Shown here piece by piece: positions 1-64,000 of a DNA stretch of 64,000 bases. Each line of letters begins with the position of its first letter. Positions within the stretch are counted from its first letter, which is position 1. Source of the stretch: an uncultured Clostridia bacterium. GTDB taxonomy: Bacteria > Bacillota > Clostridia > Lachnospirales > CAG-274. The stretch covers positions 1 to 64,000 of the forward strand of contig CANRPW010000010.1 of NCBI GenBank assembly GCA_947632615.1, given 5' to 3'. Below the pieces are notes generated by a model. It had not been told where the DNA came from. It saw only the letters and a list, made by a program, of their open reading frames with translations, and did not search any database. The translations under genes were made by a program, and so were the position numbers.

Positions 1-53
1 CGCCCCCCCCCGTCCCCTCCACAAGCCATCTTCGATGGCTCGTGGAGGGGACG
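1..53. repeat. Left-truncated copy of the two-part intergenic palindrome
   Basis: A C-run at 2-11 leads into a 20-bp inverted repeat (11-30 against 34-53, loop TTC, one mismatch). The same arrangement, a C-run following a long hairpin and then a shorter hairpin, occurs complete near 62765-62897. I infer that the window starts inside an eighth copy of the family and that the long hairpin lies to the left, out of view. Confidence 0.6.
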
Positions 54-57
54 GCAC

Positions 58-97
58 AAAAAACTGCCGCAGAACTAACGTTCTGCGGCAGTTTTTT
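58..97. terminator. Bidirectional intrinsic terminator
   Basis: A perfect 15-bp stem (61-75 with 80-94, loop TAAC) has an A-run on its left and a T-run on its right, so it can terminate transcription from either side. It directly follows the stop codon of the leftward TSCPD gene and probably ends the yycI-murA-walJ-rlmH transcript. Confidence 0.85.
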
Positions 98-344
98 ATG
101 CCTGTGCGCTTTTATATTCTTCAAGTGCTCTTGCAAGCTGATCCGGACATGATGTAGGTTTAAATCCGCATCTGATACCTTTAAGGCGCTTTATTACCTC
201 ATCAACATCCATTCCCTCAACAAGCTTGCCAACGCCTTGGGTGTTGCCGTTGCAGCCGCCCAAAAATGAAACATTATATACCTTGTTGTCCTTTACGTCA
301 AATGAGATCTGCGCAGCGCAAACTCCCTTTGTCTTATAGATCAT
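96..344 (-). CDS. TSCPD-domain protein, TIGR03905 family
   Basis: A protein of about 82 residues. It carries the GGCNGN motif, then GIRCGFKPTSCPDQLARAL, which is the TSCPD signature with conserved cysteines typical of the four-Cys TIGR03905 family. The function of that family is unknown; the cysteines suggest metal or redox binding, which is inference. A GTG at 353 is also in frame, but AGGAG overlaps it and sits 8 bases before the ATG at 344, so I chose 344. It is the last gene of the leftward yycI-murA-walJ-rlmH string and its stop abuts a terminator. Confidence 0.85.
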   Translation of the reverse strand: MIYKTKGVCAAQISFDVKDNKVYNVSFLGGCNGNTQGVGKLVEGMDVDEVIKRLKGIRCGFKPTSCPDQLARALEEYKSAQA

Positions 345-359
345 AATATCCACTCCTTT

Positions 360-836
360 TTATTTGTGATAAGGCTCGTTATTTATAATTCTGAATGACC
401 TGTATATCTGCTCCAATAGAATTACCCTCATAAGCTGATGTGGAAATGTCATTTCGGAAAAGCTAAGACTTAAGTCTGCCCTTTTCATGACCTCGGGTGA
501 AAGCCCTAAGGATCCGCCTATTATAAAATTTATATGGCTTATACCTTCAATAGACTTTTTTGCAATAAGATCGGCAAAGCCCTCACTGGCAAAAGTTTTT
601 CCCTCAATGGCAAGAGCCACATTGTAACCATCCTTAAGCTTAGAGAGTATTCTTTCTCCTTCTTTATTTTTGACTATTTCCTCTTCTGCAGGGCTAAGTG
701 TCTGTGGCGCTTTCTCGTCCGCCACCTCGACTATTTCAAGGCTTATATATCTTGACAGCCTTTTGGCATATTCCTCAATTGCCTGTCTATAAAATTTTTC
801 CTTTATTTTGCCTACACAAATTATTGTTATTTTCAT
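360..836 (-). CDS. rlmH: 23S rRNA pseudouridine-1915 N3-methyltransferase RlmH
   Basis: A 158-residue SPOUT-class methyltransferase, matching the usual length of about 155-160. It methylates pseudouridine 1915 in helix 69 of 23S rRNA on the 70S ribosome using S-adenosylmethionine. Visible family features are the N-terminal KITIICVGKIKEKFY, the glycine-rich SAM loop FIIGGSLGLSPEV and the C-terminal trefoil-knot motif SFSEMTFPHQLMRVILLEQI ending in NEPYHK. Its ATG overlaps the walJ stop (ATGA). The order walJ-rlmH is common in Firmicutes. Confidence 0.97.
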   Translation of the reverse strand: MKITIICVGKIKEKFYRQAIEEYAKRLSRYISLEIVEVADEKAPQTLSPAEEEIVKNKEGERILSKLKDGYNVALAIEGKTFASEGFADLIAKKSIEGISHINFIIGGSLGLSPEVMKRADLSLSFSEMTFPHQLMRVILLEQIYRSFRIINNEPYHK

Positions 837-1630
837 TTAAGCTCTATTATCTCAGAAACTCCCTCTCTTGCCGCAACAGCCATATCGAGGTATGTTCCCA
901 CCTTTATTTTATATCTGTTAAGTATAGCTTCAACGGTTTCAAAGGCAAGCCTCTCTGTGTTATTTTCCAGACTGAGATGCCCCAGACGGACATATGAAAG
1001 CTTACCGTTCATAATACATGCCAAAAGCTTTCCTGCCACTTCGTTGCACAAATGACCTCTTTCTCCTAAAATGCGCTGCTTAAGCGGCTCGGGATATGAG
1101 CCTTTTTTCAGCATATCTATATCATGGTTGCTTTCAAGAAGTAATATACTGCTGTCTTTTATATTGTCCATGATGGTTTTGGTGACGTGTCCTATATCCG
1201 TTGCTACAGTGACCTTATGTTTGTCGGTGATAACGCTGTAGCCTACAGATTCGTTGGCATCGTGAGGCGTTTTAAAGGCACTTATGCAAAGATCGTTTAT
1301 TATTATATTTTCGCCATGAGATATAACATTTTTTAAAATAGGATTTACCTTTCCCATTTTATAATCTCCGCCGTTAAATGTGCCTACTGTGGCATATAGG
1401 GGCGTTTTGTACTTTCTCGAAAATACTCCTGCGCCTCTTATATGGTCGTCATGCTCGTGTGTAAGAAAAACAGCATCTATATCGGCGCCTGTCACACCTA
1501 TTTTATTAAGTCCTTCGTCGATTTTCTTACCGCTAAGCCCGGCATCTATAAGTATTTTTGTATGCTCTGTGCCAATATATGTACAATTCCCCGAAGAACC
1601 GCTGGCTATAGTTGCAAATTCAAGTGACAT
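833..1630 (-). CDS. walJ: MBL-fold metallohydrolase WalJ/YycJ
   Basis: A 265-residue metallo-beta-lactamase-fold protein. The metal-binding signature THEHDDH is near residues 57-63, with further histidines downstream (CTYIGTEHTK near the N terminus, TPHDANE, ATDIGH). In Firmicutes the yycJ/walJ product is a putative nuclease of the WalRK locus that affects cell division and mutagenesis; the exact substrate is unsettled. It lies between murA and rlmH and overlaps rlmH by 4 bases. The walRK kinase and regulator genes are not in the window. Confidence 0.92.
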   Translation of the reverse strand: MSLEFATIASGSSGNCTYIGTEHTKILIDAGLSGKKIDEGLNKIGVTGADIDAVFLTHEHDDHIRGAGVFSRKYKTPLYATVGTFNGGDYKMGKVNPILKNVISHGENIIINDLCISAFKTPHDANESVGYSVITDKHKVTVATDIGHVTKTIMDNIKDSSILLLESNHDIDMLKKGSYPEPLKQRILGERGHLCNEVAGKLLACIMNGKLSYVRLGHLSLENNTERLAFETVEAILNRYKIKVGTYLDMAVAAREGVSEIIELK

Positions 1631-1648
1631 GCTTTATCCCACCGTTTA

Positions 1649-2914
1649 TTAATTTTTTGAAACTCTCTTTATGTCAGCTCCCAAAGCCCTGAGCTTATCC
1701 TCTATATTGGCATAGCCTCTGTCAATAAAGCGTATGTTGTCAATGGTAGACTTGCCCTCAGCCGCAAGAGATGCTATTATCATTGCTGCGCCTGCCCTGA
1801 GGTCTGTTGCGGATACATTGGCGCTCTTGAGCCTAGGCACACCCTTTATAATGGCTTCTCTGCCTTTTATGGTGACATTTACTCCAAATTTTTTAAGCTC
1901 ATCTATATATTGATAACGGTTTTCCCATACATTTTCAACAACTCTGCTTGTGCCCTCAGCAACGGCAAGAAGAGCCGTAATCTGCGGCTGAAGGTCTGTG
2001 GGAAACCCCGGATATACCATAGTCTTTATATTGGTAGCACAAAGCTTGCCGTCTGAAACTATCCTTATATAGTCGTCGCCCTCATCGATATGACAGCCCA
2101 TTTCTTCAAGCTTGGCAGTAAGAGAATCCATATGCTTAGGGATAAGGTTTTTGACTGTTATGTCTCCACCTGTAATAGCTCCGCAAATCATATATGTGCC
2201 GGCTTCTATCTGATCCGGAATTATGGTATATTCTCCCCCATGAAGCCTGTCCATGCCCTGTATTCTTATTATGTCAGTACCCGCTCCCTTTATGTTTGCG
2301 CCAAGCATATTGAGGAAGTTTGCCGTATCAACTATATGCGGCTCTTTTGCGGCGTTTTCTATAACAGTTCTTCCCGAAGCTGTTGCTGCCGCTATCATTA
2401 TGTTTATTGTTGCTCCAACGGAGGCTACATCCAGATATATGTTAGCCCCGTGAAGTCTGCCGTTTACTTCAAGCTTTATTATTCTGTCGTCACTTGTGTC
2501 GATTTTTGCGCCCATCATGCGGAAGCCCTTAAGATGTTGGTCTATAGGGCGCTCGCCGAAATTGCAGCCTCCGGGAAGAGCCACCTCTGCCCTGCCAAAT
2601 CTGCCTAAAAGCGCACCCATAAGATAATAAGATGCCCTTATTTTTCTTACAGAGTCATCTGTTGCAACGTATGAGTCTACCTTTCTTGCATCTATAATAA
2701 GCGTAGACTCGTCATTCAAGCTGCACTTTGCTCCCAAAAGGTTGAGAGTTTTCATAAGGCTTGTGACGTCCTCTATTGTTGGCAAGTTTTCTATAACCGA
2801 TACGCCGTTTGCTACAATGGCTGCCGGTATGATGGCAACCGCCGCATTTTTAGCTCCGTTTATAGAAACAACGCCTTTTAATTTTTTTTGTCCGTTTATT
2901 TCAAAATATTCCAT
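1649..2914 (-). CDS. murA: UDP-N-acetylglucosamine 1-carboxyvinyltransferase MurA
   Basis: Cytosolic enzyme of the first committed step of peptidoglycan synthesis, transferring enolpyruvate from PEP to UDP-GlcNAc. The start at 2914 (MEYFEINGQKKLKG) gives 421 residues, close to the family norm; a longer in-frame reading to 2959 lacks family sequence. GGGGTG lies just upstream of this ATG. Visible motifs are NGAKNAA with the PEP-contacting Lys-Asn, and the catalytic-loop cysteine in PGGCNFGERPIDQH, the residue attacked by fosfomycin. Clostridia often carry two MurA paralogues, so this may be one of two. Confidence 0.96.
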   Translation of the reverse strand: MEYFEINGQKKLKGVVSINGAKNAAVAIIPAAIVANGVSVIENLPTIEDVTSLMKTLNLLGAKCSLNDESTLIIDARKVDSYVATDDSVRKIRASYYLMGALLGRFGRAEVALPGGCNFGERPIDQHLKGFRMMGAKIDTSDDRIIKLEVNGRLHGANIYLDVASVGATINIMIAAATASGRTVIENAAKEPHIVDTANFLNMLGANIKGAGTDIIRIQGMDRLHGGEYTIIPDQIEAGTYMICGAITGGDITVKNLIPKHMDSLTAKLEEMGCHIDEGDDYIRIVSDGKLCATNIKTMVYPGFPTDLQPQITALLAVAEGTSRVVENVWENRYQYIDELKKFGVNVTIKGREAIIKGVPRLKSANVSATDLRAGAAMIIASLAAEGKSTIDNIRFIDRGYANIEDKLRALGADIKRVSKN

Positions 2915-2961
2915 AAATAACACCCCTATCGGATGAATCAAATAACAACACACCGACAATA

Positions 2962-2990
2962 ATTATATCACCAAACTGCATAGTTGAAAA
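2962..2990 (-). promoter_or_regulatory. Putative sigma-A promoter before murA
   Basis: On the minus strand a TATAAT hexamer (2962-2967 on the plus strand) has TTTTCA 17 bases upstream (2985-2990). The -10 is perfect and the -35 weak. It could transcribe murA separately from yycI. Confidence 0.4.
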
Positions 2991-3044
2991 GAGTTTTTTT
3001 GTTTTTGTCAAACATTTTGTAAAAAATAATATGGAAAGCTGTAG

Positions 3045-3890
3045 TTATTTGTTAAAATCTTCTACATAAGCCGCAGTATATCCGTTTATATAAAACCTTT
3101 CGCTCTTTCCCTCAAGGCTTATAGAGTAGCAGGGAATAGCCTCTGCGCTGTCCGTTTCGTTTCCCGAAACATCAAGATATCCAAGACTTATATGAGAAAT
3201 ATCAATGCTTTCACCGGGATATTTGTCTTTTATTTCATTCATAAACGAAAAAAGAACAATGTCCGCCGAATATACATCCGACTTAACTCCCGAAAATCCC
3301 GTAGGGATGGCATAATTTATTTCTACATTCATACCCTTGTCGTTAAATGTAAAAATACAATAGCTGTTAAAGCAATTATAATTTTTATAATACATATTGT
3401 ATAAAACCTTTATGCCATCCTCCGTTGAGATAGTCTTTTCAAATGTAAAGTCATAAAAAACCTCGTTTAATCTGTTGACAACAATGTCTGCTCTTTTCTC
3501 GGCATCAGTCTCTTCGGAAATCATAACATTCGGGTCGGAAAAAGAAAGCTTGCTGCCGTCTACCCTGAGGGTCTTGCCTTTCGACTTAAAAATAGTCACG
3601 TCAAACTCCTCGGTACGGCTGACCTCTGCGCCCTTTCCAAAAAAAATATCAGAAAGAACAAACAGATCGTAGCTTTCCCGTCTGATCTCAAGCTGAGGCA
3701 GATCTCCTGAGTCTTTGGGTATGTCTCCGCTGACAGTTATGCCCTTGCTCGCAAGAACCGTCTTTATATTGTCTATCTCATCTCCCGAAAGCCTCCTTGT
3801 ATAGTAGCTCCTCAGGTTGAGTCCTAAAAGAAACACATTCAATATAACAAGAAAGAGAATGGTTATATTTTTAGCTTTGTTAAAATCCAT
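3045..3890 (-). CDS. yycI: YycI-like membrane regulatory protein of the WalRK locus
   Basis: About 281 residues starting at 3890 (MDFNKAKNITILFLVILN), preceded by GAGGTG. The open frame continues to 4046, but that extension only reads through the palindrome and is not coding. There is one N-terminal membrane segment (ILFLVILNVFLLGLNL, residues 8-25), then an extracytoplasmic domain with YycH/YycI-like features. In Bacillus, YycI with YycH modulates the WalK kinase. The placement upstream of murA and walJ supports the call; sequence conservation in this family is low. Confidence 0.75.
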   Translation of the reverse strand: MDFNKAKNITILFLVILNVFLLGLNLRSYYTRRLSGDEIDNIKTVLASKGITVSGDIPKDSGDLPQLEIRRESYDLFVLSDIFFGKGAEVSRTEEFDVTIFKSKGKTLRVDGSKLSFSDPNVMISEETDAEKRADIVVNRLNEVFYDFTFEKTISTEDGIKVLYNMYYKNYNCFNSYCIFTFNDKGMNVEINYAIPTGFSGVKSDVYSADIVLFSFMNEIKDKYPGESIDISHISLGYLDVSGNETDSAEAIPCYSISLEGKSERFYINGYTAAYVEDFNK

Positions 3891-3925
3891 AAATACACCT
3901 CTCGTAATATAAGAAGTATTTGCCA

Positions 3926-4076
3926 CTCGGAAGGTCTTTGGGTCATCTTTAGATGACCCGAAAACCTTCCGAGGGCCGCGGGGCGAGGCGGGGCAGGGAG
4001 CACGTGGGGGAAATGCGGCTCCCAGCGGGAGCCGCATTTCCCCCACGTGCTCCCTGCCCCGCCTCGCCCCGCGGCC
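3926..4076. repeat. Two-part intergenic palindrome with a perfect 50-bp stem
   Basis: The first hairpin, 3926-3973, has 23-base arms with two non-Watson-Crick positions. The second, 3974-4076, has two 50-base arms that are perfect reverse complements around a 3-base loop (4024-4026). The outer end reads GGCCGCGGGG and the left arm is purine-rich. It lies 56 bases after the xpt stop and before yycI. It could act as a terminator for xpt, but the stem is several times longer than intrinsic termination needs, and no U-run follows. Confidence 0.95.
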
Positions 4077-4132
4077 GCCCCAAAACGTTTTCGGCTAAAC
4101 CTTAAAAGCGTGCCTCCGGTTTTATGTATTTT

Positions 4133-4714
4133 TTATTGAGGCATAAATTCAATTGTATTGCTTTCCGCATCCATAGAGCTTACAATAGCAAGAGATTCCA
4201 GCTTAAAGCCCAAATTTCTTATCATCTTACCTCCTGACTGAAAACCCTTTTCAATAGCTATACCTATGCCTGCTACCTTAGCCCCTGCATCATGCACTAT
4301 AGAAATAAGCCCCTGAAGAGCACAGCCGTTTGCCAAAAAATCATCTATAATAAGTATTTTATCTCCGGGATTTACAAACTTTTTTGAAACTATGACTTGG
4401 TTTGTGCACTTATGAGTGAATGACTCCACCTCTGCTATGTACATTTCGCCGTCTAAATTTATGCTTTGTGTCTTTTTTGCAAAGACAACAGGCACGCCGA
4501 AATGCTGAGCCACTATACAAGCTATGCCTATGCCGGAGGCTTCAATAGTCATTATTTTGTTTATCTCAACACCCTCAAAGCGTCTTTTAAATTCACGCCC
4601 CATTTCATTAAAAAGCTCTATGTCCATCTGATGGTTCAAAAATTTATCCACCTTCAGAACATTTCCCGGCTTAATAACTCCGTCCTTTACTATTCTTTCT
4701 TCCAAAAAATTCAT
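4133..4714 (-). CDS. xpt: Xanthine phosphoribosyltransferase
   Basis: A 193-residue cytosolic enzyme that converts xanthine and PRPP to XMP, the usual length for Xpt. The PRPP-binding motif is [17 protein letters not shown] (about residues 120-136), and the N-terminal [28 protein letters not shown] is typical of Xpt rather than Apt. The ribosome site AAAGGGTGG precedes ATG. It follows the molybdenum hydroxylase operon by 54 bases on the same strand, so xanthine may either be salvaged here or oxidised by that enzyme. I see no purine riboswitch upstream. Confidence 0.95.
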
Positions 4715-4768
4715 TTATATCCACCCTTTCGCTTTTTTATTTAATTTTACACCAAAAGAATGGATTTT

Positions 4769-5686
4769 TCAATAAGTTTCCGCTCTTTTCTTAATAAGAC
4801 TCGCCGCTATGCTTACAGCAATTTCTGTCGGCGTAACACTGCCTATGTCAATGCCTATAGGCGCTTCCACTCTTGCTGTCTCTTTTTCGGTTATGCCACA
4901 GGACATAAGCCTTTTTTTCACAAACTCTGTCTTTGACTTGCTTCCCATAACACCTATATACTTTGCGGGAGTAGAAAGCGCAAATCTCTCGCACTCAAAA
5001 TCTCCCTTATGCCCCCTCGTCATAATGGCAATATAGTCATTTTCTCTTATGTCAATGTGGATATTTTCAAAATCGCAAAGCAAAACCTCATCCGCTTGGG
5101 GAAATCTCTCGGGGTCTGCAAATTCCTCTCTGTCATCCACCACAACAACATAAAAATCAAGCATTTTAAGAAGCCTTGCAAGCTCCCTGCCCACATGACC
5201 GCCGCCGAATATAAACACCCTGCCGTCACTGCCTGATTTTTCAATATAAAACTTCTGAGGGTCTGCCGGGTCGTCATAGCTTATTTTGCCTAAGCCCTCC
5301 TCAAATGGCAGACAGACATAATACGGTCTTCTTCCCTTTGCCGCCTTAAGCCCTTCCTCCGCAAAATCCCTGTCTTTTTCATCAACATAATAAAAAAGGA
5401 CTTCGGCTCTTCCTCCGCATACCATACCCAATTCGCTTTTGCCCTGTTCAAGGCTGTATTTGCGGAGCAGGCTTTTTTTCTCGCCTATAAGCTCCTTCGC
5501 CTTAGATATAGCCATATATTCCAAATTTCCGCCGCCTATGGTGCCGCATATAAGTCCGCCTTTGCCAACGACCATATAAGCCCCTGCCCCTCTTGGGACA
5601 GAGCCCTCGCTTTTTGTCAAGGCTGCAAGCACAACAGGCTCACCTTTTTCAATATTCCGTAAAAGTGTTTCAAATATTTTCTTCAT
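4769..5686 (-). CDS. xdhC: XdhC/CoxI-family molybdenum hydroxylase maturation factor
   Basis: A 305-residue protein of the XdhC/CoxI family, which binds molybdenum cofactor and inserts it, after sulfuration, into xanthine dehydrogenase-type enzymes. The N-terminal domain shows GSVPRGAGAYM, IGGGNLEYMAI and VCGGRAEV. The C-terminal Rossmann-like half has FIFGGGHVGRELARLL near residue 158, and GVMGSKSKTEFVKKRL. It is the last gene of the ten-gene operon and its ATG overlaps the yqeB stop. In selenium-dependent systems it may handle a selenium-bearing cofactor, which is inference. Confidence 0.92.
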   Translation of the reverse strand: MKKIFETLLRNIEKGEPVVLAALTKSEGSVPRGAGAYMVVGKGGLICGTIGGGNLEYMAISKAKELIGEKKSLLRKYSLEQGKSELGMVCGGRAEVLFYYVDEKDRDFAEEGLKAAKGRRPYYVCLPFEEGLGKISYDDPADPQKFYIEKSGSDGRVFIFGGGHVGRELARLLKMLDFYVVVVDDREEFADPERFPQADEVLLCDFENIHIDIRENDYIAIMTRGHKGDFECERFALSTPAKYIGVMGSKSKTEFVKKRLMSCGITEKETARVEAPIGIDIGSVTPTEIAVSIAASLIKKRAETY

Positions 5687-6513
5687 ATGTTTTTACCGTT
5701 TAAATGCGCACACACAAGCTCCAAAACGCTGCCTGCTATACACCTTGCCTTGTCGGATATTGTAAAGCAGTTTTTAAGCTCTTCTCTGCGAGGGTCGATA
5801 TCTCCGGTTTTAAAGCCCTTTTTCACCATATAACCATCTCTTAAAAGCCCTCTTATTATTCCGTCGATCTGTGCCAAGACCTCCGCCGTTTTGCCGTCAT
5901 TCTCAACAACAGCCACAGCCTCACCCTTTTTGACAAAATCGCCTATTTTCTTAATGGGGCAAAACCTTCCCTCCATAGGGGCATATATAACTCTCTCTTT
6001 TGTATATCCCCCTATATTTCCCGGTATGCCCGTGTTGGGAACAGCCGTTCCGCTTTTAATTACCCTGCCCAAATCGTGCCCTCTTTGGGTTTCCACAACA
6101 TAATCCACGTCCTCTCCTGCCGTAAAGCCGGGTCCAAGGGCAACGGTAAGAGGCGCTATATCAATTTTAGTGCCAAGGTTTTTCTTTGCTATTATGGCAT
6201 CTATTACCACTTCGGGCTTAAGCTTGTCTATTGTCTTTCCTTCGGGATCAACAATTACGGGCACATCGCCCCTTTTAAGTATTTCAAAGGCTTCTTTCGC
6301 ATCTTTTGCAAGCACGGCCTTCATGCCCTCAACGACACACTCTCCTTCAAAAACCGCCTCGCAAGAAGAAACCGCCCTTCTCACGGCGGCAGGCATTGGG
6401 GCTTCAAGCACTATAGGCGAAAATCCCGCTCTCCACAGCCTGTGTATTGTACCTGTCGCCAGATCTCCGCCGCCCCTCACTATTATAAGAGGTCTGTTTT
6501 TTATATCTCTCAC
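5683..6513 (-). CDS. yqeB: Selenium-dependent molybdenum hydroxylase protein YqeB
   Basis: A 276-residue protein of the YqeB (EF2563) family, found almost only with orphan SelD and selenium-dependent molybdenum hydroxylases; its biochemical role is unknown. It begins with a Rossmann-like loop (IIVRGGGDLATGTIHRLWRAGF) and has a biotinyl/lipoyl-like patch near residue 190 (GDFVKKGEAVAVVENDGKTAEV). The start is GTG at 6513 with AGAGGG 7 bases ahead. It overlaps xdhC by 4 bases and follows DUF3343 by 28 bases. Confidence 0.9.
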   Translation of the reverse strand: MRDIKNRPLIIVRGGGDLATGTIHRLWRAGFSPIVLEAPMPAAVRRAVSSCEAVFEGECVVEGMKAVLAKDAKEAFEILKRGDVPVIVDPEGKTIDKLKPEVVIDAIIAKKNLGTKIDIAPLTVALGPGFTAGEDVDYVVETQRGHDLGRVIKSGTAVPNTGIPGNIGGYTKERVIYAPMEGRFCPIKKIGDFVKKGEAVAVVENDGKTAEVLAQIDGIIRGLLRDGYMVKKGFKTGDIDPRREELKNCFTISDKARCIAGSVLELVCAHLNGKNI

Positions 6514-6541
6514 TTAAAAACCCTCTTTTCCAAAACAGCAT

Positions 6542-6766
6542 TTACATTTTAAGGGAATAAATGCTGTCATATTTTAATATTTTGCTCTGACAAAGCTCTC
6601 TGTATTCAGGCTCTGTTCTCCAAGCAAGTCCGCACTGAGCGGATATTGCCGTAGGCAAGGGTATGAGCCTGCCGGGGACTTTTTCTTCCGTACATATTTT
6701 TTCTGCCGCCATAGCATCTACCGTCCTTGAAAATGTAAATATGGCATACAGCTTTTTTTCTCTCAT
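6542..6766 (-). CDS. DUF3343 small protein, putative Se/S carrier
   Basis: A 74-residue protein of the DUF3343 family (putative Se/S carrier-like). It carries single cysteines at CTEEK, QCGLAW and LCQSK; the QCGLAW position is typical. The ATG overlaps the stop of the cysteine desulfurase gene. Being between that desulfurase and YqeB suggests it passes sulfur or selenium along, but no reaction has been shown from sequence. Confidence 0.85.
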   Translation of the reverse strand: MREKKLYAIFTFSRTVDAMAAEKICTEEKVPGRLIPLPTAISAQCGLAWRTEPEYRELCQSKILKYDSIYSLKM

Positions 6767-7896
6767 TTTGCCGCCTCCCGAGCCAAATCCCCAAGAGCCT
6801 TTGCCGCAGCCTTCACTTCCTCGGATGTGTTAAAATATGAAAAACTGAAGCGCACAACGCCCCATTCCAAAGTTCCTAAAGCCTTGTGCATAAGGGGCGC
6901 ACAGTGCAGCCCTGCACGGGTGCAGATGTTATATTCCGTCCACAGCCTGTCACAAAGTATGTCTGAGGGCAGACCCTCTATATTCACACTTATGACTGCC
7001 GACCTGCTTTTGCCGTAAATATCGCCATAGACGGTCAGTCCCTTTATGTCACATATCCGGCGGCAAAATTCATCGGCAAGGTTCGCCTTTTTTTCATATA
7101 TATCCTCGGTATTAAGTATAAAGTCCAAAGCAGCGTTAAGCCCTGCAATGCCGTGTACGTTCAGTGTGCCCGCTTCTAAGGCATCGGGCATTTCTTGGGG
7201 GTGTACCTTGTCACGGCTGTGTATGCCGCTGCCCCCTGTGCGCAGGGGCGAAAGATCAACGCCCTCTCTTACATATATTCCGCCCACACCCTGAGGGCCC
7301 ATTAAGCCCTTGTGGCCCGTAAAGCAAAATATGTCTGCCGCATTTACATCCACAGGAAAAGAGCCCACGCTCTGAGAGCCGTCAACTATAAGCAGTATGC
7401 CGTGTTTTTTTGTTATTTCGCTAATTTTTGCCAAATCTACAGTATTTCCCGTTACGTTGGAGCTGTGGTTAATTACCGCCGCCCTTGTGTTGGGCTTTAT
7501 TGCCTTTTCAAGCTCACCCACATCCCAAAGCCCTTTTTTGTCGGCTTTTATAATAGTAAGCTCCACACCTGCCTTTTCCGTTTCATATAAGGGACGAAGC
7601 ACGGAGTTATGCTCGGTTTCTGTTGTTATAACGTGGTCGCCTTTTTTGAGAGTCCCTTTTATTGCCATATTCAGGCTGTCGGTGGAATTATAGGTAAAGG
7701 CTATGCGTGCCGGGTCGTCTGTTTTCAAAAGCTCGGCAAGCTTTATTCTTGTGTCATAAACCAGCCTTGATGCCGCAAGTGAAGGCTCGTGAGCGCCCCT
7801 TGAGGGGTTTCCTGCACTTTCTAAGGCTTTAACCATCGCCCTTGCCACCCCCGGGGGCTTTTTTAATGTTGTGGCGGCATTGTCAAGATATATCAT
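6763..7896 (-). CDS. Cysteine desulfurase-like aminotransferase class V protein
   Basis: A 377-residue PLP enzyme of the class V subgroup linked to selenium-dependent hydroxylases (EF2568-like, TIGR01977). The PLP lysine is in CFTGHKGLMGPQGVGG (near residue 193). The mobile catalytic cysteine is in RAGLHCAPLMHKALGT (near residue 340). DGSQS holds the conserved Asp that contacts the pyridine ring. It likely mobilises sulfur or selenium from cysteine or selenocysteine for the maturation route. It overlaps yedF and DUF3343 by 4 bases each. Confidence 0.92.
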   Translation of the reverse strand: MIYLDNAATTLKKPPGVARAMVKALESAGNPSRGAHEPSLAASRLVYDTRIKLAELLKTDDPARIAFTYNSTDSLNMAIKGTLKKGDHVITTETEHNSVLRPLYETEKAGVELTIIKADKKGLWDVGELEKAIKPNTRAAVINHSSNVTGNTVDLAKISEITKKHGILLIVDGSQSVGSFPVDVNAADIFCFTGHKGLMGPQGVGGIYVREGVDLSPLRTGGSGIHSRDKVHPQEMPDALEAGTLNVHGIAGLNAALDFILNTEDIYEKKANLADEFCRRICDIKGLTVYGDIYGKSRSAVISVNIEGLPSDILCDRLWTEYNICTRAGLHCAPLMHKALGTLEWGVVRFSFSYFNTSEEVKAAAKALGDLAREAAK

Positions 7897-8495
7897 GGCT
7901 TTATAATAAGATCGGCACTCAAAAGCTTTTCGGCTATAACGTACATATTGGATACGCCTCCCACCTGCAGCTTATCCGTAAGTCCGTAAAAATTAAGGCA
8001 GGTTCCGCAGGTCATTATCTCTACTCCCTGCTCTTCAAGCTGCTTTATGTCTTCAAGACAGGGCGAACCCTCGCAGGAAAGCTTTGCTCCGCCGTTGTAG
8101 AAAATAAGGGTTGTGGGCAGCTCATCCTGCTGAGTAAGGGCAAATATAAAGCTCTTTATAAGCGCTCCGCCCAGCTCGTCGTTACCGCTGCCCATTACAT
8201 TTGAAGATATAACCACAACTCTGCGGTTTATTGCCTTTGCTTCCTTGGGCTCGGTGCTTTCTGCTTCCACTGCCCCATCACCTACTATTATCTCTGTTTT
8301 GTAGTTGCCGTCGGGGGTCTGCTCCCACTTAAAGGCATAGCCCTTGTCTGTTGCCATTTTTTCTAAATTTTCTACCGCTGTTTTGTTGTCAACAGCTGTT
8401 TCAACTACCCCTGCGCCATTAAGCTCCTTAATGGCATTTTTTGTCTTAACTACGGGAATAGGACAAGCATCCCCAATTGCATTTACCTTTGTCAT
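7893..8495 (-). CDS. yedF: Selenium metabolism protein YedF
   Basis: A 200-residue protein with two parts: an N-terminal TusA/SirA-like domain (CPIPVVKTKNAI holds the CPxP motif, Cys 10) and a C-terminal DsrE-like domain (about residues 95-200) with cysteines in LSCEGSPC and MTCGTCLNFYG. This is the TIGR03527 YedF architecture, found with SelD. It is thought to carry selenium or sulfur as a persulfide or selenosulfide. It lies 8 bases after selD and overlaps the desulfurase gene. Confidence 0.92.
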   Translation of the reverse strand: MTKVNAIGDACPIPVVKTKNAIKELNGAGVVETAVDNKTAVENLEKMATDKGYAFKWEQTPDGNYKTEIIVGDGAVEAESTEPKEAKAINRRVVVISSNVMGSGNDELGGALIKSFIFALTQQDELPTTLIFYNGGAKLSCEGSPCLEDIKQLEEQGVEIMTCGTCLNFYGLTDKLQVGGVSNMYVIAEKLLSADLIIKP

Positions 8496-8502
8496 CTGTA
8501 TA

Positions 8503-9528
8503 TCATCCTTTCACGATAATTTCATAATCCGTTTTATCTATAAGCCTGCCTACAGCCTCAGCGGGCAGCCCTGCTTCCTTCATTTCATTTACGATTTCCT
8601 CTGCTTCATCACAAGCCACAGCCGCAAGAAGGCCTCCCGAGGTCTGGGGGTCAAAAAGAATTTCCTCCATACCAAAGCTCACATTTTCAAAGCGAACATG
8701 CCCCTTGCAGTAATTTCTGTTTTTCTGCGCCGCCCCGGTAAAAAGGTATTCATTGGCATAGTCCAACGCCTCTTTTATATAAGGCACTTTGTCTAAATAA
8801 ACCTCGCAGGAGAGCCTATTTTCGGTCATCTCTCTTAAATGCCCCAAAAAGCCAAAGCCTGTCACGTCCGTACAGGCATTTACCTTGTGCCTTTTAAGTA
8901 TGTCGCAGGCGTATTTATTAAGTGTAGTCATAGACTTTATAGCCTGAGAAAGCGCAGCCTCCGAAGCCTCTCCCACACGGGAGGCAGAGCATACCAGCCC
9001 TACGCCCAACTTTTTTGTGAGTATAAGCACATCTCCCACTGCGCCGCCATTGTTTTTATATATTTTTTTGGGGTCTACAACACCCGTAACGGACAGCCCG
9101 TATTTTATGTCTTTATCTGCAATAGAGTGCCCTCCGGCTATGCTGCCCCCTGCCTCTGTCACCTTATCGGCACCGCCTCGCATTATCTCGCCCAAAATGT
9201 TCAGGTCGCCGTCTTCGGGAAAGCAAACTATGTTAAGGGCAGTCTTTACCTCGCCGCCCATGGCGTAAATATCGCTTAAGGCGTTCGTTGCCGCTATCTG
9301 CCCGAAGGTGTAGGGGTCTTCGACTACAGGGGGAAAAAAGTCTAATGTGTGTATAACAGCACAGCCCTCTGCCACCTTATACACCGCCCCGTCGTCGTGG
9401 CTATTATAGCCCACAATAAGGTTTTCGTCATAAGGGGCTTTCGGCAGTCTTTCAAGCACATGGCTTAAAAGCCCCGCCCCAAGTTTGGCAGTACAGCCGC
9501 CGCTTTTGCAAAACAATTTTTCACTCAT
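8503..9528 (-). CDS. selD: Selenide, water dikinase SelD (Cys form)
   Basis: A 341-residue enzyme that makes selenophosphate from selenide and ATP. The N-terminal catalytic stretch is SGGCTAKLG, with Cys 12 where other SelDs have Sec or Cys, and Lys 15 four positions around it; no UGA is involved. Further family motifs are HTLDFFPPVVEDPYTFGQIA (AIRS N-terminal domain), IAGGHSI and DVTGFGFLGHL. The ribosome site AGGAGG stands 6 bases before ATG. No selA, selB or tRNA-Sec is in the window, so this SelD looks dedicated to the hydroxylase cofactor, as known for orphan SelD loci. Confidence 0.95.
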   Translation of the reverse strand: MSEKLFCKSGGCTAKLGAGLLSHVLERLPKAPYDENLIVGYNSHDDGAVYKVAEGCAVIHTLDFFPPVVEDPYTFGQIAATNALSDIYAMGGEVKTALNIVCFPEDGDLNILGEIMRGGADKVTEAGGSIAGGHSIADKDIKYGLSVTGVVDPKKIYKNNGGAVGDVLILTKKLGVGLVCSASRVGEASEAALSQAIKSMTTLNKYACDILKRHKVNACTDVTGFGFLGHLREMTENRLSCEVYLDKVPYIKEALDYANEYLFTGAAQKNRNYCKGHVRFENVSFGMEEILFDPQTSGGLLAAVACDEAEEIVNEMKEAGLPAEAVGRLIDKTDYEIIVKG

Positions 9529-10780
9529 ACAACCCCTCCTTTAAAGAGCAAGCATAAGCCTTTATACCTCGCTCTTTCAGTATGGTCTTTATTTTCTCTC
9601 CCCTGCTCTTTAGCTCAGCGGTGTCGCATTTATTTATAATGGCATAATATTTTCTGCCGCCAACGTTTTTCATAGCGCCGCTTTCGGAAGAAAGTATGTC
9701 CGCCAGATCCTTTTCGGTGATAATATGCCCCTCGTCCACGTTCAGCAGGGCGCAGACCTTTTCCTTCCTGAAGCAGACCTCGCCTACGGGCTTGTCTAAA
9801 GCATCTATCCCCACGACCCCCAAAACAATGTCGGAAGCTTCCAAAATAACAGGCTCATGCTCCTCGGGTGCTTTGCAGGGCAGCCCTTTTGCGCCGTCCG
9901 CCTCTATAACAGCCGCATCCGCAAGCCCTATACACTCTTCAAGCTCCGGGCTTTTTTCAAGCTTGTTTTGGGGAATTTCCCGCCCCATAAGGGCGATTTT
10001 GTGACTTTTCCATATTTCCAAAATGCCGTCTTTGGTGCTTGCCAAAGGCAGATCATCGGGCTTATATATTTTGGTGGTGGTGGCAAGCAGAGTTTTAAAG
10101 CCATAGGAGGCGAAAACCTCGCCTAACTTGTACATAAGTGTAGTTTTCCCGCCGCCGCCAACTATTGATATAATATGTCCTTTTTCTTTTGTAAAGTCAA
10201 ACATACAGGGCACGTCTATGTCTAAAAAATCTCCCCTTTTGTGGGATAATAAGAAATAGACCCTCTCTTTATGCTTTTTTATAAGGCTCTTGCCGCCTCT
10301 GTCTCCCTCTATGTCTAAAAGCTCAGCCTTCATTTCGGGAGAGAAAATACAGGGGTTTGAGGTTGTGCCGTCTTGGTCGACTATACAGCCCATAGCCTTG
10401 CCCGAAGCCATATAGCCCCTCACAAGCCCTACAAGAGTATCCATGCTTATATAGGGCTGGTCGCACACCATAAACATCAGGGCATTTTCGGGCTTTGAAG
10501 CCCGCACCCCCAAATTCACAGAGGCAGATATGCCCTTATGGCTCAGTGGGTTGTGGATGTACTCCACCTCCCCATACCTTTCGCAGATTTTTTTAATTTC
10601 GTCATATTTTGATACCACCGCTATTTTATCTATATATTGGGGGAGCTTCTCCTTAAGCCTTTTTGCATTTTCAAGGGCTATTGTGAAAAGCTCCCTGCCG
10701 TCTATTTTATACAGCAGCTTATTAATGCTCCCAAAGCGGCGGCTGCTGCCTGCGGCGGTGAGTATAATATCAATCTTCAT
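9521..10780 (-). CDS. Fusion: MocA-like nucleotidyltransferase and YqeC
   Basis: A 419-residue fusion. Residues 1 to about 190 are a MobA/MocA-type NTP transferase (LTAAGSSRRFGSINKLL, MVCDQPYISMDTL), the family that adds CMP to molybdopterin for xanthine dehydrogenase-type enzymes. From about residue 200 it is YqeC, with a P-loop (ISIVGGGGKTTLMYKLGE), LATTTKIYKP and EADGAKGLPCKAPEEHEP. YqeC is tied to selenium-dependent hydroxylases; its role is unproven. The fusion implies that cofactor cytidylation and the selenium step are physically coupled. It overlaps selD and the large-subunit gene. Confidence 0.9.
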   Translation of the reverse strand: MKIDIILTAAGSSRRFGSINKLLYKIDGRELFTIALENAKRLKEKLPQYIDKIAVVSKYDEIKKICERYGEVEYIHNPLSHKGISASVNLGVRASKPENALMFMVCDQPYISMDTLVGLVRGYMASGKAMGCIVDQDGTTSNPCIFSPEMKAELLDIEGDRGGKSLIKKHKERVYFLLSHKRGDFLDIDVPCMFDFTKEKGHIISIVGGGGKTTLMYKLGEVFASYGFKTLLATTTKIYKPDDLPLASTKDGILEIWKSHKIALMGREIPQNKLEKSPELEECIGLADAAVIEADGAKGLPCKAPEEHEPVILEASDIVLGVVGIDALDKPVGEVCFRKEKVCALLNVDEGHIITEKDLADILSSESGAMKNVGGRKYYAIINKCDTAELKSRGEKIKTILKERGIKAYACSLKEGLYE

Positions 10781-13058
10781 TTTTTATCATTTCCATGTAT
10801 ACCTTCTCCGGGCTTAAGGGAAGCTCTCTTATTCTGACGCCCACGGCATTGTCAAGGGCGTTGGCTATTGCGGGAGAGGGTGTGTTTATAACTATTTCGC
10901 CTATTGACTTAGCCCCGAAAGGCCCTGTAGGCTCATAGCTTGACTCAAAGGTCACCTCGACTGTGCCTATATCCTGCCTTGTGGGCAGCTTATACTGCAT
11001 AAAGGAGTTATTTCGCATTACCCCCGCCTTGTTATAGCTTATATCCTCATAAAGAGCCATACCTATACCCTGGGCTATGCCGCCCTCGGTCTGCACTCTT
11101 GCTAAGTTGGGGTTGATAACCGTTCCGCAGTCAACGCATGCCTTATAATTTATTACTTCTATCTTTCCCGTTTCCCTGTCCAGCTCTATTTCAACTGCCC
11201 CTGCCATATATGGCGGCGGAGAAACAGGCGAAGTGTGCATTTCGGAGGCATAAAGAGCCGTGTCGCTGAAGTTCATAGCAAAATTTGCAAGATCCTTAAG
11301 AGTTATGCTCTCGTCTGTGGCTGTTTTATACACTCTCTTGCCGTCAAAGTCTACCTCTTTGGGGTTGCAGCCCATTTTCTTTGCGCCGTATTCCTTTATT
11401 TTTTCAATAAGAGAAGCGCAGGTCTTTACTACCGCATTACCTGTGATGTAGGTAGTGCTGGAAGCATAAGAACCCGAATCATAAGGGGATACGTCCGTAT
11501 CAACGCCGTACACTACAATATTCTCCGGCTCGCAAAGCAAGCAGTCTGCCGCCATCTGAGCAAGTATGGTGTCGCAGCCCGTGCCCATATCGGAAGCGCC
11601 TATCATAAGTGAATAAAAGCCGTCGTCATTTACCTTTATAGCCACCGAGGCAACGTCAAGCCCCGATATGCAAGAGCCTTGAAGGGCAAGGGCAAGCCCC
11701 ACAGCCCTTATATTGCCGTTTTCCATAATACGTCTGGGGTATTTGCTCTCCCAGCCTATCATTTCCTTTACCCTTGCAAGACAGCGGTCAAGGGCACAGC
11801 TGTTGGCAGTTTCGCCGTAGTAGGCAGGCATAAAGTCGCCCTCTCTTGTGATGTTCATTTCTCTTAAAAGAGCAGGGTCTATATTGAGTATGTGGGAAAG
11901 CTCGTCTATAGCGCTTTCAATGGCAAATATGCCCTGAGTTGCGCCGTAGCCTCTGTATGCCCCTGCAGCCATTACATTTGTATATACTACATCCGCGGTA
12001 AACCTGAACGCCTCCGCCTTGCTGTAAATGGGTATTGCCTTGTGTCCGCTGAGTCCTACCGTGGTAGGGCCGTGCTCGCCGTATGCTCCTGTGTTTGAAA
12101 GTGTATGAAGCTCTATTGCCTTTATTTTGCCGTTCTTCATAGCCCCTATTTTTACGTCAAGGTACATTTCATGACGAGGGGACGAAGCCGTCTGTGCTTC
12201 TTCTCTTGTAAAAACTATTTTAGACGGTTTTCCCGTTTTATATGTCACAAAAGCAGGATAAACCTCCGACACTGCGGTCTGCTTAGCTCCGAAGCCGCCG
12301 CCAATACGCGGCTTTATTACCCTTACCTTAGACTTGGGTATGCCAAGCGCCGTAGCAACTATCCTTCTTACATGAAAGGTGATCTGCGTAGCGGAAACCA
12401 CCGTCAGCCTGCCGTAAATGTCCGTATAGGCGTATGTCCTGAAGGTTTCCATCATAGCCTGCTGATTTGCCTTTGTGTGGTAGGTTCGTTCAATAACAAC
12501 ATCGCTTTCGGCGAACGCCTTTTCTACGTCCCCGCCCTCAGAGGCTTCCGATGAGCAGAGATTTCGCTTGTTGTCAGCTCCCACAGGGCAGAGTGACTGC
12601 CAGTTGTCTTCGGGATGTACCAAAATTGGTCCGTCTTTGGCAGTACGGGGGTCAAGCACAGGCTCTAACACCTCATATTTTACCTTTATAAGCCTCATGG
12701 CTCTCTCCGCAGCTTCTTCCGTTTCCGCCGCAATTATTGCCACAGGGTCGCCTACATATCTTACGCGCCTGTCAAGTATAAGCCTGTCGTAGGGGCTTGC
12801 CTCGGGGTAGGTCTGCCCTGCATTTGTAAAGCGTATGTCGGGCACGTCTTTATAAGTAAATACCGCCTCAACCCCGGCTACCTTAAGCGCCTTGCTTATG
12901 TCTATCTCTTCAACAAGGGCATGGGGATGGGGACTTCTCAGCAGCTTTACAATAAGACATTCCTTCGGTGCTAAGTCGTCGGTATATACGGGCTGACCCG
13001 TTACCAGAGCCATGGCATCTTTTTTTCGCATTGGTCTGTTTACAGCTTTAGTTTCCAT
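10770..13058 (-). CDS. Molybdenum hydroxylase large subunit (xanthine dehydrogenase family)
   Basis: A 762-residue molybdopterin-binding subunit of the xanthine dehydrogenase/aldehyde oxidase family. Family motifs include RSPHPHALVEEID, the cofactor loop PRIGGGFGAKQ, GAYRGYGATQG and, near the C terminus, GPFGAKSIGEIVI with the catalytic glutamate. It would hydroxylate a purine or another N-heterocycle at the Mo centre, with electrons passing to the FeS and FAD subunits encoded next to it. The surrounding SelD/YqeB/YqeC/YedF set predicts a terminal selenido ligand on Mo. No in-frame UGA is needed. Substrate is inferred as xanthine or related purine from the permease and xpt. Confidence 0.93.
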   Translation of the reverse strand: METKAVNRPMRKKDAMALVTGQPVYTDDLAPKECLIVKLLRSPHPHALVEEIDISKALKVAGVEAVFTYKDVPDIRFTNAGQTYPEASPYDRLILDRRVRYVGDPVAIIAAETEEAAERAMRLIKVKYEVLEPVLDPRTAKDGPILVHPEDNWQSLCPVGADNKRNLCSSEASEGGDVEKAFAESDVVIERTYHTKANQQAMMETFRTYAYTDIYGRLTVVSATQITFHVRRIVATALGIPKSKVRVIKPRIGGGFGAKQTAVSEVYPAFVTYKTGKPSKIVFTREEAQTASSPRHEMYLDVKIGAMKNGKIKAIELHTLSNTGAYGEHGPTTVGLSGHKAIPIYSKAEAFRFTADVVYTNVMAAGAYRGYGATQGIFAIESAIDELSHILNIDPALLREMNITREGDFMPAYYGETANSCALDRCLARVKEMIGWESKYPRRIMENGNIRAVGLALALQGSCISGLDVASVAIKVNDDGFYSLMIGASDMGTGCDTILAQMAADCLLCEPENIVVYGVDTDVSPYDSGSYASSTTYITGNAVVKTCASLIEKIKEYGAKKMGCNPKEVDFDGKRVYKTATDESITLKDLANFAMNFSDTALYASEMHTSPVSPPPYMAGAVEIELDRETGKIEVINYKACVDCGTVINPNLARVQTEGGIAQGIGMALYEDISYNKAGVMRNNSFMQYKLPTRQDIGTVEVTFESSYEPTGPFGAKSIGEIVINTPSPAIANALDNAVGVRIRELPLSPEKVYMEMIKNED

Positions 13059-13059
13059 A

Positions 13060-13521
13060 TTATCCCCCTTTCCTTTTATGTTCCAGATATTTCTTTACCG
13101 CTCTTAGCTGACCCGTATAGCCTGTACAGCGGCAAAGGTTTCCCGTTAAATATTCATTAATTTCGTCCTCGGTAGGGTCTTCAAGCTCTTTTGCCATTGC
13201 CAGCACATTCATAAGAAAGCCCGGGTTGCAAAAGCCGCACTGATCTGCCCCTTCGTCTGCCAAAAAGCCCCCAAGCTCCTCGGCATCGGACTTAAGCCCT
13301 TCAAGGGTGGTTATATGCTTGTTGTTTGCTCTCATAAGGGGCACAGTACACGAAAGTGTGGGCTTATCTTCAAGCCACACAGTGCAAAGCCCGCAGTTTG
13401 AGGTTTCACAGCCCCTTTTCACGCTGTAACACCCCTTGCTTCTGAGATATTCAAGAAGGGGAGTGTCGGGGCTTACGTCATCATTTATAAGCTTTCCGTT
13501 TATCCATAATTTTATTTCCAT
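13060..13521 (-). CDS. Molybdenum hydroxylase 2Fe-2S subunit
   Basis: A 153-residue electron-transfer subunit with two [2Fe-2S] clusters. The ferredoxin-like N-terminal domain carries KRGCETSNCGLCTVW and a later Cys in LSCTVP. The helical C-terminal domain carries QCGFCNPGFLMN and LCRCTGYTG. Length and layout fit XdhC/CoxS-type small subunits. It lies 9 bases downstream of the FAD-subunit gene and one base before the large-subunit gene. Confidence 0.95.
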   Translation of the reverse strand: MEIKLWINGKLINDDVSPDTPLLEYLRSKGCYSVKRGCETSNCGLCTVWLEDKPTLSCTVPLMRANNKHITTLEGLKSDAEELGGFLADEGADQCGFCNPGFLMNVLAMAKELEDPTEDEINEYLTGNLCRCTGYTGQLRAVKKYLEHKRKGG

Positions 13522-13530
13522 ATTTCCTCC

Positions 13531-14286
13531 TTAAATAAGCTTTGATAAGCTTCTCTTTATAAGTACGTAGGCTATCTGCTCTCTGTACTCCGCACTGCCT
13601 CTTATATTGCTGCCGTAGGTAAAGCTCTTTGCCGTTTCAATAGCGTATTTTTCCATATCTTTGGGAATTTCCCCCTCTACAACATCCGCCCTTGCAGGTC
13701 TTGCGCCTATGGCGGTTTTTATATTGCTGCCAAGGGAAATAGCGCAGGTTAGCACGGGAAAGTCAGTAGACTGATTTCTGAATGAGGTATACACCGTTTT
13801 TATATCGGCCTTTTTTACCCTTATATTTACAAGTATGTCGTTGTCATACTTCATTTTGGCAAATTCTGAGATGGGTATTACCCCGCCTTTATACATCTCA
13901 ACATAAGAGTCCAGCGCCAAAAACAGCGTAAGCACGTCTGAAAAGCCAAACCTGCCGTAAATACTGCCGCCAAGGGTGACGCAATTCCGAAACTGAACGC
14001 CTACAATATGCCTTACAGCCTCTTTTGCTGCGCCCCCTGTATATTCATTAAAGCCCTTATTAAGCTCCAATTCTCTTAAGGTGGTCATAGCACCTATTAT
14101 AAATTCGTCGTCTTTTTCTTCTATGCCGTCAAGCCCTAAATTCGATAAGTCTATTATGGAGACGCACTGCTTGCTGCCAAGTCTTAGCCAGCCGTTTCCC
14201 CCTACTATTTTGTTGCTTCTTTTTTGGTTAAGCTCATAGGCTTCCTCCAATGAGCCGGGAAATATGTGATTTTTAAATCTCAGCAT
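13531..14286 (-). CDS. Molybdenum hydroxylase FAD-binding subunit
   Basis: A 251-residue subunit of the FAD-binding domain family of molybdopterin dehydrogenases. Visible are NKIVGGNGWLRLGSK (part of the FAD-binding region, usually AGGTDL), DLSNLGLDGIEE, IGAMTTLREL and RNCVTLGGSIYGRFGFSD. It is slightly short compared with many CoxM-type proteins of about 280-300, mainly at the C terminus. It is the first gene of the operon, with a promoter just upstream. Confidence 0.88.
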   Translation of the reverse strand: MLRFKNHIFPGSLEEAYELNQKRSNKIVGGNGWLRLGSKQCVSIIDLSNLGLDGIEEKDDEFIIGAMTTLRELELNKGFNEYTGGAAKEAVRHIVGVQFRNCVTLGGSIYGRFGFSDVLTLFLALDSYVEMYKGGVIPISEFAKMKYDNDILVNIRVKKADIKTVYTSFRNQSTDFPVLTCAISLGSNIKTAIGARPARADVVEGEIPKDMEKYAIETAKSFTYGSNIRGSAEYREQIAYVLIKRSLSKLI

Positions 14287-14332
14287 AAAAGCCCCCTCCT
14301 TATTTCAAAATAAAACGTCTGCATACATAATA

Positions 14333-14362
14333 ATTTTACACCAAAACGCGGCATTTGTACAA
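14333..14362 (-). promoter_or_regulatory. Putative promoter of the molybdenum hydroxylase operon
   Basis: Minus-strand hexamers TTGTAC (14357-14362) and TAAAAT (14333-14338) are separated by 18 bases and lie 47 bases upstream of the first start codon. I saw no clear operator here. Confidence 0.5.
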
Positions 14363-14363
14363 T

Positions 14364-14394
14364 AAAAAAATGCGGAATATTTATTAATTCCGCA
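14364..14394 (-). terminator. Intrinsic terminator of the NCS2 permease gene
   Basis: The minus strand reads TGCGGAAT, an 8-base loop and ATTCCGCA followed by a run of seven T. It lies 24 bases after the permease stop and separates it from the hydroxylase operon, whose -35 element touches the same spot. Confidence 0.8.
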
Positions 14395-14417
14395 TTTTGT
14401 TGTATATGTATTTATTA

Positions 14418-15842
14418 TCAGCCTTCCTGAGCTTTTTCTTCCTCATCCTTAGGAAGTATAATGTTGAGTAAAATAGCCACTATAGCAGCAGGCACAATAC
14501 CCGAGCCGCCGAATATAAGTGAAATAGCATCGGGAAGCTGTGCAAGTGCATCAGGGTTAGCGCCAAGACCATAGCCAAGACCAAGTGCTACGGAAACGAT
14601 GGTTACGCTTCTTGCCTTAACGGGCCACTTAGTAACAAGCTGTATACCGCTGACTACTATTGACGAGAACATAATAACTGCCGCTCCGCCAAGAACAGAC
14701 TGAGGCATTATAGAAACTATAGCCGCAAGCTTCGGGAAAAGTCCGCAAAGAATGAGGAATATAGCGCCCATTGAAAGAGCAAAAAGGTTTACAACCTTTG
14801 TGATAGCTACAAGACCTACGTTCTGTGAGAAGGATGTATTTGGAAGTACGCCGAAAAGGGCAGCAATTGATGAACCTAAACCGTCACACATAACACCGCC
14901 TGAAAGCTCCTTGTCTGTAGCCTCTCTGCCAAGACCGCCCTCTGTTATACCCGAGATGTCGCCTACTGTTTCTACAGCAGTAACAACGAACATTATAAGT
15001 ATAGGAGCGATCGCCTTAGGTGAGAATACAAACTTAAGGACTTCACTGCCGTCTGTAAGAAGATAAACAGGGCGTGGAATAGAGAACCAAGCTGCATCGG
15101 CAACCTTAGACCAGTTGAGCACCCACGCCTTTGTTACTTCTTCGCCTGTTGTGGGGTCTACAAATGTTGTGGGAAGTATAAGCGCCATTATTGAAACTAA
15201 TATATAGCCTACGATAATACCTATAAGTATGGATGAAGCGCTTGTAATTCCCTTTGTGCCGTGCTTAAGAGCAAGTATGACCGCAAGCACTACAAAGCCT
15301 ACAAAAAGGTTTTCAAGTGAGCCGTAGTCAGCTGCGCCGCTGCCGCCTGCAAATGAAGCTACACCAACGCTTATAAGTGAAAGACCTATTGAAAGAACTA
15401 CCGTACCTGTTACTACAGCGGGGAAGAACTTACGAAGGGGCTTTAAGAAGAAGCCTAAAACCGTTTCGAAAAGTCCGCCAATGAAGGAAGCCGCCATAAT
15501 TGCGCCGTATGCCACAATGCCGCCGCCCATAACTGCGGAAACGCTCTTACATACGCCTATAAAGCCGGAGCTTGTACCCATTATGATGGGAAGTCTTGCA
15601 CCAACGGGCCCTATTGTGAAAAGCTGGATAAGTGTAACTATACCCGCTATCATCATAGCATTCTGAAGAAGGGCTATCTGAAGGTCTGAGCCGGAAACTA
15701 TTCCGCAAGTACCTGTTATGATAAGCAGGGGTGTAAGGTTACCTACAAACATTGCCATAACGTGCTGGAGACCCAGAGGTATGGCTGTTCTTAAAGGCAG
15801 TTTGCCTTCAAGCTCGTAAATGCTGCCATTTTGTTTTGACAT
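14418..15842 (-). CDS. NCS2-family purine (xanthine/uric acid) permease
   Basis: A 474-residue membrane protein of the nucleobase:cation symporter-2 family with about 12-14 hydrophobic segments. Family signatures include LGLQHVMAMFVGNLTPLLI (helix 1) and SFSQNVGLVAITKV, the NCS2 signature helix. Substrate is probably xanthine or uric acid, since it adjoins the molybdenum hydroxylase operon and lies near xpt; uracil is a less likely alternative. It has its own promoter and terminator and is transcribed in the same direction as its neighbours. Confidence 0.88.
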   Translation of the reverse strand: MSKQNGSIYELEGKLPLRTAIPLGLQHVMAMFVGNLTPLLIITGTCGIVSGSDLQIALLQNAMMIAGIVTLIQLFTIGPVGARLPIIMGTSSGFIGVCKSVSAVMGGGIVAYGAIMAASFIGGLFETVLGFFLKPLRKFFPAVVTGTVVLSIGLSLISVGVASFAGGSGAADYGSLENLFVGFVVLAVILALKHGTKGITSASSILIGIIVGYILVSIMALILPTTFVDPTTGEEVTKAWVLNWSKVADAAWFSIPRPVYLLTDGSEVLKFVFSPKAIAPILIMFVVTAVETVGDISGITEGGLGREATDKELSGGVMCDGLGSSIAALFGVLPNTSFSQNVGLVAITKVVNLFALSMGAIFLILCGLFPKLAAIVSIMPQSVLGGAAVIMFSSIVVSGIQLVTKWPVKARSVTIVSVALGLGYGLGANPDALAQLPDAISLIFGGSGIVPAAIVAILLNIILPKDEEEKAQEG

Positions 15843-15906
15843 GATTTTTCTCCTTTATTAAAATACACAAGGTGCATTTCTGCACCCGATACAATTAACA
15901 TAAATT

Positions 15907-15935
15907 ATTATACAGGCATATTTTAAAAAAGTAAA
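15907..15935 (-). promoter_or_regulatory. Putative promoter of the NCS2 permease
   Basis: Minus-strand TTTACT (15930-15935) and TATAAT (15907-15912) are 17 bases apart. The leader of about 60 bases contains a short GGTGCA/TGCACC hairpin, too small for a known purine riboswitch. Confidence 0.55.
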
Positions 15936-15971
15936 TATTTATTTTCATAATTTTTTCATATTTTGATAAAA

Positions 15972-16994
15972 TCATTTAAAAAAACACAAATCTTCCCTGT
16001 TTATATACAATTTTTTGGGTATTTTGCCCTCTAAGAGCTGAAAGTCGCGATCGTCAAGTCTTACACAAAGGGGCTTTTTGGCATTTTCTGATGTATAAAA
16101 AAGCAGCTTATACCCAAAAGGCTCTTTTTTTATCTCGGGCTTTAAAACATTTAACGAAAGCTCTCCCTCCAAGACCGATATTTTATCCGCCCTTATGGCA
16201 ACCCCCGAAATTTTGTCGGGTATATCCGAAAGCTTAGGGCTTATGTCAAAATCGTCTATACATATACTGTCGTTTATATTGACGGAAGCTATGTTTTCCC
16301 AGCCTGCAAGAAGGGCAGTTTTAAAGTTTGGGGGGTGGTTAAGTATGTCATCAGTCTTGCCACAGCCTATTACCTCTCCCCCGTCTATTACCATAAGCTC
16401 GTCACTTAAGGCATAAAGCTCCTCTATGTCATGAGAGACTGTTATAAGCGTGCCCTTAAAATCTTTAAGCATATTTATAAGCTCATCTCTCATATTGCCT
16501 TTAATATGCCTGTCAAGGGCAGAAAAGGGCTCGTCAAGAAGTATTGCCTCGGGGTTTGCCGCCAATATCCTCCCAAGGGCGACCCTTTGCTTTTGCCCTT
16601 GTGAAAGCTGTGAGGGCAGCCTGTCTGAAAGCTCAGTAAGGGCAAATCTCTCCATAATTTGCTCTGCCTGCTGTGTCTTTTCGGCTTTTTTGCCCCTGAC
16701 TGCCGCCATTATGTTTTGCTTTACGTCCATATAAGGAAAAAGAGCAAGACTTTGGAACAAATATCCCACCCGTCTTTTTTGCGCAGACAGGCAGATATTT
16801 TTATCGTACAAAACCCTGCCGTCTACACAAATATAGCCGCTATCAGGCTTTTCTATGCCCGCTATGCTTTTAAGTGTAAGGCTCTTGCCGCTGCCCGACT
16901 CCCCCAATATGCCTATTCGCCTTGAGGGGCTTTCATAGCTTATATTCAGTGTAAAATCACCATAATTCTTTTTTATATTAAGCTTTACCGACAT
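15972..16994 (-). CDS. modC: Molybdate ABC transporter ATP-binding protein
   Basis: A 340-residue ABC ATPase that powers molybdate import. Walker A is GILGESGSGKSLTLK (about residues 28-42), the ABC signature LSQGQKQRVALGR, Walker B AILLDEPFSALD, and the switch histidine is in ITVSHDIEELY. Residues from about 240 form a short regulatory domain in the place of the MOBE/TOBE domain, but divergent. It is the last gene of the leftward moa-mod operon, 2 bases after modB. Confidence 0.92.
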   Translation of the reverse strand: MSVKLNIKKNYGDFTLNISYESPSRRIGILGESGSGKSLTLKSIAGIEKPDSGYICVDGRVLYDKNICLSAQKRRVGYLFQSLALFPYMDVKQNIMAAVRGKKAEKTQQAEQIMERFALTELSDRLPSQLSQGQKQRVALGRILAANPEAILLDEPFSALDRHIKGNMRDELINMLKDFKGTLITVSHDIEELYALSDELMVIDGGEVIGCGKTDDILNHPPNFKTALLAGWENIASVNINDSICIDDFDISPKLSDIPDKISGVAIRADKISVLEGELSLNVLKPEIKKEPFGYKLLFYTSENAKKPLCVRLDDRDFQLLEGKIPKKLYINREDLCFFK

Positions 16995-16996
16995 AT

Positions 16997-17665
16997 TTAC
17001 TTCCTCATTAGTTTATTTAAGACTATGTTCATACCCGTTATAAGCCCAAAGGCTATAGCCGTTATTATCAAAAACCACATTCCTGCGGCGGCGTAGTTTC
17101 CGTCCTGTACTACCATGGCAATTTTCTGCGCAACAGTGGCGGTCTTTCCCGGTATGTTGCCCGCAAGCATGGAGGTTGCGCCGTACTCCCCCATAGCTCT
17201 TGCAAATGTAAGAACAGTGCCCGAAACAAGCCCGGGTGAAGCGGAGGGCATAGCCACCTTAAAAAGAATTTCTCTCTCCGTCATGCCTAAAGTTCTTGCG
17301 GCATATATAAGCTCTCTGTCCACCTGCTCAAAGGCGGCTCTTGCATTTCTGTACATAAGGGGAAAGGATATCACAAAAGCCGCTATAACGCAGCCAAGCC
17401 AAGTCTGTATTACCTTTATATCAAAACTCAGAAGAAAGCTGCCCACGGGTCTTCTTGTGCTGAAAATAAGCAGCAGTATAAAGCCCGCCGCAGTAGGGGG
17501 CAAAACAAGGGGCAATGAAAGCAGGGAGTCTAAAAAGCATTTTGTGCTATTGTTTTTCTCCAAAAGCTTCCATGCAAGCCACACGCCTATTATAAATGAT
17601 ATTACTGCCGCTGCCGCCCCTGTTTTAAGTGAAATTATAAGGGGCGAAAAGTCAATATTTTCCAT
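16997..17665 (-). CDS. modB: Molybdate ABC transporter permease
   Basis: A 222-residue inner-membrane permease when started at 17665 (MENIDFSPLIISLKTG). The open frame extends to 17704, but that stretch overlaps modA coding sequence and is not needed. Five to six membrane helices are visible, and the cytoplasmic EAA loop reads AARTLGMTEREILFKVAMP. The gap to the modA stop is only 4 bases, and the ribosome site GGGTGATG lies within the end of modA, implying coupled translation. Confidence 0.93.
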   Translation of the reverse strand: MENIDFSPLIISLKTGAAAAVISFIIGVWLAWKLLEKNNSTKCFLDSLLSLPLVLPPTAAGFILLLIFSTRRPVGSFLLSFDIKVIQTWLGCVIAAFVISFPLMYRNARAAFEQVDRELIYAARTLGMTEREILFKVAMPSASPGLVSGTVLTFARAMGEYGATSMLAGNIPGKTATVAQKIAMVVQDGNYAAAGMWFLIITAIAFGLITGMNIVLNKLMRK

Positions 17666-17669
17666 CACA

Positions 17670-18500
17670 TCACCCTGCAACAAAACCCATAAAATGAGCC
17701 TCATAAACCGACTTTTTATCTTCCGAGGAAATATAGTTTAAAAAGTCCTCTGCTGCCTGAGCCTGAGCCTCGTCCGCATTGGCATTTTCTATAAGAGCAG
17801 CAGGGTAGGTTATATCTCCCGTGAGAGAATTGTCTATATATTCTATTATGTCAACCTTATCTTCAAAGCCGTAGGTGTCGGAGTAATACACCGTTCCCAC
17901 CTCGCAAGCTCCCTCGGCAACCGCCGTCAGAACCTTGCTTACGTTGTCCTGCTCGCTTATCTCAACACCACCGAGAGCCTCGGAGACCTCACGGGCATCT
18001 ATTATGCTTACGTCATCGGTCGCTTCAAGCTTGCCTAAGGCAATAAGCGCTTTTCTTGTATAAGCCCCTGCGGGCACCGTGCCGCCGGCTAAGGCTATGC
18101 TTTTTGCATTTGCCAGGCTTTCAAGCCCTGTTACTGTAGTGCCGCTGTTTTTGTATGTAATCAGCACAAGGCGGTTGTTTATAATATCCTTCCGTGTGCC
18201 GTCCTTTACAAGGCCGTTATCTTCAAGGGCGTCCATTTTGTCCTGTGCTGCGGAAAAGAATATGTCGCAGTCTGCCCCCTCTTTTATCTGATTTGCAAGA
18301 GTTCCCGAGCTGTCGGCATTTAAGTTGATAACAACACCGGGATGCTCCCCTTCATAGCTTTGGGCAAGCTCTGTCATAACGGAGTCAAGGCTTGCCGCAA
18401 TAAATACGTTAAGCTCTGTATTTGTCTGCTCGCTGCTTGTGCCCGAGCCGCAGCCTGTTATAAACGCCGCCATAAGTAAACCTAAAATTAATTTTTTCAT
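17670..18500 (-). CDS. modA: Molybdate-binding lipoprotein
   Basis: About 276 residues from the ATG at 18500 (MKKLILGLLMAAFITGC), which has GAGGT about 6 bases upstream; an ATG at 18512 overlaps the previous gene and is less likely. The signal peptide ends in a lipobox (FITGC) so the protein is lipid-anchored outside the membrane. Solute-binding motifs include VFIAASLDSVMTELA, DIFFSAAQDKMDAL and GACEVGTVYYSDTYG. It captures molybdate (perhaps also tungstate) for ModBC. Confidence 0.94.
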   Translation of the reverse strand: MKKLILGLLMAAFITGCGSGTSSEQTNTELNVFIAASLDSVMTELAQSYEGEHPGVVINLNADSSGTLANQIKEGADCDIFFSAAQDKMDALEDNGLVKDGTRKDIINNRLVLITYKNSGTTVTGLESLANAKSIALAGGTVPAGAYTRKALIALGKLEATDDVSIIDAREVSEALGGVEISEQDNVSKVLTAVAEGACEVGTVYYSDTYGFEDKVDIIEYIDNSLTGDITYPAALIENANADEAQAQAAEDFLNYISSEDKKSVYEAHFMGFVAG

Positions 18501-18508
18501 ATAATACC

Positions 18509-19441
18509 TCACTCATTTGCCGTGCCTGTCAGAACCTCTATGCCGTGCCTTACCACGGGCAGTATGTAGGGGAGTATCTCTCCCACCGCCTTGGGGCTGC
18601 CGGGAAGATTTATAATAAGGCTTTTGCCCCTTATGCCTGCCTCGCCGCGGCTTAGCATGGCTCTTTTGTTGATGGAAAGGGAATATGCCCTTATGCCCTG
18701 AGATATGCCGTCTGCCATTTTTGTACAGACCTCTTTTGTGACCTCGGGGGTAATATCCCTCTCTGAAAATCCCGTGCCGCCTACGGTGATTATAAGGTTA
18801 AGCCCCCTTTTGTCGCAAAGTCTTATAAGCGCCTCTCTCAGCTCACCCTCGTCATCGGGCATAAGTATGTTTTCCCAAACGTCATAGCCGTGAGATAACA
18901 GATATTCTTCCGCAAGAGGACCGCTTACGTCTTCTCTCTCGCCCCTGCTCGCCCTGTCGCTAAGGCTTATGACTGCCGCCGAGGGCTTGCTTTTGTCGGG
19001 AGGAAAAACCGAAACTCTGTCGCCCACCTTTATTTCTCCCCCTGTAATAACCTCCGCAAACACGCCTTCTCTTGGCATTATGCAGTCGTTCATTCTTTTA
19101 TATATCTCACAATGGCTGTGACATTTTTTGCCTATCTGACTTAGCCTTAAAACGGTCTGCCCTATATGTATAAGACTTCCCATATCAAGTTCTTTTAAGT
19201 CTATGCCCTCCACAACTATATTTTCGCCGAAGTCACCAAATTTCACATCTGCACCCTTTTTGCGAAAATCCTCTATTTTCTCATAAGACAAAAGGCTTAT
19301 CTGCCTGTGCCATTTGCCTGCGTGGGCATCATTTTCCATGCCCCAATTTGCTATGAGCTTTGCCCGCTCTACAGGCTTTTTTACCGTGCCTCTTTTTTCA
19401 CTTATACAAATTGCCAAAACCTTGCCTACACTATCCGCCAA
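18509..19441 (-). CDS. Fusion: MOSC domain and MogA-like domain
   Basis: A 310-residue fusion. Residues 1 to about 148 are a MOSC domain (MENDAHAGKWHRQISLLS, FGENIVVEGIDL, KCHSHCEIYKRM), a fold that binds sulfurated molybdenum cofactor. From about 155 it is a MoCF-biosynthesis (MogA/MoaB) domain that adenylylates molybdopterin (SLSDRASRGEREDVSGP, ITVGGTGFSERDITPEV, INLPGSPKAV). It starts at a TTG (19441) inside the end of moaA, so the exact start is uncertain. The fusion places molybdopterin activation and sulfurated-cofactor handling in one chain. Confidence 0.9.
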   Translation of the reverse strand: MADSVGKVLAICISEKRGTVKKPVERAKLIANWGMENDAHAGKWHRQISLLSYEKIEDFRKKGADVKFGDFGENIVVEGIDLKELDMGSLIHIGQTVLRLSQIGKKCHSHCEIYKRMNDCIMPREGVFAEVITGGEIKVGDRVSVFPPDKSKPSAAVISLSDRASRGEREDVSGPLAEEYLLSHGYDVWENILMPDDEGELREALIRLCDKRGLNLIITVGGTGFSERDITPEVTKEVCTKMADGISQGIRAYSLSINKRAMLSRGEAGIRGKSLIINLPGSPKAVGEILPYILPVVRHGIEVLTGTANE

Positions 19442-20354
19442 TTTTATTCATACCCCTTTTTTCGGTAATTTTGCTTTTGTCACTGAAACAATGCTCCTTG
19501 GGTTTGCTTTCAATGACCTTTGCAAAAGCCGCCGCCAATTTTTCTCTGTCGTATATGATATCCTTTATATAAATGCCGTCTTCATAGCAAAGACAGCTTT
19601 TTAAATAACCGTCGCTTGTAAGCCTTATCCTGTTGCAGCTATCACAAAAGGTGCGGCTTATGGGGCTTATAAAGCCTATTTTAATGCCCCTGCCCTTGTA
19701 ATATACCGCAGGGCCGTTTCCCTTGAATGAAAGCTTGTAAGCTTCGCCAAGCATTGACTTAAGCTCGGTGTTTAACAGGGGCTTAAAGCCTGCGCCGCAG
19801 CCTATGGGCATAAGCTCTATAAAGCGGATGTCGACCCCGATTTTTTCGGCAAATGAAATAAGGGGCAGAAAATCATCTTTATACTGCAAAACTGTGTTTA
19901 TTCTCACATCTATACCACAGCCTTTAAGGGCTTTTATTCCCTCTGTTACCGCGTGTAAACAGTCTTTTCCCGTTATTTTTTGATATTTGCTTCTGTCTAA
20001 GGTGTCAAGGCTCACGTTTACCGAATTTATACCCGCTTCCAAAAGGGCTTTGGCATATTTTGCCGCCAAAACGCCGTTGGTGGTAAGTGTGACTGACTTT
20101 ATGCCCTCTGTTTGTTTTATTTGCCTTATTATGTGGATAATATCCTTACGAAGGAGAGGCTCGCCCCCTGTTATTTTCACCTTTGTAATGCCTGCGCCCG
20201 CAGCAGCGCCGCAAATTTCCGCTAATTCGTCAGCCCCAAGAGCAGCCCCGCAAAAGTCGGCATTTTGAGGAAGGCAATAAACGCACCTGAGGTCGCACCT
20301 GTCGGTGACGGATATTCTCAGATAGTCTATTTCCCTTCCGAATTTATCCTTCAC
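19431..20354 (-). CDS. moaA: GTP 3',8-cyclase MoaA
   Basis: A 307-residue radical SAM enzyme that converts GTP to 3',8-cyclo-GTP, the first step of molybdopterin synthesis. The SAM cluster motif CDLRCVYC gives Cys 20, 24 and 27. The C-terminal cluster is in [19 protein letters not shown], and the essential terminal Gly-Gly is present. The start is a GTG overlapping moaC by 11 bases. It is a little shorter than many MoaA proteins, but no motif is missing. Confidence 0.96.
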
Positions 20355-20820
20355 TTGAAGCCTCCCAAAGTCCGCTTTTGCCCCCGGACTTTTTTAATAA
20401 CCTGACCTCGCCTATTTTCATACCTTTGTCCACCGCCTTACACATATCGTATACGGTGAGCAGAGCCGTCATAACTCCCGTAAGAGCCTCCATTTCGACC
20501 CCGGTTTTGCCCACAGTCGCCGCAGTGCAATATGCTGTAATAGTCCGTCCGTCATTCTTTGGCTCAAAATCTATGCTCACCTTAGTAAGCCCTATTATAT
20601 GACAAAGAGGTATAAGCTCGGAAGTCTTTTTTGCGCCCATAATGCCTGCAATACGAGCCGTACCAAGCACATCGCCCTTTGTTATGTCCCCTGAATATAT
20701 ACGTCTGAAGCACTCTTCTGACATGGTTATCTCGCCCCTTGCCACCGCCTCTCTTTTGGTGTCGGGCTTTTCTCCCACATCTACCATTATTGCCTCGCCC
20801 CTATCATTAAAATGAGTCAT
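20344..20820 (-). CDS. moaC: Cyclic pyranopterin monophosphate synthase MoaC
   Basis: A 158-residue protein of usual length. It rearranges the MoaA product to cyclic pyranopterin monophosphate. Visible are the N-terminal [35 protein letters not shown] with the catalytic-region histidine, [15 protein letters not shown] and the C-terminal lysine-rich [10 protein letters not shown]. It follows the MoeA-like gene by 3 bases. Confidence 0.97.
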
Positions 20821-20823
20821 ACG

Positions 20824-21840
20824 TCATCTACCCTTTCCAAAGCCGCAGTCGGGGAAAATGCAGGTCTTGCAGTTAAGGCAAAAGCCGCCCTCTCCCATTA
20901 CGGCAATATCCTCTTTTTTTATCCTCTCTCCCGCAGCCAATACGGGAAGAATTATGTCAAAAACAGTTCTCTTCGAGTGCATAACGCACCCCGGCAGCCC
21001 CAAAACGGGCACTTCGCCCAGATAAGCTACCATAAGCATTGCCCCGGGAAGCACAGGCGCGCCATGGGTGACTACCTCCGCCCCGGAATTTTTAATGGCA
21101 AGGGGCGTTCTGTCGTCGGGGTCTACGCTCATTCCCCCGGTGCAAATTATAATGTCAACGCCCTTTTCCTTAAGCTCTTTTATGTGAGTGCTTATTGCCT
21201 CGGTGTCATCTCCACTTAAAAAGACGTCTGCCGTTTCAATTCCAAATTCCTTTAGCTTTGCAGTTACAACAGGGGTAAAATCGTCCTTTATAAGCCCCTT
21301 TTTCACCTCGCTGCCTGTGGCTATAATGCCTGCTGTTTTTAGTATGTAGGGCTTTATTTCAAACACAGGGGCTTCGGTTTGTGCAGCCTGCGCCATTTTT
21401 TCCTTCTTTATAACAAGGGGTATGACCCTCATTCCCCCAAGCCTATCGCCCTTTTTTACGGGTATGTTGCCGTGACGGCTCGCTATTGTTATTTCTCCTA
21501 AGGAGTTGAGCCTTTTAAGCTTTTCGCTGTTCACTTTAAAAAGTCCGTCTGTGTCTGCTATCAACTCCACCTTGCCCTCGCTTATTTCCGAAGGGCTTAA
21601 GCCGTTGCCTTTGCAAATATCAAAAAGCTGCATGGCAGCCTCGTTTTCGTGAAGCAGGGTTTCGTCATTTTCCCAAATATATATATGCTCCTTGCCTACG
21701 CTAAGGAGTACGGGGATATCTTCTTCTTTAATAATGTGTCCCTTTTTAAAAACAGGGCCTTTTTCAACGCCCTTTATTATTCTTGTTATGTCGTGGCATA
21801 AAATATGTCCTACGGCATCTTCGGTTTTTAAAAGCTTCAT
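20824..21840 (-). CDS. MoeA-like molybdopterin-binding protein with a Cys-rich tail
   Basis: A 338-residue protein whose residues about 165-310 form a molybdopterin-binding (MoCF/MogA-like) domain: GIIATGSEVKKGLIKDDFTP, CTGGMSVDPDDRTPLAIK, PGAMLMVAYLGEVPVLGLPG. The N-terminal 160 residues are not standard MoeA. The C terminus has a cysteine knot-like tail, CLNCKTCIFPDCGFGKG, which looks able to bind a metal. It resembles the molybdopterin-binding proteins often found with selenium-dependent hydroxylases and may replace MoeA in molybdate insertion. It is the first gene of the operon; GGGGGT precedes the ATG. Confidence 0.78.
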   Translation of the reverse strand: MKLLKTEDAVGHILCHDITRIIKGVEKGPVFKKGHIIKEEDIPVLLSVGKEHIYIWENDETLLHENEAAMQLFDICKGNGLSPSEISEGKVELIADTDGLFKVNSEKLKRLNSLGEITIASRHGNIPVKKGDRLGGMRVIPLVIKKEKMAQAAQTEAPVFEIKPYILKTAGIIATGSEVKKGLIKDDFTPVVTAKLKEFGIETADVFLSGDDTEAISTHIKELKEKGVDIIICTGGMSVDPDDRTPLAIKNSGAEVVTHGAPVLPGAMLMVAYLGEVPVLGLPGCVMHSKRTVFDIILPVLAAGERIKKEDIAVMGEGGFCLNCKTCIFPDCGFGKGR

Positions 21841-21884
21841 ATAAAGACCCCCGTTTCTTTAAAAATTCATATGCTGTCAGTTTA

Positions 21885-21913
21885 ATTATATAGATTTTTT
21901 TCCAAAAAAACAA
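21885..21913 (-). promoter_or_regulatory. Promoter of the molybdopterin/molybdate operon
   Basis: Minus-strand TTGTTT (21908-21913) and TATAAT (21885-21890) stand 17 bases apart, giving a 44-base leader. No Moco riboswitch is visible in this short leader. Confidence 0.6.
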
Positions 21914-21972
21914 GCTTTTTTAACAAGGCGCTCCGGCGCAAAACTACGTATTTGAATATTTCTTAAAACTCC

Positions 21973-22001
21973 TTGACTTTTCATATATAATTTTATAAAA
22001 T
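21973..22001 (+). promoter_or_regulatory. Promoter of pyrG
   Basis: TTGACT (21973-21978) and TAAAAT (21996-22001) are 17 bases apart. The leader of about 50 bases starts with a pyrimidine-poor, purine-rich stretch; I could not confirm a CTP-sensing reiterative start. Confidence 0.55.
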
Positions 22002-22036
22002 TAAGGGTAAGTTTGTTGTTTAGAAAAAAGAAGTAA

Positions 22037-23659
<1,623 letters not shown>

Positions 23660-23679
23660 GGTAAATAACTTCGTCCTGC

Positions 23680-23799
23680 CGATGGGAGAGGCGAGGTGCA
23701 AAACAAAGGGAGACCGCGCTGCGGTCTCCCTTTGTTTTGTACCTCGCCTCTCCCATCGCCCTCGTTATTTAAACCGTCCCTGACGGTTTAAAAACGAGG
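23680..23799. repeat. Two-part intergenic palindrome between convergent genes
   Basis: The long hairpin is 23680-23758: two 38-base arms with one mismatch and a 3-base loop. The short hairpin is 23760-23799 (about 19-base arms, loop CCT). It fills the gap between the ends of pyrG and ctpA. The order is long then short on the plus strand, the reverse of most other copies. It may serve as a bidirectional terminator; a T-run follows neither arm clearly. Confidence 0.93.
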
Positions 23800-23805
23800 C
23801 AATTC

Positions 23806-25164
23806 TTAACTTGATAGCTTCAAAAGCTCCCTATAGGCGGTTTCTAATACGTCGTCACGTTCTACCTGTCTTGCATACAAAGCAAGATTAAGGCTGTTCA
23901 CGGTTTCGTCGTCAAGTTCCACCGTTGCCTTAAGCCCTGCCTTGGTCTGGAAGGTGGCAAGTGAGCGCTTTACATCTCCGGTAGTATTTACTTTATAGCC
24001 TAAATATCTGAATACAGCCTTTATTTTGTCAGACTCTAAGGTGTCTTCCTTTGAAACTGTATACATTGTGTTTACTTCTATGTCGGGGGGCACACCCTTT
24101 TCGTTTATGGTGTTGCCGTTTCTTGAAAAATACTCCATAGTAGTAAGCTTGAGCTTGCCTAAATTGGGCAGGCTGGCTATAGTCTGAACAACTCCCTTGC
24201 CAAATGTGGTCTGACCTACCACAAAGCCGGCTTCCGACTCTTTGATGGCGCTGGCTATTATTTCAGCAGCAGAAGCCGTCATAGAGTTTGTGAGCACAGC
24301 TATCTGGTTGAATGGCTTTCTTTTAAGGTTTGAAAATGTCTCTTCAATGCTTCCCGTTTTGTCCTGAGTGTACATAATACGACCTTCGGGGACTATCTTT
24401 TTGCATATCTCCACAGCCTCGTCAACCAAGCCGCCGGAGTTTCCTCTGAGGTCTAATATTATTTTACTCATACCCTTTTTTCGTGCCCACTGTATAGCTT
24501 CTTCAAACTCCTTTGAAGTGCCCGTTGAAATTGCCGTTATTTGTATGTAACCTATTTCGTCCCAGTCTTCTGTCATATCTACTGTCATAAGGTCGTCCAT
24601 TTCTGAATAAAAAACTGTTTTTACCTTAACGGCTTCAAGATCAAACTTAAATTCGTTTATTTTATTGTTTCTGAGAATTGACAGGTCATATTTAGGCTCG
24701 CTTACATTAGTAAGCATATCTGACACCTCTTCATATGATTTATACAGTGTGTTGTGGCCATTTATAACGGTTATCTTATCACCAACAAGAAGTCCGTTTG
24801 CCTGAGCGGGGCTTTGGGGCATAATTTCGGTTATCACAGGATAGTCTTCGGTGGTGGCAAAGGCAAAGCCTGTGGCATACACCTCATTTTCCACATTCTG
24901 AATAAAAGCGTCGTATTCTTCGTCGGTATAAAATTCAGAATAGTCATCAAGGCTTGATGCCATAGCCGCAACAGCCGCGGCAACCAACTTGTCGTTGTCT
25001 ACATCGCTGCCCACATAGTTTTTATTTATATATTCCATAACTCCCGCAAGATAGCCCCCTGCATCTTCCGGATTTTTAAAATAGCTTTTGCCGCTCTCCT
25101 CTGCATATACCGTATTTGAAAGCAGAATTGCCGCTGCTATAAAAGCGACCGTAAAACGCTTCAT
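23806..25164 (-). CDS. C-terminal processing peptidase (S41 family)
   Basis: About 452 residues from the ATG at 25164 (MKRFTVAFIAAAILLSN); AAGGGG lies 8 bases upstream, whereas the in-frame GTG at 25173 overlaps it. A signal peptide ends near VYA-EES, so it is exported. A PDZ domain spans about residues 95-175. The catalytic serine lies in NSMTASAAEIIASA and the lysine in GQTTFGKGVVQT, the Ser-Lys dyad of CtpA/CtpB proteases. A putative peptidoglycan-binding repeat closes the protein. It overlaps pgsA. Confidence 0.93.
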   Translation of the reverse strand: MKRFTVAFIAAAILLSNTVYAEESGKSYFKNPEDAGGYLAGVMEYINKNYVGSDVDNDKLVAAAVAAMASSLDDYSEFYTDEEYDAFIQNVENEVYATGFAFATTEDYPVITEIMPQSPAQANGLLVGDKITVINGHNTLYKSYEEVSDMLTNVSEPKYDLSILRNNKINEFKFDLEAVKVKTVFYSEMDDLMTVDMTEDWDEIGYIQITAISTGTSKEFEEAIQWARKKGMSKIILDLRGNSGGLVDEAVEICKKIVPEGRIMYTQDKTGSIEETFSNLKRKPFNQIAVLTNSMTASAAEIIASAIKESEAGFVVGQTTFGKGVVQTIASLPNLGKLKLTTMEYFSRNGNTINEKGVPPDIEVNTMYTVSKEDTLESDKIKAVFRYLGYKVNTTGDVKRSLATFQTKAGLKATVELDDETVNSLNLALYARQVERDDVLETAYRELLKLSS

Positions 25165-25169
25165 AAACA

Positions 25170-25706
25170 TCACCCCTTAAGAACGCTCTTATTTTTTATA
25201 AGATAATCAACAGCGGAAATAACTGTAAGAACAGTGGCAACCGCTATAATAAATACAGTAAGAATTTTTAATACATCTAAATTAAGCAAAAGAAGTATTA
25301 TCATGAGCATCTGGGAAATCGTTTTTGCCTTTCCCCAGGGTGAAGCAGCAATAACAACGCCCTTTTCCACCGCCAATGTGCGAAAGCCCGTTATCATAAA
25401 TTCTCTTGCAATAATAATTATAACCACAACCAAAGGCAGTGAAATAACCGACCCCGGCACATTTGTAAGAGCGATCATAGCAGAGGAGCAAAGCAGCTTG
25501 TCCGCAAGAGGATCTATAAATTTGCCAAAATCCGTTATAAGATTATATTTTCTTGCTATGTACCCGTCAAGGCAGTCAGTCAGAGATGCTATTATAAACA
25601 CCGCAAGAGCCGCATATCTGCCGTAGGGTATGGGGCATAACAAAAAAACAAGAAATATAGGTATCAATATGATCCTAAGCATTGTGAGCTTGTTTGGCAA
25701 ATTCAT
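25170..25706 (-). CDS. pgsA: CDP-diacylglycerol-glycerol-3-phosphate 3-phosphatidyltransferase
   Basis: A 178-residue integral membrane enzyme that makes phosphatidylglycerophosphate from CDP-diacylglycerol and glycerol 3-phosphate. The CDP-alcohol phosphotransferase signature is complete across DCLDGYIARKY and TDFGKFIDPLADKLL (about residues 42-71). Five or so membrane helices are visible. It starts MNLPNKLTMLRI, immediately after rimO, a common clostridial order. Confidence 0.96.
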   Translation of the reverse strand: MNLPNKLTMLRIILIPIFLVFLLCPIPYGRYAALAVFIIASLTDCLDGYIARKYNLITDFGKFIDPLADKLLCSSAMIALTNVPGSVISLPLVVVIIIIAREFMITGFRTLAVEKGVVIAASPWGKAKTISQMLMIILLLLNLDVLKILTVFIIAVATVLTVISAVDYLIKNKSVLKG

Positions 25707-25707
25707 A

Positions 25708-27051
25708 TTATCCCTCCTTTGCTTCCTGACCTACAAGGTCATATTCCGACGATGAGGTTATTAAAACCTCTGTATAATCTCCCGAGAGAAGCTCTCTGTC
25801 AGAGCCAAAGAACACATATCCGTCTATCTCATAACAATCTCTGTAGCTTCTGCCTATATAAACACCATCCTCGCCGGAAAGCTTGCCTTCCACCATTACT
25901 TCCAGCTTTCTTCCGATATATCCCTTGCAAATTCTTTCGGATATTTCGTTCTGAAGCTCCATTATCTCGCGTTTTCTTCTTTTCTTGGTAGAATGGTGGA
26001 TCTGTCTCTTCATTTTGGCGGCAGGCGTGCCGTCCTCTCTTGAATATTCAAAAACCCCAAGTCTGTCAAAGCCCACTTTATTAATAAACTCTTTAAGTAT
26101 GTTAAAGTCCTCCTCGGTCTCACCGGGGAAGCCTACTATAAGGGTGGTACGCAGGCAAATATCAGGCACGGCTCGTCTTAATTTATCTATTATTCCGTAA
26201 AGCTCTGCCTGTCTGCTGCGCCTGCCCATCATTTTAAGCACATTGTCTGAGGCGTGCTGTATGGGCATATCAAGATAATGGCATATTTTAGGGTTGGTCG
26301 CCATTTCAAGTATAAGCTCGTCTGTTATATTTTCGGGATAGGCGTAGAGTATTCTTATCCACCTTATGCCCTCTACCTCAGACAGCTTTTTAAGAAGGGT
26401 GTGAAGGCAGGGCTTTTCATATATGTCTTTGCCATAAAGGGCAGTGTCTTGGGCTACGATTATAAGCTCAGTAACGCCCTTTTCCGCAAGGAGCTTAGTC
26501 TCTTCAACAAGGCTTTCTATAGTTCTGCTTCTATAACGCCCCCTAAGGGATGGAATAGTGCAATAGGTGCAATGAGCATCGCAGCCCTCGGCAATTTTAA
26601 GATATGCAAAGCCGCCTATAGATGTCATCATTCTCATCATAGGCAGGCTTTCGTCAAGCCTTTTGTCTTTATCGGTTATTTTAATAACGTTCTTGCCGCC
26701 GTCTATGACTGCCTTTATTACGTCACCTATGTCCTCAAAGTCAGCCGTTCCCACAACGGCATCCACCTCGGGCAGGAGCTTAAATATCTCATTTTTATAC
26801 CTCTGAGCCATGCAGCCTGTCACAATAAGACCCTTGAGCTTTCCTGTCTGCTTATACTCGGAGACCCTGAGAATATTCTCAATAGCCTCTTCGCTGGCTT
26901 CTGCAATAAAGCCGCAGCTATTTATTATAATTATGTCAGCATCTGCCTCGTCTTGTGTTATAATATATCCTTCTCTGTCAATAAGCCCCAGCATTATCTC
27001 GGAATCAACGAGATTTTTGTCGCAGCCTAAGGATATAAAGCATATTTTCAT
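25708..27051 (-). CDS. rimO: Ribosomal protein S12 methylthiotransferase RimO
   Basis: A 447-residue radical SAM methylthiotransferase that modifies an aspartate of ribosomal protein S12. The N-terminal UPF0004 domain has SLGCDKNLVDSEIMLG and NSCGFI, with cysteines for the auxiliary cluster. The radical SAM motif is CDAHCTYCTIPSLRG (about residue 147). A TRAM domain lies at the C terminus. KNLVDSE separates RimO from MiaB. It follows fhs by 15 bases, so fhs-rimO-pgsA-ctpA are likely one transcript. Confidence 0.96.
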   Translation of the reverse strand: MKICFISLGCDKNLVDSEIMLGLIDREGYIITQDEADADIIIINSCGFIAEASEEAIENILRVSEYKQTGKLKGLIVTGCMAQRYKNEIFKLLPEVDAVVGTADFEDIGDVIKAVIDGGKNVIKITDKDKRLDESLPMMRMMTSIGGFAYLKIAEGCDAHCTYCTIPSLRGRYRSRTIESLVEETKLLAEKGVTELIIVAQDTALYGKDIYEKPCLHTLLKKLSEVEGIRWIRILYAYPENITDELILEMATNPKICHYLDMPIQHASDNVLKMMGRRSRQAELYGIIDKLRRAVPDICLRTTLIVGFPGETEEDFNILKEFINKVGFDRLGVFEYSREDGTPAAKMKRQIHHSTKKRRKREIMELQNEISERICKGYIGRKLEVMVEGKLSGEDGVYIGRSYRDCYEIDGYVFFGSDRELLSGDYTEVLITSSSEYDLVGQEAKEG

Positions 27052-27066
27052 ACAATCACCCTAAAA

Positions 27067-28740
27067 TCAGAATAAGCCCGAAACCGTGCCGTCACCTGCG
27101 ACATCAATGCCCTCGGCGGCGGGTCTTTTGGGAAGTCCCGGCATTGTCATAATATTACCCGAAAGAGCAACAGCAAAGCCTGCGCCCGCAGAGATCGTCA
27201 CGCTCCTTATGCTTATATTAAAGCCTCTGGGTCTGCCCTGAAGAGCAGCATTGTCAGACAGTGAATACTGTGTTTTTGCAATACATACGGGCACATTTTT
27301 ATAGCCTATAGCCTCTATTTTTGCAATATCCTTTTTAGCCTTAGGCGCAAAGTCTACGCCGTCGGCGCCGTAAATTTCTTTTGCTATTATCTCTATTTTT
27401 TCTGCAATAGGAAGGTCTGTGTCGTAGAGAGGCTTAAAGTGGCTTTCCTTGCTGTCAAGCACTGCCATTACCTTTTTGGCAAGAGCCTCTCCGCCTTCGC
27501 CGCCTTTAGCCCATACCTCGGAAAGTGCAAACTCAGCGCCCATTTCCTCACAGCGGCTTCTGATATATTCGGTTTCTTCCGCCGTATCGCTTGTGAAGGC
27601 ATTAAGTGTAACTACCACAGGCACGCCATATTTGTTCAGGTTTTCTATATGCTTTTCAAGATTTACAAAGCCTTTTTTAACTGCCTCAAGGTTAGGCGCA
27701 TTAAGCTCGGTCTTTGCTACGCCGCCGTTATATTTAAGAGAGCGGACAGTTGCTACAAGCACGCAGCAATCGGGCTTAAGCCCTGCAAAACGGCACTTGA
27801 TGTCAAAGAATTTTTCTGCCCCGAGGTCGGCGCCGAAGCCCGCCTCTGTTATTGCTATGTCAGAAAGTCCCATAGCTATTTTAGTAGCCTTTACGGAATT
27901 GCAGCCGTGAGCTATATTTGCAAACGGACCGCAGTGTATTATTGCCGGTGTATGCTCTAAGGTCTGAACAAGGTTGGGCTTTAAAGCATCTTTCAAAAGG
28001 GCAGTCATTGCCCCTGCGGCCTTAAGGTCTCCCGCGGTAACAGGCTCTCCGTCATAATTATAGCCGACAATTATTCTTGAAAGTCTTGCCTTAAGATCCT
28101 CAATGTCTTCGGCAAGGCACATAATAGCCATTATCTCTGAAGCAACGGTTATCTGGAAGCTATCCTCACGCACAACACCGTCCATTTTAGAGCCAAGACC
28201 TATGACGATAGATCTGAGCGCTCTGTCGTTCATATCGAGGACTCTTTTCCAAGTGATGGTCTTAGGGTCTATTCTGAGCTCGTTTCCCTGCTGCAAATGA
28301 TTGTCAAGCATGGCAGAAAGGAGATTGTTTGCCGTAGTCATGGCGTGTATATCTCCCGTAAAATGAAGATTGATGTCCTCCATAGGCACTACCTGAGCAT
28401 AGCCGCCGCCTGCGGCGCCGCCCTTTATGCCAAAGCAAGGACCAAGTGAGGGCTCTCTTAATGCCACGATAGATTTCTTGCCAAGCCTGTTAAGTCCCTG
28501 TGCAAGACCTATGGTAGTGGTAGTCTTTCCCTCTCCCGCAGGTGTGGGATTTATTGCGGTAACAAGTACAAGCTTGCCCTTTTTACCGCTGCTTAAAACG
28601 TCATTGTAAAGCTTGTCCGAAAGCTTAGCCTTATATTTTCCGTAAAATTCAAGCTCTTCTGTGTCTATTCCAAAATTCTTGGCAACCTTTTCGATAGGGT
28701 ACATTTCAGCTTCTTGTGCTATTTGAATATCTGTTTTCAT
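27067..28740 (-). CDS. fhs: Formate-tetrahydrofolate ligase
   Basis: About 557 residues from the ATG at 28740; an ATG at 28746 is also in frame but only 3 bases from GGAGG. The enzyme makes 10-formyl-tetrahydrofolate from formate, ATP and THF, and serves one-carbon metabolism or the Wood-Ljungdahl route. Motifs include the P-loop-like [18 protein letters not shown] (residues about 65-82), [23 protein letters not shown] and the C-terminal [11 protein letters not shown]. Whether this organism is an acetogen cannot be told from one gene. Confidence 0.97.
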
Positions 28741-28765
28741 AATCATGATCCTCCTTTGTTTTATT

Positions 28766-28906
28766 GCCTCCGCTTAATTTTTGCGCCGCAGGCACAAAAA
28801 TTAAGCGAGGCCGCGGGGCGAGGGCGAAGGACGGGACGTGAAGGGCAGAAAGAACCCGAAGGGCTCTTTCTGCCCTTCACGTCCCGTCCTTCGCCCTCGC
28901 CCCGCG
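28766..28906. repeat. Two-part intergenic palindrome with a 46-bp stem
   Basis: The short hairpin is 28766-28811 (about 18-bp stem with a one-base bulge). The long hairpin is 28812-28906: two 46-base arms with one mismatch and loop GAA. The outer end reads CGCGGGGCGAGG, close to that of the copy at 3974. It lies between the ftsK stop and fhs on the leftward transcripts. Confidence 0.94.
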
Positions 28907-29132
28907 ACTCCTGCAGTTGGTCGGTAACCCGTATATTTTGTTTTCCCCGGCGGCAACCATCCGATGTTGTAGCCGATACGCAAGCCCGTCGCATATTAGC
29001 GCCGACCGACTATCGGCTCCACCCACAGTAAGATCACACCGAGGCGGGAAGAATTTGAGGGGTGGGTGGCCGGGGCTTTTTTCTACAGCCGATGCGCCCC
29101 GGGCAAAAGCCGATACGCTCAGAATTGCTTTT
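28907..29132. other. GC-rich spacer with a likely degenerate repeat
   Basis: No open frame here looks coding. The stretch near 29050-29110 (GGGTGGCCGGGGCTTTT followed later by AAAAGCCG) resembles the sequence leading into the cloverleaf elements at 51432 and 51604, but the inner stems are not preserved. I read it as a decayed or partial relative. Confidence 0.4.
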
Positions 29133-32100
29133 TTAGATATAATCCCTATGCCTCTGGGAATACTCGCTCCATTCTTCCTTATCCATCAAAACAACTCTTG
29201 GCTTAGAGCCATTTTCAGGTCCTATTATTCCTCTGTCTTCCAGATCGTCTATTATTCTTGCTGCCCTATTATAGCCTATCTGAAACTGTCTTTGTATAAG
29301 CGAAGTTGATGCCTTGCGGCTTTTTACCACATAAGCTATAACATCATCTATAAGCTCATCCTGACCTTTGTCCTGAATGTTTCCAAAACCTCCGCCATCT
29401 ACGGTCTCGGGGTTTTCTATGCTGCGTATTATCTCCTGATCGTAATTTGGCGTATCCGTTTTTATATGATCCACAACACGCTTTATCTCATCGTTGTTAA
29501 TAAAAGCTCCCTGCACTCTTAAGACTCTGTCCATTTCTATTGTTTTAAGAAGCATATCGCCCTTACCTATGAGCTTTTCTGCTCCCGACTCGTCAAGAAT
29601 TATTCTTGAATTTATAGACTGAGCCACAGAGAAGGCAATTCTTGAAGGGATATTACTCTTTATAACGCCCGTTATAACATCCGAGGATGGTCTTTGTGTA
29701 GCAACTATAAGGTGTATGCCTGCCGCTCTTGCAAGCTGAGTAAGCCTTTGAATGTGTCCTTCAACCTCTTTTTTGGCAACAAGCATAAGGTCTGCAAGCT
29801 CGTCTATTATAATGACTATCTTGTATAAAGGCTTTTCGCTGTTTTTCTTAAGATATTCATTATATTCATCAAGATTTCTCACGCCCACATCGGCGCAGAG
29901 CTTATATCTGTGCATCATTTCCGTACAAGCCCAATTAAGAGCTGCCGCTGCCTTTGTAGGATCGGTAACAACAGGCAAGAGAAGGTGAGGTATGCCGTTA
30001 TATACATTAAGCTCTACCATTTTGGGATCGACCATTATAAGCCTTACCTCATCGGGGCTTGCTTTGAACAAAATACAGTTTATAAGAGTATTTATACAAA
30101 CCGACTTACCCGAGTTTGTAGCTCCGGCTATAAGAAAATGTGGCGCTTTTGCAATATCTCTTACAATTACGTTTCCGGCAACGTCCTTACCCAAAGCAAA
30201 TGTCAGCTTTGACTTTGACATCTGGAACTTCTTTGATGCGACTACCTCAGAAAAATATACCGTCGACGGATTTTCGTTGGGTATTTCTATTCCCACGGCA
30301 GTCTTGCCGGGAATAGGCGCTTCGATTATAATATTTTCCGCCGCAAGCCTCATTGCCAGATCCTTGTCAAGGTTTGCTATGCTCTTTACCTTTGTACCCA
30401 CGGCAGGCACAAGCTCATATCTTGTGACGGTAGGGCCTTGGCTTACCTCTACGACAGTTGCATCTATCTTGAAGCTCCTGAGAGTTTCCTCAAGTATGTG
30501 AGAATTTCTTAAAAGCTCGTCACGGCTGTTCGGTCCTTTTGTATTGGGGTTTTTGTCAAGAAAGCTAAGCTTAGGGAAGCTGTATTTCTTGCTGTTTCCC
30601 GAGGGCAGTCTTTTGACTGTTTTGTCATCCCCCTCTACTACCTTGACTCTGTTTTTGACCTCATCGGGAACAGACTTTTCTTCCTTATGCTCCTCCCATG
30701 GCGGAACATCTTCGGAAATCGGTTTGTCGTTATTCTTAGCCTTTTCGTTTACTGCTTTGCCGGTGGCTTCATCTGATACTTCTGTCGTTTCGGCATTTTC
30801 GCGGTCACTTAATACGGTTTCTTCACGATCTTCATATACATCATAAACATCTTCATCATATACAGGCTCTACTGTTATAAGGCTGTCAGAGCCTTTGCTG
30901 TCATCAAAAAATTCAGACTCGGGTCTGTATTTATCCTCGGAAGAAGGCTTGACCGGTTCGGGTCTGTATGTATTATCGTTGGAAAACCTGATCTGGGGAA
31001 TTCTTCCTCTTTCTTCCCTTTCTTCCTCTTTGCCTCTATCTAAAAACGCAGGTATATATTCGGATGGGTTATTTCTTTCCTCCTCCCGATTTTTCATAAA
31101 CTCGGGCATCCTTGTTCTTTTTTCCGGCTTATACGGTTTGTTAAGAGATGTGTTTCTCACTCTCTTTATCATTATGTCGGGTCTTTCCTTTCTTTGCCCG
31201 CTTCTTTCCTTTATGTCTATTACCTCGGCACTTCTATAGCCCTTTTCTCTTCTCAGCTTATCATAATAGCTTTCTTCGGACTCCTCCGGCATATTTTCCA
31301 TTTCTCTTGCTGCCTCAGCCGGTTCTCTTCTCTTTTTTATTGCCTCGCGCCCGGTGTTGTCGGAAAGCCTTGGCGAATTATTAGACTTTACATCTATAAC
31401 AGTTGGCTTTTGTTTTGTGTCCTTTGAGGCTGTTCTTTCTCTCCGCCTCGAAGCAGGCTCAGGCTCTTCATATTCTTCGTAATATTCGTCATCATAGTCA
31501 TAATAGTCATCATAATCGTCATAATCATCATAGTCATAATAGTCATCATAACGATCTCGCTTTTCTCTGTAAAAACCGCCCTTAAGAATATCGCCTAAAA
31601 ACGCCACAAGGTTTGAAGCGATCCTAAAAGCACTCTTTCCCGAAATAAGCACTATAAGCGCTGCCATAAGGGTCAAAAATATTATAAGAGAACCTGTCCT
31701 CTTGAAAAGCACAAGAGATATGCCTCCTATAAAGCCGCCCACAAGTCCGCCGCCTATATAATCGGTATCTGTAAAGCCCTGCAAAAGCTCCCTCGGAACA
31801 AAAGGCGCGCCCGGCTCACTTACCAGAATGTGCAGTATTGAAACCACCACAACATACAGCATACATATAAGAACTGTTTTGAATTTTACACTTTCTCTGT
31901 CGCCGTGAAGATAAAGCCCAATTACCCCAAGTATAACGGCAAAGGGCAAAATATATGCTCCCACGCCGAAAAAGCCCTTCAAAACAGCCAGCACTACCTC
32001 GCCGAAAACCGTATCGGGGGCAAAAAACAAGCTGAATAAGATAAGAATCGCAAGCCCTACGGCAAGTATGCAAATCGCCTCAAAGGCAATGGGACTCAGC

Positions 32101-32267
32101 TCCTTTTGGGGCTTTTCTTCTTTTATTGTTTCAACCTGTTCTTTCTTTGCGGCAGGCTTTGCCGTTGTCTTTTTGCTTTTGGTTTTTGAAGTTTTTTTAT
32201 TTGTTTGTTTTGTGTTTTTTGTGTTTTTTTCAGCAGCCCCTGCAGCCGCTGTATTATTCTTAGCCAA
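29133..32267 (-). CDS. FtsK/SpoIIIE-family DNA translocase
   Basis: A 1044-residue membrane-anchored DNA pump. A Lys/Thr-rich N-terminus (residues 1-50) is followed by about four membrane helices (60-215), a very acidic Asp/Tyr-rich run (about 240-275), a long charged linker to about 565, and the motor domain with Walker A AGATNSGKSVCINTL (near 713) and LMLVAKKEVEGHIQRL. The C-terminal gamma winged helix (STSLIQRQFQIGYNRAARII, near 990) reads KOPS-like sites. It starts at TTG with AGGGTGATG upstream. It acts in chromosome segregation, possibly in sporulation. The linker is unusually long and tyrosine-rich. Confidence 0.95.
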   Translation of the reverse strand: MAKNNTAAAGAAEKNTKNTKQTNKKTSKTKSKKTTAKPAAKKEQVETIKEEKPQKELSPIAFEAICILAVGLAILILFSLFFAPDTVFGEVVLAVLKGFFGVGAYILPFAVILGVIGLYLHGDRESVKFKTVLICMLYVVVVSILHILVSEPGAPFVPRELLQGFTDTDYIGGGLVGGFIGGISLVLFKRTGSLIIFLTLMAALIVLISGKSAFRIASNLVAFLGDILKGGFYREKRDRYDDYYDYDDYDDYDDYYDYDDEYYEEYEEPEPASRRRERTASKDTKQKPTVIDVKSNNSPRLSDNTGREAIKKRREPAEAAREMENMPEESEESYYDKLRREKGYRSAEVIDIKERSGQRKERPDIMIKRVRNTSLNKPYKPEKRTRMPEFMKNREEERNNPSEYIPAFLDRGKEEEREERGRIPQIRFSNDNTYRPEPVKPSSEDKYRPESEFFDDSKGSDSLITVEPVYDEDVYDVYEDREETVLSDRENAETTEVSDEATGKAVNEKAKNNDKPISEDVPPWEEHKEEKSVPDEVKNRVKVVEGDDKTVKRLPSGNSKKYSFPKLSFLDKNPNTKGPNSRDELLRNSHILEETLRSFKIDATVVEVSQGPTVTRYELVPAVGTKVKSIANLDKDLAMRLAAENIIIEAPIPGKTAVGIEIPNENPSTVYFSEVVASKKFQMSKSKLTFALGKDVAGNVIVRDIAKAPHFLIAGATNSGKSVCINTLINCILFKASPDEVRLIMVDPKMVELNVYNGIPHLLLPVVTDPTKAAAALNWACTEMMHRYKLCADVGVRNLDEYNEYLKKNSEKPLYKIVIIIDELADLMLVAKKEVEGHIQRLTQLARAAGIHLIVATQRPSSDVITGVIKSNIPSRIAFSVAQSINSRIILDESGAEKLIGKGDMLLKTIEMDRVLRVQGAFINNDEIKRVVDHIKTDTPNYDQEIIRSIENPETVDGGGFGNIQDKGQDELIDDVIAYVVKSRKASTSLIQRQFQIGYNRAARIIDDLEDRGIIGPENGSKPRVVLMDKEEWSEYSQRHRDYI

Positions 32268-32360
32268 AATTCATCACCCTGTAGATCCTGTAAATATAGT
32301 TAATAAAATTATACCATTTTTTTTAAAATTTGTACATATTTTATTTATTAAATTTTATTG

Positions 32361-32487
32361 CCCCCTGTCCGCTTACCGCCATAGGCGGATATGCGGACAA
32401 GGGAGCCGCGACCGGGGAGCGAGGCAGGAAGCAAGAGGGAGCGGACGGGTCCGCTCCCTCTTGCTTCCTGCCTCGCTCCCCGGTCGC
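32361..32487. repeat. Two-part intergenic palindrome with a perfect 39-bp stem
   Basis: An imperfect short hairpin (about 32361-32403) is followed by 32408-32487, whose 39-base arms are perfect reverse complements around a 2-base loop. It starts 26 bases after the stop of the P-type-ATPase-like gene and precedes ftsK. Confidence 0.93.
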
Positions 32488-32513
32488 TAAGCCGCAGTCT
32501 TTTCGGCGAAGGT

Positions 32514-33869
32514 CTATATTTTAAAGCCCTTTATAATGCCAAAGAGCATAAACGGCAAAAGACTGAGAAGAACGGCATCAAACCAAAGCCCGCCGCTTAA
32601 AGATGCAAAGCCAAACAACAGCGAAACAGGCATCTGAACAACGCCAAACACAATAACAACGCCTGCCAAAAATGAAAGGTTTAAAAATACATTTTCAAAA
32701 AGCCGTCCCTCTCTCATATTAAAGCCATGAAAAAGCTGTGACATACAAAGTGTGCAAAATGCCATTGTCCGCCCTGTCTTTATGCCGGCATAAATACAGC
32801 CGAAGGCAAAGGCGGCAAGAGATACTCCGCCTATGACTATCCCCTCAAAAAGCAGAAGTGACATAAAGCCCGAGGTAAAAATAATGTTGGGTTTTGGCTG
32901 TCTTTTCATTATGCTTTTGCTGCAGGGCTCAAGCGCCATTGCTACTACAGGCAGGCAGTCTGTAACAAGATTTACCATAAGCAGGTGACTGCCCAAAAGG
33001 GGCAGGGGCGACCCAAACACCATAGCGGCAAAAATGGTTATAAGCTCTCCAATATTGCAGGATACAAGAAAGTGTATGCTCTTTTTAAGATTATCAAAAA
33101 TTTTCCGTCCTGTTTTAATGCTTGTTCCTATGCTTTTTTCGTTTTCAAATATAATATGAGCGTATTTATAAAGCTCTTTATTTTCTTTAAATGTCCCTGC
33201 TATATCCGCATACCTCATAAGAGGTATATCTTCTTCACCTTCACCTATAACGCCTATTATGCAGTTTTTCCTTTTAAATTTCACAAATGCCCTTTTTTCT
33301 TTTATATCTATAAGCCTTATGCCTGCCCCTCTTATAAGCTCCTTATTTTCAAGTCTTTCAAGCCTCATAAAAAGAACCTCCACCTGCCCCAGTCCTTCGG
33401 CGGATGAAAGCCTCCTTATCTGCACACCCTCAGCCTTAAGGCTGCATATTCCTTTGGAAAGCATTATAGTCACAATAACAGGCAGCCCCTCGGGTATGGC
33501 AGCCACCGCAAGGCTCACCGACGTTACAAGCATATCCTTTGTATTCTCTCCTCTTATAAGCCCGAACAAAAAAATACAGGCGCAAAGCGCTACGCACAAA
33601 AAGCAAAGCCTGACCCCGGTATGAGAAAGCCTTTTTTGCAGGGGCGTGGGTCTGTCATTTACGCTGTCGCCTAATATCATCTCTGCCCTGTATTCCTGCA
33701 CGGCTCCGAAAATGCCGTTTAATAATAATATAAGAAGTATGATAAAGCTGTCTGCCACATCCTCCGAGCCCTCAAAAGCTCTTATTATTCCTCCGCCTAC
33801 AGCAAGGGCAAGAAGCAAAATTACCGTAATATCGCTGAATTGTCTTAAGAATATTTTAATTGCCTTCAT
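32514..33869 (-). CDS. P-type ATPase relative lacking the catalytic domains
   Basis: A 451-residue membrane protein clearly related to P2-type (calcium/SERCA-like) ATPases, but only about half their length. It keeps the helices: FLRQFSDITVILLLALAV (M1), NGIFGAVQEYRAE (M2), the M4 motif AAIPEGLPVIVTIML (residues 122-136), and LVSCNIGELITIF to VNLVTDCLPVVAMALEP. The actuator domain (TGES) is reduced to about 7 residues at 64-70. The DKTGT site and nucleotide domain are missing: after SAEGLGQVEVLF comes about 40 residues, then GEGEEDIPLMRYADIAG where functional pumps have GDGVNDAPAL. AGAGGG precedes its ATG and the frame is intact, so it seems to be expressed. It cannot be a normal pump. Confidence 0.85.
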   Translation of the reverse strand: MKAIKIFLRQFSDITVILLLALAVGGGIIRAFEGSEDVADSFIILLILLLNGIFGAVQEYRAEMILGDSVNDRPTPLQKRLSHTGVRLCFLCVALCACIFLFGLIRGENTKDMLVTSVSLAVAAIPEGLPVIVTIMLSKGICSLKAEGVQIRRLSSAEGLGQVEVLFMRLERLENKELIRGAGIRLIDIKEKRAFVKFKRKNCIIGVIGEGEEDIPLMRYADIAGTFKENKELYKYAHIIFENEKSIGTSIKTGRKIFDNLKKSIHFLVSCNIGELITIFAAMVFGSPLPLLGSHLLMVNLVTDCLPVVAMALEPCSKSIMKRQPKPNIIFTSGFMSLLLFEGIVIGGVSLAAFAFGCIYAGIKTGRTMAFCTLCMSQLFHGFNMREGRLFENVFLNLSFLAGVVIVFGVVQMPVSLLFGFASLSGGLWFDAVLLSLLPFMLFGIIKGFKI

Positions 33870-33974
33870 ATAATACCCTCTTAAAATACCTTGTTATTTA
33901 TATTCAAACAAATGCTTGCTTCATTACTCAAATAATGATAAAATAATATAGATTTGTATAAAGGAGTTTTGCTT

Positions 33975-34811
33975 ATGAAAAACAGGATCAACTTCCCCAG
34001 ATATTGGAAATTTTTTACCCTCGGCTTTATGATGCTCAGCTGGATAATACTTGTATATTTTATGCGCCTTTCCGAATGGGTGCTTATTCCCGAATTTTTG
34101 CTTTACCTTGCTGTGTGCGGACTTATTTTTTATCCTTACACATTGGGTATAATAGGCAATTATTGGTACACTATAAAGCATTTTACAAAGGCATATAAAT
34201 ATTTTGACAAAGCAGTGGCAAAGGGCACTCATCATGTAAAAGCCTTATATCTTTACGCCCTCAGACTTCTTCAGGACGGCAACGGCAAAGAGGCTCTTAA
34301 ATATTTTGAGCTGGCGGAAAAATACAACTTTAACGTGCTTATGGAAAAGTATATAATACTTTCAAAAAGCAGCTGCTATTGGATAATGGGGGATATAGAA
34401 AAGTCAATAGAGCTTTTGGAAGGGCTTATAAGCAGATTTTCTTATATATCTACAGACGCTTATACCACCCTCGGCTATCTCTATTTTTTAAAGGGCGACC
34501 TTGAAAAGGCAGAGGAATATACAAACAAGGCTTTGGAGGATACCCCCGAAAATTCATCGGCTTGGGACAACATGGGGCAGATATACTACAAAAAGGGCGA
34601 GCTTGAAAAGGCTAAAGAATATTTCACAAAAGCCCTCTCTTATAAAAACCTTGTAGACAGCTTTTATTTTATGGGAAGGATAAGCGAGGAAGAAAACAAC
34701 AAAGAACAGGCTCTTGAATATTATAAAAAAGCCTCAGAATGTAATATTTCGGCACTTAATACGGTTACAAGGGAAGAAATTGAAAACAGAATAAATACTC
34801 TTGCAAAATAG
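33975..34811 (+). CDS. Membrane-anchored TPR protein
   Basis: About 278 residues from the ATG at 33975, which has AAGGAG 8 bases upstream. Two N-terminal membrane helices (about residues 10-28 and 35-57) are followed by about five tetratricopeptide repeats (residues 65-265; examples DAYTTLGYLYFLKGDLEKAE and AWDNMGQIYYKKGELEKAKE). TPRs mediate protein binding, so it likely scaffolds a membrane complex; the partner is unknown. It is a single gene ending in the palindrome at 34854. Confidence 0.8.
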   Translation: MKNRINFPRYWKFFTLGFMMLSWIILVYFMRLSEWVLIPEFLLYLAVCGLIFYPYTLGIIGNYWYTIKHFTKAYKYFDKAVAKGTHHVKALYLYALRLLQDGNGKEALKYFELAEKYNFNVLMEKYIILSKSSCYWIMGDIEKSIELLEGLISRFSYISTDAYTTLGYLYFLKGDLEKAEEYTNKALEDTPENSSAWDNMGQIYYKKGELEKAKEYFTKALSYKNLVDSFYFMGRISEEENNKEQALEYYKKASECNISALNTVTREEIENRINTLAK

Positions 34812-34853
34812 CAACATCGGGCGGCTTCGTGCATATTATATGTATGGGTCGCC

Positions 34854-34978
34854 CCTTATTTTCAGATAAGCCCCCGGCTTATCTGAAAACAAGGAGCCGC
34901 GGGGCGGGGGAAGCGAAAAGCAGGCGAAGGGGCGGACAAGTCCGCCCCTTCGCCTGCTTTTCGCTTCCCCCGCCCCGC
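34854..34978. repeat. Two-part intergenic palindrome with a perfect 38-bp stem
   Basis: The short hairpin is 34854-34894 (18-base arms, one mismatch). The long hairpin is 34899-34978, with perfect 38-base arms and loop CAAG. The outer end reads GCGGGGCGGGGG. It lies between the TPR gene end and the feo promoter, 49 bases upstream of the -35 element. Confidence 0.95.
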
Positions 34979-35027
34979 AGTCACAAGCAGTCGGTTTGCA
35001 GAGCCTTAAATTTTTTAAAAATGTCTG

Positions 35028-35056
35028 TTGACAAAATTATTTGGTTGTGGTATTCT
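35028..35056 (+). promoter_or_regulatory. feo operon promoter
   Basis: A consensus TTGACA (35028-35033) and TATTCT (35051-35056) are 17 bases apart, just upstream of the palindromic operator. Confidence 0.75.
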
Positions 35057-35060
35057 AACT

Positions 35061-35098
35061 TTAGTTAGCGATAACTAATATATGTTAGCTATAGCAAA
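35061..35098 (+). promoter_or_regulatory. Tandem palindromic operator, probably iron-responsive
   Basis: The 18-mer TTAGTTAGCGATAACTAA (35061-35078) is a palindrome with 7-base arms. A weaker copy, GTTAGCTATAGCAAA, starts 20 bases after the same core. Both lie directly after the -10 box of the feo promoter, where a repressor would block transcription. The TTAG/CTAA ends recall DtxR/IdeR-type boxes more than the classical Fur box; the regulator is not in the window. Confidence 0.6.
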
Positions 35099-35118
35099 TA
35101 TATTGGAGGTAATACATC

Positions 35119-35334
35119 ATGCCGCTTTCACTTTGCCCCATAGGGGAAGAAAACATTATAAAACGTATAGGCGGAAGGGAAGAAATACGCCATCATCTTG
35201 AAAACCTCGGCTTTACAGCAGGGGGCGTTGTAAAGATAATCTCCGCCTCAAACGGAAACATAATTGTAAACATAAAGGAGTCAAGGGTTGCTGTAAGCAA
35301 GGAAATGGCTTCTAAAATAATAGTAGGAGGATAA
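35119..35334 (+). CDS. feoA: FeoA-domain protein (first copy)
   Basis: A 71-residue SH3-like protein of the FeoA family, which supports the FeoB ferrous-iron channel. Typical features are MPLSLCPIGEENIIKRIGG near the start, ENLGFTAGGVVKII and the C-terminal ISRVAVSKEMASKIIV-like strand. GGAGGT stands upstream. It is followed two bases later by a second feoA. Confidence 0.92.
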   Translation: MPLSLCPIGEENIIKRIGGREEIRHHLENLGFTAGGVVKIISASNGNIIVNIKESRVAVSKEMASKIIVGG

Positions 35335-35335
35335 T

Positions 35336-35557
35336 ATGAAAACACTAAAGGACGCTAAGGTAGGGGAGACCCTCACCGTTACCAAAATTACAGGCATAGG
35401 AGCTGTAAAACGAAGGATAATGGACATGGGCATAACAAAGGGCACATCCGTATATATACGCAAGGTCGCCCCTTTGGGAGATCCCGTTGAAATAACCGTG
35501 CGCGGCTATGAGCTTTCACTCAGAAAAGCCGATGCGGAAATGATATTGGCAGAGTAA
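35336..35557 (+). CDS. feoA: FeoA-domain protein (second copy)
   Basis: A 73-residue FeoA-type SH3-like protein (LKDAKVGETLTVTKITGIG, RRIMDMGITKGTSVYIRKV, GYELSLRKADAEMI). It differs strongly from the first copy, so the pair is not a recent duplication and the two may bind different parts of FeoB. It starts 2 bases after the first feoA and is followed by feoB after 14 bases. Confidence 0.93.
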   Translation: MKTLKDAKVGETLTVTKITGIGAVKRRIMDMGITKGTSVYIRKVAPLGDPVEITVRGYELSLRKADAEMILAE

Positions 35558-35571
35558 AGGAGGACATACAA

Positions 35572-37884
35572 ATGAACATTGCTTTGGCAGGAAACCCTAA
35601 CAGCGGAAAGACAACACTTTTCAACGCACTTACAGGCTCTAACCAATTTGTGGGAAACTGGCCCGGAGTCACTGTTGAAAAAAAGGAGGGTCGGCTTAAA
35701 TTTCAAAAAGACGTTAAAATAACCGACCTTCCGGGAATTTACTCCCTCTCCCCATACACACTTGAAGAGGTGGTAGCAAGAAACTATCTTATAAACGAAC
35801 GCCCGGACGTTATTTTAAACATAGTTGACGGCTCTAACCTTGAAAGAAATCTTTACCTTACAACTCAGCTTGCGGAGCTTGGTATTCCTGTTGTGGTGGC
35901 AATAAATATGATGGATATAGTTGAAAAAGCAGGGGATAATATAAACATTGCCGCCCTCTCCATGCGTCTTGGCTGCAAGGTAGTCAAAATATCCGCTCTT
36001 AAAGGGACGGGCATAAAGGAAGCCGCAAAGGAGGCAATAAAGGCAGCGGAGAAGGGCGGCTTTGAGCCTGTGCACAGCTTTTCCGGCGAGGTAGAGCATG
36101 CCATAGCCCACATTGAAGACATAATCAAAGGCAAAGTAGAGAAAAAACAGGAAAAATGGTTTGCCATAAAATTATTTGAAGGCGATAAAAAGGTAATGGA
36201 GAGCCTTAAGCTTGACTCTGCTATAGTAGACGAAATTAAAAAAGTCGTTTCTCAAGTGGAAAAGGAATTTGACGACGACTGCGAAAGCATTATCACCAAC
36301 GAAAGATACGTTTACATAGCCTCAATATTAAAGGGCACATACAAAAAAGCGAACCGCGGTTCTCTCACCGTTTCCGACAAAATAGACAAGGTCGTAACAA
36401 ACAGAATACTTGCCCTGCCTATATTTGCGGTAATTATGTTTATAGTGTATTATATATCCGTTACCACTGTAGGCACTATTGCCACAGACTGGGCAAATGA
36501 CGGTGTGTTCGGCGACGGCTGGCACCTTTTCGGCATAGGCACGGCTCAATATGAAGAAGCTGTGGAAGAATACGAAGCGGTTGCAAATTCGGCGGAAGGG
36601 GAGTATACTATAAGCGAAGATACTGAAATTACAGAGCCTGACCCCGGGGACTACGGTATATGGATTCCCGGTGTGCCTGTTATTGTTGAGGGCTTTCTTG
36701 ACAAAATAGGCTGTGCCGACTGGCTTTCGGGGCTTATACTTGACGGCATAGTAGGTGGAGTAGGGGCTGTTCTGGGCTTTGTGCCTCAGATGCTCATACT
36801 GTTTATGTTCTTAGCCTTTCTTGAAGCCTGCGGATATATGGCAAGGGTAGCCTTTATTATGGACAGGATATTCAGAAAATTCGGTCTTTCGGGCAAGTCA
36901 TTCATACCTATGCTGATAGGCACGGGCTGCGGAGTTCCCGGTATAATGGCTTCCCGTACCATAGAAAGCGAACGTGACCGCAGAATGACAATTATGACTA
37001 CCACCTTCATACCCTGCGGCGCAAAGCTGCCTATAATAGCCCTCATTGCAGGCGCTCTTTTCGGCGGCGCCTGGTGGGTAGCCCCAAGTGCATATTTTGT
37101 TGGGGTGGCTGCCATCATATTTTCGGGCATAATACTTAAGAAAACCACTATGTTTGCAGGCGATCCCGCTCCCTTTGTAATGGAGCTGCCTGCATACCAT
37201 ATGCCTACCGTAGGAAACGTACTCAGAAGTATGTGGGAGAGGGGCTGGTCCTTCATTAAAAAGGCAGGTACTATTATACTTCTTGCCACAATACTCGTAT
37301 GGTTTCTTTCGGGCTATGGCTTTGGAGAGGGCGGCTTCGGGGCTGTCGGCATGGACGAAAGTTTGCTTGCATCTATTGGCAGATGTATCGCCTTTATATT
37401 CAAGCCCTTAGGCTTTGGCGACTGGAAGGCTGCCGTTGCCTGTGTAACAGGACTTATAGCAAAGGAAAACGTAGTTGGCACTTTCGGCGTACTTTTCAGA
37501 CCCGATATTTCAGAAGTAGCAGAAAACGGCATGGAGATATGGTCTAACCTTGCCAGCTCCTTTGCAGAAACAGGGGGAAGCGCCGCTATAGCAGGCTATG
37601 CCTATTTGGTATTTAATCTTCTCTGCGCACCCTGCTTTGCGGCAATAGGCGCTATAAGAAGAGAAATGAATTCCGGCAAGTGGACACTTTTCGCCATAGG
37701 CTATCAGTGTATATTTGCTTACTGCGCAGGGCTTGTTATATATCAGCTTGCAATGGCAATTACAGGTTCGCCAAACCCGGCAGGGCTTATTGCGGCGGGA
37801 CTTATTATAATAATTGCGCTGTATCTTCTTTTCAGACCCAATAAGTCGGCGGCTTCCGAAAGGAGCATAAGCAGAGCAGCTTAA
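35572..37884 (+). CDS. feoB: Ferrous iron transport protein B
   Basis: A 770-residue membrane protein. The N-terminal G domain has G1 GNPNSGKTTLFN, G3 DLPGIYSL and G4 NMMD, followed by the helical GDI-like domain. About ten membrane helices follow, including the gate motifs GTGCGVPGIMASRTIESERD and TTFIPCGAKLPIIALI. A periplasmic or loop insertion rich in Glu (about residues 315-360) breaks the first pair of helices. It imports Fe(II) under iron limitation or anaerobiosis. GGAGG precedes the ATG. Confidence 0.97.
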   Translation: MNIALAGNPNSGKTTLFNALTGSNQFVGNWPGVTVEKKEGRLKFQKDVKITDLPGIYSLSPYTLEEVVARNYLINERPDVILNIVDGSNLERNLYLTTQLAELGIPVVVAINMMDIVEKAGDNINIAALSMRLGCKVVKISALKGTGIKEAAKEAIKAAEKGGFEPVHSFSGEVEHAIAHIEDIIKGKVEKKQEKWFAIKLFEGDKKVMESLKLDSAIVDEIKKVVSQVEKEFDDDCESIITNERYVYIASILKGTYKKANRGSLTVSDKIDKVVTNRILALPIFAVIMFIVYYISVTTVGTIATDWANDGVFGDGWHLFGIGTAQYEEAVEEYEAVANSAEGEYTISEDTEITEPDPGDYGIWIPGVPVIVEGFLDKIGCADWLSGLILDGIVGGVGAVLGFVPQMLILFMFLAFLEACGYMARVAFIMDRIFRKFGLSGKSFIPMLIGTGCGVPGIMASRTIESERDRRMTIMTTTFIPCGAKLPIIALIAGALFGGAWWVAPSAYFVGVAAIIFSGIILKKTTMFAGDPAPFVMELPAYHMPTVGNVLRSMWERGWSFIKKAGTIILLATILVWFLSGYGFGEGGFGAVGMDESLLASIGRCIAFIFKPLGFGDWKAAVACVTGLIAKENVVGTFGVLFRPDISEVAENGMEIWSNLASSFAETGGSAAIAGYAYLVFNLLCAPCFAAIGAIRREMNSGKWTLFAIGYQCIFAYCAGLVIYQLAMAITGSPNPAGLIAAGLIIIIALYLLFRPNKSAASERSISRAA

Positions 37885-37895
37885 GGAGGGATAAT

Positions 37896-38036
37896 ATGAA
37901 TTTGGCAACTATAATAGTACTTGGCATTCTCATTCTTATAGTAGCATTTATAATAAGAAGCCTTATAATAAAACACAAAAACGGGGGTTGCTGCGGTTGT
38001 TCCTGCTGCAGCTCAGACTGCCCTCATAAAAAATAA
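37896..38036 (+). CDS. FeoB-associated Cys-rich membrane protein
   Basis: A 46-residue protein: one membrane helix (residues 3-25) followed by a short basic stretch and a cysteine cluster (GCCGCSCCSSDCPHK), six cysteines. This matches the small FeoB-associated Cys-rich family that closes many clostridial feo operons. It is preceded by AAGGAGGG and lies 11 bases after feoB. The cysteines may hand over or sense iron; this is not proven. Confidence 0.88.
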   Translation: MNLATIIVLGILILIVAFIIRSLIIKHKNGGCCGCSCCSSDCPHKK

Positions 38037-38040
38037 CAAA

Positions 38041-38084
38041 AAAACAGGCATCTTACCCCATATGGAGTAGGATGCCATTTTTTT
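38041..38084. terminator. Bidirectional terminator between feo and the lyase gene
   Basis: GGCATCTTAC (38047-38056) pairs with GTAGGATGCC (38067-38076) apart from one wobble, with an A-run on the left and seven T on the right. It can serve both the feo operon and the convergent lyase gene. Confidence 0.85.
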
Positions 38085-38085
38085 A

Positions 38086-39534
38086 TTATTGATCTTCGCC
38101 AAAATCTGCCTTATATGCTGCTGCGAGCTTTTCGGGCCAATCGGAGGTTGCTTCAAGAATACCTGTGAAGAAACGGAGCGTCTTTGGCTCGTGTACAAAA
38201 CGAAGTCCGCCAACAAGCTCTCTGTGGTCGTAAAGCCACTTAACTCTGTCGATAACATATTCTGTCTGAGAAAGTGTGAATACACGGCGAGGCAGAGCCA
38301 TACGAACAAGCTCCATAGAAGCAAATCTTTCGCTGCCGTCGGCGTTACGCTCTTCTGAGAGAGTACCTCTTTCCATACCTCTTATACCGCCGCATATATA
38401 AAGTGCGCAAACAAGAGCGCCTGCCGGGTACTGATCCTGAGGGATGTGGCTTACAAACTGCATAGCATCAAGGTGAGCACCAAGTCCGCCGCCGGGTGTG
38501 ATAACGGGCACGCCGTATTCGTCAAGCTTTCTTACGCAGTAATCTATAAACTGAGGTCCCTGAGAGATAACGTCCATTTCCATGCTTTCGTCAAAGCCCA
38601 CTGTAAGAGCTTCCATCTCTCTTACTGACATACCGCCGTAAGTCAAGAAACCTTCAAACATAGGAATAAGGTCTTCCATAGCGTGGTAGAGCGACTCTTC
38701 TCTTACCAATATTCCGCCGCCTCTTGCAAAGCCGAATTTACGTCCCGAGAAATATATAATGTCATAAAGGTCAGCTATCATACGTGTTATTTCACGTATA
38801 GACTTGTCCTTCATGCCTTCCTCACGCATCTTTATGAAATAGAGGTTGTCCTGAAGAAGAGAAGCATCAAGCACTGTTGGTATGCCATAGCTCTTTGCAA
38901 GCTCTGTTACTGCCTTCATATTTGCATAAGATATAGGCTGACCGCCGATGAGGTTTGTGCCTGCTTCTATACGAATAAATGGTACGTTTTCGGGTGTTTC
39001 CTTTTCTATACATGCCTTAACGGCATCAAGGTCTATATCTCCCTTGAAAGGAAGGTTGCTCTTTGATATCAGACCCTCTTCCTTAACAAGCTCTTCAACA
39101 CGTCCGCCAAGTCTTGTAATGTGAGCCTTAGCTGTTGTGAAGTGGTAGTTCATGATAACGCAGTTGTCGGGCTTTACATAAAAGCTGGCAAGAATGTTCT
39201 CGCAGGCACGTCCCTGGTGTGCGGGAAGGAAATACTTTATGCCAAAAATTTCTTCAAGCTTATCTCTCATACGATAGAAGGTTTCGCTTCCTGCATAAGC
39301 GTCGTCGGGCTTCATCATTCCCGCAAGCATTTCATCGCTCATGGCATTAACGCCCGAGTCCGTAAGCATATCCATAAAGATATCGCCGTTGTGCAGCTGG
39401 AAGGTATTAAAACCGGCTTCCTTCATTTTTTTAAGTCTTTCATCAACAGGCAAAAGCTTAAGCTGTTGTACGATCTTCACCTTGTGCATTTCAAGGGGTA
39501 TGGGTTCGTGTTTATAAAATTTGATTTCAGGCAT
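38086..39534 (-). CDS. Tyrosine phenol-lyase/tryptophanase-like PLP lyase
   Basis: A 482-residue beta-eliminating lyase of fold type I PLP enzymes. It aligns throughout with tyrosine phenol-lyase and tryptophanase: LPAHQGRACENIL, LPFKGDIDLDAVKA, NLIGGQPISYANM, the PLP lysine in FSGRKFGFARGGG (Lys 266), MERG and ALPRRVFT near the C terminus. MERG is TPL-like (tryptophanases have VEIG). But the SGKK motif is SGRK, and the DATR segment whose Arg contacts PLP in TPL is DASL. So the substrate may be neither tyrosine nor tryptophan. It is a single gene with its own promoter; GAGGAGG precedes the ATG. Confidence 0.85.
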   Translation of the reverse strand: MPEIKFYKHEPIPLEMHKVKIVQQLKLLPVDERLKKMKEAGFNTFQLHNGDIFMDMLTDSGVNAMSDEMLAGMMKPDDAYAGSETFYRMRDKLEEIFGIKYFLPAHQGRACENILASFYVKPDNCVIMNYHFTTAKAHITRLGGRVEELVKEEGLISKSNLPFKGDIDLDAVKACIEKETPENVPFIRIEAGTNLIGGQPISYANMKAVTELAKSYGIPTVLDASLLQDNLYFIKMREEGMKDKSIREITRMIADLYDIIYFSGRKFGFARGGGILVREESLYHAMEDLIPMFEGFLTYGGMSVREMEALTVGFDESMEMDVISQGPQFIDYCVRKLDEYGVPVITPGGGLGAHLDAMQFVSHIPQDQYPAGALVCALYICGGIRGMERGTLSEERNADGSERFASMELVRMALPRRVFTLSQTEYVIDRVKWLYDHRELVGGLRFVHEPKTLRFFTGILEATSDWPEKLAAAYKADFGEDQ

Positions 39535-39573
39535 TACAAAAACCTCCTCATTACCTGATTTTAATGATTTATT

Positions 39574-39599
39574 GCTTTAACGCTTTGAACGGTTAAAGC
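39574..39599. promoter_or_regulatory. 26-bp inverted repeat in the lyase leader
   Basis: GCTTTAAC (39574-39581) and GTTAAAGC (39592-39599) are perfect reverse complements around a 10-base centre. It lies between the lyase promoter and its start codon, where an operator or leader hairpin would sit. Confidence 0.5.
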
Positions 39600-39611
39600 T
39601 CCAACAGAATA

Positions 39612-39640
39612 ATTATATATGAAATCTGTTTATATTTCAA
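39612..39640 (-). promoter_or_regulatory. Promoter of the PLP lyase gene
   Basis: Minus-strand TTGAAA (39635-39640) and TATAAT (39612-39617) are 17 bases apart, about 80 bases upstream of the start codon. Confidence 0.65.
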
Positions 39641-39684
39641 CTGTAATTTTCAAAATAATATATATTTTTAGATTAAAAAAATAT

Positions 39685-39712
39685 TTGAAACTGTAAAAAA
39701 ATGTTATATAAT
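39685..39712 (+). promoter_or_regulatory. Promoter of the MATE transporter gene
   Basis: TTGAAA (39685-39690) and TATAAT (39707-39712) are 16 bases apart, 47 bases before the ATG, divergent from the lyase promoter. Confidence 0.55.
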
Positions 39713-39758
39713 AATATTTGATCTCTAATAATAGCATATCGTATGGGAGAGATGAATT

Positions 39759-41090
39759 ATGAATAAGGACTTAACTGTGGGAAACCCCTCCAAAATGCTT
39801 TGGCTTTTTTGTATGCCTCTTTTTGCAAGTGCGGTTTTTCAACAGCTTTACAATATAGCCGACAGCTTTGTGGCAGGGCGCTTTATAGGTGAGGCTGCTC
39901 TGGCGGCGGTTGGCAACAGCTATGAGATAACCCTTATATTTATAGCCTTTGCCTTTGGGTGTAATGTGGGCTGTTCTGTAGTCACATCGAGGCTTTTTGG
40001 GGCAAAAAAATATGAGGATATGAAAACAGGCGTGTCCACCACCTTTATTTTTGGGGGTGTGCTCTGTCTTTTGCTTATGGCAGGGGGCTTTATTTTCGGC
40101 GGCATGCTTCTGCACCTTATCAATACTCCCGAAAATGTATTTGCCGACTCACTTCTCTACCTCAACATATACATATTGGGGCTGCCCTTTATGTTCTGTT
40201 ATAATATAGCTACAGGTGTGTTTTCGGCGCTGGGCGACTCAAAAACGCCCTTTATATTCCTTATGTGTTCGTCGGTTTCCAACATAGCCGTCGACATAAT
40301 TTTTGTAGTATACATAAGTCAGAGCGTAGCAAGCGTGGCATGGGCGACCTTTATCTGTCAGGGCATAAGCTGTATTCTTGCTGCAGCGGTAGTCTTCAGA
40401 CGGCTTAAGGGCATTGAGGCTGCCCATTCAAAAATATTCTCTTGGAACATTCTCGGCAAAACCTTAGAAATCGCCATACCCAGCATATTGCAGCAGAGCT
40501 TCATCTCCGTAGGCAACATTATTATACAGGGGGTTATCAATTCCTTCGGTTCTTCGGTTATGGCAGGCTATTCGGCTTCCGTTAAGCTCAACAACCTTGT
40601 AATTACCTCTCTCACCACCGTAGGCAACGGCATTTCCAACTTCACCGCCCAAAATGTAGGGGCAAATAAATTAAACCGCATTAAAGCGGGATTTTGGGCA
40701 GGGTTAAAAATGGTATGGACTCTTTGCATACCCTTAAGCTTACTATACTTTTTCGGCGGAAGATATCTTATAAATATATTCCTTAAGGATAACACAGGTA
40801 TGGCAATGACATCGGGGCTTCAGATGCTCCATATAATAACGCCCTTTTATGTGGTTGTGTCGGCAAAGCTTGCCACAGACGGCGTGCTTCGGGGTATGAG
40901 CAAAATGGGTATGTTTATGATAGCCACATTTTCAGACCTCGTGCTGAGGGTGGTTTTGGCAAAGGCACTTTCTGCAAGTATGGGAACTATAGGTATATGG
41001 TCGGCATGGCCCATAGGCTGGTCGGTAGGGCTTGCCCTTTCGTTTATATTCTATTTAAAGGTGGTATATCATAGAAACAAAAAACCCTGA
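39759..41090 (+). CDS. MATE-family efflux transporter
   Basis: A 443-residue membrane protein with about 12 helices in two halves. It matches the MATE family (LFASAVFQQLYNIADSFVAGRFIGEAALAAVGNS at the N terminus and the corresponding IPSILQQSFISVGNIIIQG after the middle). MATE pumps use sodium or protons to export cationic drugs or metabolites; the substrate cannot be read from sequence. GGGAGAG lies before the ATG. It shares the intergenic region with the lyase gene, which may or may not be meaningful. Confidence 0.93.
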   Translation: MNKDLTVGNPSKMLWLFCMPLFASAVFQQLYNIADSFVAGRFIGEAALAAVGNSYEITLIFIAFAFGCNVGCSVVTSRLFGAKKYEDMKTGVSTTFIFGGVLCLLLMAGGFIFGGMLLHLINTPENVFADSLLYLNIYILGLPFMFCYNIATGVFSALGDSKTPFIFLMCSSVSNIAVDIIFVVYISQSVASVAWATFICQGISCILAAAVVFRRLKGIEAAHSKIFSWNILGKTLEIAIPSILQQSFISVGNIIIQGVINSFGSSVMAGYSASVKLNNLVITSLTTVGNGISNFTAQNVGANKLNRIKAGFWAGLKMVWTLCIPLSLLYFFGGRYLINIFLKDNTGMAMTSGLQMLHIITPFYVVVSAKLATDGVLRGMSKMGMFMIATFSDLVLRVVLAKALSASMGTIGIWSAWPIGWSVGLALSFIFYLKVVYHRNKKP

Positions 41091-41132
41091 AACCGTAGAC
41101 ATCAAAAAAACTTAAAATAACGTGATTTGTGC

Positions 41133-41160
41133 TTGACAAACAGGTTTAAAATGTTATAAT
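41133..41160 (+). promoter_or_regulatory. thrS promoter
   Basis: TTGACA (41133-41138) and TATAAT (41155-41160) are 16 bases apart, immediately upstream of the T-box leader. Confidence 0.8.
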
Positions 41161-41167
41161 TGAATAA

Positions 41168-41381
41168 AGTAAAATCTATGATAAGGATATGTTCCGACCT
41201 TACGAAAACACCAGAGAAGGGCGCAAACCGGTGGAAGCGCCTGTTTTACGAACTTCGGAATACCACCTTTGAGTGACACCAATACCGTCCGCCTTGTCAC
41301 CGTTAAATGACAACATCCCTATAAAGGGTGGATAGCGAATTATTTTTCGTCCCATAGGCTTATCTTATGGGGCGTTTTTTT
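41168..41381 (+). promoter_or_regulatory. T-box leader of thrS
   Basis: A 214-base leader. Stem I starts near 41170 and includes a CCAGAGAAG motif (41211-41219) and the probable specifier ACC (41262-41264, a threonine codon) followed by A. The T-box itself is AAAGGGTGGATAGCGA (41323-41338), a variant of the usual AGGGTGGnACCGCG that still keeps TGG for pairing with the tRNA 3' end. A terminator hairpin with T-run follows (41348-41381). Uncharged tRNA-Thr should favour the antiterminator and thrS expression. Confidence 0.9.
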
Positions 41382-41398
41382 AACAGGAGGAATTTAAA

Positions 41399-43330
41399 AT
41401 GATCAAAGTTACGCTTAAAGACGGAAGCATAAGAGAGTATGAAAAGGGTACTACTCTTTTAGACGTTTGCAAGAGCATTTCAGAAGGCCTTGCAAGAAAT
41501 CTCTGCTGCTGTAAGGTAGATGGAGATGTAAAAGACTTAAGAGAAGGTCTACAAGCCGACTGCGCTGTTGAATTTTGCACCTTCGACTCGGACGAGGGCA
41601 AAAGAGCCTTCAGGCACACAGCCTCTCACATTATGGCGCAGGCAGTTAAAAGACTCTTCCCCGAAACAAAGCTTGCCATCGGCCCTTCAATAGCAGACGG
41701 CTTTTACTACGACTTCGACAGAGAAACCCCCTTCACAGACGAAGACCTCGCTAAAATCGAAGCCGAAATGAAGAAAATAGCTAAAGAAAACCTCACACTT
41801 GAAAAGTTTGAGCTTCCTCGCGGCGAAGCCATTAAATTTATGGAAGAAAAAAATGAGCCTTACAAGGTAGAGCTTATAAACGACCTCCCCGAAGATGCAA
41901 TTATATCCTTCTATAAGCAGGGCGACTTCACAGACCTCTGCGCAGGTCCTCACCTTGTTTCCACAAAGCCCGTTAAGGCAGTTAAGCTCACATCTGTAGC
42001 CGGCGCCTATTGGAGAGGAAACGAAAAGAACAAAATGCTCTCCCGAATATATGGCACAGCCTTCACAAAGGCAGCCGACCTTGAAGAGCATCTCCGCCTT
42101 ATAGAAGAGGCTAAAAAGCGCGACCACCGAAAGCTCGGTAAACAGCTCGGTCTTTTTGCCCTTCTTGAAGAAGGTCCCGGCTTCCCATTCTTCCTCCCTA
42201 AAGGAATGGTCGTTAAAAACACTCTTATCGACTACTGGAGAGAGATACACAAAAAAGCAGGCTATGTAGAAATTCAGACTCCTATGATGCTCAACCGCCA
42301 ACTTTGGGAAAGAAGCGGTCATTGGGCACACTACAAGGCAAATATGTACACAACGACAATCGACGACACAGAATTTGCCGTTAAACCTATGAACTGCCCC
42401 GGCGGTATGTTAGTATATATGCAAGAGCCTCACTCATACAGAGATCTCCCCTTAAGAGCAGGCGAGCTTGGGCTTGTTCACCGTCACGAAAAGAGCGGTC
42501 AGCTTCACGGTCTTATGCGTGTACGCTGCTTCACACAAGATGATGCGCATATTTTTATGACAAAAGAGCAAATTAAAGACGAGATAAAGGGCGTTGTATC
42601 CCTTATCGACCAGGTTTACACACTTTTCGGCTTTGACTATCACATCGAGCTTTCCACACGTCCCGAAGACTCCATGGGCTCAGACGAAGACTGGGAGATC
42701 GCAACAAACGGTCTTAAGGGTGCTCTTGACGAGCTTGGCAGAGAATATGAGATAAACGAAGGCGACGGCGCATTCTACGGCCCTAAAATCGACTTCCACC
42801 TCACAGACTGCCTTGGCAGAACATGGCAGTGCGGAACAATTCAGCTTGACATGCAGCTTCCCGAAAGATTTAACCTTGAATACATCGACAAGGACGGAAC
42901 CAAAAAGCGCCCTGTTATGATCCATAGAGTTGTATTCGGCTCCATCGAAAGATTTATAGGCATTTTAACAGAGCATTTCGCAGGCAGCTTCCCTACATGG
43001 CTTGCCCCTGTACAGGCTAAAGTACTGCCCATCTCAGACAAATTTGCAGACTATGCAGAACAGGTAAGAAAAGCCCTTGACGATGTAGGCATAAGAGTAG
43101 AGGTAGACACCCGTGCAGAAAAGATAGGCTATAAGATAAGAGAAGCCCGCAACGAAAGAGTGCCCTACATTCTCGTATGCGGTCAGAAGGAACAGGAAAG
43201 CGGCACGGTAACGGTACGCTGCGGCGAAGACGTATTAGGCACATTCCCCCTTGATAAGTTTATTGCCGACATTACAAAAGAAGTCAAAGAAAGAGGCAAC
43301 AGGAACACTTCAGTAGTAAGTGCAGAATAA
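41399..43330 (+). CDS. thrS: Threonine-tRNA ligase
   Basis: A 643-residue class II synthetase of full length. Order: TGS domain (residues 1-62), the editing domain (about 65-225, with HTASHIMAQAVKRLFP and DLCAGPHL), the catalytic core (about 245-535, with MNCPGGMLVYM, RYxxxG-like motif 2 and GAFYGPKIDFHLTD) and the anticodon-binding domain to the end. It charges tRNA-Thr and edits Ser. GGAGG stands before ATG. Its codon usage is more C-ending than that of its neighbours, as in highly expressed genes. Confidence 0.98.
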   Translation: MIKVTLKDGSIREYEKGTTLLDVCKSISEGLARNLCCCKVDGDVKDLREGLQADCAVEFCTFDSDEGKRAFRHTASHIMAQAVKRLFPETKLAIGPSIADGFYYDFDRETPFTDEDLAKIEAEMKKIAKENLTLEKFELPRGEAIKFMEEKNEPYKVELINDLPEDAIISFYKQGDFTDLCAGPHLVSTKPVKAVKLTSVAGAYWRGNEKNKMLSRIYGTAFTKAADLEEHLRLIEEAKKRDHRKLGKQLGLFALLEEGPGFPFFLPKGMVVKNTLIDYWREIHKKAGYVEIQTPMMLNRQLWERSGHWAHYKANMYTTTIDDTEFAVKPMNCPGGMLVYMQEPHSYRDLPLRAGELGLVHRHEKSGQLHGLMRVRCFTQDDAHIFMTKEQIKDEIKGVVSLIDQVYTLFGFDYHIELSTRPEDSMGSDEDWEIATNGLKGALDELGREYEINEGDGAFYGPKIDFHLTDCLGRTWQCGTIQLDMQLPERFNLEYIDKDGTKKRPVMIHRVVFGSIERFIGILTEHFAGSFPTWLAPVQAKVLPISDKFADYAEQVRKALDDVGIRVEVDTRAEKIGYKIREARNERVPYILVCGQKEQESGTVTVRCGEDVLGTFPLDKFIADITKEVKERGNRNTSVVSAE

Positions 43331-43342
43331 GGAGGTAACAAC

Positions 43343-43708
43343 GTGGGACACACACATGACGAAAATTGCGGCTGCGGCTGCGATCACGACCATGAGGATT
43401 TTGGCAAAATGAGCCTTGTCCTTGAAGACAACAGAGAAGTCATCTGCGACGTGCTTGGCATTTTCTCCCTCTCGGAGGATGACCCCCAAGAGTACATCGC
43501 ACTTCTTCCCGAAAACGAAGAGGACGTTCTCATCTATCGCTATAAGGAAGACGAAGACGGCATAACCCTCGACAACATCGAAACTGACGACGAATATGAC
43601 GAGGTAGCTCAGTGCTTTGACGATCTTTTTCTCGAAGAACTGGAAGAAGACTTAGAAGAAATCGAAAACCTTGAAGATGCCGTAGAGCTTGACAAGCTCA
43701 CAGAATAA
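43343..43708 (+). CDS. DUF1292 protein with a His/Cys-rich N terminus
   Basis: A 121-residue very acidic protein of the DUF1292 family. The first 22 residues, GHTHDENCGCGCDHDHEDFG, form a likely metal-binding patch. The core (residues 24-75: LVLEDNREVICDVLGIFSL, EYIALLP, VLIYRYKE) is typical of DUF1292; the C-terminal 40 residues are mostly Glu, Asp and Leu. The start is GTG with GGAGGT ahead. It follows thrS by 12 bases and is likely cotranscribed. Function unknown. Confidence 0.88.
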   Translation: MGHTHDENCGCGCDHDHEDFGKMSLVLEDNREVICDVLGIFSLSEDDPQEYIALLPENEEDVLIYRYKEDEDGITLDNIETDDEYDEVAQCFDDLFLEELEEDLEEIENLEDAVELDKLTE

Positions 43709-43718
43709 AACCCCAAAA

Positions 43719-43749
43719 GGGCGGTGGTTCATTCCACCGCCCTTTTTTT
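43719..43749 (+). terminator. Intrinsic terminator of thrS-DUF1292
   Basis: GGGCGGTGG, a 6-base loop and CCACCGCCC, followed by seven T. Confidence 0.93.
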
Positions 43750-43768
43750 ATTTCACCTCATACAAGCC

Positions 43769-43799
43769 AAAAAAAGAGACCCACCGTTTGGTGGGTCTC
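43769..43799 (-). terminator. Intrinsic terminator of the SLH surface protein gene
   Basis: On the minus strand GAGACCCACC and GGTGGGTCTC pair perfectly around a 4-base loop and are followed by a T-run. It lies 42 bases after the stop of the surface protein gene. Confidence 0.93.
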
Positions 43800-43841
43800 C
43801 GTGATATTTATATGACTGTTAAGCCATTAATCTCACTTAAT

Positions 43842-46800
43842 TTAAGCTTCTGCCTCTGTAGTAGCGTCTTCTGATGCTTCTTCTGTAGTATCTTCAGCTG
43901 CTGCTTCTGTAGCATCTTCTGATACTTCTTCTGTAGCGTCTTCGCTAACTTCTTCGTCAGTTGCTTCTTCTGTAGCTTCTTCTGCTTCTGCTGCTGCCTT
44001 AGCTGCTGCTACTGCTTCTGCATAAACAGGCTGAAGGAGAACTGCTGTTTCAGCTCTTGTGATAACTGATGTTGGGTTAAGGTTGTTGTTAGAACCGTTT
44101 ACAAATCCGTTAGCAACTAAGTAAGCTGCATATGGAACTGCCCAACTTGCTACTTCATCACTGTCGTTGAAGCTGTTAAGTACGCTTGCGCTTGCACTTA
44201 TGTTGTCACCAAGATATTCATGGATCTTAGCAATAAGTACGAACATCTCCTGTCTTGTGATCTTCTGAGTAGGCTTGAATGTTCCGTCGCCATAGCCTGA
44301 AGCGATACCTGCCTGTGTAGCTGCTGCTACGCCATTTGCATAGTATGCTGAAGACTGAACGTCAGAATATCCTGCTACGCCGCTTGTCTCAAGACCAAGA
44401 AGCTTAGAAACGAGTACGCAGAAGTCGCCTCTTGTCATGCCGTTTGTAGGAGCATAGTGAGTATTGTCAACACCGTTGATGATACCGTAAGAAGCAAGTT
44501 CATTGATTGCGCTTTCAGCCCATGCTACGTTTTCAATATCAACGAAACCGGGTGTAGCAACTACCTCTGTAGGAGGATTGATTGTTCCGGGCTTTGTTGA
44601 AGGTGTTGAAGGTGTAGCACTTGGTGTATCTTCCGGCTCGTTAGGTGTAATTGTAGGTGCGTCAGATACTGCTGTTGATCCGCTGTAGCCGCTGCCGGTA
44701 CGATGTGATGAACCGCCGCCGCCACCTGAGCTTGAGCCGCCGCCTGAGCCGCTGCCGCTTGGAGCTGTTGTAGGTGCTTCAGTAGGACCGTCTGTAGGTG
44801 CTTCTGTAGGTGCATCTGTTGGAGCATCTGTAGGTGCATCTGTAGGTGCATCTGTAGGTGCATCTGTTGGTGTGTCTGAAGGTGTTTCTGTTGGAGCATC
44901 TGTAGGTGCATCTGTTGGAGCATCTGTAGGTGCATCTGTAGGTGCATCTGTTGGAGCATCTGTAGGTGCATCTGATGATGTTTCTGTAGGAGCTGCTTCA
45001 ATTGTGATTACGCCCGGTTCGGGTGTAAGTGTGATAGCTTCTGCATTTGCGCCGCCTGCTGCAACAACCATAAGTGTTACATTAACTGTACCTGCTTCTG
45101 CTGCTTTATCTACGTCAAACTCAACTGTTGCTACAGTTGTAGGTTCACCCTTCTTAATTGCTGCATTAAGAGCTGATGTAGCTGCATCTGTAAGTACGAA
45201 TGCTGCCTTAAGCTTGCCTAATGCTGCAGGTGACTTACCTGCTGCGTCTGTGCCGTAAATATCGCCGTCGCCGTTTGCAAGGTCTTCAGCTGTAAGAGCT
45301 GTTGTAATATCTACAGCCTTGCTTACTGTAAGCTGACCGTTATTTAATTCAACTACCTTAAGACCTGTAATTGTGATGCCCTTAGCTGCTGCATTTTCAA
45401 GTATGATACCTATTGTAGCATTGCTAAGATCAGCCGGTGAGTTAACGTCGATGTCAACCTTACCTGACTCGCCTGCCTTAACTGTTGCGTTGTTAGCTCT
45501 GATGCTGCCCTCAGCTACAGGAGCCTGAGTTTCAGGTTCATCTGTCTGTGTATCAGATTCTGATGGTGGTTCTGTAGGCTGTACAGCTGTTCCTTCTGCT
45601 GACCACTTAAGTGACTTAGCATGTCTTACTGAGTTAGATTTCTTCTTAACTGCCATACCGTAAAGAGGACCTGTAGGCTCTACAGTTATAGAATCGCCTT
45701 CAAGAATTGACTCGCCATTGATCTTAAGCTCAGTGATTTCACCTGTATTAGTATCAATTGTTATTGTGAATGAGTTTTCAGTACCGTCGGCATTAATAGC
45801 TGCTGTCTTTGTTCCGGCAAATGCTGTTGAGCCGCTTGTACCTACAAATGAAACTGTATTTGTCTTCTGATCAGTAATTCTGATGTAAAGTGTCTTCTTT
45901 TCGCCTATAAGTCTTATAAGCTCACCGTTACCGCCAATACCGTTAACATCGAATTTACCTGTTACAGTAACCTTGCCTGAGGGCTGTACTGTTGGAACGT
46001 TTGGATTTGCGGTATCAGTGCTTGATGTTCCGTCGAAGTAAAGAATAACGTCATTTGCAGATGCTTCTAAGCCACCGCCGGGTGCTGTTACTTCGCCTGT
46101 CTGAGGTTCAACAGGAACGTCAGATGAGCCTTCGCTTGAGCCTTCGCTTGAGCCTTCAGTTGCTTCTGCTGATGATGCCTCGCTTGAGCTGTCTTCTGCT
46201 GCTGAAGATGCTTCACTTGAGCTGTCTTCTGCTGCTGATGAGCCTTCGCTTGAGCTTTCGTCTGCTGAAGATGCTTCGCTTGAGCTTTCTTCAACTTCTT
46301 CTGCTTCAAATTTAACCTTAGGATTGGATGCATCAATATTTCTTGCTGAACCCTTAGATGTAGTAAACTTGAATACTTTTACGCCTGTAGCTGTTATAGC
46401 CTGTGATGCAGAATATACTGAACCGCCTGCTGTAACGTCAAGTTTAACATTATCGTTTGTTAATGTGAATGTGTATGATAATTCTTCACCGGCTTTAGCA
46501 AGCTGATAAGTACCGTCGCCCTGTTCAGCTATAGGAGCTACTGCTGTAGCAAGAGCTGCTAATGCTGCTGCGCTTGCAGGATTTACAAGCTTTGTTTCTG
46601 TACCGGCTTCTCCTGCTCTGAGAGCTAATGTGTTAGGACTAACTATTCTTAATGAAGCGTCATGGTCACCGTATGTGAAAGCTACAAGATTCCAAGAATT
46701 GTTCCAAGCATACGGATGAACAGTACCTGTGATTGTTACAGGCTTGCCTGCTTCAAGAGCTGCTGCGATAGCTGCCTGTGAATCAGCTGCTACATTAAGA

Positions 46801-49800
46801 TTAAGTTCTGCTGCAAGACCGTCACCTGCACCACTTACTGTATCTTCTGAAGTATCTACGAGCTTCCAAACATTACCGTCGAATGTAACGCTTACAGAGC
46901 CTGTGCCGCCTGTTGCTGAAGCTTCATACTCGGGAGTTACGAATACATCTACGCCATCACCAATGTTGGTGTCGCCTGAATGATCAGGAGTTTCTTCTGA
47001 TGATGGTTCGCTTGAGCTGTCTTCTGCTGCTGATGAGCCTTCGCTTGAGCTTTCATCTGCTGATGATGCTTCGCTTGAGCTGTCTTCTGCTGCTGATGAT
47101 GCTTCGCTTGAGCTTTCATCTGCTGAAGATGGTTCGCTTGAGCTTTCATCTGCTGATGATGCTTCGCTTGAGCTTTCTTCTGCTGCTGATGAGCCTTCGC
47201 TTGAGCTTTCGTCTGCTGAAGATGCTTCGCTTGAGCTTTCTTCAACTGCTTTTGATTCAAATGAAACCTTAGGATCAGATGCATCAATATTTCTTGCTGA
47301 ACCCTTAGATGTAGTAAACTTGAATACTTTTACGCCTGTAGCTGTTATATCCTGTGATGCAGAATATACTGAACCGCCTGCTGTAACGTCAAGTTTAACA
47401 TTTGTGCTTGTTAATGTGAATGTGTATGATAATTCTTCACCGGCTTTAGCAAGCTGATAAGTACCGTCGCCCTGTTCAGCTATAGGAGCTACTGCTGTAG
47501 CAAGAGCTGCTAATGCTGCTGCGCTTGCAGGATTTACAAGCTTTGTTTCTGTACCGGCTTCTCCTGCTCTGAGAGCTAATGTGTTAGGTGTAACTATTCT
47601 TAATGAAGCGTCATGGTCACCATATGTGAAAGCTACAAGATTCCAAGAATTGTTCCAAGCATATGGATGAACAGTACCTGTGATAGTTACAGGCTTGCCT
47701 GCTGCAAGAGCTGCTGCGATAGCTGCCTGTGAATCAGCTGTTACATTAAGATTAAGGTCTGCTGCAAGACCGTCATTTGAACCACTTGATGTATCTGCTG
47801 AATCATCTACGAGCTTCCAAACGCCACCTTCGTATGTAATGGTTACCTTACCTGTGCCGCCTGCTGCTGCTTTACCGCCTTCTTGTGAAGCCTGATAATC
47901 AGGAGTTACGTATACGTCTACGCCTTCACCAATGTTGGTGTCGCCTGAATGATCAGGACCTTCTTCTGATGATGGTTCGCTTGAGCTTTCATCTGCTGAT
48001 GATGCTTCGCTTGAGCTGTCTTCTGCTGCTGATGATGCTTCACTTGAGCTGTCTTCTGCTGATGATGGTTCGCTTGAGCTTTCATCTGCTGATGATGCTT
48101 CGCTTGAGCTTTCGTCTGCTGATGATGCTTCGCTTGAGCTTTCGTCTGCTGATGATGCTTCACTTGAGCTTTCGTCTGCTGATGATGCTTCGCTTGAGCT
48201 TTCATCTGATGATGCTTCGCTTGAGCTTTCGTCTGATGATGCCTCGCTTGAGCTTTCATCTGATGATGCTTCACTTGAGCTTTCATCTTCACCTACAGTT
48301 TCAACAGAATCGTTGAGTGAATATGTTACATCACCGGTTGAAAGTTTAGAACTGATTGTTACACTCTTAACACCAAAGTTACTATAAGCAGTAATTGAAC
48401 CTGTTACAGTATCTTCTGCTGTGTTCTTTGTGTTCTTAAGCTGAACACTGTAAGTGTTATCATTGTTAATCTTTATAATAACTTCGTTATCTTGTCCATC
48501 TTCCCAATGGATTTTATTTTCCAATTGTCCATTTATAAGAAGTGCTCTGTCGTTTTGGCCACCTAATTTAAGAGGCTGACTATCCAGTGAAGGACCTGCA
48601 ATAGAAATTGCTGCTGCAAGTGCCGGTGCCACTGTATTAGGATTGATAACTATGAAATCAGTATCAGTTACTTCTTTATCCGGTTTCTTAGTATTTACAT
48701 GAAGAGTAATAGTAACTGATTTAACATTACCGGGCTCGCTACCAAACTTACCAACAGATGTGGGAAGCTTGATTTCCTTTGCCTGACCATCAGGTATTGT
48801 GCCGCTTGTTTCTTCGCTGAGATCGAGTGTTGTATCTTCAGCGCCGGCTTCTGATGTTCCCTCGTTTGAGCTGTCTTCTGCTGATGATGCTTCACTTGAG
48901 CTTTCATCTGATGATGCTTCGCTTGAGCTTTCATCTGATGATGCCTCGCTTGAGCTTTCATCTGATGATGCTTCACTTGAGCTTTCGTCTGATGATGCTT
49001 CACTTGAGCTCTCATCTGATGATGCTTCGCTTGAGCTTTCATCTGATGATGCTTCGCTTGAGCTTTCGTCTGATGATGCTTCGCTTGAGCTTTCGTCTGA
49101 TGATGCTTCGCTTGAGCTCTCATCTGATGATGCTTCACTTGAGCTCTCATCTGATGATGACTCATCTGCATCTTTTGTATAAACCTTGCCGCTTACCTTA
49201 AGCTGAGTGCCTGATGTAAAGCAACCGGCATTGTCTTTTGTATAGAATTTAACACCAAGTACATTATCTAATCCTGTTGCAACAAGCTCAGCTTCAGAAC
49301 CGTCGTTAACAGAATATGTAATCTTATCATTGGTTATAGAAAATTCAACTTTATTATCACCAACTTTTAACTGACCACCGGTTGTATTACCGTCAGCATC
49401 TGTGGTTGTAACTTTAGAAGTTGAAAGTTCTGATTTTCCGGGTTCCGGCTGCTTTTCATTATCATAATGTCTTAATGAAAGAACAGTTGCGGTATTCGGA
49501 AGTGAAGTCAAATTAAATGAAGCTGTTACAACAACTTTATTATTTGCACCAATGCTTTCCTGTGTAAAGTCCACATTTTTATTGTTGTCTTCAGCTACAT
49601 CCATAGGAACCTCAGATATAGTCTTTGATTCGCTATATCCTTCAGTATCAATTGCGATAGGAGCAATACCGCTTATCATTGCCATAGGAATTTCAGGAGC
49701 TGCCGTTAAAATAACTGCTTCAAGAGGAGTTACCTCTTCTTCAGCTGCAGCCGGCTCTGCCTCTGTCTCCTCAACAGCTTCGGCCTCAGCTTCTGTGACA

Positions 49801-49937
49801 TCTTCTTCCACAGCTTCTTCGACAACCTCTGTGTCAAGTGCTTCTTCATCGGCAAATACGTTAGTTACTACAAGTGAGGAAACCGCCATTGTTACAGCCA
49901 ATGCAGCCGCAACAATTTTGCGTGCCTTAAATTTCAT
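43842..49937 (-). CDS. Giant repetitive SLH-anchored surface protein
   Basis: A 2031-residue exported protein. Residues 1-30 are a signal peptide (KIVAAALAVTMAVSSLVVTNVFA). Then come beta-rich modules separated by acidic Ser-rich linkers: module 1 (about 60-255), Ser linker (257-357), module 2 (370-545), Ser linker (550-660), two near-identical modules (about 661-900 and 983-1215), Ser linkers, a LamG-like module (1300-1460), a cohesin-like domain (about 1476-1640), a PTDAP linker (1647-1725), a Gly/Ser stretch, three SLH motifs (1797-1980) and a Glu-rich tail. SLH binds pyruvylated wall polymer, so it sits in the S-layer or on the wall. AAGGAGG precedes the ATG. It is strongly biased to GCT and TCT codons. 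Confidence 0.88.
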   Translation of the reverse strand: MKFKARKIVAAALAVTMAVSSLVVTNVFADEEALDTEVVEEAVEEDVTEAEAEAVEETEAEPAAAEEEVTPLEAVILTAAPEIPMAMISGIAPIAIDTEGYSESKTISEVPMDVAEDNNKNVDFTQESIGANNKVVVTASFNLTSLPNTATVLSLRHYDNEKQPEPGKSELSTSKVTTTDADGNTTGGQLKVGDNKVEFSITNDKITYSVNDGSEAELVATGLDNVLGVKFYTKDNAGCFTSGTQLKVSGKVYTKDADESSSDESSSEASSDESSSEASSDESSSEASSDESSSEASSDESSSEASSDESSSEASSDESSSEASSDESSSEASSDESSSEASSDESSSEASSAEDSSNEGTSEAGAEDTTLDLSEETSGTIPDGQAKEIKLPTSVGKFGSEPGNVKSVTITLHVNTKKPDKEVTDTDFIVINPNTVAPALAAAISIAGPSLDSQPLKLGGQNDRALLINGQLENKIHWEDGQDNEVIIKINNDNTYSVQLKNTKNTAEDTVTGSITAYSNFGVKSVTISSKLSTGDVTYSLNDSVETVGEDESSSEASSDESSSEASSDESSSEASSDESSSEASSADESSSEASSADESSSEASSADESSSEASSADESSSEPSSAEDSSSEASSAAEDSSSEASSADESSSEPSSEEGPDHSGDTNIGEGVDVYVTPDYQASQEGGKAAAGGTGKVTITYEGGVWKLVDDSADTSSGSNDGLAADLNLNVTADSQAAIAAALAAGKPVTITGTVHPYAWNNSWNLVAFTYGDHDASLRIVTPNTLALRAGEAGTETKLVNPASAAALAALATAVAPIAEQGDGTYQLAKAGEELSYTFTLTSTNVKLDVTAGGSVYSASQDITATGVKVFKFTTSKGSARNIDASDPKVSFESKAVEESSSEASSADESSSEGSSAAEESSSEASSADESSSEPSSADESSSEASSAAEDSSSEASSADESSSEGSSAAEDSSSEPSSEETPDHSGDTNIGDGVDVFVTPEYEASATGGTGSVSVTFDGNVWKLVDTSEDTVSGAGDGLAAELNLNVAADSQAAIAAALEAGKPVTITGTVHPYAWNNSWNLVAFTYGDHDASLRIVSPNTLALRAGEAGTETKLVNPASAAALAALATAVAPIAEQGDGTYQLAKAGEELSYTFTLTNDNVKLDVTAGGSVYSASQAITATGVKVFKFTTSKGSARNIDASNPKVKFEAEEVEESSSEASSADESSSEGSSAAEDSSSEASSAAEDSSSEASSAEATEGSSEGSSEGSSDVPVEPQTGEVTAPGGGLEASANDVILYFDGTSSTDTANPNVPTVQPSGKVTVTGKFDVNGIGGNGELIRLIGEKKTLYIRITDQKTNTVSFVGTSGSTAFAGTKTAAINADGTENSFTITIDTNTGEITELKINGESILEGDSITVEPTGPLYGMAVKKKSNSVRHAKSLKWSAEGTAVQPTEPPSESDTQTDEPETQAPVAEGSIRANNATVKAGESGKVDIDVNSPADLSNATIGIILENAAAKGITITGLKVVELNNGQLTVSKAVDITTALTAEDLANGDGDIYGTDAAGKSPAALGKLKAAFVLTDAATSALNAAIKKGEPTTVATVEFDVDKAAEAGTVNVTLMVVAAGGANAEAITLTPEPGVITIEAAPTETSSDAPTDAPTDAPTDAPTDAPTDAPTDAPTETPSDTPTDAPTDAPTDAPTDAPTDAPTEAPTDGPTEAPTTAPSGSGSGGGSSSGGGGGSSHRTGSGYSGSTAVSDAPTITPNEPEDTPSATPSTPSTKPGTINPPTEVVATPGFVDIENVAWAESAINELASYGIINGVDNTHYAPTNGMTRGDFCVLVSKLLGLETSGVAGYSDVQSSAYYANGVAAATQAGIASGYGDGTFKPTQKITRQEMFVLIAKIHEYLGDNISASASVLNSFNDSDEVASWAVPYAAYLVANGFVNGSNNNLNPTSVITRAETAVLLQPVYAEAVAAAKAAAEAEEATEEATDEEVSEDATEEVSEDATEAAAEDTTEEASEDATTEAEA
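44770..44990 (-). repeat. PTDAP tandem repeat in the surface protein
   Basis: A 12-base unit encodes Pro-Thr-Asp-Ala repeated many times with a few Thr/Glu/Gly/Ser substitutions (residues about 1647-1723). This Pro/Thr spacer resembles linkers in cellulosome and S-layer proteins. Silent third-base variation shows it is not a fresh expansion. Confidence 0.9.
46110..46310 (-). repeat. Ser/Glu-rich minisatellite, block 4
   Basis: Encodes repeats of the type ESSSEASSA with Ala-Glu-Asp variants (residues about 1210-1277) joining the second duplicated module to the next domain. Confidence 0.85.
46315..46990 (-). repeat. Duplicated module, copy 2
   Basis: About 225 codons that are nearly identical in DNA to 47265-47960 (for example the stretch encoding TVHPYAWNNSWNLVAFTYGD). 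A few differences exist, such as D versus N before VKLDV. It is a recent in-gene duplication. Confidence 0.9.
46990..47255 (-). repeat. Ser/Glu-rich minisatellite, block 3
   Basis: Repeats encoding ESSSEASSAD and variants with Pro or Gly (SSSEPSS, SSSEGSS), between the two duplicated modules. Confidence 0.85.
47265..47960 (-). repeat. Duplicated module, copy 1
   Basis: Partner of 46315-46990. This copy carries a 7-8 residue insertion (SQEGGKAAAGG) near its start that copy 2 lacks, and otherwise differs by scattered bases. Confidence 0.9.
47965..48290 (-). repeat. Ser/Glu-rich minisatellite, block 2
   Basis: Tandem 27- to 30-base units encoding ESSSEASS(A)D. It changes from 27-base units near 48290 to 30-base units with an extra Ala codon. 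Confidence 0.88.
48870..49170 (-). repeat. 27-bp minisatellite encoding about ten SSDESSSEA units
   Basis: About ten near-identical 27-base units encode the nonapeptide SSDESSSEA. Units differ only at silent positions (GCTTCG or GCTTCA, CTTTC or CTCTC). A repeat array like this is expected to change copy number between strains. Confidence 0.93.
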
Positions 49938-50690
49938 TGTTTTTTTCCTCCTTAAATTTTATTTGATCTCCTTATTAAATACGGGCAATTTAAACAAGGC
50001 CCGACCGATCGGACGGAGTGGAAATAATTGTTGGTTTTCTTTTTAGATTTTTTTATTTATATTAAAATTTTTTATCTTTTTTACCCCTAACAATAAAACC
50101 GTCCTTCTGTCTTTTAAAAAAGCCTAAACCCTAAGTAAAAACTTTTTTACAAATATAAAATAAATTCATATTCTTGCCCTATTTAATTCACCCCGTAGAG
50201 ATCATGCCCGTTACGGGCTTTTCCTTTAAGTTATTTTGCTGTTAAAATAAGCTGCCCACCGCTGTCTGAATACAGCATTTACGAAGGTGACTTCTCAGAA
50301 GGTCTTTAAAATAGCGGAAGACCCTCATCAAAAATCTCAAAGCCTTAGTTAAACCTCACACTCCCCATGTCTGCGTATCTCACAGGAAATTTAAGCTTTA
50401 AAGCGAAAGCCTGGCATTAATATGATTTATAAGGCAGTATAAAAAATAAAAATGTCGCTTCGCCGGGCAAAAGCCTTGTTTTCGTAAAACAATGCGATTT
50501 AAAATGTCATGCCTTTTATAGGGCATTAAGGCGTGGCATTGGGGAAGCCTCCCCCAACCGCACGGGTACTTATTTGAGCTGTTCAGCCTACCACCCTCCA
50601 AGGGCTGATTATGGAGAAATATGTAAGCCTATCCTTACATAATATAAGGAAGTGAAAGGATACGTCCCCTTTTTGCGGCGCTTTTTTTAA
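49938..50690. other. Non-coding region, dense in hairpins
   Basis: No credible gene. The first 110 bases are the leader of the surface protein gene. From about 50200 many short stems occur (for example GCCCG/CGGGC near 50208-50220, TTGTTTT/AAAACAA near 50471, TTGGGGA/TCCCCAA near 50539, GTAAG/CTTAC near 50622), and a T-run follows GCGGCGC near 50690 on the plus strand. This is compatible with a structured RNA; I could not match it to RNase P, tmRNA, SRP or 6S RNA. Confidence 0.45.
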
Positions 50691-51320
50691 ACAAACACCT
50701 CTTAAGTAGTTGAAACACGCAGAGAGGCAAGTGTTTAAAATGCGTTTCCGCCCGCCGGAGAAAGCACTTGCAAGGGTCTAAGCAGGGGCTTCATTGAGAG
50801 AAGGCAAAAATCTCACGCCGAAGCGCCTCCTTGCTCCTGCGAATGCAGCCTTAAAAACATAGTGCGCTATATACAAATGATATACATATACGAAAGTCGC
50901 AGTCTCAGCCAAAAATCTTTGGGGTAGGTAATTATTGGTAAATAATTAGAGATTTTCAAATAAACTGCATCTTATCTGCATACTTGCCTAAAGGATTAAC
51001 AGCTGATTTTTTTAGTAAACCCGCCGAGTCACAGAAGGCAGCACATCATTAATAGAGCATTTTGTCTTTAAATACCCTTTCCGAGTACCGTGTACGAGCC
51101 CAAAAGCGTATCGCCGCCCGAATTTTAAACGCCAAAAACCAAATCTTGTGGCAGGAAGACCGACCTTCGGCAAATAAAACCCAAGAAGCAACACAGGGTT
51201 TAAGTTCAGCACAGGTATAAGATGAAAGGCGCTTATTTATAAAACAGGCTACTTTCACCCAATACACTACGATACTACATATACATTATAAAACAAATCA
51301 AATTTAAAATCAACCATTAG
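50691..51320. other. Non-coding region with nested long-range stems
   Basis: GCAAGTG (50727-50733) pairs with CACTTGC (50765-50771). AGGGGCTTC (50784-50792) pairs with GAAGCGCCT (50820-50828) with one mismatch, enclosing TGAGA/TCTCA (50795-50799, 50811-50815). A further nested hairpin, TAATTATT-GGTA-AATAATTA inside AAAATCT/AGATTTT, spans 50911-50956. No frame here looks coding. Confidence 0.5.
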
Positions 51321-51431
51321 TTTTAGTACGATTTGAATAAATTTGAATGGTGTTTTTTGTGGAATTTTAACAAATTTCGGAAGATTGGCGAGGGTGGGAA
51401 AATTTGCCACTGCGGGTCTGGGTGGTGGGGA

Positions 51432-51515
51432 GCCGGGGCTTTGTCAGCGCGGAGGCGCTGACGCGCCCCCGCAGGGGGCGCAGCCGCCCACGATAGGGGC
51501 GGCTAAAGCCCCGGC
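51432..51515. repeat. Cloverleaf palindromic element, copy A
   Basis: An 84-base element: outer stem GCCGGGGCTTT/AAAGCCCCGGC (51432-51442, 51505-51515) enclosing three abutting hairpins, GTCAGCGC/GCGCTGAC, GCGCCCCC/GGGGGCGC and AGCCGCCC/GGGCGGCT. One outer and three inner stems with almost no unpaired joints form an ideal four-way junction. Confidence 0.93.
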
Positions 51516-51603
51516 GCGGAAGAATTGGCACCGCGGGTTCGGGCGGGCGGGAGATGTTCGGGGCGGGGTGGTGGAGTTGGTACGGTGGGGCTGGGCGGCG
51601 GTA

Positions 51604-51689
51604 GCCGGGGCTTTGTCAGCGCCGGAGGCGCTGACGCGCCCCCGCAGGGGGCGCAGCCGCCCACGGATGTGGGCGGCTAAAGCCCCGGC
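51604..51689. repeat. Cloverleaf palindromic element, copy B
   Basis: An 86-base second copy with the same four stems. Outer stem 11 bp (51604-51614 with 51679-51689), then 9 bp, 8 bp and 10 bp hairpins at 51615-51635, 51636-51654 and 51655-51678. All stems are perfect and directly contiguous. It differs from copy A mainly in the loop of the third arm and by one added C in the first. Confidence 0.95.
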
Positions 51690-51740
51690 GCCGTAGGTTC
51701 GCCGACCCAATGACGGGCGCAGTCACCAATTTCAACCAAT

Positions 51741-51775
51741 AAAAAAGCCGTGTGACGGCGTTTCCGTCACACAGC
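51741..51775 (-). terminator. Intrinsic terminator of the cyclophilin gene
   Basis: On the minus strand GTGTGACGG and CCGTCACAC pair around a short loop, followed by six T. It starts 8 bases after the gene's stop. Confidence 0.93.
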
Positions 51776-51782
51776 ATAATAA

Positions 51783-52556
51783 TTAATATTCTTCAACAGT
51801 AATAGAGTTGATTATAACATCCTCCAAAGGCTTGTCGCTGTCGTCAGTTTCCACAGCCGCAATATCATCTACAACCTCCATACCCTCAATAACCTGACCA
51901 AATACAGTATATCCGTTGTCAAGGAAAGGACATCCGCCATTGTTTATATATTCATCCAATACCTCTGTAGGATAAATATCCTTATAATAAACTCCCGAGC
52001 CATCTTCAATTTCCTCGTCCTGCATGCCCTTAGCTTCTTCAAAAGCCTGCTTGTTTTCATCGCCTATATCAGTACACTGTACAATATAGAACTGACTTCC
52101 GTTAGAGTTGGGCTCAGATGAATGAGCCATAGCCAAAGCTCCTCTGAAATGACGAAGTGAAGGGGTAGTTTCCAGCTCAAAGCCATCGCCCCAAATGCTT
52201 TCTCCGCCTGTTCCGTCACCCTTGGGGTCGCCCCCCTGTATCATAAATTCATTTATAACCCTATGGAAGGTAAGTCCGTCATAATAACCGTCCTTAGCAT
52301 GGGTCAAAAAGTTTTCAACAGCCTTAGGCGCATATTCCGGGAAAAATCTCAGTTTGATATCTCCCTTTGAAGTGCTCATAACAGCAATAGTCTCCCCTGC
52401 CTCGGGCTCTTCCAACTGTGGCAGCTCCAAAGCTCCCGATGCTTCGCTTTCATTTTGTCCTTCTGCCGAAGTTTCGTTTTTACCGTTCTGACAAGCTGCA
52501 AGAGAAAAGCAAAGTGTTGCTGCCGCAGCTATAGCCATAATTCTTCTGAATTTCAT
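51783..52556 (-). CDS. Cyclophilin-type peptidyl-prolyl isomerase lipoprotein
   Basis: A 257-residue exported protein. The signal peptide ends in the lipobox SLAAC (Cys 22), so it is anchored to the outer face of the membrane. A Ser/Glu-rich linker precedes the cyclophilin domain (about residues 55-255), with FHRVINEFMIQGGDPKGDGTGG holding the catalytic arginine, and ALAMAHSSEPNSNGSQFYIV. It should catalyse proline isomerisation in folding of secreted proteins. It follows serS by one base. Confidence 0.95.
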   Translation of the reverse strand: MKFRRIMAIAAAATLCFSLAACQNGKNETSAEGQNESEASGALELPQLEEPEAGETIAVMSTSKGDIKLRFFPEYAPKAVENFLTHAKDGYYDGLTFHRVINEFMIQGGDPKGDGTGGESIWGDGFELETTPSLRHFRGALAMAHSSEPNSNGSQFYIVQCTDIGDENKQAFEEAKGMQDEEIEDGSGVYYKDIYPTEVLDEYINNGGCPFLDNGYTVFGQVIEGMEVVDDIAAVETDDSDKPLEDVIINSITVEEY

Positions 52557-52557
52557 A

Positions 52558-53847
52558 TTATTTCTCCTTTACTTCAATTTTATCTTTTCCGCCCATATAA
52601 GGTCTTAATACCTCAGGTATATTTACAGAGCCATCCTCATTAAGATTGTTCTCCAAAAAGGCAATTATCATTCTCGGAGGCGCTACACAAGTATTATTAA
52701 GAGTATGAGCCAAATACTTGCCCTTCTCCCCCTGAATACGTATTTTAAGGCGGCGCGCCTGCGCATCACCTAAGTTAGAGCAAGAACCAACCTCAAAATA
52801 CTTCTTCTGACGGGGCGACCAAGCCTCAACATCATAAGACTTCACCTTAAGGTCAGCTAAGTCTCCCGAGCAGCACTCAATAGTTCTTACAGGTATATCC
52901 AAGCTTCTGAAAAGGTCAACAGTATTCTTCCAAAGCTTGTCAAACCAATAAGGCGAGTCCTCAGGCTTGCAAATAACTATCATTTCCTGCTTTTCAAACT
53001 GGTGTATTCTGTAAATACCTCTTTCCTCAATACCATGCGCTCCCTTTTCCTTTCTGAAGCAAGGCGAGTATGATGTAAGAGTATGAGGCAGAGTTTCTTC
53101 CTTAGTAATAGTGTCTATATACTTACCTATCATAGAATGTTCAGATGTACCGATCAGATAAAGATCCTCTCCCTCTATCTTATACATCATAGCATCCATC
53201 TCAGCAAAAGACATAACTCCTGTCACAACATTACTTCTTATCATATAAGGCGGTATGCAATAAGTAAATCCCCTGTCGATCATAAAGTCTCTCGCATAAG
53301 AAATAACAGCCGAATGAAGTCTTGCTATATCTCCCATAAGGTAATAAAAACCATTACCTGCCACCTTGCCTGCCGCATCTAAGTCAATGCCGCCCAGCTT
53401 TTCAAGTATATCTACATGATAAGGTATTTCAAAGTCAGGCACAACAGGCTCGCCGAATTTTTCTATCTCAACATTTTCGCTGTCGTCCTTGCCAATAGGC
53501 ACCGAAGGGTCGATTATGTTGGGGATTACCAGCATAATTTCATTTATTTGCTTCTGAAGCCCAACCTCCTGAGCCTCCAGCTCTTCACGCCTGTCAGAAA
53601 ATTCCTTTACCTGCTTTTTAGCCTCTTCAGCCTCTTCCTTTTTACCCTGAGCAAAATAAGTACCTATCATCTTAGATATCTTATTTCTCTTTTCACGAAG
53701 AGAGTCAGCCTCCTGCTTAATAGCACGAAACTCCTTGTCAAGCTCAATAACCTTGTCTACAAGCTCCAGCTTAGAGTCCTGAAACTTATTCTTTATGTTT
53801 TGCTTAACAACATCAGGGTTTTCTCTCAAAAATCTAATGTCCAACAT
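52558..53847 (-). CDS. serS: Serine-tRNA ligase
   Basis: A 429-residue class II synthetase, with the start at 53847 (MLDIRFLRENPDVVKQN); GGAGGTA is 8 bases upstream. The longer frame to 53892 has no family sequence. Residues about 1-105 form the antiparallel coiled-coil that grips tRNA-Ser. Class II motifs are visible in SPCFRKEKGAHGIEERGIYRIHQF (motif 2 region, split here by function) and NNTCVAPPRMIIAFLEN (motif 3). No T-box is present upstream, unlike thrS. Confidence 0.97.
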   Translation of the reverse strand: MLDIRFLRENPDVVKQNIKNKFQDSKLELVDKVIELDKEFRAIKQEADSLREKRNKISKMIGTYFAQGKKEEAEEAKKQVKEFSDRREELEAQEVGLQKQINEIMLVIPNIIDPSVPIGKDDSENVEIEKFGEPVVPDFEIPYHVDILEKLGGIDLDAAGKVAGNGFYYLMGDIARLHSAVISYARDFMIDRGFTYCIPPYMIRSNVVTGVMSFAEMDAMMYKIEGEDLYLIGTSEHSMIGKYIDTITKEETLPHTLTSYSPCFRKEKGAHGIEERGIYRIHQFEKQEMIVICKPEDSPYWFDKLWKNTVDLFRSLDIPVRTIECCSGDLADLKVKSYDVEAWSPRQKKYFEVGSCSNLGDAQARRLKIRIQGEKGKYLAHTLNNTCVAPPRMIIAFLENNLNEDGSVNIPEVLRPYMGGKDKIEVKEK

Positions 53848-53880
53848 AAACATTACCTCCGTATAAATTAAATTAAAGCT

Positions 53881-53909
53881 ATTATAACACATTACTCATA
53901 CATTTGCCA
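53881..53909 (-). promoter_or_regulatory. Putative serS promoter
   Basis: Minus-strand TGGCAA (53904-53909) and TATAAT (53881-53886) stand 17 bases apart, 34 bases before the start codon. Confidence 0.5.
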
Positions 53910-54022
53910 CTCACAATTTAACATAAGTGAAAAATTTATAACAAATATGTATAAAATTACCTCAAAGGGACATAATATATAATGTAACAGGGTATTAACA
54001 AAGAGGTTTTTATACTGTTATA

Positions 54023-54868
54023 TTATTTCGGCGACTTCCCCCGGTTTGCCGATATAATACATAAAACAGCTTCAGCAAAGCCGCCGCCTGCGCAGTCTCT
54101 CACAGTGACATAACGGGCGGCTTTTTTACATTCCTCCACAGCATTACCAACAGCAATACCAAACCCTGCCTTTGCTATCATCTCAACATCATTCTGATTG
54201 TCCCCGATAGCCGCAAAAGCCGTCATAGGCTCACCCAGATACTCCGCAAGCTCCACAAGAGCCGTCCCCTTGCTTTTGCCCTTTGCAGAAAATTCAAACA
54301 GATCCTCCGACGAGAAAAACATCTCTGCATCAATAGACTGATCCAAGCTTTCGCACACGGTTTTATATACATCAAAAAGCCGATCATGCTCGCCTATCAT
54401 TATTATCTTCTGAATTTCTCCCTCAGCTGCAATATCCGCAAGACTCTCCGCTTGGTTAAGCTCAAGACTTGAATTTTTAGCATATCTCTTTGTTATATCC
54501 GTTATATTCTGAGTATATAGCCTGCTGTCTTTATATAAAAGAGTGTTTTCCGCCTCCAAAGCCACTATACGGCAAATATGGCAGGCTGTTTTATTATCCA
54601 GCAAATTCTCAGAAATAACCGCCTTGCTCTTTGCCTCATAAATGCGGCAGCCGTTGTAAGCTATAATATAGTTGCCCTCATAATCAAGTCCCAGCCTCTT
54701 GGCATATACATCTAAAGACATATTAGACCTTCCGCTTGCAAGTATGACCTTCATACCATTCTCCTTCGCCAACCTCAAAGCCTCAATATTTTCTTCGGGT
54801 ATACTCTTATCGGGAGCAAGAAAGGTATTATCCAGATCCATAAGCATATATTTAACAGTTTCTTCCAT
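54023..54868 (-). CDS. Cof-type HAD-IIB phosphatase
   Basis: About 281 residues from the ATG at 54868 (MEETVKYMLMDLDNTF), which has GAGG 9 bases upstream; the ATG at 54883 overlaps that site. HAD motif I is LMDLDNT, motif II SGRSN, motif III lysine in KGKSKGTALVELAEYL, and motif IV AIGDNQNDVEMIAKAG. The IIB cap lies between motifs II and III. It likely dephosphorylates sugar phosphates or cofactors; the substrate is unknown. It adjoins the DUF4446-parB-parA string. Confidence 0.92.
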   Translation of the reverse strand: MEETVKYMLMDLDNTFLAPDKSIPEENIEALRLAKENGMKVILASGRSNMSLDVYAKRLGLDYEGNYIIAYNGCRIYEAKSKAVISENLLDNKTACHICRIVALEAENTLLYKDSRLYTQNITDITKRYAKNSSLELNQAESLADIAAEGEIQKIIMIGEHDRLFDVYKTVCESLDQSIDAEMFFSSEDLFEFSAKGKSKGTALVELAEYLGEPMTAFAAIGDNQNDVEMIAKAGFGIAVGNAVEECKKAARYVTVRDCAGGGFAEAVLCIISANRGKSPK

Positions 54869-54882
54869 AATATATATCCTCA

Positions 54883-55425
54883 TTAATGAGCGACCATAGC
54901 CCTCTGAACAGCCTCCGTTTCTTCGCTTGAAAGACGATAGCGCTTATCGTTTTCATCACCTCTGCCCTTGCGTATGGGCTTCAGATAAGTATAGCTCGAC
55001 TGCCTCGAATATATCCCCGTAATAACAAAGCCGCTGTTTGTTCTGTCAAGCAAAGCAATAGAGAACGAAAGGTCTCCCCCAACCTCAGGAAAAGGATTAT
55101 ACCTGACAATGCCAACCTTCTGAATTGTATAAGAAAGTACATCGTCAATTTCCTTCATCTGAGATATTATCTTTTCCTCCTGCTTAGATACTGCTTCGCT
55201 TTTCTTCACAAAATCCACAAGCAGCTTTTCCAAATTCAGCTGAGAAGCAATAGGTCCCATAAAGTCTTCAACTCTGTTTAAAACCTTAGTCTGTCTTCTG
55301 AAAACAACAATTATAAGTATAAGTAAAAAGAGAGACCAAACAAACATAATACCGATCAGGCAGAGAATGATGGTGTTATTTGCGGCAAATGCAAATAAAT
55401 TATTTATAAGTTCTATATTTTCCAT
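54883..55425 (-). CDS. DUF4446 membrane protein
   Basis: A 180-residue protein of the DUF4446 family, typically encoded next to parB in Firmicutes. One or two membrane helices lie at residues 18-42 (IILCLIGIMFVWSLFLLILIIV), followed by a coiled region and a conserved C-terminal domain (YNPFPEVGGDLSFSIALLD, NSGFVITGIYSRQSSYTYLK). Function unknown; the constant link with ParAB suggests a role at the membrane in origin segregation. Confidence 0.9.
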   Translation of the reverse strand: MENIELINNLFAFAANNTIILCLIGIMFVWSLFLLILIIVVFRRQTKVLNRVEDFMGPIASQLNLEKLLVDFVKKSEAVSKQEEKIISQMKEIDDVLSYTIQKVGIVRYNPFPEVGGDLSFSIALLDRTNSGFVITGIYSRQSSYTYLKPIRKGRGDENDKRYRLSSEETEAVQRAMVAH

Positions 55426-55437
55426 AATATCCTCCGT

Positions 55438-56319
55438 TTACGAAACGCTCCCCTTTATAAGGTTCAAAAAGCTGTCAAGCCAGTCATCGGAATAAAAATC
55501 TATCTCCACCTTACGCTTCTTCCCCTGAACCTTTATATTCACCTTTGTGCCCAACAGCTGTGTGAGCTGACTCTGAGTGTAAGTATATACATTAGAATTT
55601 TCCACAGCCTTGTCTATCTTCTCTCTATAAGCATTAGAAACAAGAGCCTCCGCTTGTCTTACAGACATATTATTATCGGCTATTTTCTTAGCAAGCTCAA
55701 ACTGCTTTTCACTGTCGTCAAGTCCTGCAAGAGTTTTACCGTGTCCCGCTGATATTTTCTTGTCGTTTATCATCTCAATAACTCTGTTGTCAAGACTTAA
55801 AAGGCGCATAACATTAGCCACAGTAGATCTGTTTTTTCCAACCTTTTTAGCTATTTCCTCCTGAGTAAGAGAAAATTCCTCATTAAATCTTTTATATGTG
55901 AGAGCTTCCTCTATAGGGCTTAAGTCCTCTCTCTGTATATTTTCTATAAGAGACATCTGTAAGGTTTCAAGCTCGTCAAGATCTCTTACAATAACCGGCA
56001 CTTTATCAAGTCCTGCAAGACGAGCTGCTCTATATCTTCTCTCTCCGGCAACTATCTCATAAAATTCACCGACCTTCTTTACAATAAGAGGCTGAATTAT
56101 ACCTATTTCCTTTATACTTTCACAAAGCTCCTCAAGGTTTTCTCTTACAAACTTCTTTCTGGGCTGCTCTCTGTTAGGCTCAATTTTGGTTATATCCACA
56201 AGCTCAGCGCCATTTTTACTGTCAGTGCTTTTTTCAACCACTTCAGTATCTATAAGAGCATTAAGTCCTTTAGGGTTAAATCCTCTGCCCAGTCCTCTTT
56301 GTCTTTTAAATTCCGCCAA
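55438..56319 (-). CDS. parB: Chromosome partitioning protein ParB
   Basis: A 293-residue parS-binding CTPase. The N-terminal CTP-binding domain has QPRKKFVRENLEEL and AGERRYRAARLAGLDKVPVI. The helix-turn-helix (LTQEEIAKKVGKNRSTVANV) is near residues 145-165, and a C-terminal dimerisation domain follows. It starts at TTG (56319) with AGAGGTG upstream. It slides from parS and spreads along origin-proximal DNA. It follows parA by 2 bases. Confidence 0.96.
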   Translation of the reverse strand: MAEFKRQRGLGRGFNPKGLNALIDTEVVEKSTDSKNGAELVDITKIEPNREQPRKKFVRENLEELCESIKEIGIIQPLIVKKVGEFYEIVAGERRYRAARLAGLDKVPVIVRDLDELETLQMSLIENIQREDLSPIEEALTYKRFNEEFSLTQEEIAKKVGKNRSTVANVMRLLSLDNRVIEMINDKKISAGHGKTLAGLDDSEKQFELAKKIADNNMSVRQAEALVSNAYREKIDKAVENSNVYTYTQSQLTQLLGTKVNIKVQGKKRKVEIDFYSDDWLDSFLNLIKGSVS

Positions 56320-56321
56320 TT

Positions 56322-57089
56322 TTATTCACCTCTTTTAAGTATTTCCTCGGCAAGTCTTTCATATGCCAAAGCTCCCTTTGAATTTTTATCGTATATATTG
56401 ATAGGCACACCGTAGCTTGGCGCCTCGCTTAGCCTTACATTTCTTGGTATAATGGTTTTAAACGATTCTTTGTCAAGAACAGTCTTTACTTCTTCAACGA
56501 CCTGTGCCGACAGATTTGTTCTGGAATCATACATTGTAAATACCACACCGTCTACCTTAAGGTCTTTATTCAGCTTTTTCTTGACAAGGCTTATGGTGTA
56601 AAGAAGGTCAGTAAGTCCTTCCATAGCATAAAACTCACATTGAAGCGGAACAATAACTCCGTCCGCTGCTGTGAGGGCATTAAGTGTAAGTATATTAAGT
56701 GAAGGAGGGCAGTCTATTATTACATAGTCATATTTATCCCCTATTTCTTCCATAATATCCTTAAGCAGAAATTCTTTTCTCTTAAAATTAATAAGCTCTA
56801 TTTCTGCTCCGGCAAGCTCTCTGTTTGCAGGAAGAATGTCTATATTTTCCATACATTCAGCTTTTATCTTTGTTTCTTCAAAATCAGATTCTCCCGTAAG
56901 CAGAGTATAATATGACTTATCTATATCAAGCTTATCTATTCCATAGCCGCTGGTGGTATTTCCCTGAGGATCTGAGTCTATAAGAAGAACCTTCTTACCT
57001 GCTGCGGCAAGATAAGCTGTTAAATTTATTGCCGTTGTAGTTTTACCGACTCCGCCCTTTTGATTTGCAAGTGCATATATTTTACTCAT
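56322..57089 (-). CDS. parA: Chromosome partitioning ATPase ParA/Soj
   Basis: A 255-residue ParA-type ATPase of usual length. The deviant Walker A is NQKGGVGKTTTAINL (residues 8-22), Walker A' region IDSDPQGN, and Walker B VIIDCPPSLN. It acts with ParB in chromosome origin segregation. A parS site lies 17 bases upstream of its ATG. Confidence 0.97.
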   Translation of the reverse strand: MSKIYALANQKGGVGKTTTAINLTAYLAAAGKKVLLIDSDPQGNTTSGYGIDKLDIDKSYYTLLTGESDFEETKIKAECMENIDILPANRELAGAEIELINFKRKEFLLKDIMEEIGDKYDYVIIDCPPSLNILTLNALTAADGVIVPLQCEFYAMEGLTDLLYTISLVKKKLNKDLKVDGVVFTMYDSRTNLSAQVVEEVKTVLDKESFKTIIPRNVRLSEAPSYGVPINIYDKNSKGALAYERLAEEILKRGE

Positions 57090-57105
57090 GGTTTATCCTT
57101 TCAAA

Positions 57106-57121
57106 TGTTACACGTGGAACA
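57106..57121. other. parS site
   Basis: TGTTACACGTGGAACA matches the bacterial parS consensus TGTTnCACGTGAAACA at 15 of 16 positions. It lies between parA and pyrE, the usual position near the chromosomal origin, and should load ParB. Confidence 0.9.
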
Positions 57122-57123
57122 AT

Positions 57124-57777
57124 TTACTCCACGCCATACAATTTTCTATATTCAAGCATTTTTTCAAGATATGTATTATCTATAGGAAGTACGCCCTCTT
57201 TAATAGCGTTTATAATGTCAACAACAGATGCTATGTTATAAACATTAAGTCCGAAGTCGCTTTTTACTTCCTGTACGGCAGATTTATCTCCTGCTTTTCC
57301 TTTTTCCATTCTGTCTATTGATATAACAACGCCTAAAAGATCAACATTAGCCTGAGCATTTATAATAGGTAGAGTTTCTCTTATAGCAGTGCCTGCTGTT
57401 ATAACATCTTCTATTATAAGAACTTTGTCACCATCCTTAAGCTGATGTCCTACTATCAGTCCGCCCTCGCCATGATCCTTGGCTTCCTTACGGTTAAAAC
57501 AATAGTCAACATTAATGCCATACTTTGAAAGTCCTATAGCAGCAGCCACACAAAGAGGTATTCCCTTATAAGCCGGCCCATAAAGCACATCAGGCTTAAG
57601 CCCTGAGTCAATTATACATTTAGCATAAAATTCGCCTAACTTTGCTATCTGTTCTCCCGTTCTGTAATTTCCCGTATTTACAAAATAGGGGGCTTTGCGT
57701 CCGCTTTTCAATGTAAAATCACCAAAGGTAAGAACGCCTGAGTCGTACATAAATTTGATAAAGTCGTGATTATTCAT
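57124..57777 (-). CDS. pyrE: Orotate phosphoribosyltransferase
   Basis: A 217-residue enzyme of pyrimidine synthesis that joins orotate and PRPP to form OMP. The PRPP-binding motif is VLIIEDVITAGTAIRE (about residues 118-133). N-terminal family features are FGDFTLKSGRKAPYFVN and LYGPAYKGIPL. Not near other pyr genes apart from pyrG 34 kb away. It starts 33 bases after the palindrome and stops just before parS. Confidence 0.97.
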   Translation of the reverse strand: MNNHDFIKFMYDSGVLTFGDFTLKSGRKAPYFVNTGNYRTGEQIAKLGEFYAKCIIDSGLKPDVLYGPAYKGIPLCVAAAIGLSKYGINVDYCFNRKEAKDHGEGGLIVGHQLKDGDKVLIIEDVITAGTAIRETLPIINAQANVDLLGVVISIDRMEKGKAGDKSAVQEVKSDFGLNVYNIASVVDIINAIKEGVLPIDNTYLEKMLEYRKLYGVE

Positions 57778-57809
57778 ATCTTTTCCTCCTTATAAATATA
57801 AAGGCTGCC

Positions 57810-57919
57810 CGGGTAATTCACCTATGTCAAAGGGCGGAAAAATCCGCCCTTTGACATAGGTGAATTACCCGACCGTCGGGGCGCAGAGAAAAGCATCAAA
57901 GATGCTTTTCCCTGCGCCC
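57810..57919. repeat. Two-part intergenic palindrome with a perfect 29-bp stem
   Basis: A perfect 29-bp hairpin (57810-57838 with 57843-57871, loop AAAA) is followed by a 19-bp hairpin (57879-57897 with 57901-57919, loop AAA, one mismatch). It lies between the pepF stop and pyrE. Unlike most copies its longer arm carries a moderate GC content and its shorter arm has the GGGCGC end. Confidence 0.92.
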
Positions 57920-58009
57920 TGGACTACCGCAATCAAATCTCCGAGCCTTTTATATGATCATATTGTAAAAATAATTATATAATTTTTTATCTTCAAATAC
58001 AAGCCTATT

Positions 58010-59779
58010 TTATAAACTTTCCATTTTATTAAGTAAGTTTTCAAATACCTTCATAGCGTTCTCCACAGGTCCTGTTGTACTTATATCAACTCCTGCCCCC
58101 TTAAGCAGTGAAATGGAATAATCAGAACATCCGCCCTTTAAAAAGCCTATATAATCTTCGGCACCGTTTTTATTAAGTATTCTGTCAGCAAGAGCAATAG
58201 CGCAGGAATATCCCGTAGCATACTGATATACATAAAAAGCAGTATAAAAATGAGGTATTCTCATCCATTCATAGCATATCTCATCATCTATTTCTATATC
58301 ATCGCCAAAATACTTGATATTAAGCTGTTTATAAACCTCCGTCATAGACTCAAATGTAAGAGGTTCACCCTTTTCTGCCATTTCATGCACAGTAAGCTCA
58401 AATTCAGCAAACATAGTCTGTCTGAAAAGCGTACCTCTGAACTGCTCCATATAATAGTTTATAAGATAAGCCCTTTGGTTTTTGTCCTCTGTTATCGAAA
58501 GAAGATGCTCCATTAATAGGGCTTCATTTACGGTAGAAGCCACCTCAGCCACAAAAATAGTATAGCTGCCATATACAAAGGGCTGATTACTCCAGGTATA
58601 ATAGCTGTGCATAGCATGACCCATTTCATGAGCAAGGGTAAACATCGAATTTATGTTCCCATCATAGTTTAAAAGTACATAAGGATGTGTACCATATGCT
58701 CCCCAAGAATAAGCCCCGCTCCTTTTGCCCTTGTTTTCATATTTATCTATCCAACCCTCGGTCATTCCCTTTTTAAGTACAGACAAATATTCCTCTCCCA
58801 TAGGCTTAAGAGCCTCTATTACCGTTTTGCAAGCCTCGTCAAATTTTACTTTTACATCTATATTATCTACTATAGGAGTATAAAGATCATAAAAATGTAG
58901 CTTATCCACACCAAGTCTTTTCTTTCTGAGTGAAATATACCTTTTAAGCAGGTGTAAATTTTTATTTACTGCCCCTATAAGATTTTTATATACATCAACG
59001 GGTATGTTGTCGCCATATAAAAAGCTTTCTATACAAGAAGGATAATTTCTGAGACGGCTTAATATAACATCCTTTTTAACACTTGCACTGTAAACGGAAG
59101 CTATAGTATTTTTAAGGGCATAAAAGCTTTTATAATATTCCTTAAAAGCATTTTTCCTTAAAACTCTGTCCTTACTTTCAAGATAAGACTGATATTTTCC
59201 GTGGGTGAGCTGTTTTTCATTGCCCGTTCCGTCAACAACATTTTTAAATGTTATATCAGCATCGTTTATCATAGAAAATATATCATCGGGAGCAGATGTC
59301 ATCTCATATATACCCGCAAGCATTTCCTCCCCTTTAGTATCTAATATATGCTCCTTGTTTCTTAAAAGATTTTCTATAAAATGCTTATATACAGTATTTT
59401 CAGCTGCCTTTAATACCTCTCCCTCATTAAGCGCCAATATCTCAGGCTCTATAAAAGCACAGGCCTCGTTATATTTTACTATAATGCTGTTGGCTCTGCC
59501 GCAAAGTCCTTGATAAAAATTATCTCCCATATCCTCATGGCTTTTCATATTTGCATATACATAAAGTCTTTCAACAGACTTTCCTATTTTTTCATCAATT
59601 TCAAATATAGAGAGCATATTATCTGCCGACAATTTTCCCTTATATTCGGCAAGCTTAGGAATAAGCTCCTCACACATAGCATACTCATTATCCCATTGCT
59701 TATCATCTAAAAATAAATCCTCAATTTTCCATTTATCCATAATTTTAACATTTTTTCTTTCAATAATAGGCGTTGACAT
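58010..59779 (-). CDS. pepF: Oligoendopeptidase F (M3 family)
   Basis: A 589-residue cytosolic zinc metallopeptidase that degrades oligopeptides. The zinc motif HEMGHAMHSYYT (HExxH, about residue 375) is complete, with the third ligand Glu in EVASTVNEALLMEHLL. Length and the N-terminal helical region match PepF. GGGAGG lies 11 bases before ATG. It stands alone upstream of pyrE. Confidence 0.95.
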   Translation of the reverse strand: MSTPIIERKNVKIMDKWKIEDLFLDDKQWDNEYAMCEELIPKLAEYKGKLSADNMLSIFEIDEKIGKSVERLYVYANMKSHEDMGDNFYQGLCGRANSIIVKYNEACAFIEPEILALNEGEVLKAAENTVYKHFIENLLRNKEHILDTKGEEMLAGIYEMTSAPDDIFSMINDADITFKNVVDGTGNEKQLTHGKYQSYLESKDRVLRKNAFKEYYKSFYALKNTIASVYSASVKKDVILSRLRNYPSCIESFLYGDNIPVDVYKNLIGAVNKNLHLLKRYISLRKKRLGVDKLHFYDLYTPIVDNIDVKVKFDEACKTVIEALKPMGEEYLSVLKKGMTEGWIDKYENKGKRSGAYSWGAYGTHPYVLLNYDGNINSMFTLAHEMGHAMHSYYTWSNQPFVYGSYTIFVAEVASTVNEALLMEHLLSITEDKNQRAYLINYYMEQFRGTLFRQTMFAEFELTVHEMAEKGEPLTFESMTEVYKQLNIKYFGDDIEIDDEICYEWMRIPHFYTAFYVYQYATGYSCAIALADRILNKNGAEDYIGFLKGGCSDYSISLLKGAGVDISTTGPVENAMKVFENLLNKMESL

Positions 59780-59946
59780 AAAATTTTCCTCCCATTTTAA
59801 AAATTTATACTTTATTTTTTATATATAGTGTAGTATAATTGAAGTAAGAATGCAAGGATGTATTTGTAATTTTTCGCTGATAGATTTTAAGAAAATTAAT
59901 TTCAAAACAAATCTGATATAGCAATTCTTAAAAAGGAGGTTTTTTT

Positions 59947-61383
59947 ATGGCACTTAAGGTATTAATGGTTGCATCTGAGGTTTCTCCTTATGCAAAAAGC
60001 GGCGGCCTTGGCGACGTTACAGGTTCACTTCCAAAAGCTCTTAAAGATAAGGGCGTAGAAATTTGCGTTGTTTTCCCAAAATATAAATCCGTAAAGCAGG
60101 AATATGTTGATTCAGCCGAATATATAACAGGCTATGACGTTACTCTTGACTGGAGAGTACAGCACGCCGACATATTCAAGCTCAAATCTGACGTAACTAC
60201 TTACATGATAGGCAACGACTTTTATTTCGGAAATCGTGACGGCTATTATGGCTATGGAGATGACTGCGAAAGATTTACATTCTTTTCAAAGGCAGCTCTT
60301 GAACTTATAAATTACATTGACTTCGTGCCCGATGTAATCCATACAAACGATTGGCAGACAGGTCTTGTAAGTCTTTATCTTAAAGACAGATATTCTAAAA
60401 TTAATTTTTATAAGAATATAAAATCACTTTATACTATCCACAACCTTCAATATCAAGGAGTATTCCCTGCAAGGTCACTTTCTATGATGGAGCTTGACTA
60501 TGGCTATCTTACCCCCGATAAGCTCGAATTCTACGGAGCAGTAAACCTTATGAAGGGCGGCTTAGTATATGCTGACGCTATAAATACAGTTTCAAACACT
60601 TATGCAGAAGAGATCAAGCGCCCAGAATACGGCTATCAGCTTGACGGCGTTATGCGCAGCAGAGAAAACATACTTTACGGCATTGTAAACGGCATAGATT
60701 ATGAAGAAAATAATCCTGCCACAAGCAATAAAATCTACGTAAACTATGACGTAAATTCTCTTGAAAAGAAGGCAGAAAATAAACATAAACTTCAGGAAGA
60801 GCTTGGTCTTCCCGTAAGTGATGCCCCAATGATTTCAATTATTTCACGTCTTGCAGATCAGAAGGGTATCAATCTTCTTCTTGACATTTCAAACGAACTT
60901 CTTTCAAAAGATGTTCAGCTTGTAGTGCTTGGTACAGGCAACAGCTATTTTGAATACCGCTTCAGAGAGCTTCAGTCATGGTATCCTCAGAAGGTTTCCG
61001 CAAATATAACCTTCAACGATGTTCTTGCACAGAAGATATATGCAGGCTCTGACATATTCCTTATGCCATCACTTTTCGAGCCATGCGGCTTAGGTCAGCT
61101 TTTCGCAATGAGCTACGGTACTGTTCCCGTTGTAAGAACAACCGGCGGTCTTGTAGATACTGTAGAACACTACGACCCTGAAACAGGCAAAGGCAACGGC
61201 TTCAAATTCCAAGACTTCTTAGGCAGCGGTCTTATGTGGGGTATAAACGAAGCCCTTAAGGCTTATGAAGATAAAGAAACCTGGATGAAGATAGTTACAA
61301 ACGCTATCAACACCCGCTTCTCGTGGGAAAATTCAGCTCAGGAATATATCAATATCTACAATAAGATCTGCGGCAAAGAATAA
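59947..61383 (+). CDS. glgA: Glycogen synthase (ADP-glucose)
   Basis: A 478-residue GT5 glycosyltransferase of usual length that extends alpha-1,4-glucan from ADP-glucose. The N-terminal SEVSPYAKSGGLGDVTGSLP carries the KxGG ADP-glucose motif. The C-terminal catalytic glutamates lie in PSLFEPCGLGQLFAMSYG. AAGGAGG lies 6 bases upstream. No other glg genes are in view, so it is likely not in a glycogen operon here. Confidence 0.97.
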   Translation: MALKVLMVASEVSPYAKSGGLGDVTGSLPKALKDKGVEICVVFPKYKSVKQEYVDSAEYITGYDVTLDWRVQHADIFKLKSDVTTYMIGNDFYFGNRDGYYGYGDDCERFTFFSKAALELINYIDFVPDVIHTNDWQTGLVSLYLKDRYSKINFYKNIKSLYTIHNLQYQGVFPARSLSMMELDYGYLTPDKLEFYGAVNLMKGGLVYADAINTVSNTYAEEIKRPEYGYQLDGVMRSRENILYGIVNGIDYEENNPATSNKIYVNYDVNSLEKKAENKHKLQEELGLPVSDAPMISIISRLADQKGINLLLDISNELLSKDVQLVVLGTGNSYFEYRFRELQSWYPQKVSANITFNDVLAQKIYAGSDIFLMPSLFEPCGLGQLFAMSYGTVPVVRTTGGLVDTVEHYDPETGKGNGFKFQDFLGSGLMWGINEALKAYEDKETWMKIVTNAINTRFSWENSAQEYINIYNKICGKE

Positions 61384-61405
61384 TTTTCAAACAGCATAAT
61401 ATAAT

Positions 61406-61447
61406 AAAAGACTGTCAATAGTAATAAGGCTTTTGACAGTCTTTTTT
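61406..61447 (+). terminator. Intrinsic terminator of glgA
   Basis: AAAGACTGTCAA pairs with TTGACAGTCTTT and a T-run follows. It ends 16 bases before the hflX start, so hflX needs its own transcript or read-through. Confidence 0.85.
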
Positions 61448-61462
61448 AAAACGAGGTCGTTT

Positions 61463-62734
61463 ATGGAAGATAAATTATATAATACTAATGAAGAAACTGA
61501 AAAGGTTGTGCTCGTGGCAGCAGACGACGGGGACGGCAGCTTTGATGCCGAAGAAAGCCTTGACGAGCTTCAGAACCTTGCCGAAACAGCCGGGGCTGAG
61601 GTAGTAGGGCGAATGGTCCAAAAAAGAGATGTTGTCAGCCGTTCTATGTACTTAGGCAAGGGTAAAACCGAGGAGCTTCGTCTTTTCTGTGAAGAGCTTG
61701 GAGCAAACGGCATAATCTGCGATGACGAGCTAAATTCTTCACAGACAGACTACCTTGAAAAAAATACAGGTCTTAAAATAATGGACAGAACTCTCCTTAT
61801 TCTCGATATTTTCGCCAAACACGCAGACTCTGCCGAGGGCAAAGTACAGGTAGAGCTTGCTCAGTTAAGATATAAAATGTCACACCTAACGGGAAAAGGT
61901 AAGTCTATGTCAAGACTTGGCGGTGGCATAGGCACAAGAGGCCCCGGTGAAAAAAAGCTGGAAACCGACAGAAGAAGAATAGCCTCACGCATAAGCGAGC
62001 TTAACCGCAGCCTTAAAGAAATAGAAGCCCACAGAAGCGTAATAAGAGAAAAGCGCATAGGCTCAGGTATACCTATAATAGCATTCATAGGCTATACAAA
62101 CTCGGGTAAATCTACACTTATGAACAGAATTACAGGGGCAGACGTATTATGTGAAAATAAGCTTTTTGCCACCCTTGATATCACTACAAGAAAGGTAAAA
62201 CCCTCAGAAGACTCAAAGCTTGAATACCTTTTCACAGATACTGTAGGCTTTATAAGCAAACTCCCTCACGGACTTATAAAAGCATTTCGCTCTACCCTTG
62301 AAGAAGTAAAATATGCCAATATTCTCATTCACGTAGTAGACTCATCAAACGAAAGCTCTAAAAAGCAAATGAATGTTGTATACGATCTTTTGGACGAGCT
62401 TAATATAAAGGATAAACCCATAATAACAGTATTCAACAAAACAGATAAAATAGCCGATTTTCCCATACCAAAGGACTCTTATGCCGATTATACACTTAAA
62501 ATATCGGCAAAAACAGGCTTTGGCATAGAAGAGCTTGAAAATACTATAGAAAAAGTGGTAAGATCCTTCAAAACTAAAATTGAAATACTCCTTCCCTACA
62601 GTGAAGGCTCTCTTTTAAATAATATATATAAAGACTGCGAAATTATAACAACAGACCATCGCTCAACAGGCACATATATAGAAGCCTTCGTAAACGATGA
62701 ATACCTTTTCAAACTGAAAAATTACATTATATAA
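61463..62734 (+). CDS. hflX: GTPase HflX
   Basis: About 423 residues from the ATG at 61463 (MEDKLYNTNEETEKV), with GAGG 6 bases upstream; the longer frame from 61433 reads through the terminator. HflX is a GTPase that splits stalled 70S ribosomes under stress. The N-terminal HflX domain includes AGAEVVGRMVQKR and SRSMYLGKGK; the G domain has GYTNSGKSTLMN (near residue 212), DTVGFISKLP and NKTDKI. It ends just before the palindrome at 62765. Confidence 0.95.
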   Translation: MEDKLYNTNEETEKVVLVAADDGDGSFDAEESLDELQNLAETAGAEVVGRMVQKRDVVSRSMYLGKGKTEELRLFCEELGANGIICDDELNSSQTDYLEKNTGLKIMDRTLLILDIFAKHADSAEGKVQVELAQLRYKMSHLTGKGKSMSRLGGGIGTRGPGEKKLETDRRRIASRISELNRSLKEIEAHRSVIREKRIGSGIPIIAFIGYTNSGKSTLMNRITGADVLCENKLFATLDITTRKVKPSEDSKLEYLFTDTVGFISKLPHGLIKAFRSTLEEVKYANILIHVVDSSNESSKKQMNVVYDLLDELNIKDKPIITVFNKTDKIADFPIPKDSYADYTLKISAKTGFGIEELENTIEKVVRSFKTKIEILLPYSEGSLLNNIYKDCEIITTDHRSTGTYIEAFVNDEYLFKLKNYII

Positions 62735-62764
62735 AGGTCGTTCCGACCCAGCCTGCGGCGCCGA

Positions 62765-62897
62765 GGCGAGGGAGAGCGGGAAGCAACAAAAAAATGTGCA
62801 AACGGGTTTGCACATTTTTTTGTTGCTTCCCGCTCTCCCTCGCCCCCCCCCGATGGGTCTGCCGTACAAACGATTTTTAATCGTTTGGGAGGCAGGC
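62765..62897. repeat. Two-part intergenic palindrome with a perfect 39-bp stem
   Basis: The long hairpin is 62765-62844: 39-base arms that are perfect reverse complements around 2 bases. A C-run and then an imperfect hairpin (about 62857-62897) follow. It fills the gap between the convergent ends of hflX and the TetM-like gene. The layout of C-run then shorter hairpin matches the first 53 bases of the window. Confidence 0.93.
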
Positions 62898-62906
62898 GCA
62901 ACCTTT

Positions 62907-64000
62907 TTATTTTCTGAGAGTATGAGCATACTCCTCCACCTCATACCAATTCACATTAAATCCTGCGCCTTTCTTGCAAAATACAGAATTGGGAGTATTC
63001 AAAACATCTCCTGTAGGGTCGTATGCCTTTTCTTCAATAACCTTCTCCGCTATTTCACATACATCCATACCGCCATACATAAGACTTATGCTTCCCTCTC
63101 CCTTGGTAAACGCTGCTATCTCAGAGGTATATTCCATAAAAGTTTCTACAGGTCCTCTGCCTCTTATCACAACGTCATTACCAATAGACTCGGGAGGCTC
63201 AAAGCTTCCTCTCATTTTTTGTATGTCAGACATTATTCTTCCCGTAAATTCCGAATTTACTATTATTTCAAAATCATAAAAAGGCTCTAAAAGTATAGAC
63301 TTGGCTCTCATAAGCCCTTGTCTGACTGCCCTGTAAGTAGCCTCTCTGAAATCTCCGCCCTCTGTGTGCTTAAGGTGAGATATACCGTTCACAAGAACAA
63401 TTCTTATATCCGTTATAGGCGAGCCTGTAAGCACTCCCTTGTGCTCTTTTTCAAATATGTGAGTCTTAATTAAATTCTGATAGTTGATGGATAAATGTTC
63501 CACGTGGCATTGGGAGATGAAGCTGATGCCCGAATTTCTTTCCCTAGGCTCTAACCTCAAGGCTACTTCCGCATAATGCCTCAATGGCTCATAATGTCCA
63601 TATCCCATTACAGCTTCTTTTATTGTTTCCTTATATCTTATATCAGGACTACCGAATTTCAGCTTAACTCCAAACCTGTTTTCAAATATATTTTCCAATA
63701 CCTCAAGCTGAATTTTACCCATAGTATTAATAACTATGTCATCATCCTCGGCATTTACAAAAAGTGTAGGCTCTTCTCTTTCCAAAATTTTAAAAAGTTC
63801 CAAAACCCTGCTTTTGTCAGTATCATCAAGTATTATTACCTTTGCTTTAAGTGCCGAAGCCCCTAAATGGCCGTCATCTATAATTTTGCCGTCCTTTATA
63901 ATATTGCCGCATACAGGAGTATTAAGTCCGCAAACCCCAACTATATCTCCGGCTTCTCCAAATTGCTTACTAACATATCTATCCCCATTATAAAACCTGA
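62907..64000 (-). CDS. TetM-like translation GTPase, C-terminal part (5' end off window)
   Basis: About 363 codons are visible; the reading frame continues without a stop to the window edge, so the GTPase domain lies to the right. The part seen covers the end of domain II (AGDIVGVCGLNTPVCGNII), EF-G-like domains III-V (VETFMEYTSEIAAFTKGEG, RDxxx-like RERNSGISFISQ) and the C-terminal NVNWYEVEEYAH typical of the TetM/TetO-like family. Many Clostridia carry chromosomal relatives that do not give tetracycline resistance, so resistance should not be assumed. It contains a parS-like sequence at 63496. Confidence 0.88.
   Translation of the reverse strand, partial: RFYNGDRYVSKQFGEAGDIVGVCGLNTPVCGNIIKDGKIIDDGHLGASALKAKVIILDDTDKSRVLELFKILEREEPTLFVNAEDDDIVINTMGKIQLEVLENIFENRFGVKLKFGSPDIRYKETIKEAVMGYGHYEPLRHYAEVALRLEPRERNSGISFISQCHVEHLSINYQNLIKTHIFEKEHKGVLTGSPITDIRIVLVNGISHLKHTEGGDFREATYRAVRQGLMRAKSILLEPFYDFEIIVNSEFTGRIMSDIQKMRGSFEPPESIGNDVVIRGRGPVETFMEYTSEIAAFTKGEGSISLMYGGMDVCEIAEKVIEEKAYDPTGDVLNTPNSVFCKKGAGFNVNWYEVEEYAHTLRK
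63496..63511. other. parS-like half site
   Basis: TGTTCCACGTGGCATT matches the palindromic parS form at 13 of 16 bases with an intact left half and core CACGTGG. It lies inside the TetM-like gene, 6.4 kb from the better parS. It could be a weak second ParB site or chance. Confidence 0.4.

Follow-up and report, generated by a model that had tools for sequence, protein, structure and literature searches.

The two cloverleaf elements described here are probably dispersed, non-coding and non-autonomous foldback DNA repeats in which shape is kept over sequence and the arms are maintained by template-switch correction. They lie in a window of 64,000 nucleotides (the whole stretch of DNA analyzed), belonging to the draft genome of an uncultured Clostridia bacterium, designated G000. 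Their interpretation rests on three species of one genus, this one and the congeners G024 and G025, all of them represented by draft genomes.

Location and Fold of the Two Copies

Copy A, recognized by folding and by a junction scan, occupies positions 51432..51515 (84 nt), and copy B, recognized by folding and by its identity to A, positions 51604..51689 (86 nt). These coordinates and lengths had been proposed in a previous sequence-only reading, together with an outer stem of 11 bp enclosing three hairpins, and all of this was borne out, with no unpaired base at the junction of either copy. In copy A, the outer stem (51432-51442/51505-51515) encloses arm 1 (51443-51462), arm 2 (51463-51481) and arm 3 (51482-51504), with stems of 8, 8 and 8 bp, respectively; in copy B, the outer stem (51604-51614/51679-51689) encloses arm 1 (51615-51635), arm 2 (51636-51654) and arm 3 (51655-51678), with stems of 9, 8 and 10 bp. 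When folded with RNA parameters, copy A gave −73.4 kcal/mol (z −9.7) and copy B −78.5 kcal/mol (z −8.6), and none of 200 shuffled sequences was as stable in either case. The minus strands gave near-identical folds (−71.2 kcal/mol for A, −78.5 kcal/mol for B), since the two strands of a Watson-Crick palindrome must fold alike.

Copies A and B are 95% identical, run in direct orientation and start 172 bp apart. They differ by one base pair in arm 1 and more extensively in arm 3, where not only the loop is different, as had been noticed from the letters, but also the upper pairs, the stems remaining paired. Each cloverleaf, together with its G-rich left flank, forms a unit of about 145 bp, and the two units are direct repeats of each other (51380..51696, plus strand; units 51380-51522 and 51553-51696) with 82% identity over 145 bp. 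The setting is a G-rich island that has on one side a cyclophilin gene (51783-52556, minus strand, Pfam Pro_isomerase), its 3′ end facing the island, and on the other the long leader of a gene for an SLH-domain (S-layer) protein of 2031 amino acids (43842-49937, minus strand). The terminator-like hairpin of the cyclophilin gene 3′ end (51738..51784, minus strand; inverted repeat 51738-51758/51764-51784) is separate from both cloverleaves. A box-like motif read directly at 51702..51723 of the plus strand, GCCGACCCAATGACGGGCGCAG, resembles the CCGCAGTNNGGTCGG box considered below and, judging by that resemblance, probably belongs with it.

Concerning known RNA classes, ARAGORN found no tRNA or tmRNA gene and Rfam 15 gave no match at the gathering score in the window, which agrees with the earlier statement that the elements are not tRNAs; the best sub-threshold Rfam match over the cloverleaves reached 18.7 bits versus a gathering score of 52. 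Nor do the elements look like intrinsic terminators, as they form a four-way junction and a T run is absent after the outer stem of A and B on either strand.

A separate observation in this neighborhood is a conserved non-coding sequence of about 1.2 kb upstream of SLH-domain genes, located at about 50070-51340 of the window and at 8642-9944 and 1281-2314 of the G024 stretch L039. It shows 65-66% identity between species, is duplicated before two SLH genes in G024 and has no Rfam match; it is possibly a large leader RNA.

Other Copies and the Constancy of the Junction

The junction scan looked for an outer stem enclosing 2-5 abutting arms. In 857 kb of G000 it returned three four-way junctions, while in shuffled genome sequence it returned none. 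By blastn, only A and B matched in this genome, and the 47 relatives from the family, the plasmids and the phages searched gave no match; the copies in other genomes came to light through their fold. The third G000 copy (C9:9677-9765) has arms unrelated in sequence to those of A and B. The congener G024 is syntenic with G000 at about 80% identity, and at the site orthologous to that of A and B it has two cloverleaves in tandem (L039, 10005-10085 and 10182-10262, 177 bp apart), with arms that differ in sequence from A and B yet are re-paired. A covariance model derived solely from A and B, as the sequence-only reading had suggested, matched this pair with 61.4 and 53.5 bits. The outcome that would have counted against that reading, namely no more copies and uncompensated stem changes, did not occur.

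The congener G025 contains at least 15 cloverleaves in 496 kb, a count that is not an unbiased density because several of the stretches were picked for known hits; one 100-kb stretch chosen without a known hit contained two. Most G025 copies are of one sequence type, in which GGGCGGC and GCCGCCC enclose three arms, each of about 12 bp. The sampled sequence of G000 and G024 held three and two cloverleaves, respectively, and 222 kb of six other congeners held none. A search of 392 genomes of the order and 399 of the phylum with the model R2 yielded matches in this genus only, among the candidates scored (at most ten) of each genome. The restriction of cloverleaves to the genus is provisional, because no more than ten candidates per genome were scored and because a first, sequence-heavy covariance model missed G025 altogether.

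Two other kinds of match were discarded. An exact 19-mer occurred in genome contigs of scattered, unrelated taxa and was taken as chance, as were the matches (at least 120) of the pattern GGGGCTTT...AAAGCCCC in viral contigs; among the matches listed there was no four-way junction. Beside the orthologous cyclophilin gene of another congener (G023), two abutting short hairpins (GGCTCCCCTTGAGGGGAGCTGTCAGCGAAGCTGACTGAGAGG) were observed at L043 1440-1490, which we take to resemble repeats common in Firmicutes.

The 20 best-formed copies all have exactly three arms, across unrelated sequences, and 18 of them have 0-1 unpaired bases at the junction (2 and 3 in the rest). Outer stems are mostly of 6-14 bp, element length is 80-114 bp, the arms are perfect or nearly perfect and the loops are tight. 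When 2-5 arms were allowed, the scan gave no five-way junction and a single three-way one, inside a giant hairpin. This constancy is what speaks for selection of the junction itself. It is conceivable, but not likely, that these are genus-specific chromosomal elements selected as a perfect four-way junction that mimics a Holliday junction, with a dedicated process copying the arms and dispersing the element; their sequence would then be free to change, as each arm is copied from its partner. In a related and rather unlikely form of the argument, the cloverleaf would be a Holliday-junction-like target for a recombinase, a resolvase or a chromosome-maintenance protein, so that topology, and not mere foldback, is kept. 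A candidate protein was not found, the arm number could also be fixed by common descent, and the few copies in G000 and G024, with none in the six other congeners sampled, suggest that the element is not essential in the genus. If the junction were nevertheless selected, junction-binding proteins could be probed with these natural elements.

Pairing Is Kept at the Level of DNA

The 20 best-formed copies contain 844 Watson-Crick pairs and only two G-T pairs (2/846). As a control, terminator-like hairpins were found by folding the RNA-sense strand of the same genomes, and in these the share of G-U pairs was 11.5% in G025 and 6.2% in G000. The near absence of G-T pairs, compared with 6-12% of G-U, therefore indicates that the pairing is kept as DNA and not as RNA.

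The changes in the stems are two-sided. In a mixed structure alignment, 157 cells had changed on both sides and one on one side only, counts that are inflated because this alignment was fitted to the structure and included both strands of most elements. The copies of G025, oriented and aligned without use of the structure, gave 18 two-sided changes and one one-sided change, a result not equaled in any of 500 shuffles, while slid registers of the same alignment gave at most one two-sided change each. Two of these oriented copies, L323:9320-9416 and L323:11915-12011, differ only in two loops, TGC versus GCA, and across the oriented copies the arm-2 loop is always GCA or TGC, which are reverse complements. 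A genome-wide count of loop inversions is confounded by hairpin orientation and was discarded, and only the comparison of oriented cloverleaves was used.

Template switching between the arms of inverted repeats is documented to invert loops and to homogenize arms (PMC8604942, PMC8794818). Homogenized arms and inverted spacers, by which template-switch palindromes are recognized, were both found in the cloverleaves, and their arms are probably kept identical by the same process. The element would fold when single-stranded, as in replication; the polymerase would then template one arm on the other, or invert the loop. Such correction, of the quasipalindrome or template-switch type, would erase mismatches and make new stem sequences perfect in a single step. 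Arm correction alone leaves the constant number of three arms without explanation, which may reflect descent or junction selection.

It is worth noting that strong covariation is not proof of a functional RNA, since a DNA-level process can yield it. An RNA role had been one of the options first proposed, and it can be formulated as a structured transcript or a tandem terminator or insulator located between the cyclophilin and S-layer genes. The fold is very stable, and the copies are intergenic and near gene 3′ ends, those of G025 being placed between convergent genes in 6/15 cases versus 34/176 background intergenes. However, G-U pairs are nearly absent, unlike in the terminator-like hairpins of the same genomes, the two strands fold equally, the cyclophilin gene already possesses a terminator hairpin and an Rfam match is lacking. 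The RNA role thus appears improbable. As a part of the template-switch reading, a benefit to the host, e.g., transcription insulation at gene ends, would be secondary and is unproven.

Loss of the nucleases SbcCD or ExoVII was considered as a reason for the persistence of palindromes and rejected, since both G000 and G024 have SbcD and, as regards ExoVII, XseA matches occur in 9/9 congeners, above the cut-off in 8/9. The presence of SbcD and ExoVII is counted against the preferred explanation.

Mobility and the Search for a Mobilizing Enzyme

The preferred reading further supposes that the element spreads among intergenic sites by means of an enzyme supplied in trans. At the site orthologous to the C9 cloverleaf, G024 lacks about 230 bp, and the C9 segment is bounded by the inverted ends GCCGACC...GGTCGGC; insertion in G000 and loss in G024 cannot be told apart from the sequences. 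No clear target-site duplication, which the sequence-only reading had proposed to look for, was read at this one empty site. Dispersed copies, in G025, and presence/absence at orthologous sites, in the case of C9, are both expected of MITEs. Of the three natures initially suggested (cruciform-forming mobile element, recombinase target or RNA), the first is thus the best supported, by further copies, one clean presence/absence difference between two species and compensated stem changes; the RNA is disfavored, and for the recombinase target no linked enzyme was found.

A mobilizing gene was searched for in the Y1 family of transposases, and none was found for the cloverleaves. The three genomes with cloverleaves are also those, out of nine congeners, in which Y1_Tnp genes occur, a coincidence in favor of classical REP/RAYT repeats, or IS200/IS605-derived ones, that a Y1 HUH transposase would move. 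But these genes (L246 and L248 in G000; L247 in G024; L245, L249 and L251 in G025) have the look of ordinary IS200 TnpA; those of G000 and G024 are decayed and interrupted by in-frame stops, and G025 has intact examples. Neither cloverleaves nor long hairpins are placed on both sides of them in the manner of a REP pair. Mobilization of the IS200/RAYT type is therefore unsupported and very unlikely. The failure to find a linked transposase or recombinase, the IS200-type genes being unflanked, and the lack of a clear target-site duplication at the empty site also count against the preferred explanation.

Giant Perfect Hairpins and Associated Boxes

Besides the cloverleaves, 99 hairpins that are perfect or nearly so, their stems 25-51 bp long and mismatched at 0.43% of positions, were counted in 857 kb of G000, and the G024 sample contains 50, one of which is the fold-back of a whole contig considered below. 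Their density in both genomes is about 5-12 per 100 kb. Those of the window are located at 3974-4076, 23680-23758, 28812-28906, 32408-32487, 34899-34978, 57810-57871 and 62765-62844, with stems of 29-50 bp. Loops are mostly of 3-4 nt, sequences are unique, the 5′ arm is usually purine-rich and a terminator-like hairpin often adjoins. In 14 orthologous sites of G000 and G024 that were checked, the hairpin was present in both genomes at 8 and not at 6. In five orthologous pairs (four of the 14 sites plus the hairpin at 3974), the aligned arms differ by 21-36% and are still paired. No giant hairpin was found in the other congeners sampled; the first 100 kb sampled from G025, a genome with cloverleaves, contained none.

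When up to two mismatches are allowed, 25/99 giant hairpins of G000 (e.g., C2:85, C1:20380, C1:11723 and C1:15682) have the CCGCAGTNNGGTCGG box no more than 150 bp away; the box also flanks the C9 cloverleaf. Exact copies number 11 in 857 kb of G000, one in the G024 sample and none in 200 kb of other congeners. We infer that template switching also accounts for the giant hairpins and, because of the shared boxes, the partly shared genomes and the same mode of change, cloverleaves and giant hairpins may be one family.

Several contigs start inside or beside long hairpins, and the whole contig G024:C1 (131,780 bp) is a perfect palindrome of 65,888 bp, most likely an assembly fold-back. Such errors thus occur, but that the cloverleaves are an assembly or chance artefact is extremely unlikely, as separate assemblies share the design at an orthologous site with diverged sequences and shuffled sequence yields no junctions.

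With G-T pairs so scarce and loops cleanly inverted, the cloverleaves offer a natural way to assay how one arm of a DNA hairpin is copied from the other, and the giant hairpins of the same genomes serve for comparison.

Comparison with Known Systems

Palindromic repeats are common in bacteria, and integron attC sites, parvovirus terminal repeats and Streptomyces telomere folds are single-strand-folded DNA read by shape. The cloverleaves differ from these folds in arm numbers and mismatch patterns, and a replication protein or a chromosome end was not seen here. Their stems are almost fully paired, while attC sites are recognized by R boxes, unpaired extrahelical bases and a linked integrase. 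In the open-access literature searched, no counterpart was found of a repeat whose defining feature is a closed four-way junction of DNA and not its sequence. In kind, the cloverleaves are REP/MITE-like palindromic repeats.

Like REPs and REPINs (GTAG- or CGTC-tagged; PMC3733652, PMC3116915, PMC8266576), they are short, intergenic, non-coding palindromes in many copies, either strand of which folds. REPs, however, are single palindromes of 20-40 bp that bear a tag at one end and are associated with TnpA-REP (PMC3733652, PMC3116915, PMC8266576), whereas the cloverleaves are four-way junctions of 80-114 bp, variable in sequence and with no linked TnpA. Bacterial MITEs (PMC2229807, PMC10969869) are likewise small and non-autonomous, and the C9 copy, like them, is a presence/absence difference and lies within inverted ends, GCCGACC/GGTCGGC, that may be comparable to theirs. 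Unlike in MITEs, neither a parent transposase, in the Y1 search, nor a clear target duplication was found, and the core is branched and stays Watson-Crick while its sequence turns over.

Outside bacteria, the perfect coding palindromes of nematomorph mitochondria (PMC6649704) have long arms nearly devoid of mismatches, for which arm conversion or template switching has been proposed; being single hairpins within coding sequence and not dispersed, they are closer to the giant hairpins of G000 and G024 than to the cloverleaf. The hairpin-forming elements of sponge mitochondria and the double-hairpin elements of fungi (PMC2800124) are, like the cloverleaves, conserved in structure, potentially mobile and sometimes multi-hairpin. 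Those elements are mitochondrial and mostly of one or two hairpins, whereas the cloverleaf is a closed four-way junction in bacterial chromosomes.
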